Source: a virus. Taken from it: a stretch of 43,064 bases of DNA. Below, in pieces: positions 1 through 43,064 of the stretch. The stretch is from positions 1 through 43,064 of IMG/VR virus record IMGVR_UViG_3300005577_000053; one strand, given 5' to 3'. How positions within the stretch are numbered: position 1 is the stretch's first letter; every line of letters begins with the position of its first letter. The notes under the pieces are model-generated. The model ran no database searches. It was not told where the DNA came from and worked only from the letters and a program-made list of their open reading frames with translations. The translations under genes were made by a program, and so were the position numbers.

Positions 1-22
1 GGCGTTGGCGTTGGCGTTGGCG
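1..22. repeat. short tandem repeat (GGCGTT)n encoding Asn-Ala
   Basis: The window opens with three and a half copies of GGCGTT, followed by diverged GGCGGC/GTAGGC units. On the minus strand it encodes alternating Ala-Asn in the DUF7666-like protein. Low-complexity tracts like this can collapse or break assemblies, which may explain why the window begins here. Confidence 0.8.
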
Positions 23-396
23 GCGTAGGCGGTTCGATCCTTACCAGATAACCACTTCTCCGCCCACTGCCCAAATTTCTCATCTTTGTAGACAGTGAGT
101 GCTTGCAAAATAGCAAACTTAATTAGCACCTCTGTGGCGTCTACACTCTTGATTACCTTTCGAGTGTTGGACACTCCTTTGTCATCTCCAAGCACTGGAC
201 AAGGCCCCACCTCAACATAACAGGCAATTGCTCCGGGAGCATACCTGAGTGCATCCAACGGAGACAAAGAAAAATGAAGCCCTTTTGCACAAAGCTTAAC
301 TTCACCAAGATGGGTTAGGGTTTCACCATCAACAACCAAACGGCCGTCACCATAACCCAAGCGACGATCTTTCCGAACAAAGTGCCATGCTTTCAT
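1..396 (-). CDS. DUF7666-like phage protein, 3' end cut by window edge
   Basis: Reading starts at the ATG at 396 (MKAWHFVRKDRRLGYG) and stays open for 132 codons to base 1, so the C-terminus is missing. The N-terminal pattern (MKAWHF, then LGYGDGR, LCAKGLHFS, DALRYAPGAIACYVEVG, GDDKGVSNTRKV) resembles the small DUF7666-type proteins common in phages, whose function is unknown. Like those proteins it runs into an Ala-rich repeat (YAANANANA) at the window edge. It is the last visible leftward gene on the left arm. If the two window ends are joined the frame continues for 33 codons to a stop at 42963. Family assignment is by recollection of the motif pattern. Confidence 0.7.
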   Translation of the reverse strand, partial: MKAWHFVRKDRRLGYGDGRLVVDGETLTHLGEVKLCAKGLHFSLSPLDALRYAPGAIACYVEVGPCPVLGDDKGVSNTRKVIKSVDATEVLIKFAILQALTVYKDEKFGQWAEKWLSGKDRTAYAANANANA

Positions 397-405
397 GAGT
401 GTTCC

Positions 406-597
406 TTAAAAGAAGCCGATGATTGCGCCGAAGGGCACGGCGAAAATGCCAACAACACGGGCGATGAGCATTGCTGTGATGGGGCCATCAAGCATGAGAA
501 TTAGCTTTGCAATGTTAGCAATCCATCCGAATGTTCCAAAGAGGGCGATCAGGACAATGAACAAACCTGAGAGAGAAAATGCACGTTGAGCTTTCAT
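406..597 (-). CDS. small two-helix membrane protein (63 aa)
   Basis: Start ATG at 597 follows AAAGGAATTGAAA, a good ribosome binding site; a longer in-frame reading (from 657) would run into the tRNA gene and is rejected. The protein begins MKAQRAFSLS and has two hydrophobic segments (about residues 10-35 and 38-62) separated by a short LDGPIT turn, so it is probably an inner-membrane hairpin. No family recognised. It lies between the tRNA-Leu gene and the DUF7666-like gene on the same strand. Holin-like or host-takeover roles are possible but unsupported. Confidence 0.7.
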   Translation of the reverse strand: MKAQRAFSLSGLFIVLIALFGTFGWIANIAKLILMLDGPITAMLIARVVGIFAVPFGAIIGFF

Positions 598-627
598 TTT
601 CAATTCCTTTTTCACTAGTGTTAAACA

Positions 628-711
628 TGGTGCGGGTGGAGAGATTCGAACTCTCAAGCCAAAAGGCGCGGAGGCTTAAACTCCGTGTGTATACCGTTCC
701 ACCACACCCGC
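628..711 (-). tRNA. tRNA-Leu (anticodon UAA), CCA encoded
   Basis: Class II tRNA folded by eye: acceptor stem GCGGGTG/CACCCGC, anticodon stem CGGAG/CTCCG with loop TTTAAGC (anticodon TAA at 678-676), long variable arm with GCC-TTTT-GGC, T arm GAGAG-TTCGAAT-CTCTC, discriminator A and an encoded CCA at 630-628. Length is 84 nt. It decodes UUA (and probably UUG by wobble), which may supplement a host poor in this isoacceptor. It sits between the 260-aa gene and the 63-aa membrane protein gene, so it is probably processed from the leftward mRNA. Confidence 0.95.
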
Positions 712-774
712 ATATAAAAGAGAGGCAGGAGAAACTAGCAAAAACTATTCCCTTATTTCCTGCCTCTACAAAAC

Positions 775-1557
775 TCATTCTTCAAAATAGATGTTAGCAG
801 AATTGTCCAACGCCCTGTTATACATTTCTATGACTTTTTCCGCAACTTCTGCGGCCATTTCAAAGCCATATTTTTCCATGAGCTTGTTGGCAACATTCAC
901 AACAGCTTTCTTCTCAAGAGCCATTGCTTTTTCAACTGTGAGGATTTCAACAGCCATTGCCATACGGGTGGCATAGTCGCCCATGCTTTCCCCTTCTTGT
1001 TGGGGGTGGGAAGACATCCACTCAGAACGCACATCATTAACAAGCTTCTGCGAGCGCTCTCCATGCCGCTGTGCTTCTGTTTTAGCAGGGGAGCCGTCCC
1101 ATTGAATTCCACAATCTTTCAATGCTTGACGGGCTGTTTTAACACCCTTCGTAAAACCGTCCTCACGGCCAATAACACGGGATTTAGCAGCTTCAGTGAA
1201 CAGCAGGGCTCCAAAGAGCTGGCGAATTTCGGATGCTCGGGCATTCATTGTCATGCGCTTGGGGCCATACTTGTCCTGGCCCTTTGCCCCATCTGGGGCT
1301 TTCCACCCTGCGACAGTGTCCATTGTGCTTGCCATGGCAATAGCTGCCTGAATGTTGTTTTCCATGTCTTGTGGGGACATCTTCATAACAAGGGCTGCAT
1401 CCCAAACAACACTAAAACGTCGTTGGTCTCCACTGTCATTAGCAAAGATAGAGACAAGATCAAGAGAGTTCTTAATCTTCCCCGTCAACATTGTAGGAGG
1501 GGATGAAATAGGCATCATACCCATTTCAGTAATCACGGCCAATGCTGTCTCAGACAT
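775..1557 (-). CDS. hypothetical protein, 260 aa
   Basis: ATG at 1557 has GGAG eight bases upstream. I do not recognise a family. The sequence starts MSETALAVITEMGMMP, is soluble with no membrane segment or signal peptide, and its second half is rich in charged helices (for example EKAMALEKKAVVNVANKL). It is downstream of the terminator at 1722-1748 and just upstream of the tRNA-Leu gene, so expression needs readthrough or a promoter I could not identify. Composition matches the rest of the window. Confidence 0.8.
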   Translation of the reverse strand: MSETALAVITEMGMMPISSPPTMLTGKIKNSLDLVSIFANDSGDQRRFSVVWDAALVMKMSPQDMENNIQAAIAMASTMDTVAGWKAPDGAKGQDKYGPKRMTMNARASEIRQLFGALLFTEAAKSRVIGREDGFTKGVKTARQALKDCGIQWDGSPAKTEAQRHGERSQKLVNDVRSEWMSSHPQQEGESMGDYATRMAMAVEILTVEKAMALEKKAVVNVANKLMEKYGFEMAAEVAEKVIEMYNRALDNSANIYFEE

Positions 1558-1596
1558 TTTTAACTCCGTTGTTAAAGCTTCACCTGGTTTAGACCA

Positions 1597-1695
1597 CTAG
1601 GCTTTATCTTTGCCCCGATCCATGTATGTAGTGTGCTCCCATTTCTCGTGCTTGTGTAAGAACGTTTGTGACTTTTGCACGTAAAGTTGACCCAT
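1597..1695 (-). CDS. possible small protein, 32 aa
   Basis: An ORF MGQLYVQKSQTFLHKHEKW... ending TAG at 1597 fills the gap between the 260-aa gene and the terminator. It is highly basic and His-rich. The ribosome binding site is poor (no clear GGAG), and the length is within chance expectation, so this is tentative. If not a gene, the segment 1558-1721 is an untranslated leader of the 260-aa gene. Confidence 0.35.
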   Translation of the reverse strand: MGQLYVQKSQTFLHKHEKWEHTTYMDRGKDKA

Positions 1696-1721
1696 CTGGT
1701 AATTTCGTTTAACTGGGACGT

Positions 1722-1748
1722 AAAAAAGCCGCCTAAGGGCGGCTTTTA
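1722..1748 (-). terminator. Rho-independent terminator of the leftward operon
   Basis: Stem GCCGCC (1728-1733) / GGCGGC (1738-1743), loop TAAG, flanked by A6 on the left and T4 on the right. On the minus strand the hairpin is followed by six T residues. It lies 16 bp after the stop of the 99-aa gene, so it probably ends, or attenuates, the transcript from the promoter at 4082-4110. Confidence 0.9.
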
Positions 1749-1763
1749 TTGGTTTTTGGTGCA

Positions 1764-2063
1764 TTAGACCAGCGCGGGCAAGGGCTTGGCAGCCTTGGCG
1801 ATGATGTAATCGAGAGTCACCAGCTTGGCCTCGACGGGGCTGCTGACCTGGGCCGTTGCCACTTCGGTGCCCGCCTCAATCATGTGGACGGTGAAATTTC
1901 CTGGGGCGTGCTTGATGAACTTGACAGAGCTATCTTTGTACATCAAGGGCACATCTTGTTGCACTTGGCCGATAAGGTTGGCCTTTTGGACCCGGCCTTC
2001 TGCGGCCAATTCGAACAGCACAGACAGCAGAGCAGGTGAGAGGGTGTTTTGATTAGTAGCCAT
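1764..2063 (-). CDS. hypothetical protein, 99 aa
   Basis: ATG at 2063 preceded by AAGGAA at six bases. Sequence MATNQNTLSPALLSVLFELAAEG... is soluble and small, with a mixed alpha/beta look and no cysteine. No family recognised. It is the last gene before the strong terminator at 1722-1748. A long open frame on the opposite strand is its shadow. Confidence 0.7.
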   Translation of the reverse strand: MATNQNTLSPALLSVLFELAAEGRVQKANLIGQVQQDVPLMYKDSSVKFIKHAPGNFTVHMIEAGTEVATAQVSSPVEAKLVTLDYIIAKAAKPLPALV

Positions 2064-2141
2064 GGGATTTCCTTAAAAGTTGATTGGGCGGTGTACAGCA
2101 CACCCACAGGCCCTCAAAAGCAAGGGCTAGTGGCTAGGCTG

Positions 2142-2402
2142 TTATTTTGGAGAATGCATTGTGCATCCGTGATGGGCCTGAGTATACAAACTAGCACTGT
2201 AATCACTGCCATCCTGTACAAAAGCCGTGACCGTTGGGGGTGTGGTGAATTCCCTCCCCTCCCCATCAGCTGTCCATCTGGTCGACTCCCAAAACATGGG
2301 GGCAGCATTACAGGCCCTGACACCTCCACCCATTCCACCAAAGCTATGGTCACGCTGGGCATCCCAAAACACACAGGTTTCACATCTTCCAAGGTTTTCC
2401 AT
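2142..2402 (-). CDS. small Cys-containing phage protein, 86 aa
   Basis: Of two overlapping minus-strand frames this one is chosen because it has a coherent protein pattern: MENLGRCETCVFWDAQ, then CNAAPMFWESTRW and YTQAHHGCTMHSPK. Paired CxxC and later Cys/His residues suggest one metal site. This layout (CxxCxxW ... C ... W ... C) is common in small phage proteins of unknown function. The competing frame (98 aa, 2114-2410) has no such pattern. It starts four bases after the 59-aa gene and is likely translationally coupled. Confidence 0.7.
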   Translation of the reverse strand: MENLGRCETCVFWDAQRDHSFGGMGGGVRACNAAPMFWESTRWTADGEGREFTTPPTVTAFVQDGSDYSASLYTQAHHGCTMHSPK

Positions 2403-2406
2403 TTTC

Positions 2407-2586
2407 TCATCTCATCACGAAGTCAAACACAAGTGGGAATGATAGCACAACCCCAACAAGAAAACCGAGAAAGAAGTCAATCTTTTTCATGCCTTGCTTT
2501 CGTTGTGTGCGGATAGGGGCAGGGTCTTGCCAGCTGGGAACAGCTTTAGGCTCAACAAGCTCTAAATGATTGTCATACACAAACAT
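2407..2586 (-). CDS. small protein with C-terminal membrane helix, 59 aa
   Basis: ATG at 2586 has a strong GGAGGTG seven bases upstream, which decides this start over an upstream in-frame one. N-terminal half is soluble (MFVYDNHLELVEPK...RTQRKQG), followed by one hydrophobic helix (FFLGFLVGVVLSFPLVF) near the C-terminus, so it is probably tail-anchored in the inner membrane. No family recognised. The ribosome binding site lies in the stop region of the 82-aa gene. Confidence 0.75.
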   Translation of the reverse strand: MFVYDNHLELVEPKAVPSWQDPAPIRTQRKQGMKKIDFFLGFLVGVVLSFPLVFDFVMR

Positions 2587-2587
2587 G

Positions 2588-2836
2588 CTACACCTCCACT
2601 TGATCACCATCGGACAACACCCAGCAATAGCCACCTGTTGGCATCTTGCCCCCGTGCCATGTGCCTTCCCATTTCAAGGTTTCAGCCAACGCATGCAGAG
2701 CTAGGGCATGATTTAGCTCTACAGACATGCTGATGTCCCATGGATAGTCGGCGGTTGCGCCGAATGCCACAGCACGCACGCGCTGACTGCGCTTAATTGG
2801 TGTCAAATATGACACTGTGGTGATTGCTTGTCTCAT
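2588..2836 (-). CDS. paralogue A of a small phage protein family, 82 aa
   Basis: ATG at 2836 (MRQAITTVSYLTPIKRSQRV) follows the stop of the 40-aa membrane protein by one base, so translation is probably coupled; an upstream TTG start at 2878 is possible. It is a paralogue of the 76-aa protein at 3146-3376: both begin (R/M)QAI-T-Y-, have a K-S-R(V/I)(R/K)A motif near residue 16-23, an NH-A core, and end in a GT-W pattern. This architecture is frequent in small phage early proteins of unknown function. Confidence 0.75.
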   Translation of the reverse strand: MRQAITTVSYLTPIKRSQRVRAVAFGATADYPWDISMSVELNHALALHALAETLKWEGTWHGGKMPTGGYCWVLSDGDQVEV

Positions 2837-2837
2837 A

Positions 2838-2960
2838 TTATAAGCACATAATATATACAGACCATCCACCACAGCCAATAGATACTAATATCAACAGCAT
2901 TATAATAGCAGTATCTAGGAAGCTATCAATAGCTTTGATAATAGTCCTAAGCTTGTTCAT
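2838..2960 (-). CDS. small single-helix membrane protein, 40 aa
   Basis: ATG at 2960 has AAGGGG nine bases upstream. The protein MNKLRTIIKAIDSFLD is followed by a hydrophobic helix (AIIMLLILVSIGCGGWSVYIM) that runs to the C-terminus. It overlaps the 3' end of the 62-aa gene by 14 bp in another frame, and its stop TAA touches the ATG of the next gene. No family recognised. Confidence 0.65.
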   Translation of the reverse strand: MNKLRTIIKAIDSFLDTAIIMLLILVSIGCGGWSVYIMCL

Positions 2961-3135
2961 TGATATTCCCCTTAATAACCTGTGGGAAATAGTTCAATCT
3001 ATCTGGGTAGGTCCAGCTTTGTACCTCCCAAAGAGTATCCTTATGCTTACGTACTTCAGTTTGACTACCGTGTTTCCGAAGAGAAGCAGCTGCTTTATAT
3101 GCTTCTTCGGAAGTGTCAAAGTATTCACATTTCAT
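2947..3135 (-). CDS. hypothetical protein, 62 aa
   Basis: ATG at 3135 follows GAGGAGAAGAGG, a strong ribosome binding site that decides this start over an upstream in-frame codon. Sequence MKCEYFDTSEEAYKAAASLRKHG... has an N-terminal beta/alpha pattern reminiscent of small phage proteins that read like half of an alpha-beta sandwich. No function can be assigned. It lies between the two members of the paralogous pair. Confidence 0.75.
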   Translation of the reverse strand: MKCEYFDTSEEAYKAAASLRKHGSQTEVRKHKDTLWEVQSWTYPDRLNYFPQVIKGNINEQA

Positions 3136-3145
3136 CCTCTTCTCC

Positions 3146-3376
3146 TCAAGTATTAATAAGGACATGTGCCCATGTGCCATCTTTCAATGTGCCTGATGCC
3201 ATAGAGAGTTCCCAGCCCAGGCGTTTCATCAGAGTTTGAGCAGCATACCTATGATTTGCCTCACCATTAAGGTGATGGTCCCATTCAACAAAAATGGTCC
3301 TGGCTTCACAAGAAGCCTTGATTCGGCTGGGTTTGGTATTTGTTGGGCCAATATACTTGGTGCGGATGGCTTGCAT
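3146..3376 (-). CDS. paralogue B of a small phage protein family, 76 aa
   Basis: Two near-adjacent ATGs exist (3382 and 3376); AAAGGAG is seven bases from the second, giving MQAIRTKYIGPTNTKPSRIK. The protein is paralogous to 2588-2836. The GPTNTKPSRIKA core, an EWDHHLNGEANHRYAA block and a GTWAHV end are typical of a phage family that I recognise by pattern but cannot name or assign function to. Its ribosome binding site overlaps the stop of the lipoprotein gene. Confidence 0.8.
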   Translation of the reverse strand: MQAIRTKYIGPTNTKPSRIKASCEARTIFVEWDHHLNGEANHRYAAQTLMKRLGWELSMASGTLKDGTWAHVLINT

Positions 3377-3378
3377 AT

Positions 3379-3744
3379 TCATTCTCCTTTGCAAACAAAG
3401 TTGGGGACATAGAGGGCTGTTGCCCTCCCTGCAGGGGCTACAGCACGCCAGGGCACAGGTCCATGGAAGCGCTGGGACACCTGGACAACAACAGCGTTAG
3501 CCCCCATGTATCTAGCTGCCTTCTTCAGGGCCTCCAGGGCCTCGTCAGTGCTGCCGTAGGTGCGCTTGGTGACAGAGACATAGCCCAGGGTTTTAGCGCC
3601 TTCTGGAGCCTGTTCAACAACACAGACAGCACCAATGTAGCCTGTTGCTGGGGCCACCTGTGTGGCCTTTGTGCTCATTACGTCACGGCCGGGGCCTGTG
3701 GCGCAGCCTGCAAGCAGCAGGGAGAGAAACAGGGCTGTTTTCAT
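3379..3744 (-). CDS. predicted lipoprotein, 121 aa
   Basis: ATG at 3744 has AGGAG six bases upstream. MKTALFLSLLLAGCATG is a short signal peptide with lipobox LLAGC (Cys at residue 14), so the mature protein should be lipid-anchored. The body contains an alternating beta/alpha pattern (YIGAVCVVEQAPEGAK, DEALEALKKAARYMGANAVVV) resembling small outer-membrane lipoproteins of the YbjQ-like/unknown-function type. A leftward early lipoprotein could act in superinfection exclusion; that is inference from position only. Confidence 0.75.
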   Translation of the reverse strand: MKTALFLSLLLAGCATGPGRDVMSTKATQVAPATGYIGAVCVVEQAPEGAKTLGYVSVTKRTYGSTDEALEALKKAARYMGANAVVVQVSQRFHGPVPWRAVAPAGRATALYVPNFVCKGE

Positions 3745-3752
3745 GGATGCTC

Positions 3753-3941
3753 CTAGCATTCGTTATCAATGATGCGGACTTCCGTATTGCGGCGGTCCTG
3801 AAAAAACCTAGCTTGATTAAAGCTAGATTCTAAATCATCTGAGGCAAAAACCGTATACCAATTATATGAATGTGTCTTTTCCTGCACCTCATACCTGTAG
3901 TTGTATAAACCTTCTGCCTTGCTACGTGGAGTGATGTCCAT
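3753..3941 (-). CDS. hypothetical protein, 62 aa
   Basis: ATG at 3941 has AAGGGAG eight bases upstream, which overrides an upstream TTG. Sequence MDITPRSKAEGLYNYRYEVQEK ... ends RRNTEVRIIDNEC. It is soluble and aromatic-rich, with a predicted beta-rich N-terminal half. No family recognised. It is the second gene after the leftward promoter. Confidence 0.7.
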   Translation of the reverse strand: MDITPRSKAEGLYNYRYEVQEKTHSYNWYTVFASDDLESSFNQARFFQDRRNTEVRIIDNEC

Positions 3942-3955
3942 TCTGTGTTCTCCCT

Positions 3956-4051
3956 TCAAGTGGAACTTCCGGTTGCCTTGGCGATGGCGGCCCCACCGAT
4001 GATCGCCACGGGGATAAGAGCGGCAATAAGAATTTGGGTTTGGTAGGACAT
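3956..4051 (-). CDS. first gene of leftward operon: 31-aa membrane peptide
   Basis: ATG at 4051, with GGAAG about six bases upstream, encodes MSYQTQILIAALIPVAIIGG and ends AKATGSST. One hydrophobic helix (ILIAALIPVAIIGGAAIA) occupies most of it. The predicted start of the transcript from the 4082-4110 promoter is about 25 bases upstream, so this would be the promoter-proximal gene. Its stop lies within the ribosome binding site region of the 62-aa gene. Function unknown. Confidence 0.65.
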   Translation of the reverse strand: MSYQTQILIAALIPVAIIGGAAIAKATGSST

Positions 4052-4081
4052 GCTAGCTTCCAGTGGGTTGCTGTTGCCTCT

Positions 4082-4110
4082 ATTGTCTCCTTGTTTAGGA
4101 AGAGAGTCAA
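4082..4110 (-). promoter_or_regulatory. leftward sigma70-type promoter
   Basis: On the minus strand: -35 TTGACT (4110-4105), 17-bp spacer, -10 GACAAT (4087-4082). The -35 is preceded by AAAGTGC, matching the AAnGCTTGA-like context of the other three promoters. It is about 25 bases from the first leftward gene and probably drives the whole left arm. Confidence 0.75.
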
Positions 4111-4209
4111 GCACTTTCTTCAAGTGTTACACATTGCCTTTTGTGTGCTCAAGACATGGACTAAAGGGACAACATAACAGCCCTACTGAGAACATGGCTA
4201 ATGTGGGGA

Positions 4210-4238
4210 ATGTTAATGAAATGTTAAGGAGATGTTAA
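4210..4238. repeat. three direct ATGTTAA repeats, 11-bp spacing
   Basis: ATGTTAA occurs at 4210-4216, 4221-4227 and 4232-4238, exactly one helical turn apart, so bound proteins would lie on one DNA face. It could be an operator for the leftward promoter about 100 bp away or an iteron array. Confidence 0.6.
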
Positions 4239-4321
4239 TAAATACCATCCAAACCCCCATTTTCATGCCTTTTAGTTCTATTAAACATGCCTTTCTATGA
4301 CCTTCCTGACCGCCTAGGAGC

Positions 4322-4370
4322 GATTTAAATTGAGGGGCTAGGGGGTAGGCTAGGGTGGGGTGATTTAAAT
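4322..4370 (+). other. G-quadruplex motif flanked by GATTTAAAT repeats
   Basis: G-tracts GGGG (4334-4337), GGGGG (4341-4345), GGG (4353-4355) and GGGG (4357-4360) with loops of 3, 7 and 1 nt satisfy the standard quadruplex pattern. The motif is bracketed by identical GATTTAAAT copies at 4322-4330 and 4362-4370, exactly 40 bp apart. Confidence 0.6.
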
Positions 4371-4828
4371 GCCTCAAAACGTGCCCCCTGTTGGTGCACT
4401 TGTGTTGTTTATGTGCTATCAGTGTGACTGGCTGTAACCGTACATGCGACAACGGATGTTATGTAAACAGACAGAGCATGCAGTCGAATGCATGTGTGGA
4501 CCTGTCGTTTTGGGTGTGATAGGCTGGAAGGTTGTCCCTCGGGAGAGGGGGTGGGGGAAAACTTGGCTGCGTGGGGAAAGGTGTAACCCACCTTGCTATG
4601 CTGCTTATATTTTTTAGAAACAGACACGTCTGCCTTTTGGTGAATGGAAAACAGGCTGTGGAATGGGATGAAGCTACCCAGACACCTCTTTGGTGTTTTG
4701 AGAGCTTCTAGACATTTGTAGCAACCCAGCAAACAGTATTGATGTGCGGGTGGAACTCTCCAACTTCCACTGCACTAACGTTCCGTGGAGGACAGTGATG
4801 TTTATTTCATCTGTAAGTACGTCAAAGC

Positions 4829-4857
4829 TTGAATTACGCTGAAATCTGTGCTACCCT
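4829..4857 (+). promoter_or_regulatory. weak rightward promoter candidate
   Basis: -35 TTGAAT (4829-4834), 17-bp spacer, -10 TACCCT (4852-4857, three of six matches). The 12-mer TCAAAGCTTGAA over the -35 (4822-4833) is repeated exactly at the strong promoter 5194-5205, which is the main reason to call it. Confidence 0.45.
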
Positions 4858-4859
4858 AA

Positions 4860-5017
4860 TACATTAAACATTCTGTTTAATACAGTAATTATATAATTAC
4901 ATTATATAATTAATACATTACTATATATATAATTATATATATAACAACTATAAATATATATATAATATAAATATAACAATATATTATATAAATATAAAAG
5001 AATAATAAAAAGAAAGA
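4860..5017. other. extreme AT-rich tract
   Basis: Roughly 160 bp of almost pure A and T, dominated by TATATA and AATATA runs. It would melt easily and is the best candidate DNA-unwinding element in the window. No start codon with a ribosome binding site is present. Confidence 0.7.
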
Positions 5018-5019
5018 AA

Positions 5020-5147
5020 TACATTAACACTACGTATTAATGTAAAGAAAGAAAAAGAAGAAGTCTACGACTTCCATACGCTGTAGAACAAACGTTCTCC
5101 GCTTGGTGCTACGAACGTACACACAACACGCTGTCACCAAGACAGCG
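5020..5147. repeat. cluster of four short hairpins and heptamer repeats
   Basis: Perfect inverted repeats: TACATTAA/TTAATGTA (5020-5027/5037-5044), GAAGTC/GACTTC (5060-5065/5069-5074), AGAAC/GTTCT (5085-5089/5094-5098) and CGCTGTC/GACAGCG (5129-5135/5141-5147). The heptamer ACGCTGT occurs at 5078, 5128, 5251 and 5341. The segment lies between the two rightward promoters. Confidence 0.6.
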
Positions 5148-5200
5148 GCAGAGCGTCGGCTACCTGAAGCAGCCTCCTTAATGTAGTTTTACATCAAAGC

Positions 5201-5229
5201 TTGAAATAGAGATAAAAATATGATATAAT
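5201..5229 (+). promoter_or_regulatory. strong rightward sigma70-type promoter
   Basis: -35 TTGAAA (5201-5206), 17-bp spacer, perfect -10 TATAAT (5224-5229), AT-rich upstream sequence, predicted start near 5236. It is the obvious driver of the virion operon beginning with the terminase small subunit. Confidence 0.85.
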
Positions 5230-5251
5230 AGATGTATAGAATGAATTAATA

Positions 5252-5313
5252 CGCTGTTCGCTTTGTTGCTCACAGCGAATAAAAACAACAAACGTCGGGC
5301 CCTTTAGGGGCCC
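5252..5313 (+). promoter_or_regulatory. two hairpins in the leader of the virion operon
   Basis: The leader after the 5201-5229 promoter can form CGCTGT/ACAGCG (5252-5257/5272-5277) and a GC-only stem GGGCCC/GGGCCC (5297-5302/5308-5313, loop TTTAG). The second is not followed by a T run in the rightward direction, so it is more likely an RNA-processing or translation-control element than a terminator. Confidence 0.5.
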
Positions 5314-5350
5314 TCCTTATGTGGAAAACAACAAGGAACTACGCTGTAAA

Positions 5351-5971
5351 ATGACAAGCATGCTCACTGACTCGGCCAACAAACGGGCCGCTGCCGAGAA
5401 GGCAGAAGAACTCAAGCAGCTGCGCCAAAAACGTCTGGCGCTGGTTGCCAAGCGCAATCACCGCTCGGACGAAGTGAAGATTGAAACGATTAAAACCTAC
5501 CTCGCCCTTGGCGGGAATTTAACCCTCACATCTGCCTCGACGGGCATTGCCTACACGACGTTGAAGGTGTGGAAGGCCAGTGCCTGGTGGAACACGGTGA
5601 TTACCGAGCTTCGAAAAGAAGAGAAACTCCTTCTCTCGACAAACACCAAGAAACTGATGAAAGTGGCTATGGAGGCTTTGGCGGATAGGGTGGAGAATGG
5701 CAACCACATATATGACCAGAAAAAGGGTAAGCTTATTCGCAAACCCTTGGAAGCGAAAGACCTCCATAAAATCTCTGTGGATTTAATCGACAGGGCACAG
5801 GTATTGGATAAGGCCACAGAAGAAACTGTGAATATCCAGAATGACGAAGACAAGCTTAGTAAACTCGCTGAACGATTTGCAGCCCTTGCATTAAAAGCTG
5901 CCGAGAGACAAGCAAATATTAATACAGGTGAAGTTGTAGATATTCAATCTAAGGAAATTACAGAGGAATGA
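5351..5971 (+). CDS. terS: terminase small subunit
   Basis: Protein of about 206 aa that directly precedes and overlaps (ATGA) the large terminase gene. Residues about 45-85 read as a helix-turn-helix: SDEVKIETIKTYLALGG, then TSASTGIAYTTLKVW, as in small terminase DNA-recognition domains; the remainder is helical and acidic at the C-terminus. It should bind packaging sites and hand DNA to TerL. Start choice is uncertain: GTG at 5321 extends it by ten residues but lacks a ribosome binding site, while ATG at 5351 has AAGGAA about 13 bases upstream and overlaps the stop of an 11-codon leader ORF starting at 5319. Confidence 0.8.
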   Translation: MTSMLTDSANKRAAAEKAEELKQLRQKRLALVAKRNHRSDEVKIETIKTYLALGGNLTLTSASTGIAYTTLKVWKASAWWNTVITELRKEEKLLLSTNTKKLMKVAMEALADRVENGNHIYDQKKGKLIRKPLEAKDLHKISVDLIDRAQVLDKATEETVNIQNDEDKLSKLAERFAALALKAAERQANINTGEVVDIQSKEITEE

Positions 5972-7485
5972 AACTAACAGCAGCCGTAGTCAGAGGGTTT
6001 GTTGGCTCCGTACTGGCTTCTGGCTTTGACGGTGCTGTCGAATCTCCTGATTTCCATGATGAGTGCTGGGAGCTTTGCACCAGCCCAAATAAGTTTGTTG
6101 CGATAGCCGCTCCACGTGGCCATGCCAAATCCTCCGGCATTACTCTCGGATATGGTTTAGCAACGCTCTTATTCAAAGAGCGTAAATTTATGCTGCTGGT
6201 CTCAGATACTGAGTCACAAGCAGCATTATTCCTTGGTAACTTCAAACAACAATTACAAGACAATCAAGAACTAATTGATTTGTTTGACTTGCAAAGAGAT
6301 GAAAAAGGTAAAACTAAGTTCATCAAGGAAACTGAAACAGATATTATTGTTGAGTTTAAAGACGGGGAGAAGTTTCGGATAATTGCTAAGGGTGCCGAAC
6401 AAAAGCTTCGTGGATTGCTGTGGGACGGCTCCCGCCCTGACATCATTCTCTGTGACGATTTCGAGAATGACGAACTTGTGATGAACAAGGAACGCAGGGA
6501 GAAGATGCGGAGGTGGTTTACAGCCGCTCTGTTGCCCTGTAGAGCCGACAAAGGCGTTGTCCGCATAGTGGGTACCATCCTACACATGGACAGCCTTCTA
6601 GAGCGGCTAATGCCCAAGCAGATGTCAGGTGCAACAAAGCACACCGACCTCAAGACTTGGAGCAGCAAGCCAGTTGGGATGTGGAAGAGCGTTAAATACC
6701 GCGCACATAATAATGACTTCACTCAGCTATTATGGCCACAGAAAAAGAAAGCTCAGGATTTCATTGATATTAGAAATGATTATCTGGAGCAAGGGCTCTC
6801 AGATATTTATTCTCAAGAATATTTAAACCATCCAATTGACGAAACTACTTCTTATTTCAAGCGTGGTGATTTTATTGCCATGTCTCAAGAAGACAAGAAG
6901 ATGAAATACAACTACTTTGTCACCGCCGACTTGGCGATTTCTGAAAAGGAAAAAGCTGACTTTTCTGTATTCATTGTGGCTGGTATCGATGAGAATAGAA
7001 TGATACATGTCAAGCATGTTATTCGTGACCGTTTGGACGGCAGAGAAATTGTTGATCAGCTCATTGCTCTCCAGCGCCAATACAATCCTATGGCTGTCGG
7101 TATTGAGGACATGCAAGTGTCTAAGTCTATTGGGCCTTTCTTGAATGAAGAGATGCTAAAGACTCAGCAATTTATCAACTTAATTCCTTTGAAGCATGGA
7201 GGCAAGGACAAGTTAAGTCGTGCCAGGTCCATCCAGGCTCGTATGAGAGCTAGGGGCGTTAAGTTTGATAAAGAGGGAGATTGGTATGCTTCCTTTGAAG
7301 AGGAATGTATTCGCTTCCCAAGGGACAGGCATGATGACCAAGTGGATGCCTTTGCTTATTTAGGCCTAATGCTCGATTCGTTAATCGAAGCCCCTACCCA
7401 ACAAGAAATGGACGAAGATGAACGAGATGAACAATTACAGCGAGCCAACTTCGGACATGGACGATCCCGAATCACCGGCTATTGA
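5968..7485 (+). CDS. terL: terminase large subunit (packaging ATPase/nuclease)
   Basis: 505 aa. Walker A-like APRGHAKSS at about residues 48-56 and Walker B PDIILCDDFEND at about 157-168 make up the N-terminal ATPase. The C-terminal RNase H-like nuclease shows VTADLAISEKEKADFS (first Asp), GIEDMQVSKS and RDRHDDQVDAFAYLGL (final Asp residues). Packages DNA into the prohead through the portal. The start codon overlaps the terS stop as ATGA, indicating coupling. The 3' end overlaps the portal frame by 68 bp. Confidence 0.95.
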   Translation: MKLTAAVVRGFVGSVLASGFDGAVESPDFHDECWELCTSPNKFVAIAAPRGHAKSSGITLGYGLATLLFKERKFMLLVSDTESQAALFLGNFKQQLQDNQELIDLFDLQRDEKGKTKFIKETETDIIVEFKDGEKFRIIAKGAEQKLRGLLWDGSRPDIILCDDFENDELVMNKERREKMRRWFTAALLPCRADKGVVRIVGTILHMDSLLERLMPKQMSGATKHTDLKTWSSKPVGMWKSVKYRAHNNDFTQLLWPQKKKAQDFIDIRNDYLEQGLSDIYSQEYLNHPIDETTSYFKRGDFIAMSQEDKKMKYNYFVTADLAISEKEKADFSVFIVAGIDENRMIHVKHVIRDRLDGREIVDQLIALQRQYNPMAVGIEDMQVSKSIGPFLNEEMLKTQQFINLIPLKHGGKDKLSRARSIQARMRARGVKFDKEGDWYASFEEECIRFPRDRHDDQVDAFAYLGLMLDSLIEAPTQQEMDEDERDEQLQRANFGHGRSRITGY

Positions 7486-9523
7486 GCAGGCTGAAAAGCC
7501 AGACCTGAGAAAGATGGTTGAGGAAATCAACCTAGCTTTGACGATGGACGAGCAAACGCTGTCCAAAATCTCCAGCCAAGTTTCTGATGGTTTTGAATAC
7601 GATATGGAATCCCGCAGGGAATGGGAAACCAATCTAGAAGACTGGACCAAGCTCTCTCTCCAGATTAGAGAAGAAAAAACGTTCCCCTGGCCCAAGGCCT
7701 CTAACGTCAAATACCCCCTCTTGTCCACTGCGTCCATGCAGTTTAACGCTAGATCGTATCCGTCCTTGGTTCCCTCTACTGGAGATGTAGTCAAGGTGGA
7801 AGTCATTGGGAAAGACAAAACTGGTGAGAAGCTAGAAAAAGCCAAGCGCGTCGGCACTTTCCTGTCCTATCAAGTCCTCAATGAGATGGATGGATGGGAA
7901 GAGGATATGGACAAGCTCTTGATGATGCTGCCAATTGTGGGCACCATTTTCAAGAAAACATATTATGATTCTGTAAAGAAGAAAAACAAATCTGAGTTGG
8001 TCCTTCCCAAGAACCTGGTTGTCAACTATTGGGCCAAATGTCTGTCGGATGCCGAGCGTGTGAGCGAGATTATAGAGATGACTCCCCGCGTTGTCAAAAG
8101 CCGCCAGATGTCTAAGGTATTCCGAGATGTCGAATTGGGTGACCCCCAAACCATGAATCTCGATGTGGCGCCTGGAGGCAGCTACGGCCGTCAGGACGGC
8201 ACTGTCCCCTACCAAATAATTGAGCAGCATACGTATTACGACCTTGACGGAGATGGGTATGAAGAACCATACATCGTTACCTTTGAGAGAAATTCTAAAG
8301 CTGTGTTGCGCGTTTGTGCTAGGTTTGATGATAGCGGAATTCACACTGACGATGAGGGGAATTTACAGGAAATTTGCCCAATTGAATACTACACCAAATT
8401 TTCATTCATTCCTAATCCTGATGGGGGTTTCTATGATATTGGCTTTGGGCTTCTTCTTAGTCCCCTGAATGAGTCTGTAAACACCCTCATTAACCAACTG
8501 ATCGACTCTGGTACCTTGAATACCCTCCAAGGAGGCTTTCTGGGTAAAGGCTTGAAGCTGAAAATGGGAGAAACCAAGTTTCTTCCAGGAGAGTGGAAAA
8601 CAATTAATAGCACGGCGGACGATATGCGCAAGCAAATCCTCCCCATACCTACTAAGGAACCCTCCCCAGTGCTCTTCCAACTCATGGGAACGCTCATTAC
8701 TTCCGGGAAAGAGTTGGCCTCTGTGGCTGAAATTTTCACTGGAAAAATGCCAGGACAAAACACCCCTGCCACTACGACGATGGCAACTGTTGAACAAGGT
8801 ATGAAAGTGTTCACGGCTGTCTATAAGCGTGTGTATCGTGCCCTGAAGGAAGAGTTTAAGAAGTTGTATGCCTTGAACGGTATCTACTTTGATCAAGAGA
8901 AGTATGAAGCTATTTTAGATGAGCCTGTGGGCCTGGATGACTTCAACAATGACTCTTACGACATCTGCCCAGGTGCCGATCCTACTACGGCCACTCAGAG
9001 CGAGAAGCTGATGAAGGCCCAGGGCCTCATGGAACTGCTCCCAACGGGGGCTTTGAACCCGGTCAAGGTTATATCACGAATTCTAGAAGCTCAGGAACAG
9101 CCCAACTGGGAAGACCTCTTCAGCGACGAGGTTAAGCAGAGTGGACAGATTCCGCAACAGCCTGATCCGAAGCAGCTTGAGATGCAAATGAAGAGCCAAT
9201 TCGAGCAACAGAAGATTCAGATGCAGGCTGAAGCGCAGCAACACAAGATGGAATTGGAAAACACCAGCCAACAAGCCCAGTTGGCCATGAAGTCCCAAGA
9301 ACATCGAATGGATATGCAGCATAAAGCTCAGATGGCTAACTTAGACGCCGCTGAGGCTTTGCATAAACAGCGCATCTTCCAGGTACAAGAAGCCCAGAAG
9401 ATGGATATGAATGAGCAAAATCATTCTCAACAGATTCAACACCAAGAGGAATTAACAAAATCGAAGCTTCAGATGCAAAAGGCCTCTTCGAAGACTGGGA
9501 AAGACACCCAATCTCGAAAATAA
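7418..9523 (+). CDS. portal protein
   Basis: 701 aa, the size of P22-like portals. The body includes WETNLEDWTKLSLQIREEKTF, FPWPKASNVKYPLL, YYDLDGDGYEEPYIVTFERN and GFGLLLSPLNESVNTLINQL, typical of podovirus-type portals; the last ~110 residues are a Gln/Met/Lys-rich coiled coil (QQKIQMQAEAQQHKME), like the portal barrel. It forms the dodecameric ring for DNA entry and tail attachment. Start at 7418 overlaps terL by 68 bp; ATG at 7457 or 7514 are alternatives. Its 3' end overlaps another open frame that lacks a normal start. Confidence 0.9.
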   Translation: MNEMNNYSEPTSDMDDPESPAIEQAEKPDLRKMVEEINLALTMDEQTLSKISSQVSDGFEYDMESRREWETNLEDWTKLSLQIREEKTFPWPKASNVKYPLLSTASMQFNARSYPSLVPSTGDVVKVEVIGKDKTGEKLEKAKRVGTFLSYQVLNEMDGWEEDMDKLLMMLPIVGTIFKKTYYDSVKKKNKSELVLPKNLVVNYWAKCLSDAERVSEIIEMTPRVVKSRQMSKVFRDVELGDPQTMNLDVAPGGSYGRQDGTVPYQIIEQHTYYDLDGDGYEEPYIVTFERNSKAVLRVCARFDDSGIHTDDEGNLQEICPIEYYTKFSFIPNPDGGFYDIGFGLLLSPLNESVNTLINQLIDSGTLNTLQGGFLGKGLKLKMGETKFLPGEWKTINSTADDMRKQILPIPTKEPSPVLFQLMGTLITSGKELASVAEIFTGKMPGQNTPATTTMATVEQGMKVFTAVYKRVYRALKEEFKKLYALNGIYFDQEKYEAILDEPVGLDDFNNDSYDICPGADPTTATQSEKLMKAQGLMELLPTGALNPVKVISRILEAQEQPNWEDLFSDEVKQSGQIPQQPDPKQLEMQMKSQFEQQKIQMQAEAQQHKMELENTSQQAQLAMKSQEHRMDMQHKAQMANLDAAEALHKQRIFQVQEAQKMDMNEQNHSQQIQHQEELTKSKLQMQKASSKTGKDTQSRK

Positions 9524-9678
9524 TTCTAGCAGAGTTTGCGAAGAGAAAGCAAGCAATCCTAGAACAATTGGCCGATAACGCGGGCATTGACCCGCTTCAA
9601 GATAGATATCACGTTGGCTATATTGCTGCCGTGAATGACATCACTAACATTGAAATCGAGGAGGTTTCATTTGATTAA
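9460..9678 (+). CDS. small conserved-looking protein with no canonical start (72 aa)
   Basis: The frame is open from 9415 to the TAA at 9676-9678 and overlaps the portal 3' end in the -1 frame. It reads like a real protein: GLFEDWERHPISKIILAEFA, then KRKQAILEQLADNAGIDPLQ, then YHVGYIAAVNDITNIE. Similar small proteins follow portal genes in phages of this type (recollection, not searched). No ATG, GTG or TTG exists before the conserved-looking part. AAGAGGA (9444-9450) is nine bases from an ATC at 9460 and touches an ATT at 9451. Alternatives: -1 frameshifting from the portal, or a sequence error. Its stop overlaps the TTG start of the cochaperonin gene. Confidence 0.65.
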   Translation: MEASDAKGLFEDWERHPISKIILAEFAKRKQAILEQLADNAGIDPLQDRYHVGYIAAVNDITNIEIEEVSFD

Positions 9679-10009
9679 AGTTTGCGGACATCGTCTTTTA
9701 GTTAAACCAATTTTGTTGGAAGAAACAGATGATGTATTTAAGAGCGCGAGAAGCGCAGGTATTGTGATTCAACGAGATGATCGGGCGCGAGAACACGAAA
9801 GTGTCGACCAAGGAGTGGTGATTCAAATCGGTCCCACTGCATGGCAACTGCCTGAGCATGGTGGACAGGCATGGTGTCAAGTGAATGACACTGTTGTTTA
9901 TGCCAAGTTTGCTGGAAAGCTTATTGTCGATCCAGTGAGTAAAGAGAAATATATTGCGCTCAACGATGAAGATATTGTTGCAGTGCTGACAAAGGAAGAA
10001 AATGAGTGA
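9671..10009 (+). CDS. GroES-like cochaperonin
   Basis: TTG at 9671 is preceded by GAGGAGG at the right distance, a better start than the upstream ATG at 9635, which has no ribosome binding site and adds residues unlike the family. The 112-aa protein begins MIKVCGHRLLVKPILLEE, with the GroES HRLLVKP opening, a mobile-loop-like stretch (SARSAGIVIQRDDRAREHES), GVVIQIGP, VNDTVVYAKFAGKLI and ALNDEDIVAVLT at the end. Expected to cap host GroEL and help fold the capsid protein, like T4 gp31. It sits just before the scaffold and capsid genes, as expected, and overlaps the scaffold start by 8 bp. Confidence 0.85.
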   Translation: MIKVCGHRLLVKPILLEETDDVFKSARSAGIVIQRDDRAREHESVDQGVVIQIGPTAWQLPEHGGQAWCQVNDTVVYAKFAGKLIVDPVSKEKYIALNDEDIVAVLTKEENE

Positions 10010-10817
10010 AGACCTCAAACAAGAAATTGCAGATATTCCAGAACCTGAAAAAACAGAAGAAACAGAAAAGCAGCTTAGTTCTATTGAGCAGCGCGCCCTT
10101 GAACAGGGCTGGAAGCCTAAGGAACAGTTCGATGGTGAAGAAGATGACTTCATTGATGCAAAAGAGTTTGTCCGCCGTGGCGAGCTTTTTTCAAAGATTG
10201 AGCATCAAAGTAAGGAAGTAAAACAACTTCGCCAGGCATTGGAGGCTCTCAAGCAGCATCACTCCAAAACCAAGGAAGTCGAATATAAGCGAGCACTCAA
10301 ACAACTAGACCAAGCCCGTAGGCAGGCTGTTGTGGATGGGGAGCATGACCGTGCATTTGCTCTCGAAGATAAAATTGAAGAAATCAAAGAAGAGAAGGAA
10401 AACTTTGACAACGACTTTAATCAAGTCGCAGTTCCTTCCCAGAATACCGACCAGGTATTCGAATCTTGGCAATCTAACAACAGCTGGTATGGCAAAGACA
10501 AGGCAATGACCGCCTTTGCTGACAAGCTGGGAGTTGAGTTTAGGTCAGAGGTGTTGGCCGGCTCAATGACCAAGGAAGAGGTTTTCGCAAAAATCTCAAG
10601 AGAGGTGAAAGCCGAATTCAAGCACAAGTTTCAAAATCCCAAAGCTTCACGCGGTTCTGCCGTAGAAGCCTCAAGTCGAGGGGGTCGTTCTAATTATTCA
10701 GCTGGTGGATTCCAGTTGGATGATACACAACGTGCAATTATGCGAAAGTTCGTGGATCAGGGTGTAATGACTGAAGCCCAGTACATCAAAGAGCTTAAGG
10801 CTCAACAAGAAGGTTAA
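10002..10817 (+). CDS. capsid scaffolding protein
   Basis: 271 aa, strongly charged and helical: acidic N-terminus (MSEDLKQEIADIPEPEKTEE), long predicted coiled coil (about residues 65-130), Gly/Ser-rich linker and a basic/helical C-terminus (DDTQRAIMRKFVDQGVMTE). No enzyme motifs. Position between portal/cochaperonin and the capsid genes and this composition fit a scaffold that directs procapsid assembly. AAGGAAG precedes the ATG. Confidence 0.8.
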   Translation: MSEDLKQEIADIPEPEKTEETEKQLSSIEQRALEQGWKPKEQFDGEEDDFIDAKEFVRRGELFSKIEHQSKEVKQLRQALEALKQHHSKTKEVEYKRALKQLDQARRQAVVDGEHDRAFALEDKIEEIKEEKENFDNDFNQVAVPSQNTDQVFESWQSNNSWYGKDKAMTAFADKLGVEFRSEVLAGSMTKEEVFAKISREVKAEFKHKFQNPKASRGSAVEASSRGGRSNYSAGGFQLDDTQRAIMRKFVDQGVMTEAQYIKELKAQQEG

Positions 10818-10819
10818 TT

Positions 10820-11224
10820 ATGGAAAAAGAATCAATTGCCAAAAGCCCTAGAGGGCGCACTACCCGTACTCCAATTGCCCAACGTAATATTCTTACGGTT
10901 CGCGGTAAGGAACCTGGGTATGTTTACAGAATTGTGAATGACTCGGGAGACCGGGTAAATATGTTTGAAGAAGCTGGTTATGAAATTGTGAATCAAGCTG
11001 ACGTTGTCGTCGGTGATAAGCGAGTTCAAAAAGCAACTTCGGTGGGAACTAAAGCAGAGGTTAATGTTGGTGGTGGTGAAAAGGCTCTTGTTATGCGAAT
11101 CCGTGAGGATTGGTATAAAGAAGACCAAGCTGCTAAACAACAGAAAGTCAATGATTTAGAGTCCTCGATGAAAAAACAAGCTCTTAGTGGGACTTATGGA
11201 AAAATTGAAACTACCCGTAGTTAA
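10820..11224 (+). CDS. conserved head-region protein, 134 aa
   Basis: ATG at 10820 has AGAAGG seven bases upstream. It has a basic N-terminus (SPRGRTTRTPIAQRNILTV), a core GYVYRIVNDSGDRVNMFEEAGYEIV and a charged C-terminal helix. I recognise this pattern from the gene often found between scaffold and capsid in related phages, but its function is not established; a minor head or scaffold-associated role is inference from position. Confidence 0.75.
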   Translation: MEKESIAKSPRGRTTRTPIAQRNILTVRGKEPGYVYRIVNDSGDRVNMFEEAGYEIVNQADVVVGDKRVQKATSVGTKAEVNVGGGEKALVMRIREDWYKEDQAAKQQKVNDLESSMKKQALSGTYGKIETTRS

Positions 11225-11232
11225 TTCCTCTC

Positions 11233-11255
11233 CCATTAGGCTATTACTCTAATGG
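11233..11255 (+). promoter_or_regulatory. hairpin covering the ribosome binding site of the decoration gene
   Basis: CCATTAG (11233-11239) pairs with CTAATGG (11249-11255); with one bulged base the upstream CTC can also pair with the following GAG. The right arm contains the GGAG used by the ATG at 11264, so the stem could limit its translation. Confidence 0.45.
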
Positions 11256-11263
11256 AGATTTAA

Positions 11264-11848
11264 ATGGCGAACATTTCACGCCCTAACGGCTATCGTCCGG
11301 TGAAGCATCTTTCCGGTGCTCCTTGGAACGGCCAAACCCAATACTTTGCAATTTTGGCATCCAATGCCGTCGCTACTGGCGTAGGTGATTTGGTGATGCT
11401 GGACGGCGCTGCCGATGCAAACGGTGTTCCTTCAGTGGGCCGCGTCACCAACGGCTCTACTTCTGTTCCTGTTGGTGTAGTTGTGGGATTTGTGCCTGAC
11501 TATTCTAACTTATACAGTCCTTCTCAATATCGACTGGCATCCACTTTGCGTTATGCTTTTGTCTGTACTGATCCCACTGTTGTTTATGAGGCCCAGGCTT
11601 CTGGCACCTATGGTATTGCTACTGATTCTGGACTGAATGCAGGAACTACCCTCACTGCTGTTTCTACAGCAACTGGTATTTCTGGGATGCAGGTTGACTT
11701 GGCTACCAAGGCCACTACAAACACCCTGCCTGTGAAGATCCTTGGTGTGGTACAACGTCCCGATAATGATGTTTCTGATACTTCCAATCTGAAGCTGCAT
11801 GTGATGATTAACAATGGCGCGCTGAGTAACGGCACGACTGGCGTCTAA
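11264..11848 (+). CDS. head decoration / stabilisation protein
   Basis: 194 aa, beginning MANISRPNGYRPVKHLSGAPW, a signature seen in head decoration proteins encoded just upstream of the major capsid gene. The rest is Ala/Thr/Val/Gly-rich and beta-like (VGVVVGFVPDYSNLYSP, VKILGVVQRPDN). It probably binds the outer capsid surface. The ribosome binding site GGAG lies in a possible hairpin. Confidence 0.75.
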   Translation: MANISRPNGYRPVKHLSGAPWNGQTQYFAILASNAVATGVGDLVMLDGAADANGVPSVGRVTNGSTSVPVGVVVGFVPDYSNLYSPSQYRLASTLRYAFVCTDPTVVYEAQASGTYGIATDSGLNAGTTLTAVSTATGISGMQVDLATKATTNTLPVKILGVVQRPDNDVSDTSNLKLHVMINNGALSNGTTGV

Positions 11849-11860
11849 GGAGTATAATAA

Positions 11861-12769
11861 ATGTCTATTATCAATAGTGGCTCATTTGCAAAAGCCCTCT
11901 GGCCCGGTGTAAATGCTTGGTACGGTAAAGCATATGATGAATATCCGGTCGAGTACACCAAGCTGTTTGACACCTTCAAGTCTGACAAGGCTTTTGAAGA
12001 AGATGTCGGCGTAACCTCGTTCGGTCTGGCTGTTCAGAAGCCAGAAGGTGATCCTATCACTTATGACTCTGAACGTCAATCTTTCATTACTCGGTACAAC
12101 CATACCGTGTTCGCGCTGGGTTTCATTATCACACGCGAAATTATGGAAGACGACCAATACGCTGTCGTCGGTCAGCGTAAGGCACAAGGTCTGGCATTCT
12201 CTATGCGCCAAACCAAGGAAGTGAATGCCGCAAACATTTACAACCGTGCTTTCAACAGCTCCTACACCTATGGTGATGGTGTCTCGATGATCAATGCCGC
12301 CCACCCCAACTTTGCGGGTGGTACTTGGTCGAATCAAATTGGCACTGCCTCTGACTTGTCGGAAGCAGCCCTTGAGCAAGCAGTGATTGATATTGCTGGC
12401 TTCACGAATGACCGTGGTCTTTTGATCGCTGTTCGTCCTAAGAGCCTCATTATCCCTCGCCAGCTTCCCATGGAAGCCAAGCGCATTCTCTTCTCGGATG
12501 GCCGTGTTGGTACCACCAATAACGACCTGAACGCCTTGAAGAACATGGCTCTGATTCCTGAAGTGGTGGTCAACCACTACCTGACGGATACGGATGCTTG
12601 GTTCATTCGCACGGACGTTGGCAATGGCTTGAAGTATTTCGAGCGTCGTGCTGATCAGTTTGCCATGGATAACGACTTTGACACCGAGAACGCCAAGTTC
12701 AAGGCCACTGCTCGCTACACCTTCGGCATCACCGATCCTCGCGCTATCTACGGAAGCGCAGGGGCCTAA
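11861..12769 (+). CDS. major capsid protein (HK97-like fold)
   Basis: 302 aa with the pattern of Mu/HK97-type capsid proteins: an N-arm (SFAKALWPGVNAWYGKAYDE), SDKAFEEDVGVTSFGLA, GFIITREIMEDDQYAVVGQR, the helix LAFSMRQTKEVNAANIYNRAF, a P-domain with DRGLLIAVRPKSLIIPRQL, and ARYTFGITDPRAIYGS at the end. AAGGAG eleven bases before ATG gives good initiation and it is followed immediately by a terminator, consistent with high expression. Composition is GC-richer than flanking leftward genes. Confidence 0.9.
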   Translation: MSIINSGSFAKALWPGVNAWYGKAYDEYPVEYTKLFDTFKSDKAFEEDVGVTSFGLAVQKPEGDPITYDSERQSFITRYNHTVFALGFIITREIMEDDQYAVVGQRKAQGLAFSMRQTKEVNAANIYNRAFNSSYTYGDGVSMINAAHPNFAGGTWSNQIGTASDLSEAALEQAVIDIAGFTNDRGLLIAVRPKSLIIPRQLPMEAKRILFSDGRVGTTNNDLNALKNMALIPEVVVNHYLTDTDAWFIRTDVGNGLKYFERRADQFAMDNDFDTENAKFKATARYTFGITDPRAIYGSAGA

Positions 12770-12776
12770 CCCTAAT

Positions 12777-12801
12777 GGGGAGGCTTCGGCCTCTCCTTTT
12801 T
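12777..12801 (+). terminator. Rho-independent terminator after the capsid gene
   Basis: Eight-bp stem GGGGAGGC/GCCTCTCC (one G-U pair) with a TTCG tetraloop, followed by T5 (12797-12801). Starts eight bases after the capsid stop. It probably acts as a partial terminator that lowers expression of the tail genes relative to the capsid. Confidence 0.9.
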
Positions 12802-12812
12802 AAGGAACTATT

Positions 12813-13247
12813 ATGGGTTTTAAACAAATTGATGTTGTGCCTTTGGCAACTAGTGGTCCTAGTGCTATTACACCCTCACCAAAGACAGAGCAACTTAAAA
12901 TCTTTCAGGTTGCACGAACTGATACGGTTGCTTCCATTAAAGCAATTCTTCCCGCGGATGCCAGTGTTATCTCGGTGTTTGTCTACGGGTCGGTTGCTTC
13001 TGATGCCACTACAACGGCCCTTTTGACTTTCACTGTTGTGGACGACAGTGGGACTATTTCCACGGGCACCTATGACGTGAAGACCAATGGTGCTGTTTCC
13101 GGTGCATCTACCAACATGACTAACTTACCAAATCTTGAGAATCTCCCGCTCCGCGGAGATAAGCAAATCAAGGCAGTTTATTCAGAAACTGGTACGGCAT
13201 CCACCACGGGTGGCCCATGGAAAGTCACTGTGCGTTACGTTCGATAA
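12813..13247 (+). CDS. virion protein, 144 aa
   Basis: ATG at 12813 with AAGGAA upstream. Beta-rich and Thr/Ser/Ala-rich with no enzyme motif: ASVISVFVYGSVASDATTT, VVDDSGTISTGTYDVKT, and a C-terminal PWKVTVRYVR. Location between capsid and fibre genes suggests a head-surface or collar protein; no family recognised. Confidence 0.65.
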   Translation: MGFKQIDVVPLATSGPSAITPSPKTEQLKIFQVARTDTVASIKAILPADASVISVFVYGSVASDATTTALLTFTVVDDSGTISTGTYDVKTNGAVSGASTNMTNLPNLENLPLRGDKQIKAVYSETGTASTTGGPWKVTVRYVR

Positions 13248-13254
13248 TCTACCC

Positions 13255-13277
13255 GAGGGAGGCGGTGAGTCTCCCTC
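13255..13277 (+). terminator. terminator-like hairpin
   Basis: Perfect seven-bp stem GAGGGAG/CTCCCTC with a nine-base loop, eight bases after the 144-aa gene. Only a short ATTT follows, so termination would be weak; RNA processing is equally possible. Confidence 0.5.
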
Positions 13278-13301
13278 ATTTCCTTGAAGGGGAAATATTT
13301 A

Positions 13302-13652
13302 ATGGGTCAAAATGTTTGGATTAAATGTGGGCGGGTAATGAACCTCCTGCCCGAAGCTCCTAACACTCCTCCTACTGGAGCAACTACAGGCGCGTGGCTT
13401 TATAAGGATAGCCCTTTTGCTTCTTTCCAGGCCATTGTAAATGGTACTGGGGCCATTGGAGCTACGGTGGTTATTCAGGGTAGTAACGACGGGGTCAATG
13501 CCGTCTCTACTGTGTTAGGAACAATTACTCTGTCTGGTACCACTGCCGTATCAGATGGATTTGTTACGACTGCTTCTTGGAAATACGTTAGAGCAGTTGT
13601 TTCTGCTCCGTCCGGAACTATTAGCAGTATTTCTGTGTTGATGGGAGTTTAA
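13302..13652 (+). CDS. virion protein, 116 aa
   Basis: The ATG at 13302 follows AAGGGGAAA; an in-frame TTG at 13284 lies in the ribosome binding site and is rejected. The protein begins MGQNVWIKCGRVMNLLPEAP and is a small beta-sandwich-like chain (FASFQAIVNGTGAIGATVVI, QGSNDGVNAVSTVLGTITL, WKYVRAVVSAPSGTISSISV) resembling F5/8-type or head-fibre-like repeats. Probably displayed on the capsid; family uncertain. Confidence 0.65.
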   Translation: MGQNVWIKCGRVMNLLPEAPNTPPTGATTGAWLYKDSPFASFQAIVNGTGAIGATVVIQGSNDGVNAVSTVLGTITLSGTTAVSDGFVTTASWKYVRAVVSAPSGTISSISVLMGV

Positions 13653-14705
13653 ATGTCTGTTTCTATCAATACTGCAACTGCCGGTGGTGGTGGGGGTTCT
13701 AGTTCCTCAACTACTGCAGTAAATATTCCTGCAGCAGGATATAGAGTTGCCTTGCGGGCCTCCCAACCTACCAACGGTAACTTAATCGATCAATCTAGTG
13801 TCGGCCGTGTTCTGAACTTGAACACTGGACTTTTCCCGGTGAGCTGGGTAGCCAGTGGCGCTGTGACTCTCAATACATACAGAACTCCCGTTGTATTGAA
13901 CGGATTTATTTATAAGGCCACGGTGGGTGGTACAAATGGTGCTACAGAGCCCACGTGGCCAACCACCGTTGGCGCTACGGTTGTGAGTGGCACCGTCACC
14001 TACACATGCGAAAAAGGGCCGTGGTATACAGACGTGTCTGGTTATCGCTTATTTAGATCATTGTCTACTTCACAAATTGGGGTAGCTGGTAACTATGTGA
14101 TGCCCGCCACCACTGACCAATGGGACATGAACAGCGGACAAAGCCTAATTGTTCATTTAAGAGTCAAACAAAACTGGGACACCTCATATCCTTCTGCTGC
14201 AGCGGACGGTGCTGTTATTTACGGTACTCGTGATTTAACAGGCACAAACAGAGGATTCAACATACTAGCTTATGGCGCAGCAGGAAATAACGCATTGCGT
14301 TTTATTGTGCGGGGTGATAGCGGTGTATTGTCTGGTATTATGTCCGCAACTTCTACTAAAAGACAAATGGACGGTAATTTACGTGACATTGTTTTTATGG
14401 TGGATGGGGTTCTAAAGACTGCTTATTGTTTTACTGATGGGGTTGCTTTAGGGCAATCTGACATGACCGGCGCTGAGATTTGCCCGCATGGCATGAATTT
14501 AGTATCTATTTTGGGATCTACTGCCGGAGCATATCGAGTCGTCGGTGGCGGTATTAACAGTATTTCTCCAACTACTACATTTGAATGTTCCTACCAAGCA
14601 ATTGATGAGGTTGTTTTAGACGGTCCTTTACCAGCAAACATTCAAGCCATTGCTTCTTGGTTCTCTACAAGGGACGCTCTTCTCCCGCAAAGTTTGGTGC
14701 AATAA
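13653..14705 (+). CDS. tail fibre-like protein with lectin/LamG-type domain
   Basis: 350 aa. Starts with a Gly/Ser-rich linker (AGGGGGSSSSTTAV), then a carbohydrate-module-like stretch with TEPTWPTTVGATVVSGTVTY (residues about 85-115), followed by a concanavalin/LamG-like region (QSLIVHLRVKQNWD, RGFNILAYGAAGNNALRFIV, VDGVLKTAYCFTDG). The combination fits a receptor-binding or capsid-surface adhesin. The stop overlaps the ATG of the next gene as TAATG, so the adhesin, esterase and hydrolase are co-translated. Confidence 0.6.
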   Translation: MSVSINTATAGGGGGSSSSTTAVNIPAAGYRVALRASQPTNGNLIDQSSVGRVLNLNTGLFPVSWVASGAVTLNTYRTPVVLNGFIYKATVGGTNGATEPTWPTTVGATVVSGTVTYTCEKGPWYTDVSGYRLFRSLSTSQIGVAGNYVMPATTDQWDMNSGQSLIVHLRVKQNWDTSYPSAAADGAVIYGTRDLTGTNRGFNILAYGAAGNNALRFIVRGDSGVLSGIMSATSTKRQMDGNLRDIVFMVDGVLKTAYCFTDGVALGQSDMTGAEICPHGMNLVSILGSTAGAYRVVGGGINSISPTTTFECSYQAIDEVVLDGPLPANIQAIASWFSTRDALLPQSLVQ

Positions 14706-15508
14706 TGCGGAATGTCCTGTTAATTGTTTGTGGGCAGTCCAATCAACAGGGGTCCACTCTTACGGATAATGGTGGTACTGGGACTGGAGTAAAATTTACT
14801 TCTGTTTATTCAGGTAATACAGAGCCATATCTTCCAAATAACAACGGAGCGGGTAGCTGCTGGCCCCTACTAGAAGACTTAGCTGCTGCTAGGGGCATTA
14901 AACTCATTATTAAGAATTGTGCTATCGGCGGTAGCTCTATTCTGCATTGGACTGGGATTGTCGGTTCCACTCCCACAGGAAGTACCTCTGCTCCCCTAAC
15001 AGCCAATAACATGAGTGGCAGCGGGCTATCAGGAGGGACAGTGCCTGCTGTAGAGGGACAAAGCGATTTCGATCCCTTTGGCTTCTGCGCAAGGGCACGA
15101 GCGCAAATAGTGGCATATCCACAAATCACGGATGTAATTAGTTTATGGGCAAATGCAGAATCTGATGGTGGTACGTCACAAGCCAACTATCAGGCTGCCT
15201 TGGAAAGCATAAGCAATTATATGCTGGCAAGCAATTCAAAAAAGCATTTCATTGGACTAAGTTCTAGTGGAAATAATTCCCAGGCCAACATGGATAAGCT
15301 TCAAGCAGCACGGCTTGGTGCCCTGTCTTCTTTAATTGGTGCCGGTAAATCTGTGGCCGAGGGTGCTGATTTGTATGTCAAGTTTGGAATGAATGCTCCC
15401 CTCTATCCAGAGAAAACTCAGCCTGCTACTAAGGTACACTTAACAGCAGAAGGACAAAGAGTTCACGCGGCCCTATGGGATAGTTCTTTCCTGGCTGGGG
15501 GATATTAA
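14705..15508 (+). CDS. SGNH/sialate-O-acetylesterase-like carbohydrate esterase
   Basis: 267 aa. ATG at 14705 overlaps the previous stop (TAATG), which rules out the longer in-frame start. Motifs: MRNVLLIVCGQSNQQGS (block I, nucleophile Ser in GQSNQQG), IIKNCAIGGSSILHW (block II Gly), LWANAESDGGTS (block III, like the GESD of carbohydrate esterases) and KVHLTAEGQRVHAALW (block V, catalytic His). Predicted to remove O-acetyl groups from host surface polysaccharide during adsorption. The tail or head-fibre location is inferred from neighbours. Confidence 0.75.
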   Translation: MRNVLLIVCGQSNQQGSTLTDNGGTGTGVKFTSVYSGNTEPYLPNNNGAGSCWPLLEDLAAARGIKLIIKNCAIGGSSILHWTGIVGSTPTGSTSAPLTANNMSGSGLSGGTVPAVEGQSDFDPFGFCARARAQIVAYPQITDVISLWANAESDGGTSQANYQAALESISNYMLASNSKKHFIGLSSSGNNSQANMDKLQAARLGALSSLIGAGKSVAEGADLYVKFGMNAPLYPEKTQPATKVHLTAEGQRVHAALWDSSFLAGGY

Positions 15509-16581
15509 TGAGTGTGACGGTAAATTCTAAAGTTTGTGGAATCGGGGATTCTGTAGTAGAAACTCCGCAACTTATTTTAGAGAGCAAAAAACAAAACAAA
15601 CTAAACGGGGCTTGGTATTTTCCTGGATGGAAAGACAATCCCAACCATCCTTTCGGCCCTCCTTGGGACAAATCATGGTTTTGGCTGCCTAACTACCCTA
15701 GCAGAACTCCCCTAGGTGGGGCTTATGATGAAGGTAAGCAGGAAGTCATGGACAATACCATGCAAATGGCTATTCAAGGAGGTATTGATTTTTTTGCTTT
15801 TAATTATTACTACAACTCAGAAACCGGTCAACCTGAGGGCGACCATGCAATTAAGAATTTTATCTCCTCCAAAGTAGATGGAATTAAGTTTGCAATAGGA
15901 TTCGAATCGCATACTTCAGTTCCCCCGGTAAAAAAGAAGCAAGATTGGGTAGACATTTTAAGACTATTCGCCAAGGCGTTTAAAAGTGACAAGTATTTAA
16001 GAATTAATGGAAGACCTGTGGTGTTTATGGTAAAAATGGACGACATACATAATGTCGTTACTGCGGCCACAGGAATGACCCATGCGGAGCTTTTACAAAG
16101 CGCCAAAGACATTACTAAAGAAGATATTTATTTTGTTGCTTGTGCGGGGGTTTTAAACCACTGGATATGGCAGGCCAAGCTGGCGGGCTATGATTGCTAT
16201 AGTCAATACAACTTGAGTTTTGCCTGGACAGACAAAGATGCAGCTGTGGCCGGGGCAAGTCCCACAAACTTTGCACAACTGGCAGCAAACTACGCCACAG
16301 AGTGGAACTATCAAGTAAAGAAACTAGATATTGATTTTTGGTTACCTACCACTACAGGATTCGACTCCCGTCCCTGGGCAGGTAGCGCGATTGGAATTGC
16401 TACTACTACGGAACTTAGAGCACATTTCCAGGCTGCTAAAGCAGTATTAGACTCCTCTTCCAAATGCATCGGCTCTATTACGTACGCCTGGAACGAGCAC
16501 GGGGAAGGCGGGTGGATGTATCCAGACATAACAACACGATTTGAAAAGCTGGCTGTCCATAGGAGTGTTTTTAAGAGTTAG
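15508..16581 (+). CDS. WbsX/GH99-like glycoside hydrolase
   Basis: 357 aa, TAATG-coupled to the esterase. The pattern is that of WbsX-type (GH99-like TIM barrel) proteins: GAWYFPGWKDNP near residue 35, FFAFNYYYNSETGQPEGD near 93, RPVVFMVKMDD, YDCYSQYNLSFAW and the family hallmark YAWNEHGEGGWMYPD near the C-terminus (carboxylates in WNEHGEG). Bacterial relatives are linked to surface polysaccharide loci. In a phage fibre block it probably cleaves or binds host O-antigen or capsule after deacetylation by the preceding enzyme; substrate unknown. Confidence 0.75.
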   Translation: MSVTVNSKVCGIGDSVVETPQLILESKKQNKLNGAWYFPGWKDNPNHPFGPPWDKSWFWLPNYPSRTPLGGAYDEGKQEVMDNTMQMAIQGGIDFFAFNYYYNSETGQPEGDHAIKNFISSKVDGIKFAIGFESHTSVPPVKKKQDWVDILRLFAKAFKSDKYLRINGRPVVFMVKMDDIHNVVTAATGMTHAELLQSAKDITKEDIYFVACAGVLNHWIWQAKLAGYDCYSQYNLSFAWTDKDAAVAGASPTNFAQLAANYATEWNYQVKKLDIDFWLPTTTGFDSRPWAGSAIGIATTTELRAHFQAAKAVLDSSSKCIGSITYAWNEHGEGGWMYPDITTRFEKLAVHRSVFKS

Positions 16582-16599
16582 ATAAACATAAGGGAGTTT

Positions 16600-17457
16600 A
16601 TGTTAATTGTCAATTTCGAGAACATTGCAGATTTAAAGACATTTCATCCAGGACCAAGTGTGCCAGTAGCAGCCACGATCTTGGGATTTTCTTTTCCTAC
16701 TGACGAAGCATTTTCTGTATATAGTTGGGATTTTAACTCAACAGCCACAGCAGATGACGTAGAAGTAGTTAAGCCAACGGCTGATCCAACAAGTAACGGT
16801 AGATGGCTTCGAGTAGACCTCTCTGCCGTACCCCAAGTAAATGCCAATTGGACGGCCACTAGCGGCCCTGCGTTTATCTTGAACAAGCCCTCTCTTTCTA
16901 CCGTAGCCACCTCGGGTAGTTACGCTGATCTGAGTGGTAAACCCACGATTCCTCCCGGACAGGTAAATTCTGATTGGGGTGCATCTAGTGGCTTGTCTCA
17001 GATTCTGAACAAACCAAGTCTGGCAACAGTGGCAACAAGTGGAAGTTATAGTGATTTATCCGGCAAACCAACCGTTCCGTCAAGTATTACCGTTGGGACT
17101 GCTAATGCTCGCACTCTGTCACTTGCTACAGCTTACCAAGCTACTGATGCTAGTAAGCCAGCAGTTGTTACGGTTGTTCTAACTTCTAATGCTTCATTAT
17201 CTCTTTCGGGTGGAACCACCATCCAGGGAGAGGTTAGGGTAGGCACTAGCAGCGCTGTAGCCACAGGGTCTGGGGTAGCCGTAGGGGCGTACAAGAATAG
17301 CCTCACTGGCTCCCTCACTGTGGGCCTCAATGTTCAAACAGAGAGTTATGGAACCATTACTTTTGTGGTTCCAGCCAATGGGTATTTTGCCATTAGGCAA
17401 ACGTCCGGCAGTGGGCTGACTGTAGTTTCAGCCTTTGACCAATCAATTAATATTTAA
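16600..17457 (+). CDS. tail fibre protein with tandem repeat
   Basis: 285 aa. A phage fibre repeat of about 41 residues occurs twice: QVNANWTATSGPAF, LNKPSLSTVATSGSYADL, SGKPTIP, then QVNSDWGASSGLSQI, LNKPSLATVATSGSYSDL, SGKPTVP (residues about 78-160). This Asn-Lys-Pro/Ser-Gly-Lys-Pro repeat is common in trimeric tail fibres. The N-terminus (MLIVNFENIADLKTFHPGP) may be the virion attachment domain, and the C-terminal 110 residues a beta-rich tip. AAGGGAG precedes the ATG. Confidence 0.8.
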   Translation: MLIVNFENIADLKTFHPGPSVPVAATILGFSFPTDEAFSVYSWDFNSTATADDVEVVKPTADPTSNGRWLRVDLSAVPQVNANWTATSGPAFILNKPSLSTVATSGSYADLSGKPTIPPGQVNSDWGASSGLSQILNKPSLATVATSGSYSDLSGKPTVPSSITVGTANARTLSLATAYQATDASKPAVVTVVLTSNASLSLSGGTTIQGEVRVGTSSAVATGSGVAVGAYKNSLTGSLTVGLNVQTESYGTITFVVPANGYFAIRQTSGSGLTVVSAFDQSINI

Positions 17458-17467
17458 GGAGAGCAAA

Positions 17468-17878
17468 ATGGGATGGTCTTTGTTGATTGATCCGATATTG
17501 CACATCATTGACAAGATCATCCCCGATCCTCAGCAAAAAGCTGAGGCTCAGTTGAAGATTCTGGCAATGCAACAAGCTGGAGAGTTTAAGCAACTGGAAG
17601 CAGATGTTGCCATGGCCCAAGGCCAGGTAGACATTAATAAGATTGAAGCAAGTAGCGAGAGCCTGTTTAAGTCGGGATGGCGCCCCGGACTGGGCTGGGT
17701 ATGCGTGTTGGCCTTCGCTGCCAAGTATCTAGGTGGCCCGTTAATTTTCGTTGCTGCACAGTTTACTCCTCATCCGATTACGCTTCCTCCGATTGACATG
17801 ACAGAAATGCTGCCAATTTTAATTGGAATGCTAGGGCTTGGTACTCTCCGCACCTACGAAAAAGTTAAAACACAATAA
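17468..17878 (+). CDS. holin-like membrane protein (3TM phage holin type)
   Basis: 136 aa from the ATG at 17468 (AAGGAGAG upstream). MGWSLLIDPILHIIDKIIPD at the N-terminus, an amphipathic helix (AEAQLKILAMQQAGEFKQLE), then WRPGLGWVCVLAFAAKYLGG and two hydrophobic stretches up to MLPILIGMLGLGTLRTYEK. The RPGLGW... and GLGTLRTYEK patterns match the three-TM holin family of gene-transfer-agent and phage holins. It would form the inner-membrane lesion releasing the endolysin, although the endolysin gene is 11 kb downstream. Confidence 0.75.
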   Translation: MGWSLLIDPILHIIDKIIPDPQQKAEAQLKILAMQQAGEFKQLEADVAMAQGQVDINKIEASSESLFKSGWRPGLGWVCVLAFAAKYLGGPLIFVAAQFTPHPITLPPIDMTEMLPILIGMLGLGTLRTYEKVKTQ

Positions 17879-17892
17879 CATGGAGTCTAAGC

Positions 17893-18120
17893 ATGAGTTT
17901 GGATGTGGTGTCTTGGATTCTAAACCTAGTCTTGGGGGGCGGTATGTGGTTGTTAAAAAACACTTATGAGGACCTGAAAGAGCAGGTTAAACAAAACAAA
18001 ATTGATATCGAGCGGGTAAACGACCGGGCACTCAAGAAAGAAGATTTCGTCGACTTCAAGAAAGAGCTTTGGATGCGTTTGGATCGATTCGAGGATTCAG
18101 TGAATGCAAAACTACTTTAA
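17893..18120 (+). CDS. membrane-anchored coiled-coil protein, 75 aa
   Basis: One N-terminal transmembrane helix (VVSWILNLVLGGGMWLL) followed by a charged coiled coil (YEDLKEQVKQNKIDIERVND ... KKELWMRLDRFED). It follows the holin-like gene and probably belongs to the lysis group; a spanin-like or holin-regulator role is conceivable but the family is not recognised. GGAG lies nine bases before the ATG. Its end overlaps the next gene by 17 bp. Confidence 0.7.
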   Translation: MSLDVVSWILNLVLGGGMWLLKNTYEDLKEQVKQNKIDIERVNDRALKKEDFVDFKKELWMRLDRFEDSVNAKLL

Positions 18121-18439
18121 GTCTGGCACACACAATATCATTTGTGATGTATGTGGGTTTAAGTTTAAGTCAGACGAGGTGAGGACTAGATGGGACGGCC
18201 TGGTTGTTTGCAATCAAGATTTTGAATATGACCATCCACAGAAACACATTAGGGTTAGAGAAACTGGGCTGGCAGTTGATCCTATTAGGCCAGACGCAAT
18301 TTTAGATACTTACGAGTTCATTTGCTATATCTATGCCATACAAGCATATGCTGGGTTGGCGGAAGCCGGGTGTGCTAAAGCTGGTTCTGCGACATCCAGC
18401 TATGCGTTTTTACTTTCTATCAAAAACGGAGCCCAATAG
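18104..18439 (+). CDS. small zinc-finger-like phage protein, 111 aa
   Basis: Begins in the 3' end of the previous gene. Residues about 14-45 contain ICDVCGFKFKSDEVRTRWDG and VVCNQDFEYDHPQKHIR, a CxxC plus C...H...H arrangement expected to bind one zinc; this motif is common in small phage proteins near tail adaptor genes. The C-terminal half is hydrophobic/Ala-rich (YAIQAYAGLAEAGCAKAG). Function unknown. The stop overlaps the GTG of the adaptor gene. Confidence 0.7.
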   Translation: MQNYFKSGTHNIICDVCGFKFKSDEVRTRWDGLVVCNQDFEYDHPQKHIRVRETGLAVDPIRPDAILDTYEFICYIYAIQAYAGLAEAGCAKAGSATSSYAFLLSIKNGAQ

Positions 18440-19137
18440 TGAGCACATCTGGTAATACCTCTTGGGAATTGACAAGGGATGACATAATTAAAACAGCACT
18501 GAGAAAAATTGGGGTATTGGCTGAGGGCCAAACACCCTCTATCGAGCAGACCACAAATGCAGCATTGGCCCTAAATTCTTTGGTTTCGTTGTTTGAAACC
18601 AAGGGAATGCCTCTTTGGAAAAGAACGACCCAGGTAATCACTCCAATCCTAGGGCAAGCAGATTATACAATTACAAATGCAGTTAAGGTGGCCCAGGTGA
18701 TTTTAACATTTGTCACCAGCGGCACCCAGTATGATTTGATTGAGAAAAGCCTGTACGACTTCAATAACCTCCCACAAGGAGATTTGAATCCAGGAACGGC
18801 AGTGCATTACACCTACCAACCTGGGATTGAGAACGGTACACTCTCCCTGTGGCCTACTCCAGATGCTGGTATGGTAGCAGGTAATAGAGTGGAAGTGGTG
18901 AAGCAAAAAGAGTTTGATGGGTTTTTCTCGGCACTGGAAACACCTGACTTCCCTCCATACTATTCCGACGCGTTGATTTACAATCTAGCTGTTAGACTGG
19001 CACCAGAATATGGGCTACCTATTCAGGATAGACAACTCCTTAAGGCTGAGGCCAAGGAATATACTGATATGGCGTTTGATGCTGGTGATGAGGATGGGAG
19101 TTTATACTTCCAGCCAGATACAGCGTGGAGTAAGTAA
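18439..19137 (+). CDS. head-to-tail adaptor (P22 gp4-like)
   Basis: 232 aa, GTG start at 18439 overlapping the previous stop (TAGTG). DIIKTALRKIGVLAEGQTPS, ALALNSLVSLFETKGMPLW, YSDALIYNLAVRLAPEYGLP are the typical helical features of the P22 gp4/packaged-DNA-stabilisation family. It would bind the portal ring after packaging and connect it to the tail hub. The next gene encodes the gp10-like partner and starts at its stop. Confidence 0.85.
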   Translation: MSTSGNTSWELTRDDIIKTALRKIGVLAEGQTPSIEQTTNAALALNSLVSLFETKGMPLWKRTTQVITPILGQADYTITNAVKVAQVILTFVTSGTQYDLIEKSLYDFNNLPQGDLNPGTAVHYTYQPGIENGTLSLWPTPDAGMVAGNRVEVVKQKEFDGFFSALETPDFPPYYSDALIYNLAVRLAPEYGLPIQDRQLLKAEAKEYTDMAFDAGDEDGSLYFQPDTAWSK

Positions 19138-20594
19138 TGGGATATAGTAGAGCACCACAGGTAGCTACATATCAGACCAAGATGGTTTCTCTCGCCCACG
19201 AGATGAACAATAGGTCTACTCTGCCAACCACCGATGTAGATTATGTAAACTGTTTTTTTGAGTCTACGAAAAATAAAGAGACAAACGAACAATCGCTCAT
19301 TCTTCGGCAAAGGGACGGAAGTTCTGTTTTTATTACTGTGCCCGGAGTTGGCCCGTTGAGGGGAATATATTACTGGGAAGACTTGGGACGATTGTTTGTT
19401 GCATCAGGCCATGATGTCTTTATTTTCTCAATGCCCACCGGGGCACCTGTAGCAAGTCTGTTTAATGTATTCCCTACCACCAGTGTAGGGGATGTGGGGA
19501 TGGTGGATTATCTCTATGACACGGGCATTGTTAAGATTGTAATTACAGATGGTACGACATTAAGCACGGTTGATTCAGCTAATGCTGTCGTTGTTGGTGC
19601 CGACCCAGATATGCCAGTTCACCTGCCACAAATTGTATATTTAGATGGCTATCTCTTCATGGTGAAAGCAGGCACTGCCGATCTATACAACAGTAATCTG
19701 AATGACCCCCTGGTTTATACGGCAGGGGATTTTCTAAGTTCTGAGATTTTGGCAGACAAGGCAACCTATTTACTTAAGCTTAACAATTACATTCTGTTAT
19801 TTGGTAACGACTCAATAGAATATTTCTGGGATGCTGCTAACGATTCTGGAAGCCCTCTGCAGAGAAATGACACCCCAGTAAAATTGACTGGCTTTGCTGG
19901 GGGCGTGGCTCAGCTGGGAAACAAGGTGTATTTCGTAGGCGATGCCAATCACTCTCAACGCACCATATATGTCCTCGAAGATTTTAAAATCACAGATGTT
20001 GGTACTGAGCCCATCCGTCGCTATTTATCCGGCGCAACTGACGGCTTCCAAGCCAATCTAATATCTATTTCTGGTCATGATTTTTATGTGCTTTATGCTG
20101 GGATGTACACCTATGTATTGGAGCTTTCAACCAACCTCTGGGCTAGGTGGATATTTGGTGCAGCAACTAATGCATTTAAAATGGGATTTTCATCCTGCTT
20201 TAAGATCGGTTCTACTTATCTCGCATTGTTCACACTAGAGGGTTCTCAGGCTCTTTATAGGTTCGATCCCACACTTGGTCAGGATGCGGGTGCCACGCTA
20301 ACAAGTATTGCTATACTGGACAACAACGCCTTTGATACATACAACAGAAAGTTTATGTATAGACTGACTGTGTGGTCTGATAGAACGTCGGGATCAAATC
20401 CGTTGCTAATTCAGTGGAGTGATGACGACTATCAAACATACAATAGTGGAATTACGCTAGAACTCAATCAAGAAATACCATGCATTTATAGACTGGGCCA
20501 ATTCCGAAGGCGGGCATTCAAGCTAACACACTCTGCTAACCAACCGCTTCGTTTGATGGGGCTTGAGGCGGATATAAATATGGGGCAAACATAA
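19137..20594 (+). CDS. tail hub / packaged DNA stabilisation protein (P22 gp10-like)
   Basis: 485 aa, beta-rich propeller-like repeats: RQRDGSSVFITVPGVGPLRG, YYWEDLGRLFVASGHDVFIF, QIVYLDGYLFMVKAGT, NDSIEYFWDAANDSGSPLQR, and a C-terminal WSDRTSGSNPLLIQWSDDDY. This is the usual layout of P22 gp10-type proteins, which form the hexameric plug under gp4. TAATG overlap at both ends. Confidence 0.85.
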   Translation: MGYSRAPQVATYQTKMVSLAHEMNNRSTLPTTDVDYVNCFFESTKNKETNEQSLILRQRDGSSVFITVPGVGPLRGIYYWEDLGRLFVASGHDVFIFSMPTGAPVASLFNVFPTTSVGDVGMVDYLYDTGIVKIVITDGTTLSTVDSANAVVVGADPDMPVHLPQIVYLDGYLFMVKAGTADLYNSNLNDPLVYTAGDFLSSEILADKATYLLKLNNYILLFGNDSIEYFWDAANDSGSPLQRNDTPVKLTGFAGGVAQLGNKVYFVGDANHSQRTIYVLEDFKITDVGTEPIRRYLSGATDGFQANLISISGHDFYVLYAGMYTYVLELSTNLWARWIFGAATNAFKMGFSSCFKIGSTYLALFTLEGSQALYRFDPTLGQDAGATLTSIAILDNNAFDTYNRKFMYRLTVWSDRTSGSNPLLIQWSDDDYQTYNSGITLELNQEIPCIYRLGQFRRRAFKLTHSANQPLRLMGLEADINMGQT

Positions 20595-21916
20595 TGGCAG
20601 ATACTTTATTTGCAAATGGTACGGTAATTCAACCGGCGTGGTTGAATGATGTAAATAATAATATTTATGATGGGCATACTGCTCCTGCAGGGACTTTCCG
20701 AAATACCCTTTCAAATCCCACAGGAAGTAATATTGTTGGGTTCTTACCCCTAGGCACAGGTGCTGTAAGCACCACTGTTCAAGCCAAGTTACGCCAGCTT
20801 GTGTCCGTTAAGGATTTTGGTGCGGTGGGAGATGGTGTAGCTGATGACACAGCTGCTTTTCAGGCAGCAATCACCTATGCCCAGACTACGGGTGCGAGAG
20901 GAGTGTTCATCAACTCCCACGGATCGGGGCTGTTTTACAAGATAACGGCACCCTTAATTATCAGCAGGCCAATTGAGATTCTCGGTGAAAGCACCAACAC
21001 CACATTGATTGGTATTGGCTTTACGGCTACCCAGCATTTAATCGACATTGATGGGACCATTGCTCCTAATTTGGAGAATGTGTCTATTGGGAATTTCACC
21101 CTTCGTATGTCGGGCACCATGGCCAACCTGATGCGCTTGAACAATGTGTCAAATGCTAAGTTCCACGACTTGCAGCTTTACAATGGTAGGCATGGATTGG
21201 TGATTACCGGGAATAGAAACTTTTCCAATCTATACGAACGAATCTACTGTTCTACTAAACTCACTGAATCTGCGGTGTTGTTTGATGTGTTTACTGGCGG
21301 AGGCCAGCACACATTTGTTGGCTGTAATTTCTACGGTAAGTATGGAGTGCAACTTACCTCCAATTCAATTATCAGTACATTGTCCTTTCTTGGCTGCAAC
21401 TTCGAGCAGTGTGACAATGCCTTCTACTCAGAGGGTGATATCCAGGGAATTGCTTTTCATGGTACCCGATTTGAGAAGAATGGGGTAATTGCTTCTATCA
21501 ATTTTGCCCCTCTTGTGGGTAAGGTTGTCTCTGGTGTATCTATCTGTGGTTGTTTCTTTGAGACAGACGGTGAAGTTTATACTGTTCAATTCACTGGCGC
21601 TGGAACTGTCCGGGGATTCCACATCCAAGGCAATTATGCTAGGGACTACTCTACAAGTTTTGTACGATGTAACGGTGTTGGTGATGGTGGTGTGGTTTCT
21701 GGTAACTACATTGATAATATGACAGCCATCATTAATGCAAATAGAGCAAGTGTGGAGGTGGTTAATAACTACAACTCAACCACTTTCTTGGGTGCTAAGT
21801 TCAATCCACCCCTGGTAACTCCCACCCTGAACGCTGCAGCAACTGATCTTCCTACAGTGATTGCCCTCACCAATCAAATTAGGTTGGCATTGATTAACGC
21901 AGGGCTGGCACAGTAA
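20594..21916 (+). CDS. tailspike, pectate-lyase-like beta-helix
   Basis: 440 aa. N-terminal virion-binding part (FANGTVIQPAWLNDVNNNIY), then the tailspike signature VSVKDFGAVGDGVADDTAAF at residues about 69-88, which opens a right-handed beta-helix of roughly 300 residues with repeated FHGTRFEKNGV/FFETDGEVY/GVVSGNYIDNM turns. The C-terminus is a short helical segment (TDLPTVIALTNQIRLALINA). It should bind and cut host surface polysaccharide. Its length is short compared with P22 gp9. Confidence 0.85.
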   Translation: MADTLFANGTVIQPAWLNDVNNNIYDGHTAPAGTFRNTLSNPTGSNIVGFLPLGTGAVSTTVQAKLRQLVSVKDFGAVGDGVADDTAAFQAAITYAQTTGARGVFINSHGSGLFYKITAPLIISRPIEILGESTNTTLIGIGFTATQHLIDIDGTIAPNLENVSIGNFTLRMSGTMANLMRLNNVSNAKFHDLQLYNGRHGLVITGNRNFSNLYERIYCSTKLTESAVLFDVFTGGGQHTFVGCNFYGKYGVQLTSNSIISTLSFLGCNFEQCDNAFYSEGDIQGIAFHGTRFEKNGVIASINFAPLVGKVVSGVSICGCFFETDGEVYTVQFTGAGTVRGFHIQGNYARDYSTSFVRCNGVGDGGVVSGNYIDNMTAIINANRASVEVVNNYNSTTFLGAKFNPPLVTPTLNAAATDLPTVIALTNQIRLALINAGLAQ

Positions 21917-22218
21917 TGGCAGCAAAACTCCCTCCCCAACCGTTAGGCGTTCCTCCGGGCTCTAGTTATTGGAATGACTGGTATGAGAAGCTAAGGCATT
22001 TTGTAGACGGCTTAAATAGCAACACTACCGGCACAGGAGCCACAGTGTTGAACACCAGCCCAACCATTGCCACACCCATCTTCACTGGTGTTATAACCAC
22101 AGATGGTAATGCAGGCATCACTGCAACTATCACCACAGCAAAGATTACATTGGCTGGTACTAACGGCAGCATGACTTTTACCAACGGAATACTTACCGCA
22201 CAAACCCCTGCTACATAG
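21916..22218 (+). CDS. small virion protein, 100 aa
   Basis: TAATG-coupled to the tailspike. N-terminal motif PPGSSYWNDWYEKLRHFVDG is common in small phage proteins near tail fibre genes, followed by a Thr/Ile/Ala-rich beta-like tail (GVITTDGNAGITATITTAKI). Possibly a fibre-associated or baseplate-like component; function not established. Confidence 0.65.
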   Translation: MAAKLPPQPLGVPPGSSYWNDWYEKLRHFVDGLNSNTTGTGATVLNTSPTIATPIFTGVITTDGNAGITATITTAKITLAGTNGSMTFTNGILTAQTPAT

Positions 22219-22227
22219 GAAAACGGC

Positions 22228-23643
22228 ATGAGCTTTTTAGGAAAACTCTTCGATCCTGCTGGCATTACTACAGGTAATGCGGGGGATATTGTAAACAACT
22301 CTCTTGATCCTGCTGGGGGCATTGCTGACAACTTGGGTATTTGGCAACCAACAGCCCTCTCTGACTGGCATGACCAGACAGGTAATTACTTTGATGATAT
22401 CAACTCATTTGAATCCTTCCAGCTGGGTGATTGGGCTAATAGGCTCAAGGACAATCCCTTCAAGTTCCTGGTGGCAGGTACTCCAGCATCAACAAAGATT
22501 TGGAACAAGGCTTTAAATAAAGACTGGGACCCTGCAATTAATCAGTTTGGTGGACCTGCTAAAGAAACCTACCAAAGAGCCGATGAGGCAGGTAGAGATA
22601 CAGCCAACTCCAGGGGCTCTCACCAGGTAGCCCAGGCCATTGCCTCGTATGAGGGTGGGGGTTATTTAAGTGATGCTGGTTCTGCTTACTTTGGTGGGAG
22701 TGCTGCCGGCGGGGGAGCCGTCGCAGGTGGTGCCTTAGGTGGTGCAAATGCCCTAGACAATGACACTAGCCTTTGGGAAGGTATTGGTACTGGGGCCCTG
22801 GGTGGTGCGGTCGGCGGCGGGATGGATTATGGGGATGGTGTGGGAATCACCGACCCGCAATACAAGAAACTGTTTAACAACGGAGTTACCGGAGGAGTTA
22901 AGGCAGGCATCAACAAAGGCAATGTTGGACAGGGAATAGGTAAAGGACTGCTGGGGGCAGCTGTACCAATGGCAGCACAGCAAGGAGGCAATATGCTAGG
23001 TGGTTTATTTGATGACATGCCTAATGAGGGCACCCTTGGTGGGAATATGCGAGATGAGTATGGTGAAAACACTGCCACTATGCAGGCTCCTACTCCCACA
23101 CAAAACAATGCTAATGTTAGTGCTGGATTGTCCGCAGAGAGTTCTCCAATGGGCCTACGCAACATCCAAAGTGCTGGAGGTGGAGGTAGAGAATCCAGCC
23201 CAGTGGACAGCTTTATTGCTTCCCTCACGGGCGGCGGGGGTGGTGGACTCAAAGGTAACTATGGGGCTATTGGAGCCAACTTACTGGGCCTTTATCAGGC
23301 CAATCAACAGCGTAAGAAATATGGACAGCAGATGGATGGGCTGAGTAACCTGTTCACTCCCAATAGTCCCTATGCACAGCAAATGAGGCAAACCCTTGAA
23401 CGTAAGGATGCCGCTGCTGGACGTAGAAGCCAGTATGGCCCCCGTGAAGCTCAATTGGCTGCACAGCTTGCAATTCACCAATCCAACATGGCTCCCCAGC
23501 TCATGGCTCTCCAGAAGGCACAGAGTGGGGCTAGCAATCAAATGATTAACAACGGCCTGCAGGGCCTTGGTAGTTTATATAAACAAGCTCCTAACATCCA
23601 ACAGGATTGGGGCAGCTTAACGAATATGTTTGGAGGACAGTAA
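22228..23643 (+). CDS. ejection (internal virion) protein 1
   Basis: 471 aa. Gly/Ala-rich N-terminal half (GSAAGGGAVAGGALGGANAL, GTGALGGAVGGGMDYGDG), a central low-complexity region and a charged Gln-rich C-terminal helix (QMRQTLERKDAAAGRRSQYG, AAQLAIHQSNMAPQLMALQK). Gly/Ala-rich chains of this type followed by two more large helical proteins are typical podovirus ejection proteins that form the trans-envelope DNA conduit. The next gene starts inside its stop. Confidence 0.7.
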   Translation: MSFLGKLFDPAGITTGNAGDIVNNSLDPAGGIADNLGIWQPTALSDWHDQTGNYFDDINSFESFQLGDWANRLKDNPFKFLVAGTPASTKIWNKALNKDWDPAINQFGGPAKETYQRADEAGRDTANSRGSHQVAQAIASYEGGGYLSDAGSAYFGGSAAGGGAVAGGALGGANALDNDTSLWEGIGTGALGGAVGGGMDYGDGVGITDPQYKKLFNNGVTGGVKAGINKGNVGQGIGKGLLGAAVPMAAQQGGNMLGGLFDDMPNEGTLGGNMRDEYGENTATMQAPTPTQNNANVSAGLSAESSPMGLRNIQSAGGGGRESSPVDSFIASLTGGGGGGLKGNYGAIGANLLGLYQANQQRKKYGQQMDGLSNLFTPNSPYAQQMRQTLERKDAAAGRRSQYGPREAQLAAQLAIHQSNMAPQLMALQKAQSGASNQMINNGLQGLGSLYKQAPNIQQDWGSLTNMFGGQ

Positions 23644-24692
23644 TGTTCAATCTTCCTGCACCAAGCAGCTTGGAGGATGTCTATAGCATGAATCCAGGGG
23701 CCTTCTACCAAGGCCAGCAAATGCTAGACGGGGGTATGCAGCAAAGCCAAGCTGATCTGCAAACTACTCAGCTTAAGAACTTGTTTGATCAAGCTAACAA
23801 TCCTCAGCGCCTGCAAGCGCAAAGCCTGGACAATCAAACAGCCCAGGCCAGGTTGCCAGGAATATTTGCTGACTCAGATATGAAGGGGATGGACAGGGAT
23901 AAGCAGGGTGCCCTACAAGGGGATGCCATTCAGGCTGCTAAAACTAAGTTCGCTAGAGAAGCCTCAACGGCTCATCTACAGGAACTTGAAGACAAGGCAC
24001 AGGAAATGGCCATGTCCCCCGACCCCGCTATCAGGCAGCAGGGAGAGCAGCTGTTGATGCACCACAAGGACATCATCAGGGATCGCGCTAAACAAGAGGC
24101 AATGTCTGCCCGTAGTATGGAGCTTGAGAAGCTTCGCGGTGCTAATCAATTGGCATTGGCTGGAGTTAATAACGCTGCTGGTCGGTATAACAGGGCAGGT
24201 AAGGGTGGTGCTCAAAGTCTGGAGGAGCAGTTTGCTTCTGGCAAGTTGTCTTATGAAAAGGCAGCTGTAATGGCACAAGGTGCTGCCTTCATGGCAGAAC
24301 AGGAAGGAAGAAGTGAAGACGCTGACTATTACAGACAACTAGCTGACGACTTCAATTCCAAGCACATTGCTTCTAAGCGTGCTGGTGCATATGCCGGTGC
24401 GGAGAACAAACCCGAACTAGGTGCTCTGGGTATTAAGCCCAATGCCCCAATCCCCGCAGAGAGTTTCCCTGCTGTTGGCCGCAGACTTCCAATGCAGCAG
24501 CAAGTACAACAGGACATCAGCAATGGTGCTCAGTTTAGCTCTCCTGAAGTGGAGGCTAAGGTTAGGCAAGCTGCTGGTATGTCTAATGACAGCACAACAT
24601 TTAAACAAGCATTTGGTTCGTATGAACCAGATAAATATGAATATCGCATGGGACCCAATGGGGTTCCTCAGCGTAAACCGAAAGGTAAATAA
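23643..24692 (+). CDS. ejection (internal virion) protein 2
   Basis: 349 aa; TAATG overlaps at both ends fix the start and exclude a longer in-frame reading from 23607. Strongly helical and Gln-rich: YQGQQMLDGGMQQSQADLQT, QEMAMSPDPAIRQQGEQLLM, DRAKQEAMSARSMELEKLRG. No enzyme motif seen. Position in a three-gene ejection block supports the call. Confidence 0.7.
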   Translation: MFNLPAPSSLEDVYSMNPGAFYQGQQMLDGGMQQSQADLQTTQLKNLFDQANNPQRLQAQSLDNQTAQARLPGIFADSDMKGMDRDKQGALQGDAIQAAKTKFAREASTAHLQELEDKAQEMAMSPDPAIRQQGEQLLMHHKDIIRDRAKQEAMSARSMELEKLRGANQLALAGVNNAAGRYNRAGKGGAQSLEEQFASGKLSYEKAAVMAQGAAFMAEQEGRSEDADYYRQLADDFNSKHIASKRAGAYAGAENKPELGALGIKPNAPIPAESFPAVGRRLPMQQQVQQDISNGAQFSSPEVEAKVRQAAGMSNDSTTFKQAFGSYEPDKYEYRMGPNGVPQRKPKGK

Positions 24693-27600
24693 TGAGTGAC
24701 GAATGGGAAGACGCACCTAGCGGTGAATGGGAGGATGCCAAGGGCTGGGAATCACCTGCCAAATCCGGTGTCTCCCAAATCGTTCCTCATGACACCCCTA
24801 GTTTCTCTTCTGACACACTGAGTACCAAAAAGAAAGACGAGGTTGCTAAGGAAGCTCCTGGCATGCTCGATTGGCTTATGGGTTCCCCCGGTAAAGGAAA
24901 GAAAGAAGACCCAAGCCTAACTACTCGCATTGCTAAGAACCAGGCCAAGGGTGCTGCTGGCCTTGCAGAGACTGGCTTGAACCTGGGTACTGGCATGGCT
25001 GCATTTGCCATGGGCCTACCTGTGGTCGGCCAAGCTGCATTGAAAGGTGATAAGCATCCAGAGAAGGAGTGGGAAGCCTTCATGGACCGCAATACCTATC
25101 AGCCTCGCACTGAGTATGGTAAGGAATATTCTAAGGTTGCAGGTGATTTGATTAATGAGTTTGGTATGCCCATGATGGGCCTGCATTTGGGTACACCTGA
25201 GCCTATGCGTGGTGTCAAAGAACGTGCTGCTCCCAAGGTTGATTTAAAGGCCCTCGATAAGGGCTGGGAAGATGCTCCTGCTAAAGCTGATCCAGATGCA
25301 TTCTGGAAACAACGTGCCGAACAGCTGCAACAAGATGCCCAAACAGCAGATAAGCCGGGTGCTTTGTTTGTGGACAAGTATGGGCAGGCAATGGATGAGG
25401 GGCAGTTTAAACAGCATGCTCAAGAACGAGATGCCCGCACTGCACAGCTGGAGCAACTTAAATCTGACCGGCTTCGCCAACAGCTTGAGAACGGGGAGCA
25501 AATGCAGCTGCCCTTGGAACAAGAAGCAGCTCCGAAAGCCCCTGAACAAACTGGCCTTCCCTTGTGGGACAAGGCTGCTGAAAATGAAAGAGCAGCAGCT
25601 GAGAAGATGACCTCTGAGGCAAAAGCCAAAGAGGAGTTGTTGGGACAATCTCCTGAAGTTCCAGGTAAGGCAGCAGATGTTGAAAGGGCCCATCAAGAGC
25701 GCCAGCAACAGCTTGAATCTGGCAAGGCTGAGGAATCTAAGCTGGCTCGTGAAGATGAGTTGTCGAAGATTCAAGAAGACCTTTTGCAAGGAAAGCCTGT
25801 AGCTCGTTCGCGGTTCGCGAATAGCAAACGTCAACGTGGTGCTGTAAATATCATCGATGTGGGTGATGGGTTTAAGGCAATGCTTGGTGACAAGCTTATT
25901 GGTTATCTCAAGGACAACCTGCCACGAGGCATGGCCAAAGCAATTGGTGAGAATGCCAACATTGATATTGTGAAGGTTGATCCTGAGCATCGTGGTACTG
26001 GTGTGGGCAAAGCTCTCTATCAAGCCTTTAATGAAAAGCATGAAGGCAATATCGCCCCCTCCGGTAAAACCACTGCTGATGCTTGGAAGGTATGGAAGCG
26101 TGATTATCCAAGCAAGGTGGATGACTTCGTTTCCCAAGAAGCTGCCCGAGTTCGGGATGGTGCTGACCCGCGGTTGGTGATTGGAAACATCACTGATCCT
26201 GCTATTGCCCAACGTGTGCTCACTGAAGCAACGAAGGGGAAGCAGAGTGTTCCTGCTGGTCAACGTGGGGCTTTGTTGTTTGGTTCTGGTGAACCTAAAT
26301 CTTCTAAGGTTTCTGCCTATACAAAAGACAGCCCTGAAGTTAAAGAGGCTCAAGCAAAACTCAATCAAGAAAAGAAACAGCAGGTTGTCGCTGACATTCT
26401 AAAGAATCCTTTGCTGGATGCATACACCAGTAGAATTGATACCCCTGAGAAGGTGATTGCGGAAGCCCCCGGTGCTAAGGACATTGGTCCTACTCAAGCC
26501 AAGAAAGCTTCCACGGTTTCTCCTGGGATTAACTCAGTTGCTATCAGCAGCAACAATCCGTTGCTCAAGTATACCCGTGAGGCAATTAGCCGAGTGGTTA
26601 GAGACACAGCTAAGCTCACCCGTGACTATGTCACTGGAGCGGATGGCTTCGGTGCAAAGCTCAAGAGGCTTAGCCAAGAGGAACAGAATCAGGTTGTGGC
26701 TGCCCTGCAGCTGGCCGACAGGAAGCAACGCACACTCACTGCTGAAGAACTCAGCAAGAATGGCTTCAATACTAAGCAGATTGATTTCATTCAACACGTC
26801 CAGAAGATGGACGAGGTTAAGCTTGATATCTGGAACAAGGCCCGTGCGGAACTGGGCCTGCCTTTAGTCGACAAGAGAGAAGGCCACTTCGCTGGTAATT
26901 TCTCTGGTGACTATCGCACCCTGGTGCTGGATAAGGATAAGAATGTGGTGGGGGTTGTTACCTCTGCCACCTCACATGGTAACAGAGCCATTCAGAAGAA
27001 GGTGCTGGAGAAGCACCCAGACGTGTCCTTTGCGGACACCAAGAGAATGGGGTTGTCTGGCTCAAGTGCCAAGGCCAACATCTTTACTGGTATGCAAGAC
27101 ATCATGGATGTGCTTGCTAAGGGCGATCCACGCTTTGCCAAGATTCAGGAAGTGGTGGATGCAGCAATTAAGGACAGGGGGGATAGCTTGTATGGGGCTT
27201 CTCTTCATGCCGATGCCAAAAAAGGTATTTGGGGGAATGAAGGAAATAAGTTCTGGAAGGACACAAACACCAACACCAAGGAAGCTCTCAAGGCATTCGT
27301 TGATTATTGGGAAAGTGGTATTTCCTCACACCTGAATCTCACGACTGAGGTGAAGCTTAAAGAACTAATGGACAATCCTGCTCTCGACCATATGCCAAGA
27401 GCAAAGCAGTATGTAGACAACTACATTAAACAATTCACGGGCCGTAGTTTAGGAACCCTTGGTGATGCGCTTAACACAATTCTTGACACTCCTGGTCGTT
27501 GGACCGGTCTCGGTCCTTCTGTGGTTAGGGATGCTGTACAGCAGTTTAACAAGCGGGCTTCTCAGCTTACTATGGGATTTCTTAACCCTCTGTTTCTCGT

Positions 27601-28972
27601 AACCCAAGCGTTTCAAGTTCCACAGATGGCATTCCCTGAGCTGACAAAGATTCAAAGCTCTTTGGGTATGGACCCCGTTAAGTTTGCTGCTGCTACATCC
27701 AAGGCTGTTGCTGATGGCCTCAAGATGGCCCATGAGGAAATTACAGGGAAACCTGCCAATCTCAGTGAGTTCACCCGAGGTGCATATCAATATGCCAAGG
27801 ACAACGGGCTCATGACTTTCTCTGAGTTTAATAATGCCAGGGACATTTTCCAAGGCAAGGCATCTAAGGCCGTTGACACTGCCGCGGATTACCTGCGTAC
27901 GAAGGCAGAGCAGGCCACTAGGCCCTATGTCTTCTTCGCTGCTGTGGAGATGTTGAAGGACAGCGGAATGAGTCCCAAGGAGGTGTATGACACTGCCTAT
28001 CACCTGACGCAGCATTCGATGGTGGATTACCACGCTTCTGAAAAACCAATGATGTACAGCAGGTTGGGTGTGTTGGGAGGAGCCGCAGGCTCCTTACAGA
28101 CGTTCAAGCACGCTTACCTAGGTCAGCTAGGGACGTTCATCAAAGACGCTGCTAAGGGCAATCCAGGCCCCTTGGTGGCTGCTGCTGTCGCCATGTTTAC
28201 CTTCTCTGGCCTCAAGGGCACTCCGTTCTATCAAGAAGCAGATGAGTTGGTGAAAGCTTTGACAGACAAGTTCTATAAGAACCGGAAGTCCATTGCTGAC
28301 ATTGCCATGAAGAATCTGCCTGAATGGGCTAAGAGTGGGGTGTTGTCTACATCCACCGGTGTGAATATGCAGAGTCGTCTGTCTACAGCAGATGTCCTGC
28401 CTAACAGCCCAACGGAAGCTGTTTCTCCTTTTATGTCTCTGGCCACCAAGATTGGCCAAGCGGGTGCTGATGTTGTGAAGAACAACGACAAACTGGCTTG
28501 GAGTAACTTAGCCAAGGAGGCAGCGCCTAGCGGCACTATCAAGGGGATGGTGGAAACTGGCCTCAAGACTAATGAGAAGGGTCAAACCATTAACAGGAGA
28601 GGGGAGGTTGATTATCCCCGCACTGAGTTTGACACAGCTGTGCGTAAATGGACAGGTGGCACCTCGTTAGAGGAAAGCTTGAATAAAGAGAAGCTGTATA
28701 ACGATCAGCTCAATATGAAGAGCCGTAAAGAGGGACAGAAGGAAGTGACAGCCAAGGGCGAGCGCATGTTGGCTCAGGGCATCTTGACAGAGGAATCCAT
28801 GAAGAAGCTTGTTGCCGATTACCAAAAAGAAAAGGGCGACCCCCAACAACTTGTGAGCGCCCTGGTGGAATATGCTAAAACTGTGAAGCTAACTGGCAAG
28901 CAGCGTATGGAAGGCATTCCTGGAGGAAGCCTAAGTTCCATTTACAAATACGAGAACTATAATGACCGTTAA
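24692..28972 (+). CDS. giant ejection protein with embedded GNAT-like domain
   Basis: 1426 aa, the largest gene in the window. N-terminus has Trp-Glu-Asp repeats (DEWEDAPSGEWEDAKGWE, and GWEDAPAKAD near residue 190), then a hydrophobic patch (GTGMAAFAMGLPVVGQAALK), a long Gln/Glu coiled-coil region, and near residues 410-460 a GNAT-type acetyl-CoA-binding signature (VDPEHRGTGVGKALYQAFNE). The remainder is mostly helical, with a hydrophobic GPLVAAAVAMFTFSGLKG near residue 1160. The size and position match the largest podovirus ejection protein. Start overlaps the previous stop; the stop overlaps the endolysin start by 11 bp. Confidence 0.8.
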   Translation: MSDEWEDAPSGEWEDAKGWESPAKSGVSQIVPHDTPSFSSDTLSTKKKDEVAKEAPGMLDWLMGSPGKGKKEDPSLTTRIAKNQAKGAAGLAETGLNLGTGMAAFAMGLPVVGQAALKGDKHPEKEWEAFMDRNTYQPRTEYGKEYSKVAGDLINEFGMPMMGLHLGTPEPMRGVKERAAPKVDLKALDKGWEDAPAKADPDAFWKQRAEQLQQDAQTADKPGALFVDKYGQAMDEGQFKQHAQERDARTAQLEQLKSDRLRQQLENGEQMQLPLEQEAAPKAPEQTGLPLWDKAAENERAAAEKMTSEAKAKEELLGQSPEVPGKAADVERAHQERQQQLESGKAEESKLAREDELSKIQEDLLQGKPVARSRFANSKRQRGAVNIIDVGDGFKAMLGDKLIGYLKDNLPRGMAKAIGENANIDIVKVDPEHRGTGVGKALYQAFNEKHEGNIAPSGKTTADAWKVWKRDYPSKVDDFVSQEAARVRDGADPRLVIGNITDPAIAQRVLTEATKGKQSVPAGQRGALLFGSGEPKSSKVSAYTKDSPEVKEAQAKLNQEKKQQVVADILKNPLLDAYTSRIDTPEKVIAEAPGAKDIGPTQAKKASTVSPGINSVAISSNNPLLKYTREAISRVVRDTAKLTRDYVTGADGFGAKLKRLSQEEQNQVVAALQLADRKQRTLTAEELSKNGFNTKQIDFIQHVQKMDEVKLDIWNKARAELGLPLVDKREGHFAGNFSGDYRTLVLDKDKNVVGVVTSATSHGNRAIQKKVLEKHPDVSFADTKRMGLSGSSAKANIFTGMQDIMDVLAKGDPRFAKIQEVVDAAIKDRGDSLYGASLHADAKKGIWGNEGNKFWKDTNTNTKEALKAFVDYWESGISSHLNLTTEVKLKELMDNPALDHMPRAKQYVDNYIKQFTGRSLGTLGDALNTILDTPGRWTGLGPSVVRDAVQQFNKRASQLTMGFLNPLFLVTQAFQVPQMAFPELTKIQSSLGMDPVKFAAATSKAVADGLKMAHEEITGKPANLSEFTRGAYQYAKDNGLMTFSEFNNARDIFQGKASKAVDTAADYLRTKAEQATRPYVFFAAVEMLKDSGMSPKEVYDTAYHLTQHSMVDYHASEKPMMYSRLGVLGGAAGSLQTFKHAYLGQLGTFIKDAAKGNPGPLVAAAVAMFTFSGLKGTPFYQEADELVKALTDKFYKNRKSIADIAMKNLPEWAKSGVLSTSTGVNMQSRLSTADVLPNSPTEAVSPFMSLATKIGQAGADVVKNNDKLAWSNLAKEAAPSGTIKGMVETGLKTNEKGQTINRRGEVDYPRTEFDTAVRKWTGGTSLEESLNKEKLYNDQLNMKSRKEGQKEVTAKGERMLAQGILTEESMKKLVADYQKEKGDPQQLVSALVEYAKTVKLTGKQRMEGIPGGSLSSIYKYENYNDR

Positions 28973-29552
28973 ACTTTCTTCTTCCGCTTCTCCTTCCATG
29001 CCTTCCGCCAAAGATGGTTTGGGGTTACTTCCTCTCTCGCTTGAACAACTGCTTCAGTGCTTCCCCAACGCTTCCAAGCTGCGGGCCTCCCAGCTTTTGG
29101 AAGGCATAAACCGCACGATGCAACAATGTGAGATAAACACTCCTCAACGTCGTTGCTATTTCCTTGCCCAAATTGGCCATGAATCTGGAGAACTCCGGTA
29201 CACAGAGGAGCTAGCCTCAGGTAAAGCTTACGAGTGTCGATTGGATTTAGGTAACACTCAACCCGGAGATGGTGTTCGTTACAAGGGGAGAGGGCTGATT
29301 CAACTAACTGGTAAAAGAAATTACGCGCTCGCTGCGCTAGCACTTGGTCTACCTTTACTCGAAAAGCCAGAGTTATTGTCATTGACGGAACACGCGGCTT
29401 CGTCGGCAGGGTTCTTTTGGACCAATAATAACTTAAATTCATATGCTGATAAAGGTGATTTTAGTGGACTCACTAGGAGAATCAACGGTGGCCTCAATGG
29501 GCTCGAAGATAGGCAAAGATTGTTGAAGAATTGTCAAGCTGTGTTGACATGA
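28962..29552 (+). CDS. endolysin, GH19 chitinase-like
   Basis: 196 aa. The GH19 pattern is clear: CYFLAQIGHESGELRYTEEL (residues about 65-84, catalytic Glu in HESGE), YKGRGLIQLTGKRNYALAAL (about 107-126) and AGFFWTNNNLNSYADKGD followed by TRRINGGLNGLEDRQRLLKN. No signal peptide, so it depends on a holin. It should cleave peptidoglycan glycan strands. Last gene of the rightward operon, overlapping the giant ejection gene by 11 bp and followed at once by the terminator. Confidence 0.9.
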   Translation: MTVKLSSSASPSMPSAKDGLGLLPLSLEQLLQCFPNASKLRASQLLEGINRTMQQCEINTPQRRCYFLAQIGHESGELRYTEELASGKAYECRLDLGNTQPGDGVRYKGRGLIQLTGKRNYALAALALGLPLLEKPELLSLTEHAASSAGFFWTNNNLNSYADKGDFSGLTRRINGGLNGLEDRQRLLKNCQAVLT

Positions 29553-29555
29553 GAA

Positions 29556-29591
29556 AAGCCCCGGAACTAAAAATCCCGGGGCTTTCTTTTG
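29556..29591. terminator. bidirectional terminator between converging operons
   Basis: Ten-bp perfect stem AAAGCCCCGG (29556-29565) / CCGGGGCTTT (29577-29586) with an 11-nt loop, followed by CTTTT rightward and preceded by an A-run that gives T residues leftward. It separates the virion operon from the oppositely oriented nrdA gene only 3 bp away. Confidence 0.9.
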
Positions 29592-29593
29592 CC

Positions 29594-31291
29594 TTATTGG
29601 CAGGCTATGCAGTCTTCTCCTTTACTAGCACGGACATTTGATTTTGAATAGATGTAATAAAGTCCTCGGATGCTCTCATCCAAGAACGCTTGTTTGTGAA
29701 TTGCACTAATCTCACTCTCCTCTGCTTCACTGCTGAAGAACAGATTCAGGCTTTGCCATTGGTCAATATACCTAGCTCTGCTCGATGCGTGCCTAAGCAC
29801 GTGGCGTTGATCTAGTTCAAACGCTGTCTTGAACACCTGCTTCTCATGAGCATCCAGCCATTCAACATGCTGGACAGAGCCCTGATGATCAACCAAGTCG
29901 CTAATGGTCTTCTTGCTGTAAACACCTCGCTCTTTCATAATGGGAAGAAGCACGCTGTTCACTCTCTCAATTTCACCAGCAGCGCTGCTCTGTGTGTAGG
30001 TCATCCCTGGGTCGGGGTTAATCCCCTCAGATACACCACCCATAATGAGCGCTGTACTCTTTGTCGGAGCAATGGCAATTAGATGGGTGTTTCGTCTTTC
30101 GACGGGCGCTCCCTGACACCACTCCGGTACTCCATAATTTCTTCCGAGGAGGCGGCTAGCCTCGTTAGCTCTTGTGGAAATGTCTGCAAAGATAGATTGG
30201 TTAAGGTAACCGGCTTCAAGGGACTCGAACGGGATTCTTCGCTGTTGTAGGAGGGTGTGAAACCCGCATACGCCGAGTCCAAGGGCACGCCCCTTCTCCG
30301 TAGCTCTGACAGCGTTTTCCAAGCCAGGAATTGAACTTCCTCTTGTGATAAACTCTTGAGCGACACAGTCAAGGAAATGAACTGAGTCTCCAACTGCATT
30401 TGTGTTCTTCCACTCATCGTATTTAGCCAGGTTGAGGGACGACAACACACATGTGAATGTATGCTCTTCGTCAGAGAATAGATTGATTTCGTTGCATAGG
30501 TTGCTAGCCAGCACGTTGAGCCCGTTCTGAACATACTCAGGAGGGCGGGCGCGACGCACCTTGTCCTTGAAGAAGAAGTAACCCCGACCGGTGAGCATCT
30601 TCACCTTGAGCATACGTTGATACTTGGCTAATGCTTCTGTCTTACCCGTTTGAAGGTCAACAATGAACTGGTCATTGATAATCCAGCCAATGTTTAAATC
30701 ATCTGGATGGTTTTCTAGATAGGTAATGACTTCCCAAAAATCAGAATGTTCCACAGGCAGGTAGGCAGCCCATGCACCCCTGCGAGTGCTGCCTTGACTG
30801 ACATCTTGGGAGTCGGTAACAAAGCCTCTAATAACTGGCAACGTGCCAGAAGCCACACCCCCAGCGCTAATGGCACTGCCACGAGGACGAATATCCCCAA
30901 GATAACCAGAAGTACCAAAGCCATGCTTCGTGAGAAGAGCTGTTTCACGACGAGACGAATAAAAGCCATCAATTGAATCCTTAATATAGCCGCCGGAGCA
31001 GCTTACAGGGAGGCCCCTGGATGTTCCCATGTTTGCGAGAATGGGTGTGCTACAGCTAAGAAAGCCGTTCCAGATAAGATCGAAGAACTTTCTGGAATAT
31101 TCATCTGGGCTGTAAGTATGTCTTGCCGCTGTTGCAGCAATACGCTCAACCTGCTCTCTAAAATCTTTAGCGTCATATAGGTACTTGCTATTGAAGAGTT
31201 GCAGTCCGCCAGTTGACATCCACTGTGGGAGGCGGCCAGTTGCTTGAAGGTGCTTTCGCTCATCGCTTAATTCTCTGTAAAGGTTAGTCAT
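29594..31291 (-). CDS. nrdA: ribonucleotide reductase class I, large subunit
   Basis: 565 aa, without the N-terminal ATP cone of the 760-aa E. coli protein. Key residues visible: Cys in VSCSGGYIKDS (substrate-reducing), the Asn-x-Cys-x-Glu active site in SNLCNEINLF, second redox Cys in FTCVLSSLNLA, APTKSTALIMGGVSEGINP, the Tyr pair in GLYYIYSKSN, and a C-terminal ECIACQ-like CIACQ for thioredoxin/glutaredoxin contact. Makes deoxyribonucleotides for phage DNA synthesis together with nrdB. Loss of the ATP cone should remove dATP inhibition. Last gene of the leftward operon. An HNH gene overlaps its 5' end by 8 bp. Confidence 0.95.
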   Translation of the reverse strand: MTNLYRELSDERKHLQATGRLPQWMSTGGLQLFNSKYLYDAKDFREQVERIAATAARHTYSPDEYSRKFFDLIWNGFLSCSTPILANMGTSRGLPVSCSGGYIKDSIDGFYSSRRETALLTKHGFGTSGYLGDIRPRGSAISAGGVASGTLPVIRGFVTDSQDVSQGSTRRGAWAAYLPVEHSDFWEVITYLENHPDDLNIGWIINDQFIVDLQTGKTEALAKYQRMLKVKMLTGRGYFFFKDKVRRARPPEYVQNGLNVLASNLCNEINLFSDEEHTFTCVLSSLNLAKYDEWKNTNAVGDSVHFLDCVAQEFITRGSSIPGLENAVRATEKGRALGLGVCGFHTLLQQRRIPFESLEAGYLNQSIFADISTRANEASRLLGRNYGVPEWCQGAPVERRNTHLIAIAPTKSTALIMGGVSEGINPDPGMTYTQSSAAGEIERVNSVLLPIMKERGVYSKKTISDLVDHQGSVQHVEWLDAHEKQVFKTAFELDQRHVLRHASSRARYIDQWQSLNLFFSSEAEESEISAIHKQAFLDESIRGLYYIYSKSNVRASKGEDCIACQ

Positions 31292-31754
31292 TGGTGGAAA
31301 TAATCCAGTTCGCGAATTTTAGTAATTCCTCTCTACTTGCGTTGCTTTTCATAACGTTGGCTTTCTTGCTAATGACTTGCACATTTCCTTTTACATACCC
31401 CAAGGAAGAATCAATTCTGTCTAGGGAGGGTGAGTTGTCTTGAGCTTTTCTTGTATTTATTTGCAATGCCATTCCCAAAACAGGGCAATACTGAGGGACT
31501 TCTATGTCATCGAGTGTAATGTCTAACGACATCCTCTTTAAAGCAGCCCTAGCCTGTGCTGCCTCAAGCAGGCGTTTTCTAACATCGGACCTGCTCTTAA
31601 TCTTTCTTTCCTTAAAGGCCAGTGGGTTTTCTTTATATCTTTCCGCTGCTCTTTCTGAGCAGCAAGCTTTACACCATGAATGACGACCTTTGTAGGAATA
31701 ATAGAAGTCCATTTGTGACTTCTCTTGATTACACTTAACACAGGGGTTTACCAT
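31284..31754 (-). CDS. HNH homing endonuclease between nrdA and nrdB
   Basis: 156 aa. N-terminal CxxC zinc modules (CVKCNQEKSQMDFYYSYKGR, WCKACCSERAAERYKENP), a basic linker, and a C-terminal HNH-type core: QYCPVLGMALQINTRKA, SPSLDRIDSSLGYVKGNVQV, SKKANVMKSNAS. This layout is known for phage free-standing homing endonucleases that recognise and cut near their own insertion site. It overlaps nrdB (7 bp) and nrdA (8 bp), so it has inserted between them without a spacer and keeps translation coupled. Confidence 0.9.
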   Translation of the reverse strand: MVNPCVKCNQEKSQMDFYYSYKGRHSWCKACCSERAAERYKENPLAFKERKIKSRSDVRKRLLEAAQARAALKRMSLDITLDDIEVPQYCPVLGMALQINTRKAQDNSPSLDRIDSSLGYVKGNVQVISKKANVMKSNASREELLKFANWIISTND

Positions 31755-32710
31755 ACAAACTCAGTCTCGGACCAGTTGCGGCTGTATTCGTTACCAACTG
31801 CACTAAAAAAATCATTGTAGGTATAATTGTTAATGCCATTGTAAAACCACAAAGCGATTGGATTATAGGGAACCTTCCATTCGCTATGGAGGCCCATATT
31901 GCCTAGGCAGATGTTAATACGGCTCTTGACAAACTCTTCTAGTTGGTGGGCCGTGATACCTTTAATTGGACCCTTCTCAAATATCTTAGCGATAATTGCT
32001 TCTTCATGCTTCAGAAGCTGTTCCGCTATTCCACGAATTACTTGGTGGTCTAGCTTGGCTCCAGATTCTTTAAAGAGCCAGGCTCCTGCTTCGCTATGAA
32101 GGTTCTCATCTCTAACGGAGAAGTTGATGCCTCTAACAATGTTTGTAAGCTTGTTCTTCCCTTGAGACTGGAAATGCTTAAGGAAAGCGAAAGAGCTGTA
32201 GAGCACAGCGCCTTCAAGCATGGAGAACATTGGAAGGAAATACTCAGTGTCTTCATATTGCTTAATAAAGTCCATTCGCTGCTTTAAGACTGGATCGTCT
32301 ACATAGCTGCTGTAAAACTCGTCTGTGCTTAAACCAAGAGACTGATTAATTTTGTCATAGAACGGTTGATGAACAGCAAGCTCAAACATACCGAAAGTAG
32401 AAGCCATTCGTTGAATTTCTGGCCGTGGAAAAGCATCCATAATCCTGCCAGTCCAATAGTCACGCCCAGCAAACAGTTCGTATAGACTAAATAACTTAAG
32501 AACCGTAAGAACGCCATGCTTCTCAGCTTCTGTGAGATTTGTGAGAATGTCATGTACATCTTTCTCCACTCGAATTTCGTCTGGCAGCCAGAACACTGAC
32601 AGCTGCTTCTTGGTGAACTCATCCGCTTGCGGAAAGCGGACAACGAACGACTCGCTAGGGTCTGTTATTTTATTTGGCAAGTAAATAGAGTCCAATGTTA
32701 GAGAACGCAT
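31748..32710 (-). CDS. nrdB: ribonucleotide reductase class I, small subunit
   Basis: 320 aa from ATG at 32710 (MRSLTLDSIYLPNKITDP); an upstream TTG at 32725 is less likely. Diiron/tyrosyl features: FELAVHQPFYDKI (Glu, His and the radical Tyr four residues after His), SMLEGAVLYSSFAF (Glu) and SVRDENLHSEAGAWLF (ExxH). The first Glu-His pair is spaced ExxxH, not ExxH as in E. coli. C-terminus TEFVW provides the NrdA-docking tail. The 5' end overlaps a 47-aa membrane protein gene by 41 bp in another frame. Confidence 0.95.
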   Translation of the reverse strand: MRSLTLDSIYLPNKITDPSESFVVRFPQADEFTKKQLSVFWLPDEIRVEKDVHDILTNLTEAEKHGVLTVLKLFSLYELFAGRDYWTGRIMDAFPRPEIQRMASTFGMFELAVHQPFYDKINQSLGLSTDEFYSSYVDDPVLKQRMDFIKQYEDTEYFLPMFSMLEGAVLYSSFAFLKHFQSQGKNKLTNIVRGINFSVRDENLHSEAGAWLFKESGAKLDHQVIRGIAEQLLKHEEAIIAKIFEKGPIKGITAHQLEEFVKSRINICLGNMGLHSEWKVPYNPIALWFYNGINNYTYNDFFSAVGNEYSRNWSETEFVW

Positions 32711-32813
32711 AGCCGCTGTAGACAATGGTCATATTGCCGTTGCCCTTCATATATTGCTCCACAGCAACTCCCATGTAAACAAGCCCCACTAGGGCAATAA
32801 GCCAACTACTCAT
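32670..32813 (-). CDS. small membrane protein, 47 aa
   Basis: ATG at 32813 overlaps the previous stop (ATGA) and has GAGGAAGAAG upstream. MSSWLIALVGLVYMGVAVEQ gives one hydrophobic helix, then YMKGNGNMTIVYSGYAFSNI and a second helix GLYLLAK. It fits the many tiny membrane proteins of this phage. It runs 41 bp into nrdB in another frame, so nrdB translation is probably coupled to it. Confidence 0.65.
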   Translation of the reverse strand: MSSWLIALVGLVYMGVAVEQYMKGNGNMTIVYSGYAFSNIGLYLLAK

Positions 32814-33025
32814 TCTTCTTCCTCAATATATTCGAATAGGGTGGGGTCGCCCCCGTAGCGTGAATAATGTGGAGTTTGATCTACGTAAATGCTGCCACAT
32901 TTGCACATTACAAACTGCCCAGCAAACTTAGACCAAATTACATCGTCACACTTGCGGCATCTAACCTTCGTTTTAGATTCCCACGGGGCTGTCGTTTTCT
33001 GGGAACTCAAGTTGTTCTGGCTCAT
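32810..33025 (-). CDS. zinc-ribbon protein, 71 aa
   Basis: ATG at 33025 (MSQNNLSSQKTTAPWESKTK). Contains VRCRKCDDVIWSKFAGQFVM and CKCGSIYVDQTPHYSRY, a CxxC...CxC metal site typical of small phage zinc ribbons, and an acidic tail (FEYIEEEE). Probably a nucleic-acid-binding or protein-adaptor factor; function unknown. It overlaps the upstream 55-aa frame by 53 bp. Confidence 0.75.
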   Translation of the reverse strand: MSQNNLSSQKTTAPWESKTKVRCRKCDDVIWSKFAGQFVMCKCGSIYVDQTPHYSRYGGDPTLFEYIEEEE

Positions 33026-33140
33026 AAGCCTCAATTTCCTCTTCTGCTTCTCTATCCTGCTGCTGCCTAACTAAATAGCGCTTCTTGTAGCTACGTTCTT
33101 CAGCTAAGGGCAGCCATGAGCTTTTCTTTGTTGTCTTCAA
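32973..33140 (-). CDS. basic/acidic small protein, 55 aa (TTG start likely)
   Basis: The frame MKTTKKSSWLPLAEERSYKK followed by RYLVRQQQDREAEEEIEAYE and EQLEFPENDSPVGI is protein-like and matches a pattern seen in small phage proteins near nucleotide-metabolism genes. The only start is TTG at 33140 and the ribosome binding site is weak. Overlaps genes on both sides, which is usual here. Confidence 0.5.
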   Translation of the reverse strand: MKTTKKSSWLPLAEERSYKKRYLVRQQQDREAEEEIEAYEPEQLEFPENDSPVGI

Positions 33141-33258
33141 TGTAGTCCGTCAAGTAATCAAGCAATTCACGTTCTGTAAGTTCCAGGACATCCAACAACT
33201 CAAAGATGTCCAGTCTCGCTGCAAGCTCGTCTTTTAGTTCTTCAATGGTGTGATGCAT
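33100..33258 (-). CDS. small acidic helical protein, 52 aa
   Basis: ATG at 33258 overlaps the stop of the MazG-like gene (TGATG). MHHTIEELKDELAARLDIFE, then LLDVLELTERELLDYLTDYI and EDNKEKLMAALS; two acidic helices, no cysteine. The pattern is known from small phage proteins of unknown function. Confidence 0.7.
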   Translation of the reverse strand: MHHTIEELKDELAARLDIFELLDVLELTERELLDYLTDYIEDNKEKLMAALS

Positions 33259-33635
33259 CAATAAGCCTTGCCGCCAATAGATGCACGGTGCTCTGGTTTG
33301 TGGTCTTCACGGGTGCGATTGAATGCCAGCTTCTCAACCACAGCTCCACCCAGGTCCATTTGCCATGCCCCAGCCAAGTCACAAATGCGGATAAAGGCGT
33401 CTGCCAGTTCTACCTCTCGCCCATGACGGTGGGACAGCTTGTCGTCCATCATGTTCCGCCTGTCGGCCTCCATGGCCTCGGCCAGCTCTGAAACAATGAG
33501 CATCAGCTTAATGGGGAATTCTTTCTCATCGGGCAATTGGCCTGGCTGTAATTTCCACCATCCTGCATCACAAGATGCATCAAAACAAGTATGAACTAAC
33601 TCAGTGATATTATTCTTAAGAGACATTACGGTCAT
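33258..33635 (-). CDS. MazG-like nucleotide pyrophosphohydrolase
   Basis: 125 aa. The MazG four-helix signature is visible: KLMLIVSELAEAMEADRRN (ExxE) and REVELADAFIRICDLAGA (ExxD). Hydrolyses (d)NTPs to monophosphates; in phages such enzymes clean nucleotide pools or counter ppGpp-type stress. It neighbours a second predicted nucleotide diphosphohydrolase. Two ATGs (33635, 33626) are possible, both inside the 3' end of the previous gene. Confidence 0.8.
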   Translation of the reverse strand: MTVMSLKNNITELVHTCFDASCDAGWWKLQPGQLPDEKEFPIKLMLIVSELAEAMEADRRNMMDDKLSHRHGREVELADAFIRICDLAGAWQMDLGGAVVEKLAFNRTREDHKPEHRASIGGKAY

Positions 33636-33975
33636 CCAATTCTGGTTTATTCTTCATCATCCAATCAATGAACATGCAATTGCACGCGATGTGGTGCATA
33701 TGCGGAAGCCCGCTCTCACTGTCCACATCCTCTCCCTTCATCCACGCTGTCAAATGCCTAAACAGACTGGAGGACATACGAGAATAGTTGAAGCCCTTCT
33801 TCCAGTTGTTCGGGCTATATTTCTCAGCACCCATAGTGAGGACAGCAGCCACCCCCTCCAGGAAAGTGGGGTCTAGTAGGTCCATACGTGGCTTGCCTTG
33901 ATCGAATCTAACTGCCCCCAAAGGGACAATCTCTTGGGAATTTGCAACCTTCTCCCAAAACTCAAGTTGCTCCAT
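33616..33975 (-). CDS. dATP/dGTP diphosphohydrolase-like protein (DUF5664 type)
   Basis: 119 aa with the motif order of this family: RFDQGKPRMDLLDPTFLEGV, VLTMGAEKYSPNNWKKGF, SSSLFRHLTAWMKGEDVDSE and SGLPHMHHIACNCMFIDWM. Proteins with this domain are annotated as dATP/dGTP diphosphohydrolases. In phages with 2-aminoadenine DNA they act together with PurZ, but no PurZ is seen here, so a general pool-cleaning role with the adjacent MazG-like enzyme is more likely. Confidence 0.8.
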   Translation of the reverse strand: MEQLEFWEKVANSQEIVPLGAVRFDQGKPRMDLLDPTFLEGVAAVLTMGAEKYSPNNWKKGFNYSRMSSSLFRHLTAWMKGEDVDSESGLPHMHHIACNCMFIDWMMKNKPELDDRNVS

Positions 33976-34729
33976 AATTCCTCACAATATAATCAAGGGG
34001 AAGGGGCTCCAGGTTGAACTCCCCTTCATTCACGTCATGCAGCATGAGGCACCCCCGCCAGTGCTTATTCCCTTGTGGCCCCATGTAATCTTCATCGTGC
34101 TGGTAACAGGAGCCTGCAATTACCGATGTCAGGCGCCTTCCATCGGCGCGTGTCGCCATGGCAATCTGCAAGCCTTGTTGGTGACCCGCCACACAGCTTT
34201 GGTGCTTCTTGTTCAGCTGCGCTTGAGCAGTTGTCGCAGGGCGTCCCATCGTCCCCGTAGAAAAGTAGTGGCTGTATGCCACACCATCAATAACGACAAC
34301 ATCAAGGAATGGAAACACTTCCCAACCAAACTCTTGATATTCAAGATCATTGACAGAAAGAAGACCTTCAAGTTTTGCATCATTTTCAATTGCTCGGTTA
34401 ATACGATTCTCATGGTTGCCCAATGTCAATACAAGGCGTGGGCGATATTGCTTCTCTTTATTCCTAATTGCCTTGAAATTAAATATGGCAACTGGCTTAA
34501 GCAACGCCGTCATAGCCTGTACGGTGGCATCTACATCTGCTGTATAGCGGCGGCCCTCAAAGCTTTTCTTGCCCACATCGTAAGACGAGAGGCTGGGGAG
34601 GTCAGCAAAATCCCCAATACAAACCACCACCTCCGGCTTCTTATCGACAACGAAATTGCCAATGGCTGTTAAGAACTCGAAGTTGTCCCCTTGCTTGGCC
34701 TGGACATCGGGCAGGACAAAATGCCTCAT
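33962..34729 (-). CDS. calcineurin-like metallophosphoesterase
   Basis: 255 aa. Metal-binding motifs: LPDVQAK (Asp; the usual DxH His is replaced by DVQ), CIGDFADLPS (GDxxD), LVLTLGNHENRINRAI (GNHE), AYSHYFSTGT (His) and VAGHQQGLQIA (GH). Related phage enzymes act as phosphodiesterases or phosphatases, for example on DNA or protein; substrate is unknown. It overlaps its neighbours on both sides (ATGA). Confidence 0.85.
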   Translation of the reverse strand: MRHFVLPDVQAKQGDNFEFLTAIGNFVVDKKPEVVVCIGDFADLPSLSSYDVGKKSFEGRRYTADVDATVQAMTALLKPVAIFNFKAIRNKEKQYRPRLVLTLGNHENRINRAIENDAKLEGLLSVNDLEYQEFGWEVFPFLDVVVIDGVAYSHYFSTGTMGRPATTAQAQLNKKHQSCVAGHQQGLQIAMATRADGRRLTSVIAGSCYQHDEDYMGPQGNKHWRGCLMLHDVNEGEFNLEPLPLDYIVRNYGAT

Positions 34730-34896
34730 TTAAAATAGTCCTCACACTTGAGTCGATATGGCCCATTAGCTGCTTCAAGGAGGGCCTGCACCACCCATGA
34801 GTGGGGAATGAATTTGTCGGGATCTTCATTACAGTAATTTTGTGGGAGTGTGAAGGCCCATTTCTGTGCTAACTTAATTGCCTCTGGCTCTGTCAC
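34726..34896 (-). CDS. small hypothetical protein, 56 aa
   Basis: GTG at 34896 overlaps the previous stop (GTGA) and its own stop overlaps the next ATG (ATGA). Sequence begins (V)TEPEAIKLAQKWAFTLPQN and ends GPYRLKCEDYFK. No family recognised; the tight overlaps at both ends support it. Confidence 0.7.
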   Translation of the reverse strand: MTEPEAIKLAQKWAFTLPQNYCNEDPDKFIPHSWVVQALLEAANGPYRLKCEDYFK

Positions 34897-35102
34897 TGCA
34901 CTTCCCCCGGCATAGCATGCATAAACTCCTCCTCGTTGTCCTCTTCCTCAACCTCCAAGGTGGGGACCAGCTGCTGCATCAGCCCTTGGGCATACAGCAT
35001 ATTGAGGCCAAGGGTGACAGCAACAGTGAGTTCCTGTCCTGACAACTTACCTGTAATTACGGCTGAGCCGTCTTCACCTTCGATCACTTGATTAATTTGC
35101 AT
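34893..35102 (-). CDS. hypothetical protein, 69 aa
   Basis: ATG at 35102 overlaps the HNH gene stop (TAATG). MQINQVIEGEDGSAVITGKL, a hydrophobic helix-forming middle (VAVTLGLNMLYAQGLMQQLV) and an acidic tail. Pattern seen in small phage proteins of unknown function. Confidence 0.7.
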   Translation of the reverse strand: MQINQVIEGEDGSAVITGKLSGQELTVAVTLGLNMLYAQGLMQQLVPTLEVEEEDNEEEFMHAMPGEVQ

Positions 35103-35500
35103 TATTTCCTTTTTCTAGTAGTCCGCTCAGATGCAGTTTTCTCCGAATGGCACGAAGTACAAAGGACTTGTAAATTCTCTTTATCACAGAATAGTCCCTT
35201 GATAAACGAATCCCAAGTTGTGAACCCCTCAGCACCGACAACGGGAACTGTATGATCAACCTGGACCCCTTTAGCTGGAAAGTCGAGACTGCAACCAGCG
35301 CAGGCATAGTGCTGTGCAATACGGCCTGTCGCAACATTTGTTTTTTTCTCTGTCTTAGCTTCATTTAATGTCTCAAATTTCGGAGGATACCTGCGGGTTC
35401 CTGATCTTAAAATTGACACGATAAACGAGTGCCACCGAGCGGGGGTCCACTCAAGTTTCTTCTTAGTCGTCTTGGGCTTTCGCCCTGGCGTGCGCTTCAA
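35102..35500 (-). CDS. HNH endonuclease
   Basis: 132 aa, likely TTG start at 35500 (no ATG available). Basic N-terminus (KRTPGRKPKTTKKKLEW), then a classic HNH/zinc core: YACAGCSLDFPAKG, VQVDHTVPVVGAEGF, NLQVLCTSCHSEKTASER. Can cleave DNA; position among replication genes fits a homing endonuclease or a packaging-associated HNH. The 5' end overlaps the 88-aa gene by 38 bp. Confidence 0.85.
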   Translation of the reverse strand: MKRTPGRKPKTTKKKLEWTPARWHSFIVSILRSGTRRYPPKFETLNEAKTEKKTNVATGRIAQHYACAGCSLDFPAKGVQVDHTVPVVGAEGFTTWDSFIKGLFCDKENLQVLCTSCHSEKTASERTTRKRK

Positions 35501-35729
35501 GGAGGGCTGCCTCTCTTTCTTTTAGTTCTGGAATGTCAAGCCGATTGGCATAGGTTTCTTTTGTCAGCTTGCCAGTGCCTAGCCACGACATTGGCAGATA
35601 TTCCATGCCATCAACTTCCATGTCGAATAAATAGGCCCCAAGCCAGGGCCTTGCCTGTCCAACCACATAAGCGAAGATGACAGCTGGTGTGCCATCCTTT
35701 GTTGCTAAGCTGAGAGGGAACGATTCCAA
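35463..35729 (-). CDS. hypothetical protein, 88 aa
   Basis: The frame is open with a TTG at 35729 as the first usable start (MESFPLSLATKDGTPAVIFA). An aromatic-rich core (ARPWLGAYLFDMEVDGMEYL, PMSWLGTGKLTKETYANRLD) and a charged C-terminal helix. No family recognised. Starts inside the exonuclease 3' end. Confidence 0.65.
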   Translation of the reverse strand: MESFPLSLATKDGTPAVIFAYVVGQARPWLGAYLFDMEVDGMEYLPMSWLGTGKLTKETYANRLDIPELKEREAALLEAHARAKAQDD

Positions 35730-36418
35730 ATTTCACCACTTTCTCGTTGCAGCCAAAGCAATTGGCCGTTTTTAATAAACCGCTCGTCGTCGTTATAGAG
35801 GCCCCGCACCAGCTCAATCATCTCTTCCTCTGTGGACAGATGATCAATGTGCTTGGCAGCGCCAACCTTCCCAATTCCCTTAACACCGAAGATGTTATCT
35901 GCCGTGTCACCAATGAGCATTTGCTTGTAGAAGAACCGCGCCCCGTCTAGGGGCGTAACATAGAAATGCTCTTCTGGTTTCACCCATTGCTTGCCGTAGG
36001 AGGTGCCTGCAAACTCCCAGCTATAATGCTTTCCAGGAATCTGCCGCATGTCCTTGTCCAGCGTACAGACAACAAACTTGATATCCTGTTTCCAATACTT
36101 GGTTGCCTGAATGGCCACAGTGTCATCAGCCTCACAATTGTCCGACACCTTGGCACCCCATTCAGCCACCAGGTGCTCCCGCAAGGGCTCCAAGTACTTG
36201 GGCCTAGGCTTATCAACTCTATTGGCTTTATATTCAGGGCAGATTTGTTTACGGAAATTATCGGGGCCTGTCAGGTAGATTTCGTGCTCAGTGCTTTCTG
36301 TCTTTTGCAAGATGCGTAAGACCAGGTCATTAACACGATAGATACCAAGCTCAAGGCTTTCATTCTCAACTGATGCAGCAACCCTAAAACTAATAAGGTC
36401 GCCGTCAATAATAGCAAT
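35705..36418 (-). CDS. 5'-3' exonuclease / flap endonuclease, non-canonical start
   Basis: 237 aa when read from the ATT at 36418. N-terminus (I)AIIDGDLISFRVAASVEN matches the first Asp of FEN-type nucleases; further motifs: EADDTVAIQATKYW (acidic cluster), VVCTLDKDMRQIPGKHYSW (D-K-D), LIGDTADNIFGVKGIGKVGA (GD..DN..G..GIG, helix-hairpin-helix). Removes primers and degrades DNA like T7 gp6 or the Pol I 5' nuclease. No ATG, GTG or TTG lies at or upstream of the conserved IDGD; the ATT overlaps the previous stop as TAATT where other junctions have TAATG. AAAGGGG is 11 bases from ATT and 8 from an adjacent ATA (36421). Confidence 0.85.
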   Translation of the reverse strand: MAIIDGDLISFRVAASVENESLELGIYRVNDLVLRILQKTESTEHEIYLTGPDNFRKQICPEYKANRVDKPRPKYLEPLREHLVAEWGAKVSDNCEADDTVAIQATKYWKQDIKFVVCTLDKDMRQIPGKHYSWEFAGTSYGKQWVKPEEHFYVTPLDGARFFYKQMLIGDTADNIFGVKGIGKVGAAKHIDHLSTEEEMIELVRGLYNDDERFIKNGQLLWLQRESGEIWNRSLSA

Positions 36419-36702
36419 TATGGCTTATACCCCTTTAGAAACTGGTGCAAGAACATACTGAACGAATCAATCTCTCTCTCATCATGCTGCTCAGTTGTCT
36501 TGCCTTGTGCATAATAAATTGCATGGCACAACTCGTGCAGGAAGGTTTGTTCTTTAAGCTCCTGGGGAATATCTTCTCTAATCTCAATGGTGAGCTTTTC
36601 AAGCCAACACCTACCGAAATAGTCACAGGCCCGTTCAGACTGCTTGAAATACTTCACCTGCCATTTATAGCCCCCAAGAATAAAGCTATTGGGGATGCGC
36701 AT
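36418..36702 (-). CDS. HExxH-containing predicted metalloprotease, 94 aa
   Basis: ATG at 36702, one base after the ssb stop. MRIPNSFILGGYKWQVKYFK, then ELKEQTFLHELCHAIYYAQG (HExxH zinc-binding motif) and HDEREIDSFSMFLHQFLKGY with a downstream Glu that could be the third ligand. This small zincin-like family is common next to ssb and exonuclease genes in phages. Substrate unknown. Longer in-frame starts would run through ssb and are rejected. Confidence 0.8.
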   Translation of the reverse strand: MRIPNSFILGGYKWQVKYFKQSERACDYFGRCWLEKLTIEIREDIPQELKEQTFLHELCHAIYYAQGKTTEQHDEREIDSFSMFLHQFLKGYKP

Positions 36703-36703
36703 A

Positions 36704-37240
36704 TCAGAAGGGCACGTCGTCAGCCATGTCATCGAAGCCAGTGCCTGTGGGGCCCTTCTCCTTGACAGCCTTGTCGAACACGAAGTCAACATACTCCTGT
36801 GCAAGGGCAAGAACCTCAGCTGTCTTGGGAGGTGCCTTAGCACCAACAGCCAGCGTTGCAACAGCAGCACTCAGGGAGCTTTGCTTGACAATTAAAACCT
36901 GGCGGTTTGCGCGTTCTTCTGCCGTCTCATAGTTGCTTCGCACTGTTGCGGCAGTGCCTTGCACAATGCCGCTCGCAGAGCCCGTAGAGGCTGCTGGTGC
37001 GCTTCCTGCAGGGCTCAGGGCAGTCCAGTCCCAGTAGCCCTTCTCGTTCTTGACCGAGGTCACCTCAAAGGTCTTGCCAACGGCTGACGGATCGGACAAG
37101 ACTTTGTAGGCTTTCTCAGCAGCACCAAAGGAGAAAATCTTCTTTCCTCCCACTTTGCCTTGGTCATCTTTGTATGCCGTGTCGGCAATGTTATACTTGC
37201 CCTTGTTTTCAATAGTCACTGAGAGAATGGTAACTTGCAA
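36704..37240 (-). CDS. ssb: single-stranded DNA-binding protein
   Basis: 178 aa; TTG at 37240 with AAGGA six bases upstream. N-terminal OB-fold-like beta segments (MQVTILSVTIENKGKYNIAD, KVGGKKIFSFGAAEKAYKVL, GKTFEVTSVKNEKGYWDW), a disordered Ala/Ser-rich linker and a helical part, ending in an acidic tail DDMADDVPF of the kind that recruits replication proteins. Location next to exonuclease, polymerase and helicase genes supports the call. Confidence 0.8.
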   Translation of the reverse strand: MQVTILSVTIENKGKYNIADTAYKDDQGKVGGKKIFSFGAAEKAYKVLSDPSAVGKTFEVTSVKNEKGYWDWTALSPAGSAPAASTGSASGIVQGTAATVRSNYETAEERANRQVLIVKQSSLSAAVATLAVGAKAPPKTAEVLALAQEYVDFVFDKAVKEKGPTGTGFDDMADDVPF

Positions 37241-37249
37241 AATGTTTCC

Positions 37250-37612
37250 TTAAGATAAATGATATTCAAAGAACTTGCCAATGTTTGTGTGCTCATAGTC
37301 AAGTCCGTCCGAGCGAAGCCTCTTGGCCCGCCAGGAACATACAAAGGTGTTGTCGGGGGTATAGCCCCCGCTCTTGTCATACCTGTCAATTGCACAGCTG
37401 TTGTCTGTACGTCCCTCGGACAAGTAGTTAATGGGAATTGACAGCACTGGGCATGTGTCAACCCAGTTGATTTCCTCGAATCCTGTGCTCCAAGAAATTC
37501 CCAGTCTCTTGGCAGTTGATCTGGCTACGTGATACTTAATTCGTTTCTCTCGTAGAAGTTCCTGCTCCTTGTCCCCCCAGTTCTTGTGGTGTTTAGGACT
37601 TCTTTTCACCAT
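37250..37612 (-). CDS. HNH-like homing endonuclease, 120 aa
   Basis: Basic N-terminus (MVKRSPKHHKNWGDKEQELL, IKYHVARSTAKRLGISWS), then an HNH-type core with CPVLSIPINYLSEGRTDNS, CAIDRYDKSGGYTPDNTFV and CSWRAKRLRSDG. The CPVL...DR.D...GY...N arrangement matches the phage endonuclease at 31284-31754, although overall sequences differ. Lies between ssb and the small gene behind the polymerase, which suggests a separate insertion. Confidence 0.8.
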   Translation of the reverse strand: MVKRSPKHHKNWGDKEQELLREKRIKYHVARSTAKRLGISWSTGFEEINWVDTCPVLSIPINYLSEGRTDNSCAIDRYDKSGGYTPDNTFVCSWRAKRLRSDGLDYEHTNIGKFFEYHLS

Positions 37613-37621
37613 AGATTTGTC

Positions 37622-37789
37622 TTAGCTCTCCTCATCGCCATTACGATACTCTGAGCAGGCTTCGTCGTACCCATCCCAGTTATCCACTCCATGACTCTTT
37701 AGGCATTCCAAGAACCATTGATCGTCACAAAGCTTTTGATATTCTTTGATTTGAATTGTTATGTACCCATCTGGGTCGTGTTCAAGCAT
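37622..37789 (-). CDS. small hypothetical protein, 55 aa
   Basis: ATG at 37789 with AAGGAG seven bases upstream, overlapping the polymerase stop by 8 bp. MLEHDPDGYITIQIKEYQKL, then CDDQWFLECLKSHGVDNWDG. The pattern DPDGYI..K-EY-.L..D-.FL.CL...GVDNW.GY is recognised from small phage proteins of unknown function. Confidence 0.75.
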   Translation of the reverse strand: MLEHDPDGYITIQIKEYQKLCDDQWFLECLKSHGVDNWDGYDEACSEYRNGDEES

Positions 37790-38502
37790 AAGCAATCTCC
37801 TTCATATTTGCTTGATTCATTCCTGCCTTCACTTCCCCTTCGAGGGGTACAACCCAAGCATATCCAAATAGCTTTTGTATGTTCGCTCGTAAGTCTTGGA
37901 ACACCTCATAGAAAGTGTTAGCAGCAAGGTGTACATGTGACCTAGGACAATCAACAGTAATCGAGTCATGTACCGTTTGAATGAACTTGATGTCGTCATA
38001 TTTCTTAAGCCTGTTGAATGCAGAGATACGAGCAATCATCATAACGTCTGCCCCTGTGCCCTGAACCGGGAAATTCGTGAGAGTGGTCCATGGGCAAAAC
38101 AGCTCCCCCCTCTTGTCAATGTTGGGTACTTTCCAAAAGCGTCCCAGTGGGCCAATAATTGGTTCATTTGCCATTACCTTCTGTGCCCATCTGTTGTGGC
38201 ATTCATTAATGCCTTTGTATTTGGCAAAGAACTTCTCGTTCACCCCGTCCCAGTATTTACTATCGCTGCTAACATGCATGAAAGCAGGGTCGTTAGCAAA
38301 ACTCCACCCAGACCCGCGGAAAATGGTCCTGAAGAGATATATCTTGCTAATTAGTCGGGAGGGGAGGTTAAAAGCCTCTCTGTTAAGCTCATGGGTGTCA
38401 TGTCCATCAATCACCTCTTGAATACCAACAGGGTCTCTGCTCAGCTCTAGAATGGTCCTCCATTCGGGTCTAAAGCTGCTTAGCGTCCACGGACACAAGC
38501 AT
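37782..38502 (-). CDS. polA: family-A DNA polymerase, C-terminal piece, with frame disruption in motif A
   Basis: The palm/fingers half. AAGGAGG lies nine bases before ATG at 38502, which reads MLVSVDAKQL then TAG (38472-38470). The rest is in another frame from 38465 down: EWRTILELSRDPVGIQEVID. Motif A should read VSVDAKQL-EWR; dropping seven bases (TAGACCC, 38472-38466) restores it with the catalytic Asp and the Glu/Arg at standard spacing. Other motifs are intact: O-helix PSRLISKIYLFRTIF (Arg, Lys, Phe) and motif C FIQTVHDSITVD. The uninterrupted frame is open from 38498 (TTG). Sequence error, +1 frameshifting at CTT TAG, or recent inactivation remain possible. Confidence 0.8.
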
Positions 38503-38503
38503 G

Positions 38504-38563
38504 CTAGATACCCTCCTTGAAGGCACTACTGAGCACTTCTTCATAATTCAAGATAACTAGCAT
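38504..38563 (-). CDS. possible 19-aa ORF in the polymerase insertion
   Basis: ATG at 38563 overlaps the previous stop (TAATG) and encodes MLVILNYEEVLSSAFKEGI, ending in TAG just before the polymerase piece. Too short to judge; it may serve only to couple translation. Confidence 0.3.
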   Translation of the reverse strand: MLVILNYEEVLSSAFKEGI

Positions 38564-38796
38564 TACTTACGAAGCAGCACTGGCTTGCTGCTCTCCTTAA
38601 TTAAAAGCTTCACCAACTCATCACACTCTTTTGGATGATGCTGCAACAGGTCACTCACCAATAGCTCTGGCTGTCTCTTAAACAAGTCAATGAACGAGAA
38701 CAGGGTGTGATACCAATTGCCTTCTGCGTAAATACCTTCTCCATATTCTTTGTCTTCGTCGTTGAAAGGCAAGGAGTCATAGAATTTAGCTGTCAT
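38563..38796 (-). CDS. hypothetical protein inside the split polymerase locus, 77 aa
   Basis: ATG at 38796 lies inside the last codons of the upstream polymerase piece. MTAKFYDSLPFNDEDKEYGE, then GNWYHTLFSFIDLFKRQPEL and a charged helix ending SSKPVLLRK. No endonuclease motif and no family recognised. With the following 19-aa ORF it forms the roughly 280-bp segment separating the two polymerase pieces. Confidence 0.65.
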   Translation of the reverse strand: MTAKFYDSLPFNDEDKEYGEGIYAEGNWYHTLFSFIDLFKRQPELLVSDLLQHHPKECDELVKLLIKESSKPVLLRK

Positions 38797-39943
38797 ATTG
38801 GCTTTCAAAAATCTCTAGGATTTCTCCACTCATGTTCTGTCCATTTGGTTTGCTGCTAGACAGCCTCCCGGTCCGTGCGTTACATTGATTGTATGTCGGA
38901 TGTAGCATTCCTTCAGGCCATGCATATTCTCTGTTAAGTTTGTTGAGTCCTTCGTAATAGGTGCCCCTCACTTTCTCAAGTTTAGCAAGCTCAAGTAATA
39001 GAGTTACAAAACCTTTTGCTCTAGCAGTGCCTTTAAGCTTTTTAAGCGTCCCCTCATCTGTGGCGTAAGTTCCGGGTTTCTTAAGTTCACTTCTAGGTAA
39101 TGGAGCAAGAAGTGTTGGGAGGAGGTGTTCCTTAATTCCAACACGAAAGCGAGGTTGTCCGAGCTTGGCCCCTGTTTTATAAAATCCAATAATTTCGCGC
39201 ACTTCTTCAACAATGGTACCGCCGTACAGGAAAGCACTAAGCTGATCACCAGAGTTGAAGTTGATACGGATATCAGGGTAAACGCTAGAAAGCTGTCCAT
39301 TAATTTCCTCAATGCGAGCACCAATCTCAGCGCTCTTTTCTTCACATCGCTTGCTGTTGTATTTCAGACCATTCCATTCCATTTCCAACAGCACCAACAG
39401 GTCTTGGCATTGGAGCTTGAATAGCTTGAATAGCTCTGGCTGCTGCCTGAATGCCTCCAGCTGCTTCAAATAGCACTGGTAGGTACCTAGGCAGTCATAC
39501 TCCCCATATTCACATAGGATTTCCCACGGCACCTGATCGGTGTCTATATTTTTATTCCAGTACTGCTCCTTGACCACATCTAGCTTCTGCTCAAAGCCGT
39601 AGAACTCCAGCACTTCGTTGAGGCTGGGGAATGCAGCTGTTTGTCCAGACAGCAGGAAGTGAGCTAGCTGCACGTCCCAAATCTTCTTGCCCTCAAAGTT
39701 GAAGCCTGTTCGTCGCAGCCAAGCAAGGTCAAACTTGAAGTTGAGTCCAATGAGCACTGACGCATAGTCGATGTGAATTTGCACATCCCTGTCGTCTGGC
39801 TTATGGGAAGTTGAATAGCCATTGCTGTGGTGGCAGTGAATTGACACCAGCTTGCCTTTTGTGCTATAGGGGCTCGCTAGGGGGAACTTCAGAGTCTCCA
39901 CATCCACCACCAGGGGGTTCTCCGTATACAAATCTCTTGTCAT
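38786..39943 (-). CDS. polA: family-A DNA polymerase, N-terminal piece with 3'-5' exonuclease
   Basis: 385 aa. DnaQ-like exonuclease: LVVDVETLKFP (D-x-E), LIGLNFKFDLAWL (Nx3D) and CEYGEYDCLGTYQCY (Yx3D). Then the thumb/fingers start and motif TGRLSSSKPNGQNMSGEILE. It ends FESQYDS and TAA at the point where motif A should follow. With the piece at 37782-38502 it makes a complete family-A polymerase as two polypeptides. Start ATG at 39943 is inside the 64-aa gene. Confidence 0.9.
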   Translation of the reverse strand: MTRDLYTENPLVVDVETLKFPLASPYSTKGKLVSIHCHHSNGYSTSHKPDDRDVQIHIDYASVLIGLNFKFDLAWLRRTGFNFEGKKIWDVQLAHFLLSGQTAAFPSLNEVLEFYGFEQKLDVVKEQYWNKNIDTDQVPWEILCEYGEYDCLGTYQCYLKQLEAFRQQPELFKLFKLQCQDLLVLLEMEWNGLKYNSKRCEEKSAEIGARIEEINGQLSSVYPDIRINFNSGDQLSAFLYGGTIVEEVREIIGFYKTGAKLGQPRFRVGIKEHLLPTLLAPLPRSELKKPGTYATDEGTLKKLKGTARAKGFVTLLLELAKLEKVRGTYYEGLNKLNREYAWPEGMLHPTYNQCNARTGRLSSSKPNGQNMSGEILEIFESQYDS

Positions 39944-40058
39944 ATTCTATGATGTAATACTCTCTTGTTTCTTCTGGAAGTCTTTCCCAAGGAATTGCTC
40001 CTTGCCAGCCAAACGTAAGATTTGAAAACCACTCCCGTGGATTTTTAGGTGTACTCAT
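39864..40058 (-). CDS. small hypothetical protein, 64 aa
   Basis: ATG at 40058 overlaps the helicase stop (ATGA-type). MSTPKNPREWFSNLTFGWQG, AIPWERLPEETREYYIIEYD and a Gly/Pro-rich end. The 3' third overlaps the polymerase gene in another frame by 80 bp. No family recognised. Confidence 0.65.
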   Translation of the reverse strand: MSTPKNPREWFSNLTFGWQGAIPWERLPEETREYYIIEYDKRFVYGEPPGGGCGDSEVPPSEPL

Positions 40059-41302
40059 AAGTCTTTGTACCTGGCCGCCTCTTGATCCATCATCACTTCC
40101 CAGCGAGCATGTCGTCTCTTAGGGTCTGTGTCAGGATCGCCAAGAAGCTTGTTCTTAGAAATGTTTAGGAACCTAATCTGGGCATAAGCTTCATCATGCA
40201 CTTTACCAATCCCCAAGATGAAGTCTGCGGTGGCTTGTTTACTGGTCTTTGCATTTGCTACATTCCCCATGGTGAGCCATTTCATTCCCTCACCTGATCC
40301 ATCCGCTTGAGTCACCCCAATGATTGGACACTGCTTAGCAAGGGTGCGTAGCCATTCATAAATTTTACCCAGTCTGAGGTCCTCTCTGTCAGCATCAAAC
40401 CCCTGGACATGGTCAACCTGATCCACCACCACGACACAAGGTTTGTATTTCTCAATAAGCTTCTCAACATGAGTTTTGTTGAAGTTGCCCAGTCTAGGCA
40501 ATAGAATCTTTCCCTTAGTCTTCTCCATGAAGACCTGTTGTGCTCTTGCTCTATTACTAAGTATCTGTGCCAATGTAGCACCAAGCACTGACTGGTAGTA
40601 CCTCATGAGGATGTTGTCGTCCTCACCTTCGTTGTTGAGGTGCAGCACTGGGCCTAGGTTTTGAGCGACAGCTTGTTCTGCAAAGTAGCTGCCTTCGGAT
40701 GTTAGGAAAGTGGTTTTACCGGTCTCTGGGCGAGCGAACAAGAAGCCAAAGTTTCCTGGGCGCAAACTACCCAATGACTTGTTCAGGCTGTCCATGCGCC
40801 AGCGCAAGCCAGGCTTTAGATAAGTCTTGTCAAGTAGTTGCTCTAAATCTGGCTCCACAAACTCAAACTCATCTTGAGAAGCAACAGCGTTTCCACTGTC
40901 CCATTCCTCCAGAAGCTTGAGTTGCTCCTGTACCCCTGCCATGGCCCGGTTGTCGCCTTCTGAGGCGTTGTAGGCGGCCATGGAAAGCTCTTTGAGCAGC
41001 TGTCCCTTCTTCAGGGACACACAGAGCTGCTTAGCAGCGTCTTTGTCAACATCGAGAGTTTTCAAGTTCTCGAACAGCTGGATGTAGAACTCACGCTCAC
41101 TTGGTCGACTTGCGAAGAACAGGGTAGCAAGGGTGTCTACAGACATCGAGGTGTTAGCCTCGTCGTTGAAATACTCCTGGATACAGCGATAGATGCCTTG
41201 TAGTTCTTTGGGGAGGTCTTTCGCTTCCAAGATGGAACTCACAGTGGTGTAGCTCTCTCGCTCCAACGCAAGCAAGAGAACACCGAGTTCTGGAATTACA
41301 AT
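40055..41302 (-). CDS. DnaB-like replicative helicase, probable AUU start
   Basis: About 415 aa. N-terminal domain IPELGVLLLALERES..., then a RecA-like motor: Walker A LFARPETGKTTFLT (residues about 188-201), Walker B CVVVVDQVDHVQGFD, and GVTQADGSGEGMKWL near the DnaB H3 region. No ATG or GTG precedes the N-terminal domain; the first TTG (41275) would cut it by nine residues and has no ribosome binding site. ATT at 41302 has AGGAG exactly six bases upstream (41313-41309). A 10-bp hairpin lies just before that AGGAG and a near-consensus promoter about 110 bases further upstream. Confidence 0.9.
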   Translation of the reverse strand: MVIPELGVLLLALERESYTTVSSILEAKDLPKELQGIYRCIQEYFNDEANTSMSVDTLATLFFASRPSEREFYIQLFENLKTLDVDKDAAKQLCVSLKKGQLLKELSMAAYNASEGDNRAMAGVQEQLKLLEEWDSGNAVASQDEFEFVEPDLEQLLDKTYLKPGLRWRMDSLNKSLGSLRPGNFGFLFARPETGKTTFLTSEGSYFAEQAVAQNLGPVLHLNNEGEDDNILMRYYQSVLGATLAQILSNRARAQQVFMEKTKGKILLPRLGNFNKTHVEKLIEKYKPCVVVVDQVDHVQGFDADREDLRLGKIYEWLRTLAKQCPIIGVTQADGSGEGMKWLTMGNVANAKTSKQATADFILGIGKVHDEAYAQIRFLNISKNKLLGDPDTDPKRRHARWEVMMDQEAARYKDL

Positions 41303-41315
41303 GGTTTTCTCCTAT

Positions 41316-41339
41316 AGAGGTCTGTCTAAACAGACCTCT
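41316..41339 (-). promoter_or_regulatory. 10-bp hairpin next to the helicase ribosome binding site
   Basis: AGAGGTCTGT (41316-41325) pairs perfectly with ACAGACCTCT (41330-41339) around a 4-nt loop. In the leftward leader it is three bases upstream of AGGAG. It is not followed by a T-run, so it is more likely a translational or RNA-processing element than a terminator. Confidence 0.7.
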
Positions 41340-41354
41340 TAATATATTAATGTA

Positions 41355-41381
41355 GAAGCCTTCGCTTGGGGCTACGGCTTC
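41355..41381 (-). promoter_or_regulatory. second leader hairpin of the helicase operon
   Basis: GAAGCC (41355-41360) / GGCTTC (41376-41381) with a 15-nt loop, inside the helicase leader. The loop carries CGCTTGGGGCTACG, almost identical to 5100-5113 in the divergent hub. Confidence 0.5.
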
Positions 41382-41410
41382 ACTAACACAAATTGAAAGA
41401 GCATACTTCT

Positions 41411-41439
41411 ATTGTACCAAGAAAGCAACAGCTTGTCAA
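41411..41439 (-). promoter_or_regulatory. near-consensus leftward promoter of the replication operon
   Basis: Minus strand: perfect -35 TTGACA (41439-41434), 17-bp spacer, -10 TACAAT (41416-41411). Preceded by AAAAAGC, the shared context of the other promoters. Predicted start near 41404 leaves a leader of about 100 nt before the helicase. Confidence 0.9.
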
Positions 41440-41454
41440 GCTTTTTCTGGCTCT

Positions 41455-41592
41455 TTACGTTCCAGCAACAATCATTAGGTAGGCAATGTAGGCGAAAGGG
41501 CTGCAAAAAATGAGGAACACTGTAGCCTGTGCAAAACTCCACCCATCAGGCTCGTTGCGATGATACAAAAAATAGTCCAGAAATTTCTTCAT
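41455..41592 (-). CDS. small membrane protein, 45 aa
   Basis: ATG at 41592 with AAGGAA eight bases upstream, inside the primase 3' end. MKKFLDYFLYHRNEPDGWSF, then a hydrophobic hairpin-like stretch (FLIFCSPFAYIAYLMIVAG). It lies just upstream of the helicase promoter. No family recognised. Confidence 0.65.
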   Translation of the reverse strand: MKKFLDYFLYHRNEPDGWSFAQATVFLIFCSPFAYIAYLMIVAGT

Positions 41593-42325
41593 CTGTAAGT
41601 TCCTTGGGGTCTTGCTCGGTGATGACCACCCTTGCCTGCATCCCTAGCATCTTTGCTCTCTGGGCAATCTTCATAGCTTCCTTTGCCTTGTCGTGGTCTA
41701 GCCACACCACCAAGCTTCGATATAGCTTTGCCAAGCGTGTCAATTTGCTTGTAGGTAGGTTGGTACCTAACAGGGACATTGCATCGATTCTTCGCCCTTC
41801 TAGGGCTCCAGAATCTGCCAGGGTGATGGCACTGAGGCAGTCTTCTGTTAGGACCAGCTGCCTGGGTCCTTCCAGCGGTTGTACAGCCATTTGGTATATT
41901 GGGAGGAGACCTTCGTGTGGCCCGCTTGTGAAGTATTTCGATAGCTTCCTACCTCTCCAATCACTTTCGCTGAGATTCCGGGCTTGAAAGAACTGCTTGT
42001 CTCCTGTCCAGGGGAAGGTGAAGACAAGTTGATTTTTCGAGGGGCTGTAGCGCACACCTCTGGCAATAAGGGTTTCAATGGGCACATGATATTTTCCTAA
42101 CCAAGCAACAGCATCGCTGCCGAAATGAGTGGACAAATCATCGGGGAGAGGCTTAACGTCAGACACATCTTCTCTGTTGCGCTGAGCCTTTGCCACCAAT
42201 GGAGACATTGTGGGTCTGCTTTTGTCGTGACATGAGAAGCAGAAGCTCCCCCCGTCGTCATAGATCGCATTTGCATCACTACTCCCACAGTTTTCACATC
42301 GTATATGCCTCAAAAACCTAGCCAC
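41546..42325 (-). CDS. DNA primase, TOPRIM (T7 gp4 primase-like)
   Basis: 259 aa; GTG at 42325 directly after the previous stop. N-terminal zinc-binding domain IRCENCGSSDANAIYDDGGS with FCFSCHDK (C..C...C..C), then a TOPRIM domain with LVLTEDCLSAITLADSGAL (Glu) and SLVVWLDHDKAKEAMKIAQ (DxD). Makes RNA primers for the adjacent helicase; unlike T7 gp4, primase and helicase are separate genes here. The end overlaps the 45-aa membrane protein gene. Confidence 0.9.
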   Translation of the reverse strand: MARFLRHIRCENCGSSDANAIYDDGGSFCFSCHDKSRPTMSPLVAKAQRNREDVSDVKPLPDDLSTHFGSDAVAWLGKYHVPIETLIARGVRYSPSKNQLVFTFPWTGDKQFFQARNLSESDWRGRKLSKYFTSGPHEGLLPIYQMAVQPLEGPRQLVLTEDCLSAITLADSGALEGRRIDAMSLLGTNLPTSKLTRLAKLYRSLVVWLDHDKAKEAMKIAQRAKMLGMQARVVITEQDPKELTDEEISGLFFVSSQRA

Positions 42326-42556
42326 TTAGCACTCGTCACTGTCCATATTGTTAAACGCGCTTTCCTCTTCTGGAGTCCAGGCAATTTCCTCATCCAGCTC
42401 ATCAGCAAGCTCTTGTCTTGCTTGCTTCACTGTCTCGCTGAGCAAGTCGCTTTCTCTCAAACATTTAGTGCACATTTCCGTATATTCTCCTGAGCCTTTG
42501 AATTTAGAACAGGCTTCCTCTGTTGTGAGGAGCACATTACATGCGTAGCATCTCAT
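42326..42556 (-). CDS. small zinc-binding protein, 76 aa
   Basis: ATG at 42556 overlaps the previous stop (ATGA). MRCYACNVLLTTEEACSK, then TGEYTEMC-like GEYTEMCTKCLRESD, a CxxC...CxxC zinc site, and an acidic C-terminus. This small protein is a common partner upstream of primase in T7-like phages (pattern recognised, function not established). Confidence 0.8.
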   Translation of the reverse strand: MRCYACNVLLTTEEACSKFKGSGEYTEMCTKCLRESDLLSETVKQARQELADELDEEIAWTPEEESAFNNMDSDEC

Positions 42557-42675
42557 TTTTCAAATACCGTTTTAATCAGATCGATGATGAGCAATATGGT
42601 AAAGCCGGCTGCAAGTACAGCAAATGATGCGGTAATTATGGCAAAAGACCAAGTAAGGATAATTTCAGGACTCAT
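42553..42675 (-). CDS. small membrane protein, 40 aa
   Basis: ATG at 42675 with GGAGAG upstream gives MSPEIILTWSFAIITASFAV and LAAGFTILLIIDLIKTVFEK: a single long hydrophobic region, one helix or a tight hairpin. The longer in-frame reading from 42852 runs through another gene and is rejected. Confidence 0.7.
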   Translation of the reverse strand: MSPEIILTWSFAIITASFAVLAAGFTILLIIDLIKTVFEK

Positions 42676-42755
42676 TTGTCTCTCCAAGCCATCACAACAA
42701 TGGAAATTCCAAGGCAGGCCCAAAATACACCAAAGCCAATAGAAAAAGCATCCAT
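42672..42755 (-). CDS. membrane peptide, 27 aa
   Basis: ATG at 42755 overlaps the previous stop (TAATG) and has GGGAGA upstream. MDAFSIGFGVFWACLGISIV followed by VMAWRDK: one hydrophobic helix with a positively charged end. Its stop overlaps the next ATG. Confidence 0.6.
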   Translation of the reverse strand: MDAFSIGFGVFWACLGISIVVMAWRDK

Positions 42756-42982
42756 TACACATTCTCCCTTGAGGCATTCCAGCATTCTTCAAGTTCACCA
42801 AGAGACCATACATCGTTATCAAGCATGCCTTTAGATGCTGCCCATTCATCAAAGCTTAGCTTCTTCTTTGGGCTTACGAACTCCTCTTCATATTGCTGCA
42901 CACGAGTGACATAGTCACCTAATGTTTTTATTTGACCTGCTGCGCCGTCTTTGGCTGGTGGTTTAAACACAAGTGCTCCCAT
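42755..42982 (-). CDS. hypothetical protein, 75 aa
   Basis: ATG at 42982 inside the upstream reading frame (overlap 20 bp). MGALVFKPPAKDGAAGQIKT, then YVTRVQQYEEEFVSPKKKLS and FDEWAASKGMLDNDVWSLGE: soluble, charged, helical. No family recognised. No clear ribosome binding site, so coupling to the upstream gene is likely. Confidence 0.7.
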   Translation of the reverse strand: MGALVFKPPAKDGAAGQIKTLGDYVTRVQQYEEEFVSPKKKLSFDEWAASKGMLDNDVWSLGELEECWNASRENV

Positions 42983-43064
42983 CGGTTAAAAAGACTAAGT
43001 CACTCTCCTTAATAAAAAATTCCTTTTTATCAGCTAAACATACTCTGAAGTATTTTACACAATC
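42963..43064 (-). CDS. C-terminal end of a gene cut by the right window edge
   Basis: The minus strand is open from 43064 to a TAA at 42963-42965, ending FIKESDLVFLTDGSTCV. It overlaps the next ATG by 20 bp, as expected for a real gene end. If the window is circular it continues the DUF7666-like frame from base 1 without a shift. Confidence 0.5.
   Translation of the reverse strand, partial: DCVKYFRVCLADKKEFFIKESDLVFLTDGSTCV

Follow-up and report, generated by a model that had tools for sequence, protein, structure and literature searches.

Noncanonical AUH starts (H = A, C or U) are usually regarded as rare oddities in a handful of host genes. T4 gene 26 is a phage gene with AUU initiation, like the genes described here, but its AUU is an internal start for a smaller product and not the main start. 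The initiation factor IF3 spares start codons with a 3' G and discriminates against AUU, AUC and AUA (PMC4611024), and raised IF3 inhibits noncanonical starts (PMC2268962). An AUA or AUU start combined with an extended Shine-Dalgarno (SD) sequence lowers expression in S. aureus (PMC13009471). Escherichia coli infC and pcnB (AUU) and S. aureus infC, ccpN (AUA) and cvfC1 (AUU) combine AUH with a strong SD sequence, as our locus does, and near-cognate initiation of E. coli infC is IF3-sensitive and lowers output (PMC2268962, PMC13009471 and references therein), an effect that we infer for the phage. These host genes encode translation factors or act in plasmid copy and metabolism, whereas the genes considered here encode a phage helicase, exonuclease, primase and polymerase. 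A noncanonical start likewise acts as a translational brake in Streptomyces sigR, where a GTC start is repressed by IF3; this case differs in its codon, which is not AUH, and in being a host sigma factor gene (PMC5472188). Among phages, the exonucleases of MEP401, CVT22, CW02 and their relatives (Zobellviridae) share gene, motif and neighbours with our locus; they differ in starting mostly with ATG, GTG or TTG, and CW02 (ATT) is noncanonical like our locus.

We analyzed a stretch of viral DNA of 43,064 nucleotides (hereafter the window). The features around its exonuclease junction are as follows.

35705..36421, minus strand: 5'-3' exonuclease (FEN/Taq 5'-nuclease-like), 238 aa from ATA, identified by PF02739 and PDB profile matches, with a match to PF01367 below the cutoff
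36419..36421, minus strand: putative exonuclease start ATA, opposite the ATG of L001 and L002 (MIALIDGD) and at the modal distance to IDGD
36416..36418, minus strand: ATT, exonuclease codon 2 (Ile) by alignment and distance to the motif; less likely alternative start
36425..36427, minus strand: in-frame TAA closing the exonuclease frame upstream, read from the sequence
36430..36436, minus strand: Shine-Dalgarno-like AAAGGGG, 8 nt before ATA; duplex of -7.9 kcal/mol with a generic anti-SD
36418..36702, minus strand: SprT-like ORF (PF10263, E = 1.6e-7), whose stop TAA overlaps ATA (ATAA)
36704..37240, minus strand: SSB-like gene with a TTG start and the C-terminus DDMADDVPF; homologues lie 5' of the exonuclease in relatives

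The exonuclease matched 5_3_exonuc_N (PF02739) in Pfam with 50.6 bits against a cutoff of 34.3 (E = 2.4e-13), and the C-terminal SAM-fold domain PF01367 with 29.8 bits, below the cutoff of 40 (E = 8.7e-7). The solved structures closest by profile in the PDB include the Taq 5'-nuclease domain, T5 exonuclease and T4 RNase H. The N-terminal catalytic Asp motif, EADD, DKD and GD..DN are all present and are invariant columns in the family alignment A1. In relatives, the gene upstream of the exonuclease is usually this SSB-like gene, and in CW02, L057 and L184 it apparently comes directly before the exonuclease, its acidic C-terminus lying just 5' of it. The window differs in that the SprT-like ORF lies between the two and overlaps the exonuclease start.

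The minus strand of the window carries TTTCTAAAGGGGTATAAGCCATAATTGCTATTATTGACGGCGAC. A preliminary description of this DNA had noted a TAATT that overlaps the previous stop before IDGD and the lack of any ATG, GTG or TTG upstream of that motif, and both observations were confirmed by direct reading: TAATT occupies 36420-36416, and the codons 3' of the closing TAA (36427-36425, minus strand) are GCC ATA ATT GCT ATT ATT, then GAC GGC GAC, with no canonical codon in this frame between the TAA and IDGD. The first is TTG 36310, well within the gene. L001 and L002, the nearest relatives found (45-50% identical), have the codons ATG-ATT-GCA-TTA-ATC-GAC-GGT-GAT and ATG-ATT-GCA-CTG-ATT-GAT-GGC-GAC, respectively, and the ATA-ATT-GCT-ATT-ATT-GAC of the window matches them codon by codon, with ATA in place of ATG. 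Because these relatives read M-I-A-L-I-D-G-D, ATT corresponds to Ile2 and ATA to the start. This alignment to the relatives' Met supports the noncanonical initiation that had been proposed for the exonuclease, but not a start at ATT or an ATG-to-ATT change at a TAATG junction, which had been its simplest form. The accompanying count of at least seven TAATG junctions elsewhere was roughly right, as one-base TAATG or TAGTG overlaps lie at 15508, 18439, 19137, 20594, 21916 and 24692. TAATG is nevertheless a poor template for this junction, because the start codon of the relatives aligns with ATA; the junction is therefore ATAA (36421-36418), composed of the SprT-like stop TAA (36420-36418) and the exonuclease ATA, akin to the common ATGA overlap and one G-to-A change away from it. 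Judged from the alignment, the exonuclease almost certainly starts at ATA 36421-36419 and not at ATT, and ATA is very probably its working start.

Initiation at ATT 36418-36416, giving M-A-I-I-D-G-D, is unlikely. This codon adjoins ATA and is near-cognate too, and in 4 of 160 ATG-start relatives the ATG lies at the same distance as ATT, three codons from the Ile/Leu of the xDxD motif; in 108 of the 160, the distance is four codons, which is that of the ATA in the window. A start at ATT would also stretch the SD spacing to 11 nt, as against 8 nt for ATA, and L001 and L002 both retain the pair Ile-Ala between Met and [LI]IDGD. In both motif distance and SD spacing, then, the better placed codon is the ATA 8 nt from AAAGGGG, which the preliminary description had held as the alternative.

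We gathered relatives from IMG/VR and GenBank and compared the start codons of 197 distinct exonuclease loci. Six loci had AUH at the expected Met position with no ATG, GTG or TTG before the conserved N-terminus: ATA in the window, L057, L184 and L102, and ATT in L262 and in the isolate Salinivibrio phage CW02, in which AAAGGAGGTGACTT precedes the ATT. A second IMG/VR record of the L057 type, L180, has the same ATA, with 8 mismatches over 5,371 bp. The change is well illustrated by L262, which reads ATT-CAA-CCA-CTG-ATC-GAT where its close relative L263 reads ATG-CAG-CCA-CTA-ATT-GAC. AUA and AUU are a minority among exonucleases (3% of distinct loci); ATG accounts for about 83% of loci and the rest are mostly GTG or TTG, and the nearest relatives of the window use ATG or TTG. 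AUH exonucleases occupy at least three separate parts of the tree; the six changes counted by the tree program are inexact, because two AUH exonuclease sequences recur there as unlabelled duplicates. Comparison of the junction among related phages thus shows that the noncanonical state recurs, the codon here being ATA rather than the ATT first suggested.

It is quite unlikely that the ATA is an error of sequencing or assembly, or a neutral mutation of recent origin, and that the real population carries ATG (ATGATT). The window is one contig from a metagenome, and pol2 on it also looks broken. A search for further contigs of this phage by a degenerate N-terminal pattern gave no second, near-identical record, so that the start base of the window is read from this contig only. 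However, separate lineages carry the same replacement at this very position, which makes chance or error improbable; the same class of replacement is seen in the isolates CW02 and QDWS535 and in the paired records L057 and L180, and AUH is frequent in the helicase, a strong SD sequence accompanying it in nearly every case.

An inactive or truncated exonuclease, with translation from TTG 36310 further downstream, is very improbable. Gene callers do pick such starts, as in CW02, where gp26 is annotated from 147 nt inside the gene, but this start would remove IDGD, whose first Asp is invariant and aligns with the N-terminal LVDG motif of Taq, and the remaining exonuclease ORF is intact and conserved; we rejected it for the loss of IDGD. 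Fusion to the SprT-like ORF by frameshifting, suggested by the seven bases that the two frames share and by the upstream AAAGGGG, is scarcely credible and was rejected, because AAAGGGG lies 5' of the exonuclease-frame TAA 36427-36425, so that a shift there terminates at once, no slippery heptamer occurs within the overlap, and the upstream gene in relatives is SSB rather than SprT-like.

The preliminary description had also mentioned a second replication gene with a noncanonical start, which was held to make a shared regulatory logic plausible. This second gene and a pattern shared across the replication module are borne out: the window helicase has an ATT opposite the ATG of the QDWS535 helicase, and AUH also occurs in the helicase, primase and polymerase genes of relatives. 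The relevant features of the window are as follows.

40055..41302, minus strand: DnaB-type replicative helicase
41300..41302, minus strand: putative helicase start ATT, opposite the ATG of the QDWS535 helicase; AUH at this position in relatives
41309..41313, minus strand: Shine-Dalgarno AGGAG, 6 nt before the helicase ATT; -7.3 kcal/mol
41546..42325, minus strand: primase, GTG start in the window and AUA or AUU in some relatives

Reading of its frame gave no canonical start codon for the window helicase, and TATAGGAGAAAACC-ATT-GTA-ATT-CCA-GAA-CTC aligns with ATG-ATT-CTT-CCT-GAG-TTA (MILPEL) of Alcaligenes phage QDWS535. A near-perfect hairpin, AGAGGTCTGTTTAGACAGACCTCT (41342-41314, minus strand), lies directly 5' of the SD sequence and the AUU start. 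A scan for helicases with the window protein alone returned no matches, and an alignment-based scan returned 80 further loci, 68 of them distinct. No canonical codon was found upstream in 21 of the 68, two of which (L362 and L376) were artefacts. About 17 of the 68, a count that takes in L336 with its canonical codons further upstream, had AUH at the Met position of their relatives, and two had CUG. Adding the window (ATT) and ctOsX528 (ATA) gives about 19 AUH helicases out of about 70. The G001 helicase starts with ATC, and at one helicase site the variants ATG-AAC-TAC-GAG, ATT-AAC-TAT-GAG, ATA-AAC-TAT-GAG and CTG-AAC-GTC-GAG were all observed. On the helicase tree (71 sequences), the well-supported branches call for 13 or more gains or losses, which indicates that the AUH state has been repeatedly gained and lost. 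CUG at the expected start with a good SD sequence was seen in the helicases of L313 and L317 and in pol1 of L346.

The wider survey combined a homology-anchored check of ten genomes with per-gene surveys. The primase of the isolate QDWS535 reads TAAGGAGGTAAGA-ATA-GCT-AAC-TTT, and ATT starts were found in the primases of L276/L280 and L312. AUH starts also occurred in pol2 (L024 ATC, L223 ATT), in pol1 (L317 and L318) and in the polB-like gene of ct2os315 (AAGGAGAATTAAA-ATC-AAA-ATT); AUH cases in these primase, polymerase and polB-like genes are rarer. Two gp39-like head genes have apparent AUH starts, ATA in G002 and ATT or ATC in ctOsX528 (sites at about 24540 in L288 and in L298 (G002 33848-)), and the trait therefore reaches beyond replication genes. 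No AUH was found in 402 genes for SSB (93), RNR (100), phosphoesterase (97) and HNH (112, with L085 left undecided). An early test, made before the helicase scan, gave AUH in 14 of 386 replication genes and 0 of 458 control genes (P = 1.5e-5), a value that is only indicative because the grouping was made after the data were seen, with a control set that included pol1, later AUH-positive in another sample. T7, SP6, phiKMV and LUZ24 showed no AUH in 60 homology-anchored genes, as against 10 of 296 genes from the ten genomes studied, a sample too small to decide. Automatic flags for a missing canonical start were discarded as alignment artefacts or frame breaks for the window SSB, L376, L362 and L382 and were left undecided for L085 HNH, L077 exo, L095 pol2 and L346 helicase. 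An unusual phage-encoded initiator tRNA was sought in the window and none was found; its sole tRNA gene is tRNA-Leu(TAA) at 628-711 (minus strand).

We also compared SD strength between classes of codons. Mean SD pairing was -8.2 kcal/mol for AUH starts, -5.3 kcal/mol for ATG starts and -2.5 kcal/mol for internal AUH codons, and pairing of -5 kcal/mol or stronger was found at all 16 AUH starts, 64% of 711 ATG starts and 18% of internal AUH codons; this contrast may be slightly inflated, since a few of the AUH codons were picked from adjacent candidates. The SD spacing was 5-8 nt for nearly all AUH cases and 4-5 nt in L262. Where ATG was replaced, the change almost always fell on its third base; CUG turned up in a few cases, and ACG, AAG and AGG in none. 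The stronger SD sequences and the third-base bias together form a pattern unlike that expected from errors or decay.

Frame breaks of another kind were observed in several genes, including one in the window.

37782..38502, minus strand: C-terminal half of a split family-A DNA polymerase (pol2), whose ATG frame meets UAG at 38472-38470 while the protein goes on in the +1 frame

The pol2 frame is broken just 5' of the motif A Glu in the window (38502-38470), L069, L078, MW202697 and L089. The sites read CAG-CTT-TAG-A in the window, TCT-TGA in L078 and MW202697 (L288 about 5030-5080), an in-frame CTT-TAG in L089, and CAG-CTT-TGA-G in L069, the same as the prfB +1 site; pol2 is intact in most of about 100 relatives checked, including L084, a near relative of L078. 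These breaks are candidates for a programmed +1 frameshift or for recurrent damage. The exonuclease of LUZ24 (L303, NC_010325; 22140-22185) contains an in-frame UAG at codon 11 (CTT-TAG-CTT), and many phages about 93% identical are 6 nt shorter there, so the LUZ24 group looks to carry a 6-nt insertion. Skipping TAGCTT restores the family spacing (IDGDVL-RYELG), and a short translational bypass is possible. In L077 exo, five extra bases at about 4001 break the frame at the first catalytic Asp (GAC-TCC-TAG-CTGAC).

Taken together, our reading is that the exonuclease and helicase of the window undergo genuine near-cognate initiation by fMet-tRNA, which throttles these replication enzymes; we place its probability at about 0.72, a figure led by the start codon. 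The position of the start codon, its recurrence, the SD strength and the gene bias are supported by comparison of sequences, while for the full throttle mechanism, with reduced output, IF3 sensitivity and coupling, we consider the chances roughly even. fMet-tRNA would pair with the first two bases of AUA 36421-36419, with the third mismatched; the weak AUA would be offset by the AAAGGGG Shine-Dalgarno and probably also by ribosomes that end the SprT-like gene at AUAA. The helicase would initiate likewise from AUU. Initiation at AUA, AUU or AUC is expected to be slower than at AUG because IF3 discriminates against all three codons. Such starts probably serve to keep replication enzymes, here a nuclease encoded downstream of the abundantly needed SSB, at low levels that perhaps respond to IF3. 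More tentatively, and in our view doubtfully, AUH could be a maintained control of the whole module, in which selection for IF3-sensitive initiation lets helicase, exonuclease, primase and polymerase swap AUA, AUU and AUC (and CUG); replisome synthesis would then track the IF3-to-ribosome state of the infected cell, with SSB and RNR exempt.

The AUH starts have consequences for annotation, because gene callers limited to ATG, GTG and TTG truncate such proteins. In the four public annotations checked, the start lies inside the gene and conserved N-terminal sequence is lost: CW02 gp26 is annotated from 14027, with the ATT at 13880; the QDWS535 primase from 32645, with the ATA at 32705 and CPNCGS lost; the ctOsX528 helicase from 1949, with the ATA near 1823; and the ct2os315 polB-like gene from 4530, with the ATC at 4692. 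Across wide evolutionary distances, AUH reappears at one and the same codon in a given phage replication gene, and it is found in roughly a quarter of the sampled helicases. Such phage starts would offer a natural, testable system for IF3-dependent control during infection.

Follow-up and report, generated by a model that had tools for sequence, protein, structure and literature searches.

In the virus genome analysed here, the family-A DNA polymerase is encoded by two genes, polN and polC, and the code for catalytic motif A near the start of the second gene is broken by a 7-nt insert that carries an in-frame UAG and shifts the frame. The reading that we consider probable combines an ancestral polN/polC fission with the remnant of an HNH homing cassette, the motif-A insert of which would block cleavage and would be skipped by ribosomes. 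A broader proposition, which we favour with less assurance, is that recurrent mobile homing cassettes install bypass elements of 1-10 nt, natural stop-hops included, in the motif-A codons of a phage replicative polymerase, each accompanied by a newly evolved Shine-Dalgarno sequence and hairpin.

The split polymerase locus in the window

The window, that is, the whole stretch of DNA that was analysed, is an IMG/VR virus record of 43,064 bases, with the polymerase locus on the minus strand. It is best read as a Zobellviridae-like phage with a two-gene family-A DNA polymerase in the order polN, small ORF, polC, laid out as follows.

38786..39943 (-): polN, 385 aa; 3'-5' exonuclease plus thumb/early palm half; C-terminal end FESQYDS
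38563..38808 (-): ORF of 81 aa, 77 aa counted from ATG, between the polymerase halves
38504..38563 (-): 19-aa ORF MLVILNYEEVLSSAFKEGI; polC start relic joined to what may be the C-terminal remainder of an HNH protein
38552..38563 (-): relic of the original polC start, ATGCTAGTTATC; overlaps the stop of the 81-aa ORF
38511..38518 (-): strong Shine-Dalgarno sequence AAGGAGGG, serving the replacement polC start
38473..38502 (-): polC codons 1-10, MLVSVDAKQL; ATG at 38502; includes the motif A aspartate; a hairpin is predicted upstream of the Leu codon
38466..38472 (-): motif-A insert TAGACCC, 7 nt; in-frame UAG, then +1 frame
37782..38465 (-): remainder of polC, EWRTIL...; open frame, conserved; motifs B and C, HDS

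The original prediction that a family-A polymerase is split here just before motif A holds: PolN ends in FESQYDS ahead of motif A, PolC comes next, and the two halves match complementary parts of the Pfam DNA_pol_A profile (positions 48-132 and 169-378, respectively), with motifs A, B and C all present across them. PolC profiles align with Taq from residue 606 onward, just ahead of the motif A aspartate. The ORFs of 77 and 19 aa that had been noticed between the pieces were also found (38808-38563 and 38563-38504), and the larger one, in its 81-aa form, groups weakly with a family of small proteins, 'PolM' (five rounds of profile search, E 0.0016). DNA_pol_A matches nothing in the record apart from PolN and PolC, and the DNA_pol_B and DNA_pol3_alpha models match nowhere in it; an alternative polymerase is ruled out to the extent of searches with these three models.

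The downstream piece had been predicted to begin with MLVSVDAKQL behind its own Shine-Dalgarno sequence, and it does so (ATG at 38502, Shine-Dalgarno at 38518-38511). However, it is not open: codon 10 is followed by an in-frame TAG, and the stop and frameshift that motif A contains do not figure in that description. The codons GAA TGG AGG (EWR...) follow in the +1 frame relative to MLVSVDAKQL, and this frame is open as far as 37782. Motif A is thus interrupted in the window, TAGACCC parting ...KQL from EWRTIL....

Fission of the polymerase across relatives

Related loci were collected by six scans of viral contigs with protein or profile queries and one scan of genome contigs, complemented by annotated phages and the window; individual loci of this set are labelled L001 etc. 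From the 375 loci gathered, we removed 182 duplicates (identical 251 nt), 13 loci lacking a PolC start, 5 whose contig does not reach motif A and 10 remote polymerases, which left 165 unique loci, the window included. L376-L380 and L012 (extras from a pattern scan and the window itself) were excluded as copies, and searching the DNA for a TAG-insert pattern turned up five contigs, every one already in the set.

PolN is present in 154 of the 165 loci and ends before polC in all 154; the remaining 11 have no polN on the available stretch, and none of the 165 has a polC open frame that also contains polN. The uninterrupted homologues whose search had been proposed are thus absent from the 154 relatives with both genes, and a continuous polymerase gene was found in the HMO-2011-type CRP-738. 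The two-gene arrangement also occurs in phages QDWS535, MEP401 and MEP402 and in two spring-water phages. The spacing of polN and polC varies between about 0 and 3.6 kb, with no fixed reading-frame relation; in L001 and L005, one gene directly adjoins the other. In L009, polN and polC are separated by about 3.6 kb (3351-6950) in which a C5 DNA methyltransferase gene lies, so the halves need not be neighbours.

At the gathering threshold, Rfam introns were found neither in the window nor in 17 loci, and a permissive scan of 38400-38900 gave just a chance-level match to a lncRNA. Because the genes of L001 and L005 abut, the gaps vary in size and frame, and Rfam detects no intron, splicing is disfavoured; and because relatives intact at motif A are split too, a homing element is not the cause of the fission. 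To judge from the gene layout, the fission is old, ancestral and family-wide, and not an intron. Of the predicted two-subunit polymerase, the two-gene organization therefore stands and the attribution to a homing element does not. The MEP401-type split has been published with splicing left open and introns suggested for MEP401 and MEP402, according to the parts of the article drawn on here (PMC10580990); our comparison answers the question left there, in that this split appears to be a two-gene fission with no intron.

A PolM-type small protein was matched in the polN-polC gap of 70 of the 154 loci with the PolN end present, a proportion on which a universal small middle protein between the halves is rejected. 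The family is of about 60 aa, with a C-terminal end often like PVAALLRK, and the members tested, the 81-aa ORF included, have no Pfam or PHROG match. It is possible that this protein is a third component of the split polymerase.

A recurrent scar in the motif-A codons

An extra 1-10 nt lies exactly between DAxQ(L) and E/D-W in 26 of the 165 loci, hereafter scarred, as opposed to intact at motif A; the 25 besides the window come from IMG/VR, GenBank phages and one GenBank MAG. The inserts are of 1 nt (4 loci), 2 nt (6), 4 nt (2), 6 nt (8), 7 nt (2), 8 nt (2) and 10 nt (2), so that length modulo 3 is 0 in 8 loci, 1 in 10 and 2 in 8. The frame from the start codon stops at codon 10-12 in 23 of the 26, L014, L055 and L161 having no stop within two codons of the insert. 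An in-frame stop is present in each of the eight 6-nt inserts, and no sense in-frame insert occurs among the 26 scarred loci. The commonest insert, TAGCCC, is found as CTT[TAGCCC]GAR in L020, L045, L050, L273 and L305; the junction of the window is CTT[TAGACCC]GAA, and others read CTT[TAGCTT]GAA (L023), CTG[TAACTG]GAG (L187) and, with a single extra nucleotide, CTT[T]GAG (L027, L038) and CTT[T]GAC (L079). MEP401 and MEP402 are intact at motif A. The scar of L024 was found in contigs of 3 metagenomes and that of L055 in contigs of 2.

On the PolC tree the scars are dispersed, requiring 24 changes, of which at least 17 are forced by starred branches, and they cluster no more than shuffled labels do. 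They lie mostly at tree tips, some near-identical sisters are intact, and so is L281, the nearest relative of the window (76% identity). As read from this tree, the motif-A break arose many times in related viruses. The downstream PolC is intact and constrained, with dN/dS of 0.06-0.17 in unsaturated pairs of scarred PolC, the scars themselves being undated; L230 differs from L229 by 8 synonymous and 0 replacement changes. Further breaks are absent from scarred PolC, except for probable introns in L287, L302 and L305. A second, upstream motif A as a substitute was rejected, given that only relics were found.

The homing cassette and its probable remnant in the window

Among 159 loci compared, 10 of the 26 scarred ones and 0 of the 133 intact ones have an HNH ORF whose end lies 23-39 nt upstream of the E codon, a comparison biased by the HNH profiles having been built from this locus set, mostly from scarred loci. 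When any HNH is counted where the polN end is present, the frequencies are 10/24 and 4/124 (p 1.3e-6); a different HNH, about 300-560 nt off towards the polN end, occurs in four intact loci and in the scarred L049. Because the HNH profiles came from the same set, we also scanned, with PHROGs, 9 of the 36 ORFs of 85 aa or more in the gaps of intact loci and detected no nuclease. The abutting HNHs of L020, L055, L187, L223 and L273 match the phrog_3322 endonuclease, that of L014 matches phrog_374, and that of L167 matches Pfam HNH_3.

The structure of the cassette is apparent from two pairs of empty and occupied alleles, L229/L230 and L196/L187. L229 (empty) and L230 (occupied) have identical PolC from codon 11 on. 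L230 contains, in order, the original ATGTTACTACAAGCAGA, a promoter-like sequence, the HNH gene, a Shine-Dalgarno sequence, replacement codons and the insert; the replacement is a synonymously altered copy of polC codons 1-10, after which come TCTT and the original GAGTGG. The L196/L187 pair follows the same plan. Comparison of these alleles places the cassette of occupied relatives in about polC codons 6-10 and has it re-supply codons 1-10, its parts being the HNH gene, a strong Shine-Dalgarno sequence, the replacement codons and a closing insert of 1-10 nt before the original codon 11. Relics of the old polC start precede the HNH in L014, L020, L055, L187, L210, L223 and L230; in the same view, none was seen in L273 and L029, and L167 is cut by the contig end. 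The 'LEW' in the relics of L187 and L230 was rejected as polC code, as it lies in what is by eye a promoter-like TTGACT-N17-TATACT.

In the window, an HNH gene was not found at the polC site, in agreement with the earlier statement that the insert encodes no recognisable endonuclease. Right at the stop of the 81-aa ORF, ATGCTAGTTATC equals the first 12 nt of the intact polC of L003, and over 12,053 positions of that strand no other site matches any of 81 intact polC starts at 12/12. It opens the 19-aa ORF MLVILNYEEVLSSAFKEGI, after which come the Shine-Dalgarno sequence, the replacement start and the insert. The end of this ORF (KEGI, AAGGAGGGTAT) resembles the HNH end of L187; the resemblance is not significant alone (174/2000 shuffles), and an HNH remnant peptide was rejected on these grounds. 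Because the HNH gene is absent, leaving the polC-start relic and a doubtful HNH end only, the window is a cassette remnant at most. The suggestion that it holds a remnant of a homing element has thereby gained substance, occupied relatives having, at this very site, an HNH gene together with a replacement 5' end of polC, and the polC-start relic being preserved in the window: its interpretation as a homing cassette minus the endonuclease gene appears well supported.

Translation signals beside the scar

Scarred loci differ from intact ones in several translation signals. GGAGG occurs within 25 nt upstream of the start in 22/26 scarred versus 7/139 intact loci (p 1.5e-17), and the mean folding z of the start region plus insert is -1.68 in the 26 scarred versus 0.08 in 138 intact loci (p 8e-10). 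A helix that pairs the spacer/AUG region with motif-A codons reaches a score of at least 14 in 20/26 scarred versus 3/139 intact loci; the window has a folding z of -1.8 and a helix score of 12.5, below this cut, and L187, L210 and L230 have no significant hairpin (z -0.8, 0.2 and 0.3). The Leu codon is CTT in 18/26 scarred versus 35/133 intact loci (p 5e-5). Across 17 phylogenetically independent pairs, the traits go with the scar at about 11:0 for the Shine-Dalgarno sequence, 13:0 for the hairpin and 9:0.2 for CTT. That these features were gained repeatedly next to a stop argues for selection on expression of the broken gene.

The hairpin registers differ among loci, so one homologous hairpin across all of them is rejected, and covariation was counted only on those 6 of the 26 scarred loci with a common register. 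In these six, 3 pairs changed on both sides, and the covariation score was reached by 1 of 500 shuffles. Putative take-off and landing codons match in L023 (CTT-TAG-CTT), L187 (CTG-TAA-CTG) and L210 and L230 (CTT-T-CTT); the TAGACCC of the window and the TAGCCC of five loci have no cognate landing codon (CUU to CCC).

Proposed mechanism and alternative explanations

Because the second gene is broken inside its active-site code, ribosomes probably must skip the insert, and we infer recoding across it. Under the proposed model, the motif-A insert would protect the polC site from the HNH endonuclease. Ribosomes would pause at the stop directly after the Leu take-off codon, aided by the upstream hairpin, which would re-form behind the ribosome and favour forward movement at the stop; a short bypass or frameshift would then take translation to codon 11, and motif A would be restored. 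Exact re-pairing would be possible in L023, L187, L210 and L230, and near-cognate landing, CUU to CCC, would be required in the window and the TAGCCC loci.

The most serious competitor, although we consider it doubtful, is ordinary recoding in place of bypass, that is, +1 frameshifting or stop readthrough with the extra motif-A residues tolerated. L027, L038 and L079 have CUU UGA, which we take to be a prfB-like +1 site, and a +1 shift at the CUU UAG of the window would yield KQL-RP-EWRT. However, the insert lengths span all three frame classes (8, 10, 8), so a single type of shift cannot serve all loci, and a single +1 frameshift was rejected as the common cause; and from the lack of any sense in-frame insert we argue that extra motif-A residues are not tolerated. 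It is less likely still that the scarred polC is dead, the insert being a lethal or near-lethal homing footprint in phages that are brief or complemented in co-infection. The position of the scars at tree tips, with 24 changes for 26 loci, and the near-identical intact sisters, including L229, the PolC protein of which is identical to that of L230, would fit such a fate. Yet the scarred PolC is otherwise unbroken, the probable introns of three loci apart, the inserts are non-random, with a stop at codon 10-12 in nearly all, and the strong Shine-Dalgarno sequence and the hairpin accompany the scar in independent pairs.

That the gap is a self-splicing intron or intein, with the polymerase restored at the RNA or protein level, we regard as very improbable: the annotation of the ICP2 polymerase joins segments across an inserted ORF, and introns have been suggested for MEP401 and MEP402 (PMC10580990, in the parts used here), but the abutting genes of L001 and L005 and the negative Rfam searches speak against it, PolC has its own start, and an insert of 1-10 nt is too short for either element. 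A sequencing or assembly error in the window seems equally remote; the window is a single metagenomic record, but the junction is likewise broken in 25 other loci from several sources, and identical scars (L024, L055) recur in contigs of different metagenomes.

Relation to known systems

The comparisons in this section draw on parts of the cited papers. The closest system in its working is T4 39-mobA-60, in which gene 60 has a 50-nt translational bypass (PMC3014915, PMC5009743). In both cases, an enzyme gene is in two pieces with an HNH endonuclease between them (here, in relatives), a short insert, presumably untranslated in the present case, lies near the start of the downstream piece, with a stop right after the take-off codon, and the insert has been proposed as protection from the nuclease. 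Unlike the 50 nt of gene 60, the inserts here are of 1-10 nt; they lie in a catalytic motif of a DNA polymerase, the cassette supplies a replacement 5' end, the arrangement recurs in many lineages, and the bypass is a prediction from sequence. The stem-loop at the take-off site of gene 60 may have a counterpart in the hairpin predicted for most scarred loci. Because take-off would be at codon 10, there would be no long nascent peptide, in contrast to gene 60.

The MEP401-type OM43 phages (PMC10580990) share the split and the small ORF between the pieces; introns were suspected there, and motif-A inserts or cassettes are not reported in the parts of the article compared. Aeromonas phage 25 gp43A/43B and the split NrdA of Aeh1 are likewise phage enzymes in two genes at homing-endonuclease sites, and their halves co-purify or are active (PMC2988022); by analogy, PolN and PolC presumably assemble into an enzyme. 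Gp43 differs in being a family-B polymerase, and the portion of that article drawn on mentions no bypass insert. In the ShiLan insertion (PMC11855218), an HNH is inserted in a phage methylase gene without an intron or intein, similar to our case; in that case the reading frame of the host gene runs on through the insert, whereas here the cassette replaces the 5' end of the gene.

In the portion of a 2016 review used here, stop-hops are reported only for synthetic constructs, and no natural in-frame stop-hop is known. The matched codons around the stop in L023 and L187 resemble those constructs, with the difference that here they are natural sequences tied to a mobile cassette and are candidates for such a function; the CUU UGA of L027, L038 and L079 resembles the prfB +1 frameshift. 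In the open-licence literature, mostly titles and beginnings of abstracts, we recognised no account of motif-A inserts or bypass in phage DNA polymerases. T4 gene 60 has been a near-solitary example of programmed bypass in bacterial systems; here, there are about two dozen short candidate cases at one essential codon, with at least 17 changes of state on the tree, and with the intact sisters as controls, which rules short bypass follows and whether it arose as protection from endonucleases can be tested directly.

Other interruptions and insertions

Elsewhere in polN and polC, we detected one small break, in the polN of L088 (profile position 346/349), and two interruption sites in 10 loci. 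The latter are in PolC, at profile position 56/57 (L064, L066, L282, L283) and near position 146 (L068, L075, L287, L293, L302, L305). The interruptions in L064, L066, L068 and L075 are of about 750-790 nt and contain HNH-like ORFs; presumably, the look of their ends is that of group I introns. At the gathering threshold, Rfam gave no intron in these four loci, L293 or L305. An additional HNH insertion site lies near TGRLSSSxPNLQN at the PolN end in L011 (ICP2), L041, L049, L057, L058 and L286; in ICP2, this insertion is annotated as a join around gp51.

The window itself has another endonuclease gene, matching phrog_3322 (31284-31754, minus strand), between the genes for the large (29594-31291) and small (31748-32725) subunits of ribonucleotide reductase and overlapping both. 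Its placement resembles the mobE site of T4-like phages.

Follow-up and report, generated by a model that had tools for sequence, protein, structure and literature searches.

The window, as we call the whole 43,064-nt stretch of viral DNA analysed here, is a contig of a tailed phage that encodes terminase, portal and head proteins, a split family-A polymerase and a ribonucleotide reductase. The subject of this work is a DnaB-like replicative helicase gene on its minus strand, which follows a separate primase gene and is preceded by a leader with its own promoter-like sequence (Table 1). Neither a megablast of 13 kb against phages nor a single-sequence scan of viral contigs found a near-identical genome; the helicase relatives described below came from alignment queries.

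Consistent with its assignment to phrog_19, the protein has a RecA-type ATPase core, a helical N-terminal domain and a Walker A motif of the GRPETGKTT type that is conserved in the family. Its nearest solved structures are bacterial DnaB proteins, both by profile and by fold (Foldseek top E 3.7e-20), and among Pfam families DnaB_C falls slightly below the cut-off and AAA_25 above it. The AlphaFold model (36 family members) has a mean pLDDT of 92.6, with residues 1–10 averaging 89, and the DnaB profile match runs from position 4.

Two further features of the region were recorded. A small ORF, MKKFLDYFLYHRNEPDGWSFAQATVFLIFCSPFAYIAYLMIVAGT, at 41455–41592 on the minus strand, overlaps the end of the primase gene and has no family match; its product is probably a membrane protein. 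A 25-nt inverted repeat, 92% complementary, has one arm in the helicase gene (41207–41231) and the other in the gene just before the terminase (5746–5770), and both arms encode LEAKDL(P/H)K in frame.

Table 1. Positions of the helicase gene, its neighbour and its leader elements in the window
Feature	Position	Strand	Remarks
DnaB-like replicative helicase; 415 codons from the AUU, stop not counted	40055–41302	−	phrog_19, E 4.6e-53
TTG, first canonical in-frame codon, rival start	41273–41275	−	9 codons after ATT; without SD
Putative AUU initiation codon of the helicase	41300–41302	−	6 nt past AGGAG; aligned with relatives' starts
Shine-Dalgarno (SD) AGGAG	41309–41313	−	Direct read; 6-nt spacer to ATT
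In-frame stop TAG	41312–41314	−	Direct read; bars any upstream start
10-bp hairpin AGAGGUCUGU-UUAG-ACAGACCUCU	41316–41339	−	2 nt upstream of SD; not conserved in relatives
Second predicted leader stem-loop	41343–41390	−	Folding
Sigma70-like promoter TTGACA-17-TACAAT	41411–41439	−	11/12 matches, TG before second hexamer; sigma70 consensus
Separate primase gene upstream, GTG start	41546–42325	−	phrog_47, E 2.8e-20

The helicase start site and its leader

Read directly, the minus strand runs ...CAGACCTCT AT AGGAG AAAACC ATT GTA ATT CCA GAA CTC..., and the ATT stands exactly six bases past AGGAG, as a preliminary description of this DNA had stated. The helicase frame, open between stops from 41311 to 40055, passes from the TAG through GAG AAA ACC to this ATT, and since the TAG overlaps the SD an in-frame start further upstream is impossible. 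The same description had found no ATG or GTG before the N-terminal domain; our reading agrees and adds that TTG is missing too until nine codons after the ATT. A second ATT (41296–41294) lies 12 nt from the SD. From the first ATT the predicted product begins (M)VIPELGVLLL, given here as (M)VIPELGVLLLALE; the start position proposed earlier thus stands, but the peptide proposed with it, 'IPELGV', begins at the second ATT and misses the first two residues. The site has the features of a start that IF3 would discriminate against, namely no ATG, GTG or TTG at the N-terminus, a near-cognate codon at SD spacing and an SD strong or long enough to compensate, of the kind described in PMC13009471.

The leader of the window phage folds at −34.3 kcal/mol (z −3.45). 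A strong hairpin three bases upstream had been reported and taken as a sign of layered control; the hairpin is present, ending two bases before AGGAG, but a regulatory role for it is unsupported beyond the window phage, folding across the group being not unusual (mean z −0.24). Conservation of the leader hairpin found no support, and an Rfam scan of the window returned no known RNA element. Upstream of the stem-loops lies the sigma70-like promoter, to which shuffles of the region yielded 0.7 comparable sites on average.

Start codons across the helicase family

Among cultured phages the closest relative is Alcaligenes phage vB_Af_QDWS535, whose helicase reads MILPELSIIKLL and has its ATG exactly opposite the window ATT; many relatives likewise have ATG there, and an alignment with related phages had been suggested earlier as a check on this very codon. 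From IMG/VR and GenBank we assembled 156 non-identical helicases whose 5' side is open. In the alignment, 117 of them show a canonical codon close to the N-terminus (ATG 77, TTG 24, GTG 16) and 39 show none. In 37 of these 39, a near-cognate codon occurs at an SD-compatible distance (ATA 16, ATT 14, ATC 4, CTG 3), and in 30 of the 37 it lies 6 or 7 nt from the SD. A second version of this comparison took the best SD and read the single in-frame codon 5–7 nt downstream, near-cognates not being sought. That codon was AUH or CUG in 33 of 37 genes, whereas the eight neighbouring codons gave 1–18 of 37 (about 24%); with rows treated as independent, p is about 5e-17 against the neighbour mean and 1e-10 against the richest upstream neighbour. 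An SD of at least 5 nt precedes 35/39 non-canonical as against 44/117 canonical helicases (Fisher 7e-9), a difference that gives a median p of 0.02 when independent pairs on the tree are compared. The non-canonical genes are not richer in AT, their G+C content being 42% compared with 40% for the canonical ones. A further copy of the helicase, with AUA, was seen in a bacterial MAG contig (L283).

Protein-level constraint sets in at the odd codon. Across 58 pairs of non-canonical genes, which overlap and for which the values are uncorrected, pN/pS is 0.50 in codons 2–7, 0.49 in codons 2–13 and 0.52 in codons 14–60, whereas the nine codons preceding the odd codon give 1.34. The surroundings of the two classes also differ. 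The median gap to the upstream gene is 78 nt for non-canonical and −4 nt for canonical helicases, and a near-consensus sigma70 promoter stands directly upstream of 29 of 38 non-canonical as against 42 of 115 canonical genes; this last association is strong when tested plainly, but under a control for relatedness it is not significant (median p 0.18), and we regard a link between promoter and non-canonical start as suggestive.

Two class-II glutamine amidotransferases from the same phage group offer what appears to be an independent sign of AUH initiation. Here ATT (G014:3678–4988) and ATC (G046:41201–42319) directly precede the catalytic Cys of a CGIVG or CGHVG motif, and eight homologues have ATG at that codon. 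In these Ntn hydrolases the catalytic Cys must become residue 1 once the initiator Met has been cleaved off, which requires the ATT or ATC before it to be the initiator.

Taken together, the QDWS535 alignment, the 37 genes with AUH or CUG, the step in constraint, the amidotransferase Cys and the predicted first helix of the helicase all argue strongly for the AUU as the start that had been proposed. At the level of sequence, comparison of the relatives indicates both initiation at this codon and its dependence on a strong SD.

Confinement of the odd starts and competing explanations

Unusual starts in these phages are largely a property of the helicase. Fourteen contigs, the window and 13 related ones mostly picked for their non-canonical helicase, hold 499 other long ORFs; 11 of these were flagged for a strong SD with AUH or CUG, and about half of the 11 look like chance. 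The helicase is almost the sole long gene there in which a strong SD and AUH or CUG replace a canonical start, and scanning the window alone for an SD plus a near-cognate codon gave only chance-like matches besides it. Under one common criterion, a canonical start is missing from 31/156 helicases, 4/115 primases and 8/147 polymerase fragments; a tighter start criterion is unusable for polA, given the lack of conservation at its N-terminus.

Individual cases were seen among the other replication genes. AUU, AUA or AUC behind a strong SD is credible in three primase genes (G003, G008, L184) and in the C-terminal piece of two split polymerases (L112, G037), and it is also seen in the corresponding piece of L117. 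In the window itself, the C-terminal piece of the split polymerase is interrupted in motif A (about 38505–38440, minus strand). The motif reads ATG CTT GTG TCC GTG GAC GCT AAG CAG CTT and then TAG, with seven extra bases, TAGACCC, between CAG CTT and GAA TGG AGG. A prfB-like +1 shift at CTT-TAG would give VDAKQL-RP-EWRTILELSRDP. The gene is uninterrupted in relatives L108, L112 and L117, and the window copy may be a broken gene, an assembly error or a programmed shift.

The main rival to a regulatory reading accepts the AUU as the start but gives it no purpose: a strong SD tolerates weak codons, and the codon drifts. Non-canonical starts do go with strong SDs, and on the helicase tree (FastTree, N-terminus left out) the state switches between canonical and non-canonical 23 times, at least 19 of them by well-supported branches. 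With so many flips, no single fixed requirement has been preserved, and weakened constraint offset by a strong SD would produce a partly similar picture. The weak point of drift is the concentration in one gene seen in the counts above: few of the 499 other long ORFs show such a start, though 127 of them, about a quarter, also have a canonical codon preceded by a strong SD. We consider drift possible but unlikely.

The remaining alternatives are far weaker. The phage or host might have altered initiation (its own IF3, an atypical initiator tRNA, or a host with loose start selection), making AUU ordinary for all genes, and AUH is indeed sometimes found in replication genes besides the helicase. 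However, no virus-encoded IF3 was found in 50 contigs, the only tRNA of the window is Leu-UAA, and the helicase loci carry no tRNA able to initiate, which makes a general decoding change unlikely; in these contigs the majority of genes give no hint of an AUH start. We judge this account very improbable.

Much the same holds for initiation at the downstream TTG with the frame above it untranslated. TTG is a legal start codon, but the one available has no SD, and the earlier view that it would truncate the protein and lacks a ribosome binding site is borne out. As codon 10, it would be expected to destroy a predicted helix at residues 6–11 (pLDDT 89–94), which lies inside the DnaB profile match, and codons 2–13 in the non-canonical genes change in the manner of coding sequence. 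Many relatives, moreover, lack a canonical codon for 20–160 codons. The open helicase frame of contig G020 runs for 164 codons before the first one, and that of G007 for 156, so that a canonical start would delete the whole N-terminal domain. A start at the TTG is hard to credit.

Had base 41300 been misread or misassembled, a single base change would suffice to hide an ATG, the codon found here in many relatives. However, 36 further independently assembled sequences lack a canonical start and have AUH or CUG at this place, AUA, AUC and CUG among them, and we give such an error very little weight. The finished GenBank phage record MW202697.1 (L004; about 1826–1949) likewise has no canonical helicase start, and its annotation begins the gene about 40 codons too far downstream, the real start being none of ATG, GTG and TTG. 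Least credible of all is a canonical out-of-frame start followed by a frameshift into the helicase frame: some leaders do hold an out-of-frame ATG or TTG (in the window a TTG-TAA that overlaps the AUU), but an out-of-frame canonical ORF crosses the start in only 7/37 non-canonical genes and not in the window, and no shared slippery site was seen.

Proposed role and relation to known systems

We place at roughly 0.7 the probability that the helicase is translated from the AUU, with an IF3-sensitive throttle as its likely role. IF3 rejects AUU (PMC5472188, PMC10158994) and represses near-cognate starts, and strong SDs go with AUU and AUA starts (PMC5472188, PMC13009471); in S. aureus such starts have extended SDs and reduced yield, and one responds to the medium (PMC13009471). 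In the helicase, the strong SD at optimal spacing would set the AUU in the ribosomal P site, where the initiator tRNA could pair with AU and mismatch at the third base. An mRNA strongly transcribed from the gene's own near-consensus, host-type promoter and equipped with a strong SD would then be limited to a low yield by a codon that IF3 rejects. On the assumption that a low dosage is needed, a dose-sensitive ring helicase would thus be kept scarce, and its yield may vary with the stringency of initiation. A translational throttle on the helicase is the most likely meaning of the odd start codon.

That replication onset would depend on IF3, as the preliminary description had it, is plausible, but the frequent reversion to ATG, GTG or TTG among relatives means that such dependence is no invariant requirement. 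A broader reading is that a lytic-type phage lineage gates replication onset on host initiation stringency. The helicase and some primase, split polymerase and amidotransferase genes would then use IF3-rejected starts behind strong SDs and be expressed only under a permissive IF3-to-ribosome balance or growth state. This we regard as distinctly doubtful.

The pattern looks like recurrent limiting of a replication gene and not like sequencing error. In this phage helicase family, an essential-looking replication gene has an odd start in roughly one member out of four, and the state has switched independently many times, which amounts to a natural comparative experiment on why genes take starts that the ribosome rejects. 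To our knowledge, few bacterial genes are known to start with a codon other than ATG, GTG or TTG, and the standard gene callers we know of ignore AUU-type starts. One consequence is that the helicase is mis-annotated in these phages, as in MW202697. The AUU, AUA, AUC and CUG leaders, together with matched ATG relatives, are material for reporters of IF3 control.

AUH starts are a known form of control, in infC, pcnB, sigR-like cases and cvfC1, ccpN and citZ; their recurrent use in a phage replicative helicase was not met in the literature searched, where we found no phage genes with AUU-type starts, most subscription journals lying outside the scope and absence elsewhere not being implied. The closest parallel is infC of E. 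coli and other bacteria, which like the helicase combines a strong SD with an IF3-rejected AUU or AUC (PMC5472188, PMC9410913). It is, however, a host gene whose product, IF3, closes a feedback loop; the product here is a DnaB-like helicase without a known link to IF3, so this is not autoregulation of the infC type. The E. coli pcnB gene, with its AUU start, is cited as an enzyme kept low by inefficient initiation (Binns and Masters 2002, cited in PMC13009471, PMC9410913), but it is one host gene, whereas the phage trait recurs across a virus gene family. In Streptomyces sigR the dosage is set by a non-canonical GTC start that IF3 represses, as a genetic test demonstrated (PMC5472188); the codon is a different one, and the gene is a host regulator in a translationally coupled pair. 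In cvfC1, ccpN and citZ of Staphylococcus aureus a conserved AUU or AUA serves as the start by means of an extended SD, at a lowered yield that for the AUA start of ccpN depends on the growth medium (PMC13009471). These are host metabolic or virulence-related genes whose starts were demonstrated by Ribo-Ret and reporters, whereas the phage starts are proposed from sequence comparison. Zobellviridae-like and related phages (MEP401, ICP2, CRP-1, HTVC033P) have split primase/helicase modules, with a homologous DnaB-like helicase beside a separate primase. In those modules, though, the helicase gene abuts the one before it or overlaps it, its start codon is ATG or GTG, and there is no separate promoter and leader.
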